Positions 1-34,710 of a stretch of DNA of 34,710 nt are shown here, in pieces. The notes under the pieces were generated by a model. That model had not been told where the DNA came from. It saw only the letters and a program-made list of their open reading frames with translations, and searched no databases. Source of the DNA: a virus; the IMG/VR virus record IMGVR_UViG_3300010400_000037, positions 1-34,710 of that record, one strand, 5' to 3'. The translations under genes and the position numbers were made by a program. Numbering within the stretch: the first letter of the stretch is position 1; every line of letters starts with the position of its first letter.

Positions 1-350
1 CTGGCGGGCACTGGAGGTCTATCATTTAGGATAAGAGTGCCTTCGCCATAGAGCCCCGAAAACACTTTGCTATACCCGTCAACAGAAACAACCTGTGATA
101 TAGTGCTACCTTGTACATCCGCGTAATAAGTGCCGTCAGCACGTACGTGAAATGCAGCGTTACTTGGAGAAATACCGATACCGCAAATGAATATGTCGCC
201 TACCACCGCATTGGGCTGCAGACGCGCAGCGATGGAGTTGGCTCCGCCGGGAGCTGCAGCCTTATAAGGTATGGTCTGCCTACCTAGTAACGTACGCCCC
301 GCAAATCCACGCGGAGGACCAATGATACCGTGACAGATTCCATGCAGCAT
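1..350 (-). CDS. Tail/virion-associated protein, N-terminal part (runs off left edge)
   Basis: An open frame of 116 codons reads from an ATG at 350 out of the window. Its ATG shares one base with the stop of the preceding gene (TGATG), as expected for coupled translation. The residues are beta-rich with many Gly, Ala and Ser (for example GDIFICGIGISPSNAAF and FHVRADGTYYADVQG). It lies at the far end of the tail module, after two other adhesin-like genes, so a tail-tip or fibre component is the natural inference. I do not recognise the family, and the C-terminus is not visible. Confidence 0.6.
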   Translation of the reverse strand, partial: MLHGICHGIIGPPRGFAGRTLLGRQTIPYKAAAPGGANSIAARLQPNAVVGDIFICGIGISPSNAAFHVRADGTYYADVQGSTISQVVSVDGYSKVFSGLYGEGTLILNDRPPVPA

Positions 351-1114
351 CACAACACCAATATTTTATCGCCGTTGGCGAAGCTATCGGGCAATGCAAC
401 AACTGTCAACCGTCGTCCTGACGTACCAACTTGATCGGTTAACACCGTAGTTACTCTGCGAACATTGATGCCAGACAATACAACGATACCTCGATACACG
501 TACACAGGGTCGTTTTCAAGATCTTGGAATTCAGTCACTTCGAATGCGCTCGTTGTAGGTGCGAAGCTGGTGTTAGTAATAGTACCTACGCCACGAGCGC
601 CCAGTTCTGCAACCAATGCCGCAAGCGCCGTAGCGCTGCCACCAAGGGTGGAAACGTCCACACTGGGAATACCAGAATTGAAAACTCCTGGTTGACCGCC
701 AAACGAGCGTACATCTACCTGCGGTTGCAGGTCGTAAAGGAACTGTTGTACAGGGACGTTGCTAGCCGCAGACTGCACAGTTATCTTTAGCCATGATGCG
801 CCTCCGATACTGAATAGTGAGTTAGCTAGCTGCAGCTCATAACTACCGGGCTCGTTGGTGGCATCCACTTGCCCGAAACGACACTTGCCTGCGGTTGGCG
901 CAACGTAGGTTCCAATCGTAGCAATGGGATCGATAGTTCCGGCTGCGGCTGTGTATACCGTAGGAGTGGCTTGTCCTTCTGCGCGCGCGGCTATGATCAA
1001 TCCTGGAGACGCACCGCTCAGTCCGGTCTTACCTCCACCACCCGTGCTGGTACCGTCCGCTAGCCAGATTGGAATACGGTGATTTTGCGAACCGTTTAAT
1101 CGTTGAAGTAACAT
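350..1114 (-). CDS. Putative tail/baseplate structural protein
   Basis: The 254-residue protein starts at an ATG preceded by GGAGG, 10 bases upstream and overlapping the stop of the upstream gene. The N-terminal third (about 14-120) contains a Gly-rich run and beta-rich segments such as LSGASPGLIIAARAEG and EPGSYELQLANSLFSIGGASW. These resemble a family of tail-tip or upper-baseplate proteins of siphoviruses and prophages. The C-terminal part (about 170-254) carries a compact VYVYRGIVVLSGINVRRV beta segment. The call of a virion tail component rests on composition and its place among tail genes. No catalytic motif is visible. Confidence 0.55.
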   Translation of the reverse strand: MLLQRLNGSQNHRIPIWLADGTSTGGGGKTGLSGASPGLIIAARAEGQATPTVYTAAAGTIDPIATIGTYVAPTAGKCRFGQVDATNEPGSYELQLANSLFSIGGASWLKITVQSAASNVPVQQFLYDLQPQVDVRSFGGQPGVFNSGIPSVDVSTLGGSATALAALVAELGARGVGTITNTSFAPTTSAFEVTEFQDLENDPVYVYRGIVVLSGINVRRVTTVLTDQVGTSGRRLTVVALPDSFANGDKILVL

Positions 1115-1120
1115 GATCGA

Positions 1121-2350
1121 TTAGCCTCCAGAAAACCCGCCACTGTATGATCCAGCAACGAGCAGTAAGTTTGTTCCTCCGCCACCCCCGCCTCCTCCAC
1201 TAGCCGCTACTGTAATAGTATTAATATCTGTATCTGCAACTATCGAGCTGTCATTGTTGTTTGTGGCGCGGAAGAAGCAAAGGTTATTTACAGACGCTGC
1301 TGTCGGAATTCCACTAAATACATTGGCTCCAATTCCTAATCCAGGAATGGTTAGTGGATTTACAGTGTAGTAACTAATGGTCGCACTGTTAGCGTAAGTC
1401 TGATCTTTATCTACCAGTATAGTCAACGCCGTAGCATTGACTGCGAGAATACGAACAGGAGTTGCGTTGCCCGCTATCTTCACATAGTTGTCAGCCACTA
1501 GTCCGGACACACTACCAACAGGAATTTCACGGACCGATGTTCCAGTTGCTGTGGTCTGCGTCGGACTTGTTGGAGTATTAAGCTGACATAACGAAACAGT
1601 GAACGGACTGCTTACATCATCGAATATCCCACCACCGGCTGCTAAGTTAATAGACGAGATGGCCGTATTCTGAGTGTAGTTCAGCGCGCCTATAGGCCCG
1701 CCAGTCATAAACGTTTCAATATTTGGATTCGTCGTTCCCGCGCTAGTGCCTGTCAGAGTTAGATTAATACTACCTAATTGATCAACCACAGGTGACTCAG
1801 TGGCAGTTACTTCCCAGTAGTTGGAAATATTTTTAAGTGCACGAGGATTTCCACCCGTACCAAGATATGCGCACTCAGCATCCGACAGAGCACGTATGGC
1901 TATTCCATCATGCGCTGCTTGACCATGAATACCAAACAGATGATCCGTGGGTCTGCCACTTAGATAAATATGATCAACTGTTGTATCAGGAACAACCGCT
2001 GTACCAGTTCCCTTGTTTGCACCGTTTAAAAAACAACGAGCATCTGCAGTAGATGCGAACACCGCGATACCATGGAACCACGTGTTAGCTGCAGGCGAAG
2101 CAGAAGATTTTGCCTGAGACAATGATCCGGTCTTTGATGATGTTGCAGCAAGCTGCGTTGTGCTGCCTGTCATATCAAGGGCCAGTGAAAAATAGCTGGC
2201 ACCGTTTGAAGAACTGCCCAGAGTTAGAAATCGTAGAAATGTAGAAACGCTAGTTACATAGAACCACCCGAACAGCGTGATCGCCATCGCGGTCGCTGGA
2301 ACAGATGTTGCATCTAGATGATCTGCATTCGCGGCTAAGGTTTTTGACAT
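1121..2350 (-). CDS. Putative tail fibre/adhesin with concanavalin-like (LamG) domain
   Basis: A 409-residue protein starting at an ATG with AGAGGA just upstream. Residues about 1-175 look like a LamG/concanavalin-A-like jelly-roll: alternating beta strands, TWFHGIAVFAS, RCFLNGANKGTGTAV and DHIYLSGRP, ending in DGIAIRALSDAECAYL, the usual closing strand of these domains. Residues about 215-385 resemble a putative Ig-like (He_PIG-type) repeat. The C-terminus is a poly-Gly linker (8 Gly) followed by LLLVAGSYSGGFSGG. LamG-type modules in phage tails normally bind surface glycans, so receptor or carbohydrate binding is inferred. The poly-Gly tail recalls self-associating virion fibre ends, but that is speculative. 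Confidence 0.6.
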   Translation of the reverse strand: MSKTLAANADHLDATSVPATAMAITLFGWFYVTSVSTFLRFLTLGSSSNGASYFSLALDMTGSTTQLAATSSKTGSLSQAKSSASPAANTWFHGIAVFASTADARCFLNGANKGTGTAVVPDTTVDHIYLSGRPTDHLFGIHGQAAHDGIAIRALSDAECAYLGTGGNPRALKNISNYWEVTATESPVVDQLGSINLTLTGTSAGTTNPNIETFMTGGPIGALNYTQNTAISSINLAAGGGIFDDVSSPFTVSLCQLNTPTSPTQTTATGTSVREIPVGSVSGLVADNYVKIAGNATPVRILAVNATALTILVDKDQTYANSATISYYTVNPLTIPGLGIGANVFSGIPTAASVNNLCFFRATNNNDSSIVADTDINTITVAASGGGGGGGGTNLLLVAGSYSGGFSGG

Positions 2351-2358
2351 GACGTCCT

Positions 2359-2583
2359 CTACAGCAGAGTTGCTTCGAGCACTGCCAACTCCTTGGCGTC
2401 TTCACTAAGATCCCAAGCATTACGAGCTGCCACAGCTTCTTCCCATACCATATGCAGACAACGAAAACGACTACCTTCTATCTTTTCTTCCACTGCTTTC
2501 AAGTACGCAGCTCTAGTGTCTGCAACGGTTTTATCCAACATATCACGATACATGGTCAACTCTGCTAATCTTTCGGTTATCAT
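2359..2583 (-). CDS. Small helical protein in tail module, unknown
   Basis: A 74-residue, almost entirely alpha-helical protein (MITERLAELTMYRDMLDKTV, then a charged helix to the end) in the 10-bp-spaced gap between two tail genes. The heptad-like pattern suggests a coiled coil. No ribosome site stands out and I recognise no family. It could be a chaperone for the adjacent fibre or a small virion component. Its placement in the tight operon supports a real gene. Confidence 0.5.
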   Translation of the reverse strand: MITERLAELTMYRDMLDKTVADTRAAYLKAVEEKIEGSRFRCLHMVWEEAVAARNAWDLSEDAKELAVLEATLL

Positions 2584-2593
2584 TTACATAACT

Positions 2594-4936
2594 CTACTGT
2601 GCGTACGTTGCGCCGTCGTTAGGCGGAGTGGAATTTGTAACCCCAGCAATGGAGTTAATAAATGGCAGAATACCCGTACTCCAATTATTACCGGAAGAAG
2701 CACCAGTTTCAAATTGCCACGACATGAAATGTGGGAACAGCTGACTGGTCGTTGTCTGATATGTCCATATGTTAGAAGGCGATGACGGGCTGATCGAAAG
2801 TCCGACATCTTGCACCTCAGAATGGAACAACATCTTGCCACGGTAGTCTATCCCTGCTCCTGCAACACCACCATACACTCCACGGAATGCATTATTGATC
2901 GTTACATCTCGTGTGATGGTAACAGGCCCAGGCAATGGTGGGTCTGGTCCTCCTACTGCCATCGCGACTATTGTAGAAAGGTAAGCCAACAAATCCTTGT
3001 ATACTGGATCTCCGCCGTTTAGGAAATCCACCATGATGTGTATTGGCGTAGTGGCAAACGCCGCACGAGTCGCAGCAGCGTAAGCTTTTATCTGCGTATA
3101 GTATGCCTGCAGATTGAAGCTCGGTACTCCTGTGGAGATAGCCGTTTCGTCGCCAACCGTTATCATGGCCAACGCAGGGTGAGAGTCTATAGCAGCTCCC
3201 AACGCCTGAAACATTGGAATCCACGCGCTTTGAATGAACGTGGAGTTATATAGTTGGCATATAGCCTGTGTCCCACCGCTGGTGCCTGCGGTCACCCAGC
3301 CATTGTTTACCCACCATACTGGAAAAGCATTACCGGGTATCGTTCCATTGGCTGTCGCGAATACTCGCTCAGATATTTCTACTATGACTTTCTTGCCCAA
3401 CGACTGAGCGAAATCCAGAATACTGATAAGGTTGGCTATGCCTGCACTGTACTGAGCATTCGTAGTTCCTTTGTCAATTCCCTGCGGGTACCAATTTATC
3501 TTGATGCCCTTGACATTAGGATTCGACGCCATTGCACTCAGCTGGCTCTTAGCCTGAGTTATAGCGGCTGAATCAAAATGGAACGAATTAACTCGTTGGT
3601 AGTGCCCGGGGAACCATTTGAAAGCGTTAGCAGCAGGAGGCTTAGGTACGCCTAGAATTATTACTGAGACATCGGAAACATTGTTATCCGCGTCCGTAGC
3701 TCGTAGTTGTATTGGAAGTTGCGTGCTAGACGATACAACCGCAGAAATCCTTGGCGTGTTAGACACAGCAACTTCTTCTACGATACCTGTTGCCTGCGTA
3801 CCTGCTAGCTGTCCGCTCATCACTAGCCCGTAATGAATAGCGGAGTTCATCGTAACGACTTGCGTAGAAACATCTATCCACGCACTTTGGTCCAAAGAAT
3901 ATGAAACGGTTACCGTCTTCAGATCAGCGGCACGTGAAATCTTGACATATACCGGGCCGGTGATAGAATTACCGTTTTGGTCTATTGCTAACGATGCTTG
4001 CTGTGCACTTACGCCTCCAGTGGTAGCCCGAGTTTCTAAAATAAGACTAGGCGTACCGTTGCTAGGGCGCATTCCCCAAGCTATAAATTTACCACCAACG
4101 ACAGCAGTTTCATGTATTATCAGCCCCATGAATGCGGATGTTGCGGCTCCAGCTGTATAGCTATTTAGCTTAGCAATTAAAGTCCGTGCGCCAGTAAATG
4201 TTCCAAAGTCCAGTAGTAGACACTGCTCTGTAGCAGTTCCGTGTATGCCTGTGCCTGCAGCAGCCAGAGTCCAGGCTTTGCCATTTTGAGTATATGACGG
4301 AGATGCAGGACTAGAAATGTTACCTAGATTAACACCCACAGGAGCCTGCAGTGAATTCGCAGGCACCACTATAGGGCTAGGGGCAACAGCAACACCATTA
4401 ACAACAACGTCAACGAACGAAGATCCACTCGCAGGAGCATTGCCAGAGGCTATGTCACATGGTGTATCAAAGCTCAACGCGATAGTGCCGACAGATGTGC
4501 CTTGCGCTGCAACGATACCGGTAGGAATGGTTGGAGATACGTTATCTGTGCCAAGCGGAGACTTTATGACAAAGGTCAATGGGGTGCTTACTGCACTAAC
4601 GTCTTTTCGAACAGCGACTAGTCGAAAGACTCCACTGCCTGCCAACAAGTTATTGTTAGTTAGAGTTGTTCCGGATATAGACCATCCAGCAGCGCGCGCA
4701 TTACCCGTTACATCATAAAATCCTAACTCTGAAGACGGAGAGCCTGGGTCTGAAAGAAACTGTGTCAAATCAATAGATATAGCGGTGCCTACTTGCAGCG
4801 TTTGCAGGTTAGGAAATCCAGTGACATCCCAGACAGGAAACACATCAGATCCATCATTGCCGGCAGGAAAGTCTGAATCAATCCACCCTCTTGGTGTCGG
4901 CACCAACACCTGATTTTGCTGACCAAATGCGCTCAC
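2594..4936 (-). CDS. Large tail protein with beta-sandwich and TIM-barrel glycosidase-like domains
   Basis: A 780-residue protein starting at GTG in a GTGA overlap with the DUF2460 gene, with AGGAG upstream. Residues 1-130 look like a virion-attachment beta region. Residues about 205-395 resemble a DUF1349/LamG-like sandwich (VYVKISRAADLKTVTVSYS, DQSAWIDVSTQVV). Residues about 440-765 look like a (beta/alpha)8 glycoside-hydrolase fold: WFPGHYQRVNSF, NVKGIKINWYPQGID, ILDFAQSLGKKVIVEISER, then HPALAMITVGDETA and KMLFHSEVQD. Glu597 in GDET is the best acid/base candidate; Glu707 or Glu743 could be the nucleophile. Such tail proteins usually digest capsule or cell-wall glycans. The exact GH family cannot be told from sequence alone, and loss of activity is possible. 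Confidence 0.65.
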   Translation of the reverse strand: MSAFGQQNQVLVPTPRGWIDSDFPAGNDGSDVFPVWDVTGFPNLQTLQVGTAISIDLTQFLSDPGSPSSELGFYDVTGNARAAGWSISGTTLTNNNLLAGSGVFRLVAVRKDVSAVSTPLTFVIKSPLGTDNVSPTIPTGIVAAQGTSVGTIALSFDTPCDIASGNAPASGSSFVDVVVNGVAVAPSPIVVPANSLQAPVGVNLGNISSPASPSYTQNGKAWTLAAAGTGIHGTATEQCLLLDFGTFTGARTLIAKLNSYTAGAATSAFMGLIIHETAVVGGKFIAWGMRPSNGTPSLILETRATTGGVSAQQASLAIDQNGNSITGPVYVKISRAADLKTVTVSYSLDQSAWIDVSTQVVTMNSAIHYGLVMSGQLAGTQATGIVEEVAVSNTPRISAVVSSSTQLPIQLRATDADNNVSDVSVIILGVPKPPAANAFKWFPGHYQRVNSFHFDSAAITQAKSQLSAMASNPNVKGIKINWYPQGIDKGTTNAQYSAGIANLISILDFAQSLGKKVIVEISERVFATANGTIPGNAFPVWWVNNGWVTAGTSGGTQAICQLYNSTFIQSAWIPMFQALGAAIDSHPALAMITVGDETAISTGVPSFNLQAYYTQIKAYAAATRAAFATTPIHIMVDFLNGGDPVYKDLLAYLSTIVAMAVGGPDPPLPGPVTITRDVTINNAFRGVYGGVAGAGIDYRGKMLFHSEVQDVGLSISPSSPSNIWTYQTTTSQLFPHFMSWQFETGASSGNNWSTGILPFINSIAGVTNSTPPNDGATYAQ

Positions 4937-5538
4937 AGCAAAGTGCTCCTAAACTTAAGGCTCTGAGTATTCCACCACTGATTCATGAACTGTTGCACCT
5001 GTAGTGTATCCTCAAGAAAGTGGCAACGGTAGTAGAACCCTCCGGTCCAGGTTAATACGTGTCCGGCGGTAGGGGGATTTTGAAAGTGCACTATGCCTGT
5101 TGGTCCTAGCGTGTAAAACCCTGGTACAGCCCCATTGTCGAACAGCGTTGGCGCACCGTTAAAATTCTGTATGATGTCTGGACCGTACGGTCCTCCACTA
5201 TTTTTAAAGCGTGCGACTATTTGGAAGTCAGCTGTTTGGCCATCTCCAATCCCAAATGTCTCACCACTAACAGTATTGAAAAGAGGGTCAGAATACAGAA
5301 AAGAATCAAAGCGCCCACGGCAAGCATTAAAAAGCCCAACAATGCTACGAATATCTGAAGGGATCGCGTCATCGCGTAAGATATCATAATTCAACTCCCA
5401 TGTGTGTATGGGATACTGTTGTAGCGCCAATGTTGCTAAACGTTTGCTCATCGATTCATCAGTCAACGTTCGATAACTGACCGTATGTGTAACAGGCCAT
5501 GTGAGCCCCGTAAGAGATGGAAATACGAAACTGCTCAC
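4933..5538 (-). CDS. DUF2460 distal tail protein (Dit-like)
   Basis: The 201-residue protein starts at GTG in a GTGA overlap with the tape-measure stop. It opens with the family pattern FPSLTGLTWPV and contains the W-E-L-NYDILR strand, a GRFDSFLYSDP motif, GIGDGQTADFQIV and the closing GFYYRCHFLEDTL. These are the hallmarks of DUF2460, the family that forms the distal tail ring in gene-transfer agents and many siphoviruses of proteobacteria. Its position directly downstream of the tape measure is the expected one. It probably forms the hub joining the tail tube to the tip proteins encoded further left. Confidence 0.88.
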   Translation of the reverse strand: MSSFVFPSLTGLTWPVTHTVSYRTLTDESMSKRLATLALQQYPIHTWELNYDILRDDAIPSDIRSIVGLFNACRGRFDSFLYSDPLFNTVSGETFGIGDGQTADFQIVARFKNSGGPYGPDIIQNFNGAPTLFDNGAVPGFYTLGPTGIVHFQNPPTAGHVLTWTGGFYYRCHFLEDTLQVQQFMNQWWNTQSLKFRSTLL

Positions 5539-7820
5539 ACGAATGGTCCTTTAGTGCCGAATGCAAACCTGCTATTTAGATCTGCGATGTGCGCGTGCAT
5601 GTTGGCCTTGGTGATGACATAGAAATCATCCCCGCCGTTCAACACTTGTAACTTAATCCCAGGTCCGCGCTTCTGCCCACCACCGCTGGATATCATTTGA
5701 CGCAATGGGTCCGCAATGCTGGCAGGGAGCACCATTTCCTTTTCGTGCAACTGGGCTTTCGGGTTCATACCTGCAGGTATATCCATGCCTCCTGCAGCAC
5801 TAACACTTGCGGCGTAGCTCTGAGCCAAAGCATACGTAGACGCGCCAACTTCTGGAGCCATCGCCCAGCCAACGAACGGAATAGCTGCAACACTACCCAT
5901 CGCCGCACTGGCTGCAACGCCCGCATTGGCCGTAATCTGCGAAATTGCGGTTGTCTTACTTACCAGCATGTTTTCCAACATGCCTAGCAACCACTGTACA
6001 ACAAGATTGGCAATCATCTTAATGAAGCTGTCAAGAATGCTAGCCATAATGTTACGCCAAGCGTCGCCAAAGCTTTCAGTCCCTTCGATCATCTGTGCAA
6101 TGTTGTCTGTAAAGCTGGCTTGAATCGGTTTGAATGCAGTATCCCATACCTTGCGGGTTTCATCGGCAGCGCGCTTATGCGCTTCCGCCATCTGAGTTGC
6201 TGCATTTTGTGCAGCCTTGACTTCTTCAGCATCGAACTTCGTTGTATCTTTGCCTGCGGCAGCAGCCAACGACTTGAGTTTTTCGTAATACGCGATGTTG
6301 GCCTGTAGCTTTTGACCGATAAGTCTCTCTTCAGCTCCAAGTTCGCCACCCATTATGATGCTGCCGTTCTTAACTTTCTCCTGCAGTGCTACTTCTTGCT
6401 GTTTAAGACTGCCGAGTTGTGCATCCAGTTCTCCTTTCGCAGCATTCTGATATGCCTGCTCTTCCAGATGTAGCATTTCCTCTGTGTCTTTGTAAGTCTG
6501 CTGCAGCATTCCTTCTTTTATTTTGATACTATCTTTGAGCAAACTGATGTCCCAGCCATCAGGAGTAGGGGTCATCTGTTTATGTTTAGGCTCTTCTTCC
6601 CTCTCCAAGCTAGGGTGCACTTCATCCAGACCAGACAACGCTGTACGCATACGGGCAATGGCAGCTTCACCACGATTAACATCGTTATCAAATTCGGTGA
6701 ATATCGTATTCCAATTCTTACCGATGTCTTTAAATCCGTCGATAAGAATATTTTTTGCTTCAGAAAAGTTGCCGTGCGCGAGCGCATTGATGGCAGCACC
6801 AACAGCCGCTATAGGCGATATCAGAAGATTCAATGCATTGAGTATGATATCGATCGCGCCCTTGAAACCATAGGCTAACTCTGTTACCACCATTACTATA
6901 GTCTTAAGGGCTTCGCCTATCCCGTTTAAGATCAATTGCGCAACTGGGCCAACGGTTGTTAGATCTCTAAACTCAACAACTAACTCCTGCATCATCGGTA
7001 TCAGCGCAATCATGATACGACTAGCGAGGTTCTCCACCACGTCCTTAACGTCGTTCATAGTCTTGTGATATGCGAGCATGGCAGATATTTCACTGGGCAA
7101 CAAAGCATTGACTTGCCGCGCAGATTCCGCCGCCATATCATGGTTCTTCGCCATCTCGCGCATGATGGGTATAACCATTGCACTACGTGCACCCAATAGT
7201 GCAATCAACTCTGCGTTACTGTTTGTTTCCTCTCCAAGTCGCTGCATCGCATCAATGATGTTAAAAGTGGAGCTAGTAAGATCGTCGTTAGATATACCAA
7301 GCTTGTTGAATCGTAGTGCAGCCTCACCTCCCTGCTGTGTGGCCTGTTCCATTCGTTGGGTGAGCATGAACATAACACGCTCTAACTTAGAAGTAGAGAC
7401 GCCAGCATCCTCTGCGGCGTCTTCTAAACCTTGTATGGCAACAGCTCCTACACCTAAGCTTTCTCCAAGGTGCCCAAACTCCACAGCTCGCTCGGATAAC
7501 TCCGCCATGACATCACGAAGCTTTTCAAAAGCTTCGTAAGCAATGGCAATTCCGGTGACTTCCAAGGCGTGATCAAACTTCCCTTTAAGATCTTCTAACG
7601 CTCCGCCTAGCCCTTCACTTTCTTCATGTATGTGCTTCAGACTTTCTGCGGCATGCTCAGACGCAGGAGCCAGCTTTTCTTCCAATGAAGAGCTGGCATT
7701 ACCGATATGCGATTCAATGGTGCTAAGACTGGCACCAACGTCGTCAGCGGCCTTGTTGAACCCTGCTAACAACTGTTCAATGTTAGCCGCTATACTAACG
7801 AGTATGTCATCATCTGCCAT
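5535..7820 (-). CDS. Tail tape measure protein
   Basis: I chose the ATG at 7820 (761 residues) because GGAGG lies 11 bases upstream. An in-frame TTG six codons earlier has no such site. The N-terminal region is helical (LVSIAANIEQLLAGFNKAAD, typical of tape measures) with long amphipathic helices to about 250. Hydrophobic segments occur around 270-350 and 630-690, and a long coiled coil lies around 430-560. The C-terminus shows the LHEKEMVLPASIADPLRQM signature seen near the end of many tape measures. The protein spans the tail lumen and sets tail length. The modest size predicts a tail of roughly 110 nm if about 0.15 nm per residue applies. It overlaps the upstream frameshift product by 11 bases. 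Confidence 0.93.
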   Translation of the reverse strand: MADDDILVSIAANIEQLLAGFNKAADDVGASLSTIESHIGNASSSLEEKLAPASEHAAESLKHIHEESEGLGGALEDLKGKFDHALEVTGIAIAYEAFEKLRDVMAELSERAVEFGHLGESLGVGAVAIQGLEDAAEDAGVSTSKLERVMFMLTQRMEQATQQGGEAALRFNKLGISNDDLTSSTFNIIDAMQRLGEETNSNAELIALLGARSAMVIPIMREMAKNHDMAAESARQVNALLPSEISAMLAYHKTMNDVKDVVENLASRIMIALIPMMQELVVEFRDLTTVGPVAQLILNGIGEALKTIVMVVTELAYGFKGAIDIILNALNLLISPIAAVGAAINALAHGNFSEAKNILIDGFKDIGKNWNTIFTEFDNDVNRGEAAIARMRTALSGLDEVHPSLEREEEPKHKQMTPTPDGWDISLLKDSIKIKEGMLQQTYKDTEEMLHLEEQAYQNAAKGELDAQLGSLKQQEVALQEKVKNGSIIMGGELGAEERLIGQKLQANIAYYEKLKSLAAAAGKDTTKFDAEEVKAAQNAATQMAEAHKRAADETRKVWDTAFKPIQASFTDNIAQMIEGTESFGDAWRNIMASILDSFIKMIANLVVQWLLGMLENMLVSKTTAISQITANAGVAASAAMGSVAAIPFVGWAMAPEVGASTYALAQSYAASVSAAGGMDIPAGMNPKAQLHEKEMVLPASIADPLRQMISSGGGQKRGPGIKLQVLNGGDDFYVITKANMHAHIADLNSRFAFGTKGPFV

Positions 7821-8414
7821 ACAAACCTGGGCCTCCAAGACCCTGCATTATGTCTTCAGGGCTCGACGGTTTGAATGGAGCTGAGGTTTCTTTTCCTACG
7901 GCTTTGCCAAACAAACCTTCCGCTATCATCCTTAACAGTTTGAAAGGAGGCGGAAATTCTTCCCAGAACTCCGCCATCGCCATGTATTGTGGAATCGTTA
8001 GTTCGTCAACTTGTTCCCAGGTCCATCCTGTAGCACAGATGACACTGCTGTAGATACGCCCCCAATCGGGGCGCTCCCGTTGTTCAGTATCACCGGCATC
8101 GCTTTTGGGCCCTCTGGGGTCTCCACTTTCTGGAAGCCGCTGAGTTCGTTAACTGCCGCAATAATTTTGTTGGCCCAGTCAACGCTCAGCATGTCTTCCA
8201 GTTCTTCTTCCGTGACTGTTTTATTTCTCCTGTTGGCACTGGCAGCCAGTACCTTACACACGCTAACAAAACGCGCGGCAGGGTCTGCACTGCTCTTCAG
8301 TGTTTCCAGTTCACCGGCTAGTGTACGGAGCGCCTTGAAGTTCAGCGGATAGAACTTCAAGGCACGACCGTCGATCGTTACATCTACACACTCAAGCGAG
8401 AAGTCGAATTTCAT
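7810..8414 (-). CDS. Tail assembly chaperone, -1 frameshift fusion (G-T type)
   Basis: This product is made when ribosomes slip back one base at the CCCAAAA heptamer (8103-8109). The first 104 residues are shared with the short protein below; after the slip, 97 further residues follow in the -1 frame before a TGA at 7812-7810. The extension contains RPDWGRIYSSVICATGW, WTWEQVDELTIPQYMAMAEF and WEEFPPPFKLLRMI, a typical GT-type C-terminal domain. It is open without a stop from the slip site to 7810, ending inside the tape-measure start. In lambda-type phages this fusion bridges tape measure and tail-tube subunits during tail assembly and is absent from the finished virion. Confidence 0.85.
7998..8414 (-). 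CDS. Tail assembly chaperone, short form (G type)
   Basis: The 138-residue protein starts at the ATG at 8414, with AAGGATCA upstream; a longer in-frame reading upstream has no support. It opens with beta-rich FDFSLECVDVTIDGRALKFY and continues as helices (LNFKALRTLAGELETL, TEEELEDMLSVDWANKIIAA). It is the unshifted product of the chaperone pair between the tail-tube and tape-measure genes. In lambda gpG this form is made in large excess over gpGT. The region after the slip site is Gly, Ser and Thr rich and probably unstructured. Confidence 0.88.
   Translation of the reverse strand: MKFDFSLECVDVTIDGRALKFYPLNFKALRTLAGELETLKSSADPAARFVSVCKVLAASANRRNKTVTEEELEDMLSVDWANKIIAAVNELSGFQKVETPEGPKAMPVILNNGSAPIGGVSTAVSSVLQDGPGNKLTN
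8103..8109 (-). promoter_or_regulatory. Programmed -1 ribosomal frameshift site CCCAAAA
   Basis: On the minus strand the zero-frame codons are GGC CCA AAA GCG, so the heptamer C-CCA-AAA fits the X-XXY-YYZ rule exactly. After slipping, CCC AAA re-pairs and reading continues AGC GAT GCC. The -1 frame is open for 97 codons and encodes a recognisable GT-type domain, while the zero frame stops at 7998. This is sequence evidence for the site; the efficiency and any stimulating RNA structure cannot be read here. Confidence 0.85.
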
Positions 8415-8431
8415 TTTAATTGATCCTTGTA

Positions 8432-9172
8432 TTATGAACTGAACGTTGCCTGATACACGTTGCCCGCAGCGTTGGCAAAGCACTCAAAGTCGAACTGCGG
8501 TACCGTGAAGTCTTCGTTCTTGAAGTCGAACGAAAGTTTCGTACTGATGGCCTGGAAAAACTTGTACGTTATGGCCGTACCAAACTGATTGAATGGTACG
8601 TTCAACACCAACGCGAACACCGGTGCGCTTCCCATCAGCTGGTTAGCGTACGTGATGTTCTGTGTTGGCAACGAGCTGGTACGATACGTATAGCTTGCCT
8701 GCATAGCCGTACCGTTATCACTCGTATTGAACGTATATGCGCCGTTGCTCGTATTGACAGCATACTGTCCGATCGCTGGCGCAGACGCTACACGTGTCAG
8801 CGAATTGCCCGTGGCCGCGTACACAATACCCAAGTCGTCATTGAACTGAGCACCGTTTATCACGGTGTACGCACCAGCACTTGGCGCAAACGCTTCTCCA
8901 TTTATCGTCAGCAAGCCTCCAACGCTGCTCGCAACACCCGTGAAGATAGTGTTATACGCCGCGCTGCTAATGCTTGCTGCTTTGGCCTTGCCGCTGTAAC
9001 TTGCGGCACCGCGACCAACCGCAACAGGTGCCTGAAACTGACCCATCAACTTCTTGATCGTAAAGCTGATGTCCAGTGAAACGTCCTGCAGTGTTCCAAA
9101 CAGCACAGGCGTCGGATTATTGCCCGACGGAATGCCGTAAAGAAAACCAGACCCGAAAGAGAACTGTGGCAT
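8432..9172 (-). CDS. Major tail tube protein
   Basis: A 246-residue protein with a good AGGAG site before its ATG. It opens with FSFGSGFLYGIPSGNN and contains VSLDISFTIKKLMGQFQAPV, the strand that forms the inner wall of the tube in this family. It then has GLLTINGEAFAPS, ITYANQLMGSAPVFALVL and a final KLSFDFKNEDFTVPQFDFEC. It is followed by the chaperone pair and tape measure and preceded by the tail terminator, the expected order. The central insertion of about 70 residues (110-180), rich in Thr, Ser and Ala, could be an Ig-like surface domain. It should be one of the most abundant virion proteins. Confidence 0.9.
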   Translation of the reverse strand: MPQFSFGSGFLYGIPSGNNPTPVLFGTLQDVSLDISFTIKKLMGQFQAPVAVGRGAASYSGKAKAASISSAAYNTIFTGVASSVGGLLTINGEAFAPSAGAYTVINGAQFNDDLGIVYAATGNSLTRVASAPAIGQYAVNTSNGAYTFNTSDNGTAMQASYTYRTSSLPTQNITYANQLMGSAPVFALVLNVPFNQFGTAITYKFFQAISTKLSFDFKNEDFTVPQFDFECFANAAGNVYQATFSS

Positions 9173-9182
9173 GATGCCGCTC

Positions 9183-9638
9183 CTATCCCGCAGTTACGAT
9201 CTCATACGGTATGCGGGCGATCGTTTGTTCCGTCAGGTATCCACCGAATATTTCGATTTCACCTGCAATGGCACAACTCGATACAACATTTGGCAACCCG
9301 AGATCATTTGCAAAGCTGCCAGGACCGCGATTATTTACTTGTGGGTTCGTCACTGTGTCAATAGCGTCCAAAAGCGGAAGTAGATTTTCTATGCCTGTTC
9401 TGTCGGCACTCTTTTTAATGTATACATACACGTCTGGTAACAGCGTCCATTTGTTGGGTAATCCACGAACGTTGGTACTGCGTTCCTTGTTAGGTGCAAC
9501 GAATATAGCTGGCTGATTAGGTACGTTGTCCGCGTTATCTAACCCCAACTCGATCGTTGGGATATCTAAACTATATGGCGCGACCTTTAGTCTGCTGATC
9601 TGAGTAACCAGCGCGCAGTATATCTGAACGCGGTTCAT
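9183..9638 (-). CDS. Tail terminator / tail completion protein
   Basis: A 151-residue protein starting at an ATG in an ATGA overlap with the previous gene, with GGAG upstream. The N-terminal helix (MNRVQIYCALVTQISRLK), the PAIFVAPNKE strand, the WTLLPDVYVYIKK strand and the helix ENLLPLLDAIDTVTNP are typical of the lambda gpU / minor tail terminator fold. It probably caps the tube at the head-proximal end and contacts the connector. Placement between the gp10-like protein and the tail tube supports this. Sequence identity in this family is low, so the call is mainly from pattern and synteny. Confidence 0.75.
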   Translation of the reverse strand: MNRVQIYCALVTQISRLKVAPYSLDIPTIELGLDNADNVPNQPAIFVAPNKERSTNVRGLPNKWTLLPDVYVYIKKSADRTGIENLLPLLDAIDTVTNPQVNNRGPGSFANDLGLPNVVSSCAIAGEIEIFGGYLTEQTIARIPYEIVTAG

Positions 9639-10135
9639 TTCAAACTCCGGATCGTTGCAGCACGTAGGCCAGCGAGTATCTGTGCTCGATTGTTTTCCAG
9701 AGCCGGACGTAGAAAAGCACGCTGCGGAAACGTTGCCGTATGTGCGCGCACAGTAACGCTAGCTACACGCTGTTCATCCGTACGCTTACGAAAATGTCCA
9801 CTAGGTGTTTTACTACGTGATGGACGACGACTATATGTTGGGATATTAAATATGCCTCCCTGCTCATGCACCTTGGCATAAGGCAGGTTGCTTCCCAATG
9901 TTCCAATAACGCTGTTGCCTTCCACCCTGGCTCCCGAAGTAACACTACGAGAAAGTTGTCCAGAGCGGCGATGCAATGGATCCCCGGACAACCTATTAGC
10001 ACGGGACCAATCAGCCGCTCGTGCCATCTGAGCTTTCATTTCACTTACAAGCGAGGCAATCACTACAGGTCCAGCATTACGCAACCGACGTTGCATCTCA
10101 GCCTTTCCAATGATTTTATATTCTAGAGCGTTCAT
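9635..10135 (-). CDS. HK97 gp10-like neck / tail completion protein
   Basis: A 166-residue basic protein in ATGA overlaps on both sides. The N-terminal helix is followed by RSGQLSRSVTSGARVEGN, then IGTLGSNLPYAKVHEQGG and, near the end, FPQRAFLRPALENNRAQI. The YAxxHExGG and P-x-R-x-FLRPAL motifs are the classic signature of the HK97 gp10 / phage virion morphogenesis family at the head-tail joint. The stretch 95-125 is unusually rich in Arg, Ser and Lys. It probably attaches to the connector ring at the base of the capsid. Confidence 0.85.
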   Translation of the reverse strand: MNALEYKIIGKAEMQRRLRNAGPVVIASLVSEMKAQMARAADWSRANRLSGDPLHRRSGQLSRSVTSGARVEGNSVIGTLGSNLPYAKVHEQGGIFNIPTYSRRPSRSKTPSGHFRKRTDEQRVASVTVRAHTATFPQRAFLRPALENNRAQILAGLRAATIRSLK

Positions 10136-10761
10136 AGATATGGCGGCATCCTATTTACATAGGGCTGCAACATGGCCTTAGTACGCGGGCTCATCGCCCA
10201 GGCTACGCCACCTTCGAACGATGTTGTTTCTCCTGCCAATGATTTAGATCGATAGCCGATCCAATTGCTAGATTTATACACTTCACCAACAAATTGAATT
10301 GCTGCTTGACGTAGTCCGAACGGCGTCGTATTAGTGAGCATGTCGTATCCAGCGGTGTAGGTCACTTGTATATAGCCACCGCCAAAACAGAAGTTGAGGA
10401 ACGACAAAGTGCGATTGTCGTCCTCAAGAAAGACCCCACCTGGAGTTGTTCCAGGAATGCCTGTTTGCAACTGTGCCGAAGTCATGATTGGGAGCGAGAC
10501 GGAGTTTGCAAAGACCTTCGTCAATGCTACGACCGGATAATGCTTCAACATCATACGGGGTCGATTGCTGGCCAGCCTTGGCCTATAGTTTTCCACATAG
10601 CTACCAACAGACCCTAGATTGTCACGTCCACAGAATTGCGCAATTTGCGCACTGCAAGCCTGTATCAGCCAATCCAGAGCGTCGTCTTGATTCTCCTCTG
10701 TTGGTTTGACACCAAGCCATTCCTTGACATCGGACAATTCACATAAAGGGTCGTTGGCCAT
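10132..10761 (-). CDS. Head-tail connector (gp6-like adaptor)
   Basis: A 209-residue protein. The N-terminus, with LSDVKEWLGV, DDALDWLIQACSAQIAQFCG and a following tyrosine-containing segment, matches the Phage_connect_1/gp6-like adaptor pattern. LKHYPVVALTKVFANS and GGYIQVTYTAGYD match the central beta region, and RQAAIQFVGEVYKSSNWIGY matches the closing helix. Such adaptors form the 12- to 13-fold ring below the portal. It lies between the small acidic-basic protein after the capsid gene and the gp10-like gene, as is usual. The family is certain enough; the exact ring number is not. Confidence 0.85.
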   Translation of the reverse strand: MANDPLCELSDVKEWLGVKPTEENQDDALDWLIQACSAQIAQFCGRDNLGSVGSYVENYRPRLASNRPRMMLKHYPVVALTKVFANSVSLPIMTSAQLQTGIPGTTPGGVFLEDDNRTLSFLNFCFGGGYIQVTYTAGYDMLTNTTPFGLRQAAIQFVGEVYKSSNWIGYRSKSLAGETTSFEGGVAWAMSPRTKAMLQPYVNRMPPYL

Positions 10762-10767
10762 GACGAA

Positions 10768-11043
10768 CTACTTTTTACCTTCGAGTTTTCGTACTTCCGA
10801 AACGATCACACCACCAAACGCTTCACACACGTGTAGCGCGTGGCGGGCGAACATATGGAAGAGCCCATCATCTTCCGCCGTGTATTCAGTTCCCTCGTGT
10901 ACGACAGACGTAATATGATTGGGCAACTGTACACGTACGTTCTTACCCTTGCGCAACGCCTCCGCTACTTCAGCCTGTGTTGCGGCCTGCGCCTTGGCAT
11001 CTGCCTGGGCCTTAGTGTCTTTGCCTTTTGAATCTTCAGCCAT
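10768..11043 (-). CDS. Small protein next to the major capsid gene, unknown
   Basis: A 91-residue protein with GAGGT six bases before its ATG. Residues 1-35 are a charged, Lys/Ala/Gln-rich helix (SKGKDTKAQADAKAQAATQ), probably flexible or coiled. Residues 38-91 look like a compact beta fold (VRVQLPNHITSVVHEGTEYT, then LFHMFARHALHVCEAFGG). It is separated from the capsid gene by a terminator, so it is probably made in smaller amounts. It may be a head-tail joining or head-completion accessory, but I do not recognise the family. Confidence 0.6.
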   Translation of the reverse strand: MAEDSKGKDTKAQADAKAQAATQAEVAEALRKGKNVRVQLPNHITSVVHEGTEYTAEDDGLFHMFARHALHVCEAFGGVIVSEVRKLEGKK

Positions 11044-11060
11044 ACATACCTCGTTTGTTT

Positions 11061-11096
11061 GAAAAAGGAGGGAGGAGTTATCCGCACTCCTCCCTC
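11061..11096 (-). terminator. Intrinsic terminator downstream of the major capsid gene
   Basis: On the minus strand an 11-bp perfect stem (arms at 11086-11096 and 11068-11078, GAGGGAGGAGT with its complement) encloses a 7-base loop and is followed by CTTTTTC. It lies 26 bases after the capsid stop codon. It probably reduces transcription into the tail genes, so that capsid mRNA is in excess; read-through must still feed the connector and tail genes. Confidence 0.85.
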
Positions 11097-11121
11097 AAGG
11101 ACCCCCGCTTGGGATTACGGT

Positions 11122-12591
11122 TTAGCCGTTGCCGATGTTAGTGATAACACCGAACGCTGGCGGGAAGAAGTTCTGCAGCACCTCATGGCTGTAAACCCCG
11201 TACTCGTACTTGCGAGTCCGGTACGGCCACTCGATCTGGTAGTAGTCTCGCAACGTGCGAACCTGCAACACGTTGGTCACGTTCGACAGCGGGTACGGCA
11301 GCGTATCCGTGAAGAACATGATCGTGCCTGCAGGCATGTTGGGATGCAGATGGATTGGAATTTCCTTGGCACCCGACATGCTGAACTTGTTGAGGTAGCT
11401 GCGCACCATTGCGCCACCGGCCAACATACCCTGTTCCACGTTGTAAACAAAACGCTGTGCATTGGCGCTCGTAGACGTGAGAATCTTCTTGTAGATGTTC
11501 TGTTGTTCCTGCGAGCTAACGAAGATGTCCGTGGGCGACAACTTGTAAACATCCCAGAAGTATTTCAGCGCGGTGTCGATTTCGACGATGCCGCCTTCCG
11601 TGTCACTCGTCAACGGGGTACCAGTGCCAGCCGTTCCCGTGGCTTGCTGCACATAGTATCCACCATATGCACTGTTGGCATTCATGGTCAGAAGACCATC
11701 GAACTCCAGACTGTTGACACTGTTGTCGCTGGCGGGCAGTGACGCCGCAGTTTGCGTGCCAGTCGCCGTTGCAGTGATGGAAACACTGTTGATCGTTGTG
11801 ATCGCTCCCAGTACTTCCGCTCCGGCTGCGCCCCAGAACCATGCATAAGCCACGGCTCCAGTCTTCAATGCAACAGTTGCACCGATGCTGCCTGTCGGGC
11901 CCGTGACGGCGACTGTTGCGTTGGCGGACTTCTGTGCGGACCCACCACCGTAGTTGTCCGTGCTTCCATCGCTGTTAGTACGTGACACAGCGGCTTGAAT
12001 GCCGCCAGCCACACTACCAGTACGGAACCCGTCGAACGTCAGTGCAACGCAGATAACGCTGTACGTGGCCGTTGCCAGCGAACCTCCCGAGGTGCTGGCA
12101 GCCAGTGACGGCGTACCAGTGGTACCAAGAGCCAGCGAATTATCGCCGCCGAGGATCATCTTCTCCTCTTCGATCATCAGTGCATACAGCAGATTACGCG
12201 CACTGATTGCCTTGACGTCATCGAACGAACGCGCGGCAAGATCCGCACCGAACGTGACGAAGTCCTCAAGACCAATCTGTTTGTACGCTGCTGTGTAGTC
12301 CTGAGTGCTGGTCGTTACAACCGCGGAACGGTTACCGTCCGAAACACCAGCGACAATGTTGTTGACGTTGATGCCGGTGATCGCACGCCAGTTGGCCTGT
12401 GTGCCTCCCGGTGCACCAACACGTGGGATGCGATTCCGCAACGGTGTAATGACCGGAAACAGCGATTTGGCGCCGATTTCCAAATCGTAGTAATTGATGC
12501 CAGTCGTCGCGTTCGCTGGCATAGTGAAGCCGGTGTAATTGGCTTTAGCCAGTTCTGCGCGCACCAGCGCCATCAGTTCGTTAGTATCCAT
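11122..12591 (-). CDS. Major capsid protein (HK97 fold) with central insertion
   Basis: The 489-residue protein has an N-terminal helical arm (LMALVRAELAKANY) and the family segments GAKSLFPVITPLRNRIPRVG and YKQIGLEDFVTFGADLAARS. Helix ALMIEEEKMILGGDN is the HK97 spine helix. KLSPTDIFVSSQEQQNIYKKI and the C-terminal RTRKYEYGVYSHEVLQNFFPP lie in the P and A domains. Between about 165 and 290 it carries a Thr/Ser/Ala/Gly-rich stretch (ATYSVICVALTFDGFRTG, ATVAVTGPTGSIGATVALKT) that looks like an Ig-like or BIG-type inserted domain displayed on the capsid surface. The gene follows the protease/scaffold and is followed by a strong terminator. Confidence 0.93.
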   Translation of the reverse strand: MDTNELMALVRAELAKANYTGFTMPANATTGINYYDLEIGAKSLFPVITPLRNRIPRVGAPGGTQANWRAITGINVNNIVAGVSDGNRSAVVTTSTQDYTAAYKQIGLEDFVTFGADLAARSFDDVKAISARNLLYALMIEEEKMILGGDNSLALGTTGTPSLAASTSGGSLATATYSVICVALTFDGFRTGSVAGGIQAAVSRTNSDGSTDNYGGGSAQKSANATVAVTGPTGSIGATVALKTGAVAYAWFWGAAGAEVLGAITTINSVSITATATGTQTAASLPASDNSVNSLEFDGLLTMNANSAYGGYYVQQATGTAGTGTPLTSDTEGGIVEIDTALKYFWDVYKLSPTDIFVSSQEQQNIYKKILTSTSANAQRFVYNVEQGMLAGGAMVRSYLNKFSMSGAKEIPIHLHPNMPAGTIMFFTDTLPYPLSNVTNVLQVRTLRDYYQIEWPYRTRKYEYGVYSHEVLQNFFPPAFGVITNIGNG

Positions 12592-12624
12592 GTTGATCTT
12601 TAAACCCCGCTAGTACGTGATTGA

Positions 12625-13221
12625 TTAACGACGACCGAACAGCTGGTCGTGGGTCATTGGTTTAGCGTACGCAGCCTTGATGAGCGTTGCCGCGTTGGTA
12701 TCGTCACTCGTCTTTTCACCAGGAAGCGTCGATGCGGCCACCTTGGTGAGCTTGGTTTCGCCCTCACCGAGACCGTCGGCCTTCGCTGCAGTGCCGTCCT
12801 TACCAACGGCAAACAGTGCAGGCTTTTTACCATCGTTGTCCGTCGCCTTCGTAACACCGGTCTCCACTGCTTTGGTAAGCACTCCTGCGGCAGTTAGTGC
12901 GGCCAACACGTTGTCTGTCACTGACTTGGCGATGCGCGACTCCTGTGCGGTCTGTGCATCTTCAGCTTCCTTAGCTTTAGCAGCCTTCCACATTTTTGCA
13001 GCTTCCTTTTTGTCGTCGTCCGACATATCGTCATCCTCATCGTCTGACTTTTTCTTCTTACCATTGATACCACGATCTGCACCGTGGCCACCCGCTGGAG
13101 GCTCTCCTTGTGCAGCGTTGCTGGATTCTGGTCCGGCTCCAGCCGTTCCGTTGGTTACAGTTGCGCCACGCTTGGAGCCTTCGCTCTGAATGGCGTCTTT
13201 CTTAACCTCTTCATCAGCCAT
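12625..13221 (-). CDS. Possible nested in-frame scaffold protein (internal start)
   Basis: Inside the protease/scaffold gene an in-frame ATG at 13221 is preceded by GAGGTAAC (13226-13233), a near-ideal ribosome site at good spacing. Translation from here would give 198 residues: MADEEVKKDAIQSEG, the acidic DDEDDD stretch, the helix KKEAAKMWKAAKAKEAEDA and the C-terminal tail. Separate scaffold made from an internal start is known for lambda Nu3 within gene C. Here it is inferred from the ribosome site alone. Confidence 0.5.
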   Translation of the reverse strand: MADEEVKKDAIQSEGSKRGATVTNGTAGAGPESSNAAQGEPPAGGHGADRGINGKKKKSDDEDDDMSDDDKKEAAKMWKAAKAKEAEDAQTAQESRIAKSVTDNVLAALTAAGVLTKAVETGVTKATDNDGKKPALFAVGKDGTAAKADGLGEGETKLTKVAASTLPGEKTSDDTNAATLIKAAYAKPMTHDQLFGRR

Positions 13222-14061
13222 GTTGGTTACCTCGTTAGCTTTGTCCACCTGCCCGCTAACCTCGTCTTTCTGCATTGACGAGCAGGCAGCACCTAACTTA
13301 CAGACCGTATCATGTACGGACTGAAGCATTGCGAGATCCGAAGCACTGTTGCGAGCACCTCGTTTCTCTAAAATCGTTACGACGGCTTTGTGCACGTCTT
13401 CGTCTGTTGGTTCATCCATCTTGGTCTTCTTGGGCTTCTTAGCCCCCTCCTGATCATAAGCGTTGATGCCACTGGTGGCGGATGTTGGTTGCAGAAATTC
13501 CTTTACAACTTCGTGTACGGCACCAGCCAGCATTGCAACCTCTGTCGCTGCCGACTTAAACATTTTCGGCACAACAGTTCCGTCCTTCTTTTGTATATCG
13601 AAGAACTTGGCTGTTGGGATGCAGGGTCTATCTACCAGACTAACTTCACTGGGGTCGGCAGTATAACGAGTTACGTTTTTGCCAGACATAACATCAGGCC
13701 ACTTACGCTGGTAGGTTCCGCCCATGCTGAACCCTGTGTATACTCCCTCCAGCACTTTGTCCCATTCGTTATTGTCGACCACCTTAGCAGTGACATCGAT
13801 GGCTTTCTCTGCATCGGTAAATCTCATGTCCGTGAGCTTACCTGCTGCAATGTTGCTGTGCATGCCGCGCACATTGCCTAGAGACTTGCCACCACTATCC
13901 GCCATGATCTGTGAAGACCATCGCTGGAAGTTGGCTTTACTGCTGTTGTAATCAAACACTTCGTCGGCGTGATCTACTACTTCGTGCGCAATACGCCCGT
14001 AGACGAGGCGTTTTTCCTCGTCGACTTTAGTAATAGGCACGAATACGTTGGCGTTACTCAT
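12625..14061 (-). CDS. Capsid maturation protease with C-terminal scaffold (XkdF-like)
   Basis: A 478-residue fusion. Residues 1-155 form the XkdF/prohead-protease-like domain: KRLVYGRIAHEVVDHADEVF, RGMHSNIAAGK with His68, GVYTGFSMGGTYQ with Ser112, and ADPSEVSLVDRPCIPTAKFF, the conserved exit strand. His68 and Ser112 are the likely catalytic pair, as in herpesvirus-type assembly proteases. Residues 190-478 are charged and low-complexity, with SDDEDDDMSDDDKKEAAKMW, a long helix and a final Ala/Lys region. This is the expected scaffold delta domain that is cleaved away during maturation. It lies directly before the capsid gene. Confidence 0.88.
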   Translation of the reverse strand: MSNANVFVPITKVDEEKRLVYGRIAHEVVDHADEVFDYNSSKANFQRWSSQIMADSGGKSLGNVRGMHSNIAAGKLTDMRFTDAEKAIDVTAKVVDNNEWDKVLEGVYTGFSMGGTYQRKWPDVMSGKNVTRYTADPSEVSLVDRPCIPTAKFFDIQKKDGTVVPKMFKSAATEVAMLAGAVHEVVKEFLQPTSATSGINAYDQEGAKKPKKTKMDEPTDEDVHKAVVTILEKRGARNSASDLAMLQSVHDTVCKLGAACSSMQKDEVSGQVDKANEVTNMADEEVKKDAIQSEGSKRGATVTNGTAGAGPESSNAAQGEPPAGGHGADRGINGKKKKSDDEDDDMSDDDKKEAAKMWKAAKAKEAEDAQTAQESRIAKSVTDNVLAALTAAGVLTKAVETGVTKATDNDGKKPALFAVGKDGTAAKADGLGEGETKLTKVAASTLPGEKTSDDTNAATLIKAAYAKPMTHDQLFGRR

Positions 14062-14082
14062 AACTTGATACCTGATATTATA

Positions 14083-15513
14083 CTAAGTTGATTCGTTACC
14101 CATCTGCGGTTTCGCAGGCCGCGTAGTATCGCCATTGCGTAACCACTCTTTAAACTGTTCCATGGTCATACGTGTTATGTTGCCTAGCCCTTTCCATCCA
14201 GGTTGATACTGTTCCAAGTACGCACTACGTGCACGAATTTCGTCGGGCCAACCAACCAAACACTTATGTTCATCGAACTTGCCATCGATATATTGATCCA
14301 CAACCCATACGGGGCCGCCATAGCCATCGTCCATGCCAACACACACGAGACAATCAACGTGATCGCCGTCGGCACCCTCGGTTCGTCGGATATATCCGTA
14401 GTGGTGAGTAAGTTGGCTAATCCAGGGTGTACCATCAGGGGCGACTCCACGACGAACGGACTGGGCAGGGTTTTCGATGGTAATATCAAGTCCGCTAACA
14501 TTGATGTGTCCCATCCTGTAGTTGCCAGCACTCAGTTGCGCCGGGCTCGGTTGGTTTCGTAAGTTAAGGCTGGACGTTGCTGCCTCGTGTGCTGGCGCAT
14601 CGACCTGCGCTTTAGCCACCTTGCTGGCTTCTGCCTCCTCATCACTTTCGTCATCCGACATGTCATCCAACAGATCTTCGGCGTCGGGATCGTCAGCATA
14701 CACGGCTTCGAAATCGCATTGACAGTTAGGATGGCTAGGAGGCCACACATCCCCGCTGGACCAAGCGTCATCAAATGGTATAACATCTTCATCGGCGTTT
14801 TCGTTACACTCATCATCGAAGTTATGATCGTCGCTTAGCAACCAACGCTTTCCAACGGCTCCGGCTTCACGACTCGCCTTGGTGTGGCCCGCGACGTCCG
14901 CAAATGCAAGTTCCGTACGCGCAATCGTAGCTGCTCGTTCTTCAGAGAATGCATAGCTATCCATGAGAGTTTTCGCAAACTCCGCATTCGTTTGACCGTC
15001 CTCGATCGCCTGTGCAAGCGAACTGCGTAGCATGTCGCGTGTACTATCCGAAATGTCAGTGACCAACTCCGCCCCGCGCTCTTCGGCGTAGTCTCGCGCG
15101 TCTTTACTGAATATATCGAACGATATGTTCGCGCCACTTGCATCCCACTCCACACGTGCCGCATCTTCAAACTGTCGTGTTAGATCATCAGCAACTGCAT
15201 CGTCGACGTCAGTCCAATCAGCAGAGTCCACAGCTTCGTCGACAATACTTTTCTTGCGCTTAGCTTTTCCAAGTGTTGCACCGTGCTCGACATGCTTACT
15301 GATCTGTAGACCTATCTTCTGCAGTGTGCCCAACACGCTTCGCTGTAATGTATTGACGTGAGGAGCGATACGTCTTGCCAGTGGGGTTTCCGTACCACGC
15401 TGCTTTGCGAAATTTCTGGGAACGCGCGCTCCCACCTCCTTTGCCACCGTTGGGCTTACCAAGAGTTGGTTTCTGCCCTGGCTTTTTCGGTTGTCCAGGT
15501 TTTGGCGGCCCAC
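14083..15513 (-). CDS. SPP1 gp7/Mu F-like minor head protein fused to InPase-like domain
   Basis: The frame gives 476 residues from a GTG at 15513, overlapping the portal by 218 bases. No in-frame ATG exists before residue 161, so a non-ATG start is certain but its position is not; a GTG/TTG pair near residues 60-61 is another option. Residues about 150-270 are the SPP1 gp7/Mu F head-morphogenesis domain: SEERAATIARTELAFADVAG, a KRWLLSDDHNFDDEC segment and HPNCQCDF. Residues 331-440 match the pyrophosphatase-like (InPase) domain of polyvalent proteins: NYRMGHINVSGLDITIEN, HYGYIRRTEGADGDHVDCLV and DQYIDGKFDEHKCLVGWP. An acidic linker (about 273-298) joins them. The fusion may be delivered into the host with DNA. 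Confidence 0.82.
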   Translation of the reverse strand: MGRQNLDNRKSQGRNQLLVSPTVAKEVGARVPRNFAKQRGTETPLARRIAPHVNTLQRSVLGTLQKIGLQISKHVEHGATLGKAKRKKSIVDEAVDSADWTDVDDAVADDLTRQFEDAARVEWDASGANISFDIFSKDARDYAEERGAELVTDISDSTRDMLRSSLAQAIEDGQTNAEFAKTLMDSYAFSEERAATIARTELAFADVAGHTKASREAGAVGKRWLLSDDHNFDDECNENADEDVIPFDDAWSSGDVWPPSHPNCQCDFEAVYADDPDAEDLLDDMSDDESDEEAEASKVAKAQVDAPAHEAATSSLNLRNQPSPAQLSAGNYRMGHINVSGLDITIENPAQSVRRGVAPDGTPWISQLTHHYGYIRRTEGADGDHVDCLVCVGMDDGYGGPVWVVDQYIDGKFDEHKCLVGWPDEIRARSAYLEQYQPGWKGLGNITRMTMEQFKEWLRNGDTTRPAKPQMGNEST

Positions 15514-16897
15514 CGGGTTTATCCACGCTCATAGGATCAGGTGGTGTTGGATTCATCATTTCAAATGCTTCACCACTAACGAACTTCTCCACAGGGATCG
15601 GGCCTTTAGCTGTCCATATCATCGGAGGAACGCCAAGCTTCTCCATTCCCATGCGATCACGTACGTCGTCAATGCTCCAAACACCATGCTCTACATATCC
15701 AACATCGATAACCTGTTGCTGAGCTGCATCTTGCTCTTCGTCCATGTTCCACATGAACTCAACACCGTCCAATTTTAGACACTGTTTGATGATCTGATCA
15801 AACATGTCCTTTAGATAGTCGAGCAGTGGTTGCAAGCCTTCCTCGCGCGCGGCGGTCTGTGCTGTTTCAGCTGTAGCACGATTGACCTGTTTAACGAAAG
15901 GTGTTGGACTAACACTAAAAGCGTAGCAAATGATACGAATCAACCATTCGTCAAACTCACTTTTTAATAGCGCTTCCGAATCTTTCAGCTGCAATATTTT
16001 ACTGGCGTCGTTAGGCACAAACATCATCTGTCTACGTGCGCCAGTATCGCCCTCAAACATCGCATTCCACCCCGATTGAAACGAGGCAATTTGTTCAGGA
16101 GTCCATGTATCAGGCACGCCAGCTATAGCTTCCGGAATATTACCTTGTGTGAAGAACTGTAGTTGGCTGATTTCACGCCGCAGTCCGATGTTAACAGTCA
16201 TCAACACCTGTTCTACAGGACTGTTGCCGTACACCGTGTTACTGCGCGGATTACGCATGAAGTACATCAGCTCATCTTTCTTATAGTCCGATGTCGGCAC
16301 ACCGTGCAGTATCTGTCGATACGCAGGCAATGGCGGTTCAGGTGTTCGACCCGACTCATCAATAAACTTCATAATCGTAGCAGGGTCCACAGACTCTAAT
16401 CGTTGTAACGTACTTCCTTTGTACACCGGCCAGAATACGTTGGCATCCAATACGAAATTATCATCCAATACTTTACGCAACCATGTATGCCAAGTTAATC
16501 GGCCATCAGGCATCTTAAAGAATGCTCGTGCCTGATCTATCTTGGCTTCCAATTCTTTTTCCGGAACCTTCTTTTCCGTCGATTCTTCGGTTGCAACGAT
16601 AGCCCAATCGAACGCTGCAATCTGATCTTTGCGCGTTTCAATAACCAACTTCAACAGGTCATACCCGTCGGCTAACCTGCGCAGCTCTTCAAAACTAATA
16701 CCGCTTTCGCGCTTAGGGCGAATATCGATATTGAAGCCAGGACGATAATCGAACGCGCGGCCTGCTGTCTGCGGGGCTTGTCCAGCGATTGGCGTCTGTG
16801 GCGAAAACCACCCACTGCTAGTACCGAAACCGTAGTTCATTACCTGCGTCATTCGCTTAAACCACGACAGGTTGCTATTGAGATCTTTAGCTGCCAT
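15296..16897 (-). CDS. Portal protein
   Basis: A 533-residue portal with GGA before its ATG. Clear family segments include GISFEELRRLADGYDLLKLV, ETRKDQIAAFDWAIVA, the wing strands YKGSTLQRLESVDPATIMKF and NTVYGNSPVEQVLMTVNIGL. The stem/clip-region FDEWLIRIICYAFSVSPTPF and HGVWSIDDVRDRMGMEKLGV are typical of HK97/SPP1-class portals. The last 90 residues are a Pro/Gly/Lys-rich tail that overlaps the start of the next gene in another frame and is probably disordered. Twelve copies would form the DNA-entry vertex docking the terminase. Confidence 0.93.
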   Translation of the reverse strand: MAAKDLNSNLSWFKRMTQVMNYGFGTSSGWFSPQTPIAGQAPQTAGRAFDYRPGFNIDIRPKRESGISFEELRRLADGYDLLKLVIETRKDQIAAFDWAIVATEESTEKKVPEKELEAKIDQARAFFKMPDGRLTWHTWLRKVLDDNFVLDANVFWPVYKGSTLQRLESVDPATIMKFIDESGRTPEPPLPAYRQILHGVPTSDYKKDELMYFMRNPRSNTVYGNSPVEQVLMTVNIGLRREISQLQFFTQGNIPEAIAGVPDTWTPEQIASFQSGWNAMFEGDTGARRQMMFVPNDASKILQLKDSEALLKSEFDEWLIRIICYAFSVSPTPFVKQVNRATAETAQTAAREEGLQPLLDYLKDMFDQIIKQCLKLDGVEFMWNMDEEQDAAQQQVIDVGYVEHGVWSIDDVRDRMGMEKLGVPPMIWTAKGPIPVEKFVSGEAFEMMNPTPPDPMSVDKPGGPPKPGQPKKPGQKPTLGKPNGGKGGGSARSQKFRKAAWYGNPTGKTYRSSRQYITAKRVGHTAEDRSTDQ

Positions 16898-16905
16898 GTT
16901 ATTTC

Positions 16906-17256
16906 CTACGGCGTCCCAACACGCCGAACTAAGGAGTAAGTTGTATCGTCGTAACGAGTGCTTCCACCTGGGATGCTAACTTGAAACAACACTTGTCTTC
17001 GTTCACGTAGACGACTAAGACTGTTCATAACATTCTGTGCGCTGGTTATAGTCACTCGTACTTCCTGCGCAGGCGTAAGTGGTGTCCATGCCAACACCGG
17101 CACATTGTTAGTCAGATCATCAATACGATACTGCAGTGCGCTTGGGATGTACGGATTACCATCTGCATCGTTGAACGTTATATCCGCATAGCATTCACTG
17201 CCGTCATTGACACTTTGTTCTGCCTGCGGAACGTTTGTATTACCAGTGCACGCCAT
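16906..17256 (-). CDS. Small beta-rich protein before the portal, unknown
   Basis: I start at the ATG at 17256 (116 residues), one base after the stop of the repeat-protein gene and with AGGTGG upstream. An in-frame GTG four codons earlier overlaps that site and is less likely. The sequence contains SECYADITFNDADGNPYIPS, LQYRIDDLTNNVPVLAWTPL and QEVRVTITSAQNVM, a single Ig-like beta sandwich of a type often found as a small virion component. It may decorate the head or bind the large repeat protein, with which it is translationally coupled. I do not recognise the family with certainty. Confidence 0.65.
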   Translation of the reverse strand: MACTGNTNVPQAEQSVNDGSECYADITFNDADGNPYIPSALQYRIDDLTNNVPVLAWTPLTPAQEVRVTITSAQNVMNSLSRLRERRQVLFQVSIPGGSTRYDDTTYSLVRRVGTP

Positions 17257-17257
17257 G

Positions 17258-19903
17258 TTAGTTTCCACCTATGATTCGTATGCTATCGCCGCTCTGATCC
17301 TGTAGTATCTTAACCTTGTCCTGCGCCTGCAGAATACATATGACGGACTTGGCCGCATCGATTATCAGGTTGTTAATATTGTACCAATCACAGTCATCAT
17401 CGATCTGCAGCCATTCCTCAAGATAACTCGCGTCATCGCCAAAGTGTTGTATCGGGCTAGGTGGAATGCTTGCGCCCAACTGGGCGTCTAGCCACCACTG
17501 CCAATCATCTTCGCAGTCTTCGTACCAATCTGTTGGATCTTCAATGACTGATGGTAAAGGTAGAGCCGTAACAGGCGCATCCAACCACCATTCCCAATCA
17601 TCGCCAACATCATCGTCGTGCGCCCACGCATCTTCTAACACTGTAACCAGTGGCGCAGGCGGAGTCGTTATAGGCGTGTCGTCTATGAACTCATCATCAA
17701 CGCCTTCGTCAAACAGTGCGAAGTCATCGAACTGTTGACTATAAACCAACACGCTATCGCCAATGTTGTCATCGACCAGCCAGTCATCATTTACGTCTTC
17801 ATCCCACGACCAAGCATCATCGGCAATTACTGGCGCACTGACAATGTTGTCTTCGACAAACCATTCGTCGTCTATCCAATCATCGTGTGGCCATGCGTCT
17901 TCAGGAGTTAGTCCTTGAAATACGCTGGGCGCTATTACTTCGTCAGTCCACCAATCGTCTTCTGCAAAGTCATCATGCGACCATGCGTCTTCAATGTACG
18001 CGGACAACGGTACGAACACTGTGGGCTGCTGTATTTCATCAAGACCAACATCCCAATCATCACTGGTATCATCGTCCCAGGTCCAACCGTCTTCTATTAC
18101 ACTGACAAGTTGTATAGCAGATGAACCGATACTTGTATCATCAGTCCACCAATCGTCTTCTGCAAAGTCGTCAGGCTGCCACGCATCTTCACTGACATAT
18201 GATTGGAAACCCGTGGACAACGTGTTGTCGTCGTACCATTCGTCTTCTGCATAGTCATCATGTGGCCACGCATCGTCAACGTACTGAGATGCAGGAGTAG
18301 CATCGGGCCCAATGTTAGTATCGTCTGGCCAATCATCTTCTACGCTATCATCGTGGGGCCATGCATCGTCTGCGGGCTGCGGCTGATTTTCGTTGATGAA
18401 GGTATCGAGTACGTACCATTCATCATCGATGTAGTCATCTGCATCGAACAGTGTGTCTTCGTACGGCTGCGCGATAATGGCATTGCCGCCAATGTTTTCA
18501 TCTACCCACCATTCGTCTTCAGCATAGTCATCGTGCGCCCATGGATCTTCCAACGTGGTTGGTAATGGACCATTGGGTCCAACGACTTCGTCGATTATCC
18601 AATCGTCTTCAATAGATTCATCGAATGCAACATCATCTTGCACGCTGTACGGCTGTTGCGCATTGCTAGCGCCGATGCGTGCATCATCTGGCCACCATTC
18701 GTCGTCTACAAACTCTTCTAACCATTCATCGCTGGGATTTAGTTCTGAATCACCATTACTAAAGTGGTCAGCGAAGAAGTCTTCAAATTCATCATCGTTG
18801 ATAAACTCAAGACCTGACTCGTTGTATATCTGTGCGACCGGGGGCACAGCATAACGAATGCCTGCGTACTCATCGGCAAACGATTCCCACTGGTCCTCGG
18901 CAAAATCATCATGTGGCCATGCATCCTCCTGTATAGGAACGATGCTGTCCGATTGTATGTACGAATTAGGGATAAACAATACTTCGATTTCAGGATCGAA
19001 GAAATCCCACTCATCAGATACTGACTGCCGTGGACTGACTGCTACGTTGGCTACAACTGTGCCTGGATCCAGAGTTGGCCAGTCATAGTCCTCTATATCG
19101 TTTTCAACTTGCCACGGGTCGTCGACAGGGAATGCTGACGACCCAACGACGCTAGCGCCGATAGGCTCGTTAAGTGTCAGCCATTCAAAGTCTTCGATAC
19201 TGTCTTCGAACTGCCACGGATCTTCAGGCGTCATTGGCGCTGCGCCAGTGCCTGCTTCACTAAAGCTAACGATACCGACTACACCTTCAGACGTATTACC
19301 GGATTCAGTAAAAGACGCCGTGAGGCTAGTTTGTACGGAAGATACAACTTCTGCGGCTATACAACCAGTAGCAAAATTGGAGGCAGAACCATCATTAACG
19401 TCGGCCTTAATAGCGAACGATCCACCACTTACTGCGTGCGTAGCAGGATTCGATGAAGATTCACCTGCCAGTAGCGCTAATATTGCCGTGGCTGCAGCTA
19501 CAGTCGTTATCGTGTTAGTGAATGGTGAAGCACTGTCTGTAACGATAGATCCACTGTTGTCTATCGCCAGTCCAAGACCTGAGGTCGTTATCTCCTGTGC
19601 GAAGATCGACGCGTCAGCAAATCCTGGTTGCGTGCCTGTGAATGTATGGCTGCTACCGCCAGCTCCGTTTAGACAATACCAAACAGATGCCCACAGGCTA
19701 CTGAAACTATAGTTTACCGTTGACCCAAGTTGGGTCCACGTGTTGCCTTTGCTGTCTGATACACCAGAGGGCGCACCGCCCTTGGATATAAACAGTAGGA
19801 CGAAACCTGAGCCGGATGTTTGAGTAGTTACCGCATTCGTTGTGACAGTAACATTATTACCAGCGATGTGGCCTTTCGCATTTACGCCAAGTGCAAGAGT
19901 CAT
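17258..19903 (-). CDS. Large protein with about 20 acidic Trp/Asp repeats, unknown
   Basis: An 881-residue protein starting at an ATG in an ATGA overlap with the 62-residue gene. Residues 1-222 are a beta-rich domain (GFVLLFISKGGAPSGVSDSK, VWYCLNGAGGSSHTFTGT) of the same type as the 319-residue protein at 21005-21964. Residues about 226-841 are about 20 repeats of 26-41 residues built on a core like EDAWPHDDFAEDDWWTDE, each joined by a Pro/Ile/Val/Ser linker. The last 40 residues (NNLIIDAAKSVICILQAQDK, then VKILQDQSGDSIRIIGGN) are amphipathic and not acidic, like a small folded anchor. The net charge must be extremely negative. Possible roles are a cation-binding fibre, DNA mimic or head-surface brush; none is proven. 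It sits between terminase and portal. Confidence 0.85.
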   Translation of the reverse strand: MTLALGVNAKGHIAGNNVTVTTNAVTTQTSGSGFVLLFISKGGAPSGVSDSKGNTWTQLGSTVNYSFSSLWASVWYCLNGAGGSSHTFTGTQPGFADASIFAQEITTSGLGLAIDNSGSIVTDSASPFTNTITTVAAATAILALLAGESSSNPATHAVSGGSFAIKADVNDGSASNFATGCIAAEVVSSVQTSLTASFTESGNTSEGVVGIVSFSEAGTGAAPMTPEDPWQFEDSIEDFEWLTLNEPIGASVVGSSAFPVDDPWQVENDIEDYDWPTLDPGTVVANVAVSPRQSVSDEWDFFDPEIEVLFIPNSYIQSDSIVPIQEDAWPHDDFAEDQWESFADEYAGIRYAVPPVAQIYNESGLEFINDDEFEDFFADHFSNGDSELNPSDEWLEEFVDDEWWPDDARIGASNAQQPYSVQDDVAFDESIEDDWIIDEVVGPNGPLPTTLEDPWAHDDYAEDEWWVDENIGGNAIIAQPYEDTLFDADDYIDDEWYVLDTFINENQPQPADDAWPHDDSVEDDWPDDTNIGPDATPASQYVDDAWPHDDYAEDEWYDDNTLSTGFQSYVSEDAWQPDDFAEDDWWTDDTSIGSSAIQLVSVIEDGWTWDDDTSDDWDVGLDEIQQPTVFVPLSAYIEDAWSHDDFAEDDWWTDEVIAPSVFQGLTPEDAWPHDDWIDDEWFVEDNIVSAPVIADDAWSWDEDVNDDWLVDDNIGDSVLVYSQQFDDFALFDEGVDDEFIDDTPITTPPAPLVTVLEDAWAHDDDVGDDWEWWLDAPVTALPLPSVIEDPTDWYEDCEDDWQWWLDAQLGASIPPSPIQHFGDDASYLEEWLQIDDDCDWYNINNLIIDAAKSVICILQAQDKVKILQDQSGDSIRIIGGN
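17381..19228 (-). repeat. Coding repeat array, W/D/E-rich units of about 31 residues
   Basis: The units read, in order, like EDPWQFEDSIEDFEW, DDPWQVENDIEDYDW, EDAWPHDDFAEDQW, EDPWAHDDYAEDEWW, DDAWPHDDSVEDDW, DDAWPHDDYAEDEWY, EDAWQPDDFAEDDWW, EDAWSHDDFAEDDWW, PEDAWPHDDWIDDEW, EDAWAHDDDVGDDW and several weaker versions. The core is E/D-D-x-W-x-x-D-D-x-x-x-D-D/E-W. The DNA is degenerate between copies (for example different codons for the WPHDD core), so the array is old and kept by selection at the protein level rather than freshly expanded. Confidence 0.85.
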
Positions 19904-20088
19904 GTCAACACCGGCGGAGCGTTAGGTTGCACAGTGTTGAGTAGAATACTGCGAATGTATTCTGCAGCTTCTACAAACATGCTAGCGCCTACGCGCGATG
20001 ATAATACGATTCGTACATGCGTCGGTCTAACTGGTGCGCTCTGTGTGGCACACAGCAACCAATCATCTAATTCACAGCATTCTTCCAT
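19900..20088 (-). CDS. Small Cys-containing protein, unknown
   Basis: A 62-residue protein with AGGA eight bases before its ATG, coupled by ATGA to the large repeat protein. It begins MEECCELDDWLLCATQSAP and then has a helix (SMFVEAAEYIRSILLNT). The N-terminal DDW core and acidic Cys-rich start echo the repeat units next door, which may be chance. It could be an accessory or chaperone of that protein. I recognise no family. Confidence 0.5.
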   Translation of the reverse strand: MEECCELDDWLLCATQSAPVRPTHVRIVLSSRVGASMFVEAAEYIRSILLNTVQPNAPPVLT

Positions 20089-20097
20089 CTTAATATC

Positions 20098-21003
20098 CTA
20101 CGGCAGGAAGAGTATGTTATCTACGTACCATATCGGCGATGTATCTCCTGTAGTGTCCTGCAGAAAGAATTTGTAGAATGCTGTCTGCACCGCTGGTGAA
20201 CCGCTTGTCCAGTCAGTCAGTATATCTACCAGTGGAATCTTGTACGTTGACCATACACCATTACTAGGAGTGTTATAGCTGCTCATCTGTACAACGAGCT
20301 GACCTCCACCCTGCGCCTGTATATTAACATCGCCCACACGCAAGCTTCCAAGCTGCCACGTCTGTCCAGTGCGCGTTGGTTTAACATCTAGCTGTAAATA
20401 GTTGAACGCCTGAATCCCCATGTTCCATTCAGTGGTCAACTTACCTGCGTGCGGCTGGAAACCTGGGAATGCTGTGCCTGACCCCGTGCAGGATATATCC
20501 GCTGTACCGCCCTGCGGAGCACCGTTCGTATCGTTGTAGTTAACTATCAACCCAGCAAACGAATAGTCCCCACTCCAGTTAAACGTGCCATTCTTGTACA
20601 CAGTGAATGACTGTGAACCGGACAATCCGCTCTTATTGCCTTGTACATCTACAGCTTTGACTTGATACAGATACTTCGTATTGTTATAGAATATGGGTCC
20701 GCTGCCTGCCGTACCGCTAACGCAGTTAGTCGCAGCAGTATCACTGTAGAACGGAGTAGCATCTGGGGTCGTCGCATATAACGCACTGTTGCGCCATACT
20801 TCATAGTGATCGATGGCAAACGATGTTAGTGCCGGAGCAGTCCAGGAGATGTCTGTGCGATTGGGGTTCTGGGGAGTTGGCGCATTGCCTTGATTAGCAC
20901 CCGCACTATCTTCACCCTGCAACACCATCTGCAGATTACTCGGTATTCCTGGCGCAACCCCACTCGTACGCCCGCGCCCACCGCTGTACGTTATTATGTG
21001 CAT
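20098..21003 (-). CDS. FN3 plus carbohydrate-binding-like virion protein
   Basis: I start at the ATG at 21003 (301 residues), one base after the stop of the previous gene; an earlier in-frame start lies inside that gene. After a Gly-rich beginning (MHIITYSGGRGRTSG), residues about 15-135 form a fibronectin type III-like domain (ISWTAPALTSFAIDHYEVWR, KYLYQVKAVDVQGNKSGLSG). Residues about 145-301 resemble a carbohydrate-binding beta sandwich, with YNDTNGAPQGGTADISCTG, LQLDVKPTRTGQTWQLGSLR and the ending GDTSPIWYVDNILFLP, a pattern common to CBM-like modules. It probably binds glycans on the capsid exterior or a minor fibre. This is inference from fold pattern. Confidence 0.65.
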   Translation of the reverse strand: MHIITYSGGRGRTSGVAPGIPSNLQMVLQGEDSAGANQGNAPTPQNPNRTDISWTAPALTSFAIDHYEVWRNSALYATTPDATPFYSDTAATNCVSGTAGSGPIFYNNTKYLYQVKAVDVQGNKSGLSGSQSFTVYKNGTFNWSGDYSFAGLIVNYNDTNGAPQGGTADISCTGSGTAFPGFQPHAGKLTTEWNMGIQAFNYLQLDVKPTRTGQTWQLGSLRVGDVNIQAQGGGQLVVQMSSYNTPSNGVWSTYKIPLVDILTDWTSGSPAVQTAFYKFFLQDTTGDTSPIWYVDNILFLP

Positions 21004-21004
21004 G

Positions 21005-21964
21005 CTACATCCACAAGTCCGAGCCCATACTGTACTGTGTGCTTCCGCCACCGCCGCCAGTCGAATCTAACAGTGCAATCATAAACGACTGATAATGATC
21101 GTTAGGTGTAGTCTGCGCACTGAATTGCGCGCCGCGTGTACCAGGATTAGACAAATTCTGATGTTGCTGACGCATTATAGGCGAGGACAGATCCCACAAC
21201 CATCCCGTACCGTCATCGGTTGCAGACGTGTCAGCCAACGGATTGAACGTTCCACTGCCTGAATCGTTGTCATTAATACCGAAACTGATGATAATCACCG
21301 GGTTCGTACCAAGCGTATCCGTCCCTGTTTGAATATTGTTAGTGCCTGGAGCCAGTGAACTCTGTATCGCTGCGGCACTACCAACTAACGAAGATGCAGA
21401 TACTCCGGTGACTTCCTGCATACGAATGGCGTTATAGTCATCGAAATTACTGACCTGCACATCTACGTATCCACCAACTGTGTACACCTGTCCAGAGGAT
21501 GATGCTATGGTGGAACCGAACGTCAGCGTTGTCGCGGTGTTAGATGTAACTGTGCTCGTAGCCCCATTACTATTGTTTATGAACGTCGCACCGACCCATT
21601 GGTTGGTGGTCCAGCTTTTTGAACTATCCACTAATGTAGTACTGCTGCCTCCAGTGGACGTACCGTAATCTCCTGCAGGAATAGAAGCCGCATTTTGTTT
21701 ACAGTATAGCCCTGTATCCAGCCCGCCAACACCCGAAGACAAATGTTTTACGGATGTATACGGCGTTCCAAGAGCGTTGGAATCTGAAACTCCTGTAACA
21801 GTGTTACCAACCTGATTGGCTATGCACGCCAGCACAACGATCGTACTTCCAGCGAGCGTTGCAAGTGGAAACGCGCATGGAAAATGCGACGGTGTACCGG
21901 CTATCCCACCGATATTACTAGGTGTTGGATCAAACGTAGCTGTTTGTCGTATGGAGGATGTCAT
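21005..21964 (-). CDS. Beta-rich virion protein, paralogous domain to the repeat protein
   Basis: A 319-residue protein with AGGAG upstream, beginning right after the T-tract of a terminator. Residues about 25-100 and 170-310 form a domain similar to the N-terminus of the 881-residue protein: both have a FPLATLAGSTIVVLACIA / SGFVLLFISKGG strand, a GVSDSxGxxxT turn, an aromatic strand and a late ALLDSTGG / VSFSEAG ending. Between them (about 100-165) is an inserted module, TLVDSSKSWTTNQWVGATFI and TVTSNTATTLTFGSTI, known from many phage fibres. A poly-Gly run (GGGGGS) and YSMGSDLWM close the protein. A surface-exposed virion role is inferred. Confidence 0.62.
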   Translation of the reverse strand: MTSSIRQTATFDPTPSNIGGIAGTPSHFPCAFPLATLAGSTIVVLACIANQVGNTVTGVSDSNALGTPYTSVKHLSSGVGGLDTGLYCKQNAASIPAGDYGTSTGGSSTTLVDSSKSWTTNQWVGATFINNSNGATSTVTSNTATTLTFGSTIASSSGQVYTVGGYVDVQVSNFDDYNAIRMQEVTGVSASSLVGSAAAIQSSLAPGTNNIQTGTDTLGTNPVIIISFGINDNDSGSGTFNPLADTSATDDGTGWLWDLSSPIMRQQHQNLSNPGTRGAQFSAQTTPNDHYQSFMIALLDSTGGGGGSTQYSMGSDLWM

Positions 21965-21980
21965 CGCACCACGCCACTCC

Positions 21981-22014
21981 TAACAAAACAGCGCGGAGGC
22001 CGAAGCCTCCACGC
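21981..22014 (-). terminator. Intrinsic terminator with TTCG tetraloop
   Basis: On the minus strand GCGTGGAGGC (22005-22014) pairs with GCCTCCGCGC (21991-22000) with one G-U pair, closed by a TTCG loop, the most stable tetraloop class, and followed by TGTTTTGTT. It lies 20 bases after the stop of the 158-residue gene and ends right before the ribosome site of the next gene. It should sharply raise the level of the upstream message relative to downstream genes. Confidence 0.88.
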
Positions 22015-22034
22015 CGTAGACCAACACGTTGCGA

Positions 22035-22511
22035 TTACAGCTCTGCGATCTGCAGACGAATCGATGTGTTGCCCGTTCCTGTGATAGACCGAACACTGAT
22101 CGTTCCCGCAGCGTTGGCTCCGCCAGGGCAAACGATAGCGTTGGACAGGTTCGGGTTCGCGCGCCAGAAGTAACGCTGACCGTTGTTGTTGATCGGGCAT
22201 TGATGGATCAACGAACCGAGTGTTGGCTGCGTTGTCCACGTAGTATCTACGACACCGCTGAATGCGATAGCGGGTGTCGTACCCGTCATGTTTGGTGAGT
22301 CGATCGCTACTGGCGTGATTGCACCGCCACCGGTCGTGCCCGCTGTACCAACACGATAGATACCGAACTCGTTGTACAACGAGCTTGTGCCATCGCCTTC
22401 CGCGTCGATCTCGAGAATCAGGAACGACCGAGTCGCACCTGAAATGATCGTCATAAAGTCGGCTGTGGTCGACAGCGCGATGTTCTGACGTTGTACGTTG
22501 TAAATCATCAT
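22035..22511 (-). CDS. Beta-rich virion protein, possible head decoration
   Basis: A 158-residue protein with tandem ATG codons at the start (MMIYNVQRQNIALSTTADF). Beta-rich segments FLILEIDAEGDGTSSLYNEF, GSLIHQCPINNNGQRYFWRA and ISVRSITGTGNTSIRLQIAEL suggest a jelly-roll or beta-barrel with exposed loops. It is followed at once by a strong TTCG terminator, so it is probably made in large amounts, like a decoration or minor capsid protein. I do not recognise its family; the call of decoration rests on expression logic. Confidence 0.6.
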   Translation of the reverse strand: MMIYNVQRQNIALSTTADFMTIISGATRSFLILEIDAEGDGTSSLYNEFGIYRVGTAGTTGGGAITPVAIDSPNMTGTTPAIAFSGVVDTTWTTQPTLGSLIHQCPINNNGQRYFWRANPNLSNAIVCPGGANAAGTISVRSITGTGNTSIRLQIAEL

Positions 22512-22555
22512 GATGAAAGGACCCCGTCGTTAGTTAAACAAATGCAGCACTGTAC

Positions 22556-22891
22556 TCAGTGCCGTGGTACCACAAGTTGCGGTTTCCCGCTAAGTTCGTT
22601 AGCATGACTTGCAAACTCTGCAACCAACGCTCTGTTTACATCGTCAAAACTCAGCAATCCCTTGGCCACCAACAACTTGGTAAGCGCATCGATATGCAGA
22701 TGCATCAGTGTAACCAGCGCGAGCTGATCCTGTTGTATCTTGTCGATGCGCGTCGTATTGTTGATCTGACGAGTGCGTGCAGCCAGACGCATTTGCTGAG
22801 TCACTGCGTCGGCAGCCTGCTGAACCAGCTGTGCGAGCTGTTCTGGTGTCAGATCGGGCGTAGGTGCGGGTTGGTCTTGCATGGTGTTCAT
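22556..22891 (-). CDS. Helical protein, unknown
   Basis: A 111-residue, almost wholly helical protein with a Pro/Gln/Ala-rich start (QDQPAPTPDLTPEQLAQLVQ). A long amphipathic helix (QQAADAVTQQMRLAARTRQI) and a second (QQDQLALVTLMHLHIDALTK) suggest a coiled coil or helical bundle. The ATG overlaps the stop of the zinc protein by one base (TAATG). It could be an assembly accessory of the following beta-rich virion protein; no family recognised. Confidence 0.6.
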   Translation of the reverse strand: MNTMQDQPAPTPDLTPEQLAQLVQQAADAVTQQMRLAARTRQINNTTRIDKIQQDQLALVTLMHLHIDALTKLLVAKGLLSFDDVNRALVAEFASHANELSGKPQLVVPRH

Positions 22892-23385
22892 TATACTAAG
22901 TCTCTCTGTTGTCGGTCTTTGATTTGTAAAGTTACGAAGTATGGTCGTACGTAAAAATAGCCTGGGTGCGCGAGCTTGAACTTTTGTTGGTTCAAGTACT
23001 CGATGAACAGTTGTTTGCCATCGTCAGACAGATGTTGGAAATAGAACTTGCTGTTGTCTGGACCAACATACACTTTGTATGGTTTGTCTGTTGGTGTTAC
23101 TTCTTCTCCTTTGTCGACGCGCTTGAAGAATTCGGCAGGCGACAAACTCCCGCAATAACTACAAGTGCTGTCAGTATGCCGCCAGAAATCAGAAGCAGGA
23201 GGATCATTCCTGAATGCAAAACCTTCAACGCGGCGTCCACAGGTATGCCCGGTGTTTGCATGCACTGTCTTAAAGTGCTCCAACAGTTGTACATACGCAT
23301 TCTCCGACGCCGTCCTTGGCGATGCTTCCCCGGTGAATACTTGCTTGCATGTTGGGCACGTACTGCGCTGTGGAGTATCCGTCAT
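22891..23385 (-). CDS. Zinc-finger-containing protein, unknown
   Basis: I start at the ATG at 23385 (164 residues), in ATGA overlap with the DUF551-like gene; a longer frame upstream lies inside that gene. It opens MTDTPQRSTCPTCKQVF and has LLEHFKTVHANTGHTC, which with the CPTC pair makes a C2H2-type zinc site. A second Cys pair is CSYCGSLSPAEFF. The C-terminal half (about 95-164) is a beta-alpha fold (YKVYVGPDNSKFYFQHLSDD, GKQLFIEYLNQQKFKLAHPG). It may bind nucleic acid or a protein; its partners are unknown. Confidence 0.65.
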   Translation of the reverse strand: MTDTPQRSTCPTCKQVFTGEASPRTASENAYVQLLEHFKTVHANTGHTCGRRVEGFAFRNDPPASDFWRHTDSTCSYCGSLSPAEFFKRVDKGEEVTPTDKPYKVYVGPDNSKFYFQHLSDDGKQLFIEYLNQQKFKLAHPGYFYVRPYFVTLQIKDRQQRDLV

Positions 23386-23657
23386 ACAACGAACTCTACT
23401 GGACGCACGTACGTCTTGTCTGCCTTGGCACGATACTCTGGGATAGGACGCCACATCGTCGGTCTATTGGGTACAGCCTCGTTGTTAACGTGGAATCCGT
23501 GTTCCCACTTTGGATCGTACACGGCCACCAACACTCGCTTGTTTGGAAGACAGACTTCCACTGTCTGTCCTTCAAACGGTAGATTGTCAGGCTGATATGG
23601 TACCCAACCCATCGCTTTCCAGTTGACGGCTCGTTGTATTCGCCTGAGCTGATTCAT
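23382..23657 (-). CDS. DUF551-like small protein
   Basis: A 91-residue protein coupled by ATGA to both neighbours. The pattern GWVPYQPDNLPFEGQTVEVC, then LVAVYDPKWEHGF and PTMWRPIPEYRA matches the plan of DUF551-like phage proteins (W-V-P ... LP-G-x-V-x-V ... A-x-Y ... W-x-PIPE). Members are common in phages and prophages but their role is not known. It lies in the small-gene cassette after the terminase, far from the usual early region where such genes often occur. Confidence 0.6.
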   Translation of the reverse strand: MNQLRRIQRAVNWKAMGWVPYQPDNLPFEGQTVEVCLPNKRVLVAVYDPKWEHGFHVNNEAVPNRPTMWRPIPEYRAKADKTYVRPVEFVV

Positions 23658-24175
23658 TGCAACCTCCAGTCGATAGCAAGTGTATTACGTCCCACATTGC
23701 TAGCTGTTGTGCCAGCGTTGCTAACGTGTCGAATCGATATAGCTCCCCTGTCCCACGGTGTTCTAGCTCGTAGCGAAAGGGTATAATTGAGATGCGATCC
23801 GTCCAGGGCGTCAGTGTTCTGTAGATACGCAAATCCCAACCCGGCACTGAACGGGCCGCGACCAACAATGATCTGTCCGAATGGAGACCAGTTGTTTTCC
23901 GTCTTGTCAGTTCGTCCGAACATGTAAGTACCAACTTGGAAACCAACATGAGCAAGACTAGGATCAGTCCAGGTATAGTACAGCCCAATATACGGACCGC
24001 GTCCGGTGACAAGCTGTGCGCCAGTCTCCAGATGTAGCTCTCCAGCATGAGAGCACCTAACACCAAAGATAACGAACAGAAGCACAAAAGCAACGATAAT
24101 AGGAATGACTTTCTTGTCATTGCCAAACAACCTCCCGATCCAACTGTTCTTGAACCATGTTAGGAAAGCGTTCAT
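23654..24175 (-). CDS. PagL-like outer-membrane beta-barrel (lipid A deacylase family)
   Basis: A 173-residue protein. Residues 23-45 form a hydrophobic signal or anchor (IPIIVAFVLLFVIFG), with CSHAG ending it. From 46 on, alternating strands with Gly and aromatic girdles (GELHLETGAQLVTGRGPYIG, HVGFQVGTYMFGR, FGQIIVGRGPFSAGLGFAYL, LNYTLSLRARTPW) fit an eight-stranded barrel. The motif RHVSNAG (His150, Ser152) matches the H-x-S-N-A-G catalytic signature of PagL and acyloxyacyl hydrolases. The expected Glu about 12 residues after Ser is Asn164 here, so activity is uncertain. If exported it would modify or sense lipid A of a Gram-negative host. An open frame on the same strand covering the same bases is judged a shadow. 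Confidence 0.7.
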   Translation of the reverse strand: MNAFLTWFKNSWIGRLFGNDKKVIPIIVAFVLLFVIFGVRCSHAGELHLETGAQLVTGRGPYIGLYYTWTDPSLAHVGFQVGTYMFGRTDKTENNWSPFGQIIVGRGPFSAGLGFAYLQNTDALDGSHLNYTLSLRARTPWDRGAISIRHVSNAGTTASNVGRNTLAIDWRLQ

Positions 24176-24477
24176 ACACTGTTGCCGTTGACCGGATCAC
24201 GCCACAACTTGCCGTCATACACAATCAGCTTGGTGAGTGTGGTGTCGTAATAGAACTGGCCCTTGTACACATTGCCAGGGGGCGCAGTGTTGGCAGGCCG
24301 CTGCGCCGTCGTACCACTGATTGCTACGCGCGTGTAGCCGTTGGCTTCCAGACGCTGTGCAATGTGCTCTTCGTAATCAACTGCGGTGCCCGGCGCATCG
24401 TTATACGTCTTGCCCGTGCCCTCGTGCTTGACACCAGAAATCTGAACTGCAGGCGAAATCAAACGAACTGTACCCAT
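24172..24477 (-). CDS. Small tail/virion-like protein, unknown
   Basis: A 101-residue protein, ATGA-coupled to the barrel gene. The N-terminal half contains VRLISPAVQISGVKHEGTGK and DYEEHIAQRLEANGYTRV. The second half has a tail-fibre-like phrase: KGQFYYDTTLTKLIVYDGKL then WRDPVNGN, resembling G-x-x-YYDTTxGKLxxYDGxxW found in many phage fibre and tail proteins. Here it lies between terminase and PagL-like genes, so it may be a small virion protein or an accessory to the barrel. No family named. Confidence 0.6.
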   Translation of the reverse strand: MGTVRLISPAVQISGVKHEGTGKTYNDAPGTAVDYEEHIAQRLEANGYTRVAISGTTAQRPANTAPPGNVYKGQFYYDTTLTKLIVYDGKLWRDPVNGNSV

Positions 24478-24483
24478 GATGTT

Positions 24484-24648
24484 TTAGACCCCTACGAATG
24501 AAATAGGAAATGGAACATTGCCCAATGGCAGCTTACGCCGTGGTCGAACCAGACGCTTGTGACCCAACAACTTAGCGAGCTGGCGCTTCAACGTGCGACG
24601 TCGACGCAATTCAGCTCGTGCTTTCTTTTTACCGAGTGGCAGTTTCAT
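24484..24648 (-). CDS. Very basic 54-residue protein
   Basis: An ATG at 24648 overlaps the preceding stop (ATGA) and opens a 54-residue frame, ending with TAA at 24484, seven bases before the next gene. It reads MKLPLGKKKARAELRRRRTL and continues with KRLVRPRRKLPLGNVPFPIS; more than a third of it is Lys or Arg. Such peptides often bind DNA or RNA, or are nucleoid- or virion-associated. The tight fit between neighbours, with no frame-breaking stop, supports it as a real gene despite its length. Confidence 0.6.
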   Translation of the reverse strand: MKLPLGKKKARAELRRRRTLKRQLAKLLGHKRLVRPRRKLPLGNVPFPISFVGV

Positions 24649-24971
24649 ACGGGGTCGTGGCGCTCGTAGCCCACGCCTCCCTTTTCGTTACATGACACTT
24701 CCACTCGCTCACTGCGTACTGCACTGTACGCCATCAGCATCAACTGATCTGATGCTATCTTGTTTGACTTATCGAAGCGCAACAAGCGACCATCCGCCAT
24801 CGTCATATATACAACGACAATCATGTTGCATTGTGTGACGACAACACTGGTCACCGGATGACCTTCGACCTTCGGGGCGTTGAGTTCGATGGGAACTTCT
24901 GCGGCAGCGCATTTTCCCATTACGAAACCAACAGCCACTGCTGTGAGTAACATGGATATTATATACTTCAC
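24645..24971 (-). CDS. Small secreted or periplasmic protein
   Basis: A 108-residue protein starting at GTG in a GTGA overlap with the large terminase stop; GGAAGGG is upstream. The N-terminus MKYIISMLLTAVAVGFVMG then KCAAAEV is a classic Sec signal with A-x-A at 22-24, so about 84 residues should be exported. The mature part has two Cys and beta-type segments (VTSVVVTQCNMIVVVYMTMA, SERVEVSCNEKGGVGYERH), perhaps a single disulfide-bonded domain. It could be a periplasmic superinfection or lysis accessory; no family recognised. Confidence 0.65.
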   Translation of the reverse strand: MKYIISMLLTAVAVGFVMGKCAAAEVPIELNAPKVEGHPVTSVVVTQCNMIVVVYMTMADGRLLRFDKSNKIASDQLMLMAYSAVRSERVEVSCNEKGGVGYERHDPV

Positions 24972-26392
24972 TGTTTTTGACCCTTCCCGTTTGACGGGCG
25001 TAGCATTTGGAATATAGCAGGCTGCGATATGCCTGTTTGTTTTTGCGTATGAATAGTCGTACTGCCCACCTTGTTGGGTATGGCAGCCAAGCGAGCTTGT
25101 TCTTCTTCGCGTTCTTTCTTCTTGTTGGCCAGGAATGCGAGTAATCCGCTTCCAGCTTGTTTTATCATCGGTGCGAGCGCGTAACGCATCGCATCCCAGA
25201 TGTGGTTATGTTTGTCTTCTACTTCGGCCTTGACATCTCCTGTTAATTTGTCTATCTTGAAACTGTACAGTCTGGCTTCCTCGGCCGCGTGGATGCACCG
25301 AGGATGTATGACGATCTGTTCAAACTGTCGTAAGAATGCGATTCCATCTTCGACGCTGCCATCCCACTTTTCGACGGCCACGATCTCAGGGTAACCGTGT
25401 CTCTGCATATAGGAGATGGTTTCGGGGCGTGCGCTGTCAGCACGAGTGCGATACTTACGGCTATTGGGCATAGCATTATCGAACAGATCAGTAGTCTTGT
25501 CGATATCGCATCCGACTGCGTATGCTTCGTACTCGATATACAGTCGGGTCCCATATATCCAACATCGAACGAGGGTGGTTGGATCCTTAGCGAATCCCCA
25601 GTCTGCTCCCTGATATGGGCCATCCCAATCTGCTGCAGGATCGAAAGCTTCGATGACATACTTGCCTCGCATTATCTGTGAGTCAGAGTTAGTACGGCAC
25701 TCGCCTTCCCAAACATGCTCATAAGCAGCGGCGTCTACACGCGCCAAGTAGTCCTTTTCCTTGCGTAGCTCTTCGGGGAACCAGGGATTGTCACGCCAGG
25801 ACATCTTAATGATGTGGGCGTCATCACCTAACTCCTTGATGTTCTTAACGAAGCGCTTGTAGGTTGGATCGTCTTCAGCATCGGGATTGAACGTTATCCA
25901 TATTTCAGACCCTGGCTTACGCAGTGTTGGTATCAGCACTTCCCAGCTACGGTCGCTGACCTTTTCTGCTTCTTCAACCCAAGCTATATCGATGCCCTCC
26001 ATGGACTTGATCTTCGTTACATTGTTATGCAGTCCCTCGAAAACAAACTCGCTTCCCCAAAGCGTCTTAATAGATCTGTCTGTTATGTCAAAGTACGAAC
26101 GAAACCCCATCAGCTCTATCTGCGACTCTAACAGATGATGAACTGACTCTTTAATGGAGTTCTGAAACTCACGGCAACATAACACACGGATCTGCTCTGA
26201 CTTAGGACGACCAACGAGTTGGATCATCTTAATGATCAAAGCACGAGCAAAGTTCCAACTCTTGGCGCTACCTCTTCCTCCATATGCGCCCTTGTAGCGC
26301 TTGGGCTTAAATAGATACTTCAGCTTCGGCGGAAAACGAACTACTGTGGGCGCAGTAGCGCGTGGAGCCCATTGTACATCCTCTGTACTCAC
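24968..26392 (-). CDS. terL: Terminase large subunit (PBSX/Terminase_3 type)
   Basis: A 474-residue packaging motor starting at GTG, with GGAG upstream. The ATPase half has Walker A GGRGSAKSW at 38-46 (Lys44), Walker B DIAWVEEAE at 135-143 and coupling motif WITFNPD at 165-171. The RNase-H-like nuclease half shows Asp264 in GADWGFAKDPT, Asp319 in ADSARPETI and Asp400 in HIWDAMRYAL, the metal-binding triad. It pumps DNA through the portal and cuts it. Its closest relatives are in the PBSX/SPP1 (Terminase_3) group, which often package by headful, though this cannot be told here. Confidence 0.96.
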   Translation of the reverse strand: MSTEDVQWAPRATAPTVVRFPPKLKYLFKPKRYKGAYGGRGSAKSWNFARALIIKMIQLVGRPKSEQIRVLCCREFQNSIKESVHHLLESQIELMGFRSYFDITDRSIKTLWGSEFVFEGLHNNVTKIKSMEGIDIAWVEEAEKVSDRSWEVLIPTLRKPGSEIWITFNPDAEDDPTYKRFVKNIKELGDDAHIIKMSWRDNPWFPEELRKEKDYLARVDAAAYEHVWEGECRTNSDSQIMRGKYVIEAFDPAADWDGPYQGADWGFAKDPTTLVRCWIYGTRLYIEYEAYAVGCDIDKTTDLFDNAMPNSRKYRTRADSARPETISYMQRHGYPEIVAVEKWDGSVEDGIAFLRQFEQIVIHPRCIHAAEEARLYSFKIDKLTGDVKAEVEDKHNHIWDAMRYALAPMIKQAGSGLLAFLANKKKEREEEQARLAAIPNKVGSTTIHTQKQTGISQPAIFQMLRPSNGKGQKQ

Positions 26393-26394
26393 AG

Positions 26395-26946
26395 TCAGTG
26401 TTGCTCCAGCAGTTTGCCTATGTCTTCTGAGTCATCATCTTCCGTACCAAACGCTACTATGACGTTGGGCGCCTGGATGGGATTACCATTAGGATCGGCT
26501 AGATTAACCTGGGATGCCCAACGACCACGAGTCTTCAATGCGAATATAGTGGCAGATATATTGCCACGCTTTATATGCTCAGTCAGTTTATCCGCGCACC
26601 ACGTCACATATAATTCAGTACCGATGTGCAATTCCATTGCGAAATACTTACGTAATGTTTCCGGCTTGATAGAGTTACCGTATCTAGACTCTATTAGACT
26701 ACAGATCTGATCAACTGTCATTCCATATGCAACGAGCTTACGAACAAAGTCTCTATCCCCCTTCGTTGGTTCGTATGGCGGGCGACCCGGTCCACGCTCT
26801 ATTTCAAATCCTGACGTGTGAGGGGCTTTACGTGCGGCTTTGGGCAGTGTGTTACGTGGACCTTTGCGCGTACCGTTATTCTTTGCCTTTACTCCTGTGT
26901 AGTTTTTGCTCGGGGTTCGTTGGCCCTTCTTATGGAACTTGGGCAT
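26395..26946 (-). CDS. Terminase small subunit
   Basis: A 183-residue protein just before the large subunit. The first 60 residues are basic and Lys/Arg/Asn-rich (KKGQRTPSKNYTGVKAKNNG). Residues 70-105 contain a helix-turn-helix, MTVDQICSLIESRYG then IKPETLRKYFAMELHIGTE, the usual small-terminase DNA-recognition domain. A helical oligomerisation part follows (CADKLTEHIKRGNISATIFA) and an acidic tail (GTEDDDSEDIGKLLEQH), which commonly contacts the large subunit. The order small-then-large terminase in the same direction is standard. Confidence 0.9.
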   Translation of the reverse strand: MPKFHKKGQRTPSKNYTGVKAKNNGTRKGPRNTLPKAARKAPHTSGFEIERGPGRPPYEPTKGDRDFVRKLVAYGMTVDQICSLIESRYGNSIKPETLRKYFAMELHIGTELYVTWCADKLTEHIKRGNISATIFALKTRGRWASQVNLADPNGNPIQAPNVIVAFGTEDDDSEDIGKLLEQH

Positions 26947-27376
26947 GTACTCTAAACTCCGTTGCTAATTCTGGCTCACTGATGGGCAATGCGGGCAACA
27001 AGCGCTCTCCTCTATACCATTCACTCAGTGCTCGACGCGAATAGTGATTTCTGCGCAATAGCCCGCGAGGCTCACACTCTGAACAAACAACCAGGAAATC
27101 ATCGAACGGACAACCGTGAAACGCAACCCTATGAATGGTCCATGCTCCACAGCCTATGCACTTCTGTTTCTCATCTGGCTTATCGATGTAAGTTAGTTCG
27201 GCCTTGGCACAGAAGTCAGAAGCATGGTGTAGAACAGCTCGCAATTGAGTGCGGTGTCCTTCACACTTACCCTCTATACACGGAGCAACCGCATGCATTT
27301 CCTTAGTACTCGTTATGTTGGTCTCAGCCCATCTCCATACACCACGAATCAAACTCGGATATTGAAACTTTGTCAT
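26930..27376 (-). CDS. Cys-cluster zinc protein leading the late operon, unknown
   Basis: I start at the ATG at 27376 (148 residues) with GGGGG nine bases upstream; an in-frame GTG five codons earlier is less likely. It is the first gene of the leftward block. The core CIGCGAWTIHRVAFHGCPFD followed by CSECEPRGLLRRNHYSRRAL gives CxxC and CxxC pairs that should bind zinc. An earlier CIEGKCEGH may form another site. It does not follow the HNH nuclease order, so that reading is not supported. It could regulate late transcription or assist packaging. Confidence 0.6.
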   Translation of the reverse strand: MTKFQYPSLIRGVWRWAETNITSTKEMHAVAPCIEGKCEGHRTQLRAVLHHASDFCAKAELTYIDKPDEKQKCIGCGAWTIHRVAFHGCPFDDFLVVCSECEPRGLLRRNHYSRRALSEWYRGERLLPALPISEPELATEFRVHAQVP

Positions 27377-27478
27377 GATTTGACCCCCCACAGTATCCAG
27401 CTTGTAGGCACGCCATAATGATATAAGTATGGAGTTTTTCGCCTCTACGGATTCTATCTATCAAAGAATCTTCACACC

Positions 27479-27496
27479 AACATAACGAGTTATGTT
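27479..27496. promoter_or_regulatory. Operator-like dyad AACATAAC-GA-GTTATGTT
   Basis: An 8-bp perfect inverted repeat with a 2-base spacer between the leftward terminase gene and the SOS box. The spacing and length fit a dimeric helix-turn-helix repressor site. No repressor gene is seen in the window. Confidence 0.5.
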
Positions 27497-27504
27497 AGCA
27501 CCAC

Positions 27505-27524
27505 TACTGTAAATGAATACAGTA
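27505..27524. promoter_or_regulatory. LexA (SOS) box
   Basis: The 20-mer TACTGTAAATGAATACAGTA has both half sites TACTG and CAGTA intact, with CTGT-N8-ACAG, the E. coli-type LexA consensus. The chance of such a match in a given 800-bp region is low. It lies 9 bases before the first iteron and would place the control region under host DNA-damage control. Confidence 0.75.
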
Positions 27525-27533
27525 CCAAAATTT

Positions 27534-27726
27534 ATGCGCCCAGGGCATGCGCCAATTGGCGCATAGGTTTTTTATGCGCCAATGCGCCAATGCGCTCATC
27601 TCTTTTTCCAAATTAAAACCTGTAGCAGATAGCCTACAAATCAACAAAATGCGCCGATTTCCGCAGCATATAGGCGCATAAAATAATCCTTAAATCTCCT
27701 GGAATGCGCCCATGCGCTAATGCGCC
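27534..27726. repeat. ATGCGCC iteron cluster, putative replication origin
   Basis: Nine exact ATGCGCC copies: 27534, 27547, 27574, 27582, 27649, 27704 and 27720 on the plus strand, and 27558-27564 and 27673-27679 reversed. Two further ATGCGC copies (27590, 27712) complete two triplets at 8-bp spacing: 27574/27582/27590 and 27704/27712/27720. Positions 27547-27564 form an 18-bp perfect palindrome. The triplets flank an AT-rich segment (27596-27648 and 27680-27703). This looks like an iteron-type origin or a cooperative operator. Confidence 0.75.
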
Positions 27727-27830
27727 GTTAAACCCTTTAATACACATGTGCGCCTACATACACACGGAGGCACGCCCCTTATGCGAGATCTAGCTCATAT
27801 ATACCTGAAGTCTTAAGCCGGGGTGAAGGG

Positions 27831-27866
27831 GTGTTGGTTTTGGTGTTGGTTTTGGTGTTGGTTTGC
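27831..27866 (+). repeat. Tandem 12-bp repeat GTGTTGGTTTTG, three copies
   Basis: Two exact copies and a third ending in GC follow head to tail. They abut the -35 hexamer of the rightward promoter candidate. The strand is G/T only (purine-poor on the other strand), so it could unwind easily or bind a single-strand protein. It may also be simple slippage. Confidence 0.75.
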
Positions 27867-27891
27867 AATGGAAGCTAGGCTGTGGCATAAT
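27863..27891 (+). promoter_or_regulatory. Sigma-70-like promoter for the rightward genes
   Basis: TTGCAA (27863-27868), a 17-base spacer and CATAAT (27886-27891) match 4/6 and 5/6 of the consensus. Transcription would start near 27898, giving a leader of about 315 bases before the primase-helicase gene. It is the best rightward promoter I can see in the gap. Confidence 0.5.
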
Positions 27892-28212
27892 GCGCAGCAA
27901 GCTACGGTACCCAAGTGGCCAAGCCAGCCCAGCCAGGGCAGGCAGGGCCAGCCCAAGCAGCAGCGTGTTCAGGTTCCAAGTGTTGCGCTGTTACGAGTGT
28001 TGGGATGCAAACACCACACGTGGAACGCGGCGAGAGTTTGTTATGTTGGTTGCAATCGCACGTGACCAACACACCGAGCCCTCACGAGTGAGCCGACTGG
28101 CGGCTGTGTATCACCACACTCGCCTGTCGCTCGACATGGCGTTCGTTTGCCTGGGTATCCGTAGCTGGATCTAGGGACGTCGTCAGTCGGTTCACTTGTG
28201 GGGGCTTTTTTG

Positions 28213-30228
28213 ATGCCTAAGAATGATGAGGCTGCGCTGTTAGCAGCAGCGCAAGCAGATCTTGAGCGTTCCGGACTGGACAAAAGTGACTTCAAAAGAC
28301 TGAAGCTGGAGGTACTAACTCGCGACGAAACCGAGTATTTTGTAGGGGAAGCACGCAGTAGTTACAAGATCCCGTACTTTGATATAGCTGGCAAACAGAT
28401 AACCTATGCACGTGTTAGGTTCCTGGAAAATGGCAAAAAGAAGTTCGCCAGTGTAGAAGGGGCGCAAAGATATAGCCAGCCGGCCAATAGCGCACCACAC
28501 GTATATCTACCGCCGTACATTAACTGGCGCACCGTAGCCAAGGATACTACTCAAACCATTGTTATAACCGAGGGCGAAAAGAAAGCAGCGATTGCCTGTA
28601 AGCTCGGCATTCCTTGCATCGCTCTCGGTGGTGTGTGGTCATTCAAGAGTGACAAACGAGATTGGGATCTGCTCCCAGAGTTGCAGGAAATCGACTGGAA
28701 GGACCGGGCCGTGGAAATATGCTATGACAGCGATGTTATGCATAAGGCCCAAGTTAGAATGGCTCTGTCCGCCCTGGCGCAGGAACTTTCCCAAAAGAAA
28801 GCCCCGGGCTCTATTCACTTTGTTTTCTTAGACGCTGAAACTATTAATGATGGCAAAGTGGCCTTGGATGACTACTTGGTTGCCCACGGCGTTGATGGAT
28901 ATAACACACTCCCAAGATCTGAGTACAAAGGCACCGCACGCATACAGGATCTAAATACGAAAGTGTGCTATGTGCTGGCCGAAGAAAAGTATTTCTCCAT
29001 GATCAGTAATAAGTTCTTTCGTAACTTTAGTCATGTGCGAGAGGCCTTCATGCATATGGGGAGTGAAGTTATAGATGGCAAGCGCACCAAGTTGGCCATC
29101 GATCTATGGGGAGAGAACGCCAATAGACGCACCGTGGTGAACGTACAGTACATCCCTGGCGAGCCGGAGATGACCGAAGACAACATTCTCAATATCTGGC
29201 GCCCTTCCAACACTCAGCCCACTAAGAAAAAGCCCTCTAAATGGTTGGAGCTTGTTAACTACATAATGCGTGCGGCACAAAACGCCAAGTGGTTTCTGCA
29301 GTGGCTGGCATACCCTGTGCAGTTCCCAGGCACCAAGCTTCTATCCTCTGTATTCGTACATGGTAAGCAACAAGGTGTCGGTAAAACACTCATCGTTGAT
29401 CCTGTGATGGAGTTTGTTTATGGTAAAGACAACTTTTATCGGCTGGACAATGACGCGCTTCAATCCCAGTTCAACTCATACACCGCGAGACGTCAGTTTG
29501 TGGTTACCAACGAAATCTATCTTTCCAGTTATAAAGATCGTCGCGCAGCAATGGGGCGACTCAAGGATATGATAACCCGTGAAAAGGTTGAGATGCGCGA
29601 GCTATATCAGCCTCGTGTGCGCGTAACGGACTATTGCAACTATTATCTTACATCTCAACATGCTGATGCGCTGGAACTGGAAAAGAACGACCGTCGATTC
29701 TTCGTCATAGAAGCCCCAGAAGAACGTTTGTCGCAAAGCACTTACGATGAGTTTGATAAATGGATACGTGGGGAAGGTGCCGGCGCCGTACTTCACTATC
29801 TACAGAATATCGATCTGAAAGACTTCAATCCTAAGGCTGCGGCACCTAACACGGAATATAAGGATCAGGTCATCGACGTATCGATGAATCACTTCGAAAG
29901 CTTTGTGGAAGATTTGGTTAACGACCCCAAGGATATGTTTACAGCTAATGGCGTGACAAGTGAGTGGCAGCTACGTAAAGCCGAAGACTTGCTGCGCACT
30001 TTCCAGAAGCGTCACCCAGATATTCGCTGGCCCATCACAACTAACAAGTTCGCGAGATATCTTACCGATGCCCGTATACAGAAGCGTAAGGTTCGCCTAT
30101 CACAGGATAGCCCACAGATCACTTTGTATGCTGTGTTGGATACAGAGCAGTGGACCGGTAAGACTAACAAGGATTGGGCGGAGCATTACAAGCAGTTCAG
30201 CACTAAGTTTGGAGGAAAAGGGAAATGA
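28213..30228 (+). CDS. TOPRIM primase (DUF3854) - SF3 helicase (DUF5906) fusion
   Basis: I start at the ATG at 28213 (671 residues) with GGGGG ten bases before; an in-frame GTG five codons earlier overlaps it. Residues about 100-235 resemble the DUF3854 TOPRIM-like domain: VITEGEKKAAIACKLGIPCI (Glu120), LGGVWSFKS and EICYDSDV (Asp172 and Asp174 as metal ligands). Residues about 330-530 are an SF3-type helicase with Walker A HGKQQGVGKT (384-392), Walker B-like FVVTNEIY (428-436), the strand NYYLTSQHAD and arginine finger candidates in NDRRFFVIE. Primase and helicase in one chain would unwind and prime at the phage origin; the iterons next door are the likely target. Confidence 0.9.
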   Translation: MPKNDEAALLAAAQADLERSGLDKSDFKRLKLEVLTRDETEYFVGEARSSYKIPYFDIAGKQITYARVRFLENGKKKFASVEGAQRYSQPANSAPHVYLPPYINWRTVAKDTTQTIVITEGEKKAAIACKLGIPCIALGGVWSFKSDKRDWDLLPELQEIDWKDRAVEICYDSDVMHKAQVRMALSALAQELSQKKAPGSIHFVFLDAETINDGKVALDDYLVAHGVDGYNTLPRSEYKGTARIQDLNTKVCYVLAEEKYFSMISNKFFRNFSHVREAFMHMGSEVIDGKRTKLAIDLWGENANRRTVVNVQYIPGEPEMTEDNILNIWRPSNTQPTKKKPSKWLELVNYIMRAAQNAKWFLQWLAYPVQFPGTKLLSSVFVHGKQQGVGKTLIVDPVMEFVYGKDNFYRLDNDALQSQFNSYTARRQFVVTNEIYLSSYKDRRAAMGRLKDMITREKVEMRELYQPRVRVTDYCNYYLTSQHADALELEKNDRRFFVIEAPEERLSQSTYDEFDKWIRGEGAGAVLHYLQNIDLKDFNPKAAAPNTEYKDQVIDVSMNHFESFVEDLVNDPKDMFTANGVTSEWQLRKAEDLLRTFQKRHPDIRWPITTNKFARYLTDARIQKRKVRLSQDSPQITLYAVLDTEQWTGKTNKDWAEHYKQFSTKFGGKGK

Positions 30229-30380
30229 CCCTAACCGCATGGCGTAAAGCAGTGTTTCACACTTGCGCGTGTCAGCATTGCGAAGCACCGAAAGACAGCC
30301 CCTGCGTAGGCAAACGCGGTCAACCGCGTAGGAGTCCGCACATGTACAGAGTTAGGAGATATCAAAGTGTCCGACGATGA
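30225..30380 (+). CDS. Mini zinc-binding protein (51 residues)
   Basis: ATG at 30225 overlaps the primase stop (ATGA), with GGAGG ten bases before. The frame reads MTLTAWRKAVFHTCACQHCE then APKDSPCVGKRGQPRRSPH and MYRVRRY. The pattern C-x2-C-x2-P-x3-PC ... G-x-P-R-x-SPH-x-x-R is the plan of a small family of zinc fingers common in phages and actinobacteria. The Cys/His set (Cys16, Cys19, Cys27, His39) could hold one zinc ion. It may aid replication as a nucleic-acid binder. Overlaps the next gene by 14 bases. Confidence 0.65.
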   Translation: MTLTAWRKAVFHTCACQHCEAPKDSPCVGKRGQPRRSPHMYRVRRYQSVRR

Positions 30381-30576
30381 GCGTAGAACAGTTCTGCTGC
30401 AACAGTACGCAGCCCTGGCTGTGATTGCATCTAGCAGCATCAGTGTTGGATATCACAGCATGCTTGGGTATGAGCGCGTCGATAAGATAAATGCTGCTAT
30501 TAAGGAAGAAATGCGCGCACTGGCTGATAGGTTGTGGCCAAGTGTTGCTACAGATCGCAAGAAAAACGTGTGCTGA
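30367..30576 (+). CDS. Small helical protein, unknown
   Basis: A 69-residue protein starting at GTG with AGGAG upstream. Opens MSDDERRTVLLQQYAALAVI; Ala-rich and amphipathic helices (RVDKINAAIKEEMRALADRL) follow. It ends with KKNVC. Nothing identifies a family. Position in the early operon suggests a replication or host-takeover accessory. Confidence 0.6.
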   Translation: MSDDERRTVLLQQYAALAVIASSSISVGYHSMLGYERVDKINAAIKEEMRALADRLWPSVATDRKKNVC

Positions 30577-30598
30577 ATATCGTCGCCCACCGACTATA

Positions 30599-30667
30599 AT
30601 GGGAGGTCCATGTTTAAGTTGCGGGTATTCTCAATCGGAACACGAATGGGAGTCTCATAGAGTATGA
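30599..30667 (+). CDS. Possible 22-residue zinc micro-protein
   Basis: ATG at 30599 opens MGGPCLSCGYSQSEHEWESH then RV and ends with a TGA sharing the ATG of the next gene (ATGA). The C-x2-C-x7-H-x5-H spacing is a complete zinc-finger set in 22 residues, and the plan GPC-x-x-CG-x-S-x-x-EHE-x-x-x-HR recalls tiny phage zinc proteins. Weak ribosome site; a coupled stop/start supports it. It fills an otherwise empty 87-base gap. Confidence 0.4.
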   Translation: MGGPCLSCGYSQSEHEWESHRV

Positions 30668-30885
30668 GCAACGACACGTCAGAGCATGACCCATTTACTA
30701 TGTGGCGCAATGGGGACATTGTACCGTACCATCTTCAATCGCATGTTTCGTATCGGCCAGAGGACGCCGTCCAACACGAAAAACTGTTGGCCAAACGCGC
30801 AGAGTTAACTCGCAACGCGCCAGATTATCGCAAGCGTGGAACGCAACGTAGCTGGCATACGCCAGATGAGGAGCAAAAGAAATGA
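30664..30885 (+). CDS. Small hydrophilic protein, unknown
   Basis: A 73-residue protein with GGGAG upstream, coupled by ATGA to the next gene. Contains WRNGDIVPYHLQSHVSYRPE and a basic C-terminus (KRGTQRSWHTPDEEQKK). It is rich in His, Arg and Asp and has no hydrophobic core pattern, so it may fold only with a partner. Confidence 0.6.
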   Translation: MSNDTSEHDPFTMWRNGDIVPYHLQSHVSYRPEDAVQHEKLLAKRAELTRNAPDYRKRGTQRSWHTPDEEQKK

Positions 30886-31217
30886 GCGACTGTCCAGGAT
30901 TTGTAGATCCACAACTTAATACTTTGTTAGATCCGTTATCCCCATTCGAAAATGCAGAAGCGAAACATGCAGAACTGGAACGTGCGCAAGCGTTGCGTAA
31001 CGAGCATGAGTCTGGTGGTGTCGACGAGTCCGCTGAATTTAATTCCATGTTGAAGATCTCGGATGACGAGCACGTCGAACGTCTTGCCATCGAACTGATG
31101 AAGTCTAGCCGCATGAGTACTCATCAACTCATAACGGCTGCAGCGCATGACCGTGAAGCGTTCATACGGGAGCATCTGGCACTGGCCAAGCAGATCGTAA
31201 AGATCAACCGCGAGTAA
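30882..31217 (+). CDS. Acidic helical protein, unknown
   Basis: A 111-residue protein with GAGGAG eight bases before its ATG. N-terminal FVDPQLNTLLDPLSPFENAE is followed by a long charged helix (AKHAELERAQALRNEHESGG) and a second helical region (LAIELMKSSRMSTHQLITAA). No motif stands out. Probably a soluble accessory of replication or takeover. Confidence 0.6.
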   Translation: MSDCPGFVDPQLNTLLDPLSPFENAEAKHAELERAQALRNEHESGGVDESAEFNSMLKISDDEHVERLAIELMKSSRMSTHQLITAAAHDREAFIREHLALAKQIVKINRE

Positions 31218-31224
31218 CTGTTCA

Positions 31225-31677
31225 ATGCGCACATTGATAGATACTGCGAACGAGTTATTTCCACGTGTTGGATACGTACGGGATCAGATTGCGCGCAGTC
31301 CAGTCACAGATGCTCAGTGCTGGGTCATAAACCATATGGAAGCCGTTGGTATGGAAACCAGGATGCGCAGTGGCCAAGTAAAAATATATAGAGTTGAATC
31401 CAAAGACTCGAAATTGCTGATGCATTTTACAGTGCGAACATTGGGCGAAATATGTCGGTGGAACCCAGCCCCGCTCATATTGACACGTGATCAACGGTTG
31501 CGTATAGAGGTAGACTTCGATACGTCTTTATACGTGTATGGTGCTCTTAGCGCCCACGATAATTCGGACACGTGCGTGCATGTGAATATAGTCGATAATC
31601 AAATGACGATAACTCACACAACATTGAAACCGTATGCTCAAATTTATAAGATCCCATTGGATGTTATAAGGAAATAG
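31225..31677 (+). CDS. Unknown alpha/beta protein
   Basis: A 150-residue protein beginning MRTLIDTANELFPRVGYVRD. Residues 45-150 are strand-rich (RSGQVKIYRVESKDSKLLMH, LRIEVDFDTSLYVYGALSAH, TCVHVNIVDNQMTITHTTLK), suggesting a beta sheet with one or two helices. No family recognised. Its ribosome site is poor, so coupling to the previous gene is likely. Confidence 0.55.
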   Translation: MRTLIDTANELFPRVGYVRDQIARSPVTDAQCWVINHMEAVGMETRMRSGQVKIYRVESKDSKLLMHFTVRTLGEICRWNPAPLILTRDQRLRIEVDFDTSLYVYGALSAHDNSDTCVHVNIVDNQMTITHTTLKPYAQIYKIPLDVIRK

Positions 31678-31681
31678 GAGG

Positions 31682-32053
31682 ATGTTTAAAGTATTCAGAG
31701 ATCTACGTGACATAGCTTACTCACTAAAACTTTGTATCTATAATCTAACATCAGAAGTTTCATATCTAACACGGAGTATTAGAGACATGACCACAGCAAG
31801 TGAACAGCTAAAGGCAGCCATCGACCGCAGCGTTGCAAGCGAAGAAGCGCTGATTGCCGCGCTTGCTTCTAGCAGCGCCACCAACAAAGACTTGGCCCAA
31901 AAGCTGGCGGACGCATTGGCCGCAGCCCAAGGCGCGGACCCCGTACTGGTTGCCACCGTACAGGACGCCATTGGTGCCTTGGGTGCGGAGTCCGACAAGG
32001 CGGATGCCGCCGTGGCTGGCGCAGCCCCGCCCCCAGTAGCGCCCACCGCCTAA
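31682..32053 (+). CDS. Coiled-coil protein with Pro/Ala tail, unknown
   Basis: A 123-residue protein with AGGAAATAGGAGG before its ATG. An N-terminal amphipathic stretch (MFKVFRDLRDIAYSLKLCIY) might touch the membrane; residues 40-105 are Ala-rich helix (EEALIAALASSSATNKDLAQ, KLADALAAAQGADPV), then GAAPPPVAPTA closes it. A second possible start, MTTASEQLK at 31787, gives the same core without the N-terminus. The base composition rises sharply in G+C within this gene compared with the one before, hinting at a different origin. Function unknown. Confidence 0.6.
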   Translation: MFKVFRDLRDIAYSLKLCIYNLTSEVSYLTRSIRDMTTASEQLKAAIDRSVASEEALIAALASSSATNKDLAQKLADALAAAQGADPVLVATVQDAIGALGAESDKADAAVAGAAPPPVAPTA

Positions 32054-32079
32054 ACGCGCCCCAAAGCCCTCCAAAATGC

Positions 32080-32108
32080 GCCCCTGGTACCGTTCTGGTG
32101 CCAGGGGC
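32080..32108 (+). other. Hairpin after the coiled-coil gene
   Basis: GCCCCTGGTACC (32080-32091), loop GTTCT and GGTGCCAGGGGC (32097-32108) form a 12-bp stem with one G-U pair. It sits 27 bases after the stop. No T-run follows, so it may protect the mRNA 3' end rather than terminate alone. A second hairpin, TGCACCG/CGGTGCA (32119-32137), follows. Confidence 0.6.
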
Positions 32109-32407
32109 GGCATGCCCGTGCACCGATTTACGGTGCAAGTGCTTGATCTGTAAGCCCAAAATACCCAAACTGGCCTATTGCACTGGTGCGCGGTGCACCT
32201 TATTATATGTGTGCGCCGCAAGGACACGGTGCCCGGGAGGGCGCTAGGGCGCGGCCAGGGTAGCTCCTTGGTCTGGCAGGCAGGGCTCCGGGCAGTGCCA
32301 CCCGTGCGCAACACGCAGAGAAGCGATAAACCTCAGCGCAGCCGAACTACCAACATACTGACAACATGTTGGGTCCCGCCTCGGGGACTTTAAAAAAGCG
32401 CAGGGAT

Positions 32408-32436
32408 CACCACCAGTGCCAGAAACACTGGTGGTG
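32408..32436. other. Perfect 11-bp hairpin
   Basis: CACCACCAGTG (32408-32418), loop of 7 and CACTGGTGGTG (32426-32436). No T-run on either side at the right distance. Part of the structured stretch. Confidence 0.6.
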
Positions 32437-32662
32437 CGCGGGTGAAGGGACGATCAACTGAAAGATGAAACATCCACCCACAGGCAGCGCATGCCGACCA
32501 ACAACGTAAAACGTAACTAGCAGCCTATAACGCTGTGACAAACGACGAGCGGTAGACCATGTGGTCCCAGGTAGTCGGTTACAAAGTAACAACATAGCAA
32601 GTGCACGGGGCGGGGAAGCAGTACGACACTTGCAAACGCGAACATCGGGAAAAGTATCCCGG

Positions 32663-32741
32663 TGTTCCGCGAAGCGGTCGGTAGCCAGTGAAACTCCGGA
32701 AGTCATACGGATTGGTTCAATGCCGACCGCTTCGCGGAACA
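32663..32741. repeat. 19-bp perfect inverted repeat, REP/BIME-like doublet
   Basis: TGTTCCGCGAAGCGGTCGG (32663-32681) is repeated exactly in reverse at 32723-32741, with a 41-base spacer. Each arm is itself a small hairpin (CCGC-GAA-GCGG). Two inverted mini-palindromes around 40 bases apart is the plan of REP doublets (BIMEs) of gamma-proteobacteria. The left arm shares TGTT (32663-32666) with another stem, AACATCGGGA/TCCCGGTGTT (32641-32666), so the two cannot form together. Confidence 0.65.
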
Positions 32742-32775
32742 TCGAGTTCCATATCCTAACCAAAGGACCAACATC

Positions 32776-32973
32776 ATGTATTACGAAATCAACGTTAGCT
32801 TGCACGGCATGCACTTCTTCGCCACAGCGGAGCGATCTCTAAAGACTGCCAGCGTGTGCAAAGCGGTCTACAAGGAGTTTGTTAAAGCTTTTTCAAAGTC
32901 TAAAGGCTATGAGCTTTCAATCACGTGCGTACAGACGCACAACGTTATGCTCAACATCGAAGACCTTAAGTAA
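32776..32973 (+). CDS. Small alpha/beta protein, unknown
   Basis: A 65-residue protein, first after the structured stretch, with the leader GGACCAACATC before its ATG. Plan: strand (YYEINVSLHGMHFFA), helix (SVCKAVYKEFVKAFSKSK), strand (ELSITCVQTHNVMLNIEDL). The next gene has the same leader and similar size and plan, so they may be distant paralogues. Confidence 0.6.
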   Translation: MYYEINVSLHGMHFFATAERSLKTASVCKAVYKEFVKAFSKSKGYELSITCVQTHNVMLNIEDLK

Positions 32974-33002
32974 TCAAACCATCCTAGTCGAGGACCAACA
33001 TC

Positions 33003-33203
33003 ATGATTGCACAATCCATCACCCTGAGCATTCAGGTACACGCCAAAGACGACCGCACCAACCTTGCCATTGCGCGTGGCGAGCTGAGCCGCAAGTTTGG
33101 TTGGGATGTAGCTAAGCACTACATCGTCCAGGAGTTCAAGGAACTGCGTAAGAATCCACGTGGCTTCATCACGTACCGTGTGCGCTGTGCGCAGGAGGCC
33201 TAG
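33003..33203 (+). CDS. Small alpha/beta protein, unknown
   Basis: A 66-residue protein with GAGGACCAACATC before its ATG, the same leader as the gene before. It begins MIAQSITLSIQVHAKDDRTN, has a helix AKHYIVQEFKELRKNP and ends GFITYRVRCAQEA. No family recognised. Confidence 0.6.
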   Translation: MIAQSITLSIQVHAKDDRTNLAIARGELSRKFGWDVAKHYIVQEFKELRKNPRGFITYRVRCAQEA

Positions 33204-33204
33204 C

Positions 33205-33603
33205 ATGTTGCGCCAAACTCAACAATGGGACATTCGCTGTCCCAAGGCCCTTGTTAGGATGTTCCCACGCGCAAAGCGCAAAGGGTATTACTATAAGGTG
33301 ACGCGTGACCAAGCGCAGCGCATATGCAACGCGCTGAGCGCGGAGTATGGTGTACAGCGGCCTGTGGTGTCCGTCGAAAAGCCGGAGCATAACGGTTGCT
33401 GCCGTTTCTTGCCCAAGGGCAACAGTTTTATTGACGTGCACGCGCGCGGCCACATCAAAACAGTGTTCCATGAGTGGTACCATCATTTGGAGTATGCAAC
33501 TAACGGCAAATACAACAGCAGTGACCGCCAGGGCGGCGACACGTCGTTGGCATGGCAGTTTGCAGATAAGCTGTTCGAAGTGTTCAGGAGGACGTATGCC
33601 TAA
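33205..33603 (+). CDS. Zincin-like protein with HEWYHH motif
   Basis: I start at the ATG at 33205 (132 residues) with AGGAGG seven bases before; the earlier frame start lies inside the previous gene. Residues 84-95 read IKTVFHEWYHHL with HExxH at 89-93 (His89, Glu90, His93), the gluzincin/zincin active-site helix, preceded by a beta strand (NSFIDVHA) as in small SprT/ImmA-like metalloproteases. A later DTSLAWQFADKLFEVF helix could supply the third ligand. N-terminal part is basic. It might cut a host or phage protein; the substrate is unknown. Confidence 0.7.
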   Translation: MLRQTQQWDIRCPKALVRMFPRAKRKGYYYKVTRDQAQRICNALSAEYGVQRPVVSVEKPEHNGCCRFLPKGNSFIDVHARGHIKTVFHEWYHHLEYATNGKYNSSDRQGGDTSLAWQFADKLFEVFRRTYA

Positions 33604-33910
33604 CATAACCAAAGAATGGAAACCCGGCATCTTGTCGCGTGTCAGTCGAGAAGCGTATAACGCAGTACGTCGTTCACGAGGGTTTTCCTTTATGACGCCG
33701 GAGAAGCGCGAAGAGGCAGCAAAAAGTTATGACGAGCTTATTGGTACTAAACCAGCACCGCTCCCGCTGGTATATAACACGGTTGCCGCCGCGCGCACTA
33801 TGTGTGAAAAGTTTCATCCGGACAAAGTGATAGCACGAGTCGGATTCAAGTGGGCATTGGTAGCGCCGGCATTTGCCAAGCGTATGAAACTGCGAGTGGT
33901 CAAGTCATGA
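33596..33910 (+). CDS. Small basic protein, unknown
   Basis: I start at the ATG at 33596 (104 residues) with AGGAGG four to nine bases before; it overlaps the zincin gene by 8 bases. Content: EWKPGILSRVSREAYNAVRR, FMTPEKREEAAKSYDELIGT, TVAAARTMCEKFHPDKVIAR and a basic end (FAKRMKLRVVKS). Helical and basic, no motif recognised. Confidence 0.6.
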   Translation: MPNITKEWKPGILSRVSREAYNAVRRSRGFSFMTPEKREEAAKSYDELIGTKPAPLPLVYNTVAAARTMCEKFHPDKVIARVGFKWALVAPAFAKRMKLRVVKS

Positions 33911-34032
33911 AAATCGCACTAATTATAGTTTGTGTTCTTTTGGGAACTGTATCAGCTATGCTGATTGGGCTGATATACGAACTAAACAAGGTAGCGAAAG
34001 CAGCGCTCAAAGGATTTTTCCATGAAAGCTAA
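33907..34032 (+). CDS. One-helix membrane peptide (41 residues)
   Basis: ATG at 33907 overlaps the previous stop (ATGA). MKIALIIVCVLLGTVSAMLI followed by GLIYELNKVAKAALKGFFHE is a single N-out or signal-anchor helix with a basic cytoplasmic tail. Too short for a pinholin call; it may regulate a membrane process or host entry exclusion. Confidence 0.6.
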   Translation: MKIALIIVCVLLGTVSAMLIGLIYELNKVAKAALKGFFHES

Positions 34033-34141
34033 AGACTACTTTCAACGCATTGGGCAGAGCGCTGCAGACCGCAAAGTGCAGGCGCGCTGTGCCAGTTCCA
34101 CAACGGCAATGTCGGCCTGCGCGACAAGTGAACCGAGTTGA
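34022..34141 (+). CDS. 39-residue protein, shortened paralogue
   Basis: ATG at 34022 with AAAGGA upstream. Reads MKAKDYFQRIGQSAADRK, matching MKASEYFRRIGQSAADRY of the gene at 34377 almost exactly, then diverges in a Ser/Ala/Thr-rich tail and stops. A 28-bp exact DNA repeat lies in the shared part. It looks like a partial duplication whose 3' part was replaced. Confidence 0.55.
   Translation: MKAKDYFQRIGQSAADRKVQARCASSTTAMSACATSEPS
34045..34072 (+). repeat. 28-bp exact direct repeat, first copy
   Basis: The 28 bases starting ACGCATTGGGCAG match 34400-34427 exactly. They encode RIGQSAADR in both small genes. Confidence 0.9.
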
Positions 34142-34150
34142 GAACCAACG

Positions 34151-34390
34151 ATGTGCGAACGCCGTAACCAGACTCGTCTGGAACTCATGCAAGGGTGGCG
34201 CGCTCAGGCTCTGCTGGAGCATGAGACTATGGACCTAAAGAGGACTGCATTCCAATTGGCTAAGCCGCCGGGGCTGATGTTTCAGGTACGCGCAGAGAGA
34301 GTCGCACGTCTGGATAGAATCATCGAGCGACTCAAACATCGTTCGGAGCAAAGAACAAACCATATCGGAAAACAACATGAAGGCCAGTGA
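34151..34390 (+). CDS. Small basic helical protein, unknown
   Basis: A 79-residue protein beginning MCERRNQTRLELMQGWRAQA. Long charged helix AERVARLDRIIERLKHRSEQ. Its start follows the leader GAGAACCAACG, similar to the leaders at 32765 and 32993. It lies between the two paralogous small genes. Nothing identifies function. Confidence 0.6.
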   Translation: MCERRNQTRLELMQGWRAQALLEHETMDLKRTAFQLAKPPGLMFQVRAERVARLDRIIERLKHRSEQRTNHIGKQHEGQ

Positions 34391-34550
34391 GTATTTCAGA
34401 CGCATTGGGCAGAGCGCTGCAGACCGCTACCTAACTCGTAGGGCACTGGTGGAGGTAGTGCTGCCACACGCGCCAGTGTGGGCACAGAGCTACGCCGTCT
34501 TCGGTCACATGCAAACACGGAAACATCAATATAAGAGGCAAGCATCATGA
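34377..34550 (+). CDS. 57-residue protein, full-length paralogue
   Basis: ATG at 34377, 14-base overlap with the previous gene. Reads MKASEYFRRIGQSAADRY then LTRRALVEVVLPHAPVWAQS and ends HMQTRKHQYKRQAS. Its first 18 residues are nearly identical to the 39-residue gene upstream. ATGA overlap with the next gene. Confidence 0.6.
   Translation: MKASEYFRRIGQSAADRYLTRRALVEVVLPHAPVWAQSYAVFGHMQTRKHQYKRQAS
34400..34427 (+). repeat. 28-bp exact direct repeat, second copy
   Basis: Identical to 34045-34072; the copies are 355 bases apart. Confidence 0.9.
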
Positions 34551-34710
34551 GAACTTTTGGAGACTACCCCAACGTGCTGAGTGCCATCGTAACGATGTAT
34601 TACGACAACGGCATTCTCAATCGTACGCTTCAGGAAAAGGATCTGAAGAACATTCGTATCCCTAACGACGCATGGCGCGCAACCATGTTGGCCGCAGAAG
34701 TAACTGCGCA
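34547..34710 (+). CDS. Unknown protein, N-terminal part (runs off right edge)
   Basis: ATG at 34547 with AGAGG upstream, open to the end (54 codons): MRTFGDYPNVLSAIVTMYYD, then NGILNRTLQEKDLKNIRIPN and DAWRATMLAAEV. Helical, no family recognised; C-terminus not visible. Confidence 0.6.
   Translation, partial: MRTFGDYPNVLSAIVTMYYDNGILNRTLQEKDLKNIRIPNDAWRATMLAAEVTA

Follow-up and report, generated by a model that had tools for sequence, protein, structure and literature searches.

The virus record analyzed here in full (34,710 bp; the window) raises the question of where its replication begins and which protein opens the DNA there. At 27392-28197, leftward genes for the terminase large subunit, portal, and tail diverge from a rightward primase-helicase gene, and a sequence-only reading of this gap had proposed an iteron-type origin built of ATGCGCC units beside that gene. 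A DNA search of phage records with the window returned no match. Our analysis supports the proposal, because the place of the array is conserved among relatives and its units turn over, because such arrays accompany the primase-helicase rather than the terminase, and because the protein is predicted to fold as a self-loading helicase with a C-terminal winged helix. We conclude that the array is probably a P4/SaPI-type replication origin at which the adjacent primase-helicase opens the DNA via its C-terminal domain. The features discussed below are located in Table 1.

Table 1. Positions of the array, the neighboring genes, and candidate control elements in the window.
Feature	Position	Strand	Details
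Terminase large subunit, divergent leftward operon	24968-26392	-	
Iteron array, 12 RTGCGCY units	27534-27754		9 exact ATGCGCC, 2 ATGCGCT, 1 GTGCGCC (27748)
18-bp palindrome ATGCGCCAATTGGCGCAT, two facing units	27547-27564		Exact; followed by a T run; absent in L018
First triplet, 8-bp spacing	27574-27596	+	Units at 27574, 27582, 27590 (ATGCGCT)
AT-rich spacer between unit groups	27597-27648		Candidate unwinding element
Second triplet, 8-bp spacing	27704-27726	+	Units at 27704, 27712 (ATGCGCT), 27720
Candidate sigma-70 promoter, primase-helicase operon	27863-27891	+	TTGCAA-17-CATAAT; L018 counterpart TTGCAA-17-CACAAT
Leader hairpin, 29-bp stem	28076-28207	+	Arms 28076-28104 and 28179-28207; then a short T-rich stretch and the ATG
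Primase-helicase, proposed initiator	28213-30228	+	671 aa; DUF3854 (ITEGE, DSD), DUF5906 helicase (GVGKT), C-terminal winged helix
C-terminal winged-helix part, proposed iteron reader	29848-30138	+	Residues 546-642; predicted

All nine exact ATGCGCC copies reported for the 193 bases at 27534-27726 were found, seven on the forward strand (27534, 27547, 27574, 27582, 27649, 27704, and 27720) and two on the reverse strand (27558 and 27673). Across the whole window the heptamer occurs 18 times, with 6.5 copies expected. The highest count of any 7-mer per 193 bp is 9 in the real sequence versus 3 or 4 in 200 dinucleotide-shuffled versions of the window, and the degenerate unit RTGCGCY occurs 12 times in 280 bp where 0.31 is expected. 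Located ~460 to 680 bp upstream of the primase-helicase gene, the array thus shows what marks an iteron origin, namely, short tandem repeats clustered beyond chance and adjoining a replication gene. The two reported triplets at 8-bp spacing exist, each with one variant unit inside it. The DNA between them, which had been described as AT-rich, is only moderately so, with 68% AT at 27600-27649 and just 56% at 27650-27699, and the GC content of the whole array is 47%. A whole-genome GC skew analysis, suggested as a check on the origin, did show a shift at the gap, but gene direction flips there too and confounds it. The gap contains no DnaA box of the form TTWTNCACA, and Rfam gave no match at gathering scores within the window.

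A close relative, L018, encodes a primase-helicase 76% identical to that of the window. Most 50-bp blocks of the gap are ~50% alike between the two, and the L018 gap holds 10 RTGCGCY units versus 0.28 expected. The number of units and their mostly forward orientation are kept, as is a 32-bp stretch from 27575 (97% identical); individual unit positions and the palindrome are lost. This palindrome, to which the earlier reading had drawn attention, is exact in the window, and the T run after it resembles an intrinsic terminator; given its absence from L018, we dropped it as a candidate functional core. An outlying unit at 32076, previously listed with the array, fared no better: the aligned region of L018 lacks ATGCGCC, and the copy is one of nine scattered through the window where ~6.5 are expected, so that it probably arose by chance. 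A single unrelated contig, L006, shares the 18-bp palindrome, in one copy; a single 24-bp palindrome (TTAATGCGCCAATTGGCGCATTAA) lies at 1004-1027 of L006 and precedes an ORF. No homology of this contig to the window was detected, and the match is presumably a coincidence.

The position of the array exactly at the divergence point, with the candidate rightward promoter ~110 to 330 bp downstream, would also suit a set of operators, at which a repressor or activator controls both divergent operons while replication starts elsewhere. Against this stand the form of the units, which are for the most part single copies repeated directly in tandem at 8 bp, with a sole palindrome that is not conserved, and the near-chance level of unit copies elsewhere in the window. 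Furthermore, no single candidate regulator was found adjoining the arrays, and the first gene to their left differs among relatives (ParB-N/DUF4417, NusG-like, or unassigned). We therefore regard operators as an unlikely explanation of the array and retain the origin as the probable one.

To place the array among distant relatives, we used 69 nonredundant loci, comprising the window, L018, and relatives with a ~30 to 40% identical protein. A cluster was scored where a single 7-mer occurred five or more times in 220 bp, inside the 900 bp preceding the gene, and other 900-bp windows from the same 69 loci (n = 1010, mostly coding DNA) served as controls. Fourteen of the 69 upstream regions passed this threshold compared with 15 of the 1010 controls (Fisher odds ratio, 17; P = 2e-10), a P value that is a guide only because related loci are nonindependent and the controls mostly coding. 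For the latter reason, the enrichment may in part be a general property of intergenic DNA. The threshold is not reached by most of the 69 loci, and in the syntenic phages ctUtU524, PW916, and AXL_3 the primase comes with no evident array.

The units, which were picked by eye in distant relatives, vary between viruses (GTTCTCAAGTT, ATCTGAAAC, AATTCGGAT, ACTTATAAC, GTGATACA, and others), and all are found in the equivalent place. The arrays share a layout of tandem pairs and triplets, mostly at 7 to 12 bp and in both orientations, with mostly AT-rich spacers. Their GC content is 3 to 25 points below that of their own locus, and AT-richness among the repeats is clearer in most relatives than in the window. 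In four more loci (L046, L059, L060, and L091), the array sits at the divergence point and small genes separate it from the primase. NusG-like genes lie directly left of the array on the reverse strand of L073 (6869-7408) and L019 (6863-7417).

The other conspicuous neighbor is the terminase. Some terminases bind repeats, and in many loci the divergent terminase gene starts 1.1 to 3.3 kb from the primase start, across the array, which could accordingly be a packaging signal (pac or cos) recognized by this enzyme. However, a comparable cluster within 900 bp was present in just 1 of 56 nonredundant loci that encode related terminases (44 to 59% identical) and have no detectable primase of the DUF3854/DUF5906 family, in a scan that reported a single top cluster for each 2.5 kb and could thus hide a weaker one. 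A packaging signal is highly improbable on this evidence. As judged from these sequences, the arrays are associated with the primase-helicase, which is common to all array loci by way of their discovery, and not with the terminase. Two loci yielded separate observations. L213, a contig in which no primase of the DUF3854/DUF5906 family was detected, carries nine close ATACACA copies ~280 bp upstream of the terminase gene. In L003, beyond the window's right end, an ORF at 12809-14476 reads like a MoxR-type AAA+ ATPase (candidate), and another long ORF lies downstream of it (15284-16276).

The protein next to the array has 671 residues, as previously read, and its gene starts with the ATG at 28213. 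DUF3854 carries invariant TEGE and DxD residues, as is typical of TOPRIM primases, and is followed by the DUF5906 helicase, the same order of TOPRIM-type primase motifs and helicase domain that characterizes P4 alpha-like proteins. An AlphaFold2 model (43 sequences) had a mean pLDDT of 90 overall and of 87 for the C-terminal domain alone, the topology of which is that of a winged helix. Foldseek matches were, in order, the C-terminal region of NrS-1, SaPI5 PriRep1 with double-stranded DNA (dsDNA), the SaPI5 primase-helicase, and poxvirus D5/E5, with E values of 1.8e-21 for the NrS-1 helicase region, 2e-10 for SaPI5 PriRep1 with dsDNA (7pds), and 1e-8 for 7ola. The C-terminal domain alone gave weak generic winged-helix matches (best E value, 0.05), and the P4 origin-binding domain was absent among the 50 matches listed for it. 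We also considered whether the unit sequence covaries with the winged helix, but the signal was not domain specific: unit similarity tracks whole-protein similarity, and the C-terminal domain, the recognition helix, and the wing add nothing to it.

Without a domain-specific covariation pointing to the primase-helicase, the units might be bound by another phage protein, for example, a small early protein or the cysteine-rich protein of 26933-27376, which would then load the primase-helicase. Initiators of the lambda O type are such separate proteins. Yet the predicted fold of the primase-helicase is that of self-loading initiator helicases, and of the neighbors checked it alone is common to all array loci, as follows from the way the loci were discovered. 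A separate initiator thus appears quite unlikely, and we favor the primase-helicase itself as the protein that would bind the units.

If the array is an origin opened by this protein, replication would start within it. By analogy with P4 alpha, SaPI Rep, and Cch2 (PMC4234260, PMC7581432), the C-terminal winged-helix domain would bind the ATGCGCC units, and the primase-helicase would assemble into helicase rings, open the AT-rich stretches between units, and prime synthesis itself. Since no DNA polymerase was recognized among the genes examined, the primers would be extended by the host polymerase. Forks leaving the divergent gap would move codirectionally with transcription in each arm.

Between the array and the gene lies the leader hairpin, which is conserved in L018 (7877-7995) and folds as RNA with z scores of -6.4 in the window and -7.7 in L018. 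L011 has a 28-bp stem of unrelated sequence that ends 7 nt before its ATG (5558). The leaders of the window, L018, and L011 all contain stems of 28 to 30 bp ending 6 to 7 nt before the primase-helicase ATG, with a G-rich Shine-Dalgarno-like stretch in the 3' arm. Strong stems (score of at least 32) occur at 28% of the 69 leader positions versus 6.5% of 522 control windows. A different leader is found upstream of the primase gene in 11 relatives (L007, L008, L009, L053, L060, L070, L079, L080, L084, L086, and L087). This candidate structured RNA has a P1 stem of 9 to 16 bp that differs in sequence, CTCAGC in the loop region, and, in almost every case, GCTGRG strands farther downstream that are complementary to it, a possible pseudoknot; an Rfam search of nine of these loci (all but L008 and L060) gave no match at gathering scores.

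Taking array and leader together, we suggest, tentatively and with considerable doubt, a phage family whose primase-helicase acts as its own initiator and whose iteron unit has changed to another many times; the control region would have two parts, an iteron origin upstream and a structured leader RNA linking synthesis of the primase to replication. Self-loading helicases that work at iteron origins are already known; in the open-access literature, we found no description of origins for the DUF3854/DUF5906 phage family. If the array is indeed an origin of this kind, the family would offer ~20 natural initiator/iteron pairs in one protein family for studying the joint change of specificity and origin, and the origins of many uncultured phages would be readable from sequence.

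Several known systems resemble parts of this locus. Nitratiruptor phage NrS-1 shares a homologous helicase region and a terminase ~51% identical to that of the window but differs in its PrimPol domain and its recognition motif TTTGGTTA, which is absent from the array and gap. The GTTGGTTT repeats at 27833-27864 had resembled the NrS-1 site, a lead that we abandoned because TTTGGTTA is absent there; this triple repeat is also not kept in L018. The plasmid pRN1 stem-loop origin and the RSF1010 ssi hairpins likewise place a large stem-loop near a replication gene (PMC4234260), whereas the stem-loop predicted here lies in the leader of the gene and is accompanied by an iteron array. SaPI Rep/PriRep1 and SCCmec Cch2 are D5-type self-loading helicases with short iterons beside the gene, which they bind through their C-terminal domains (PMC7581432), and the predicted fold of our protein matches that of SaPI5 PriRep1 with dsDNA. 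Their iterons are downstream of the gene rather than upstream as here, and SaPI primases are of the archaeo-eukaryotic type, in contrast to the TOPRIM-like motifs of the present protein. P4 alpha is likewise a single protein with a TOPRIM-type primase, a helicase, and a C-terminal winged helix that binds origin repeats (PMC4234260). Neither sequence nor fold comparison gave a match to the P4 origin-binding domain, and, unlike in P4, the array described here lies directly before the gene, in the divergent gap of a tailed-phage genome that carries structural genes of its own.
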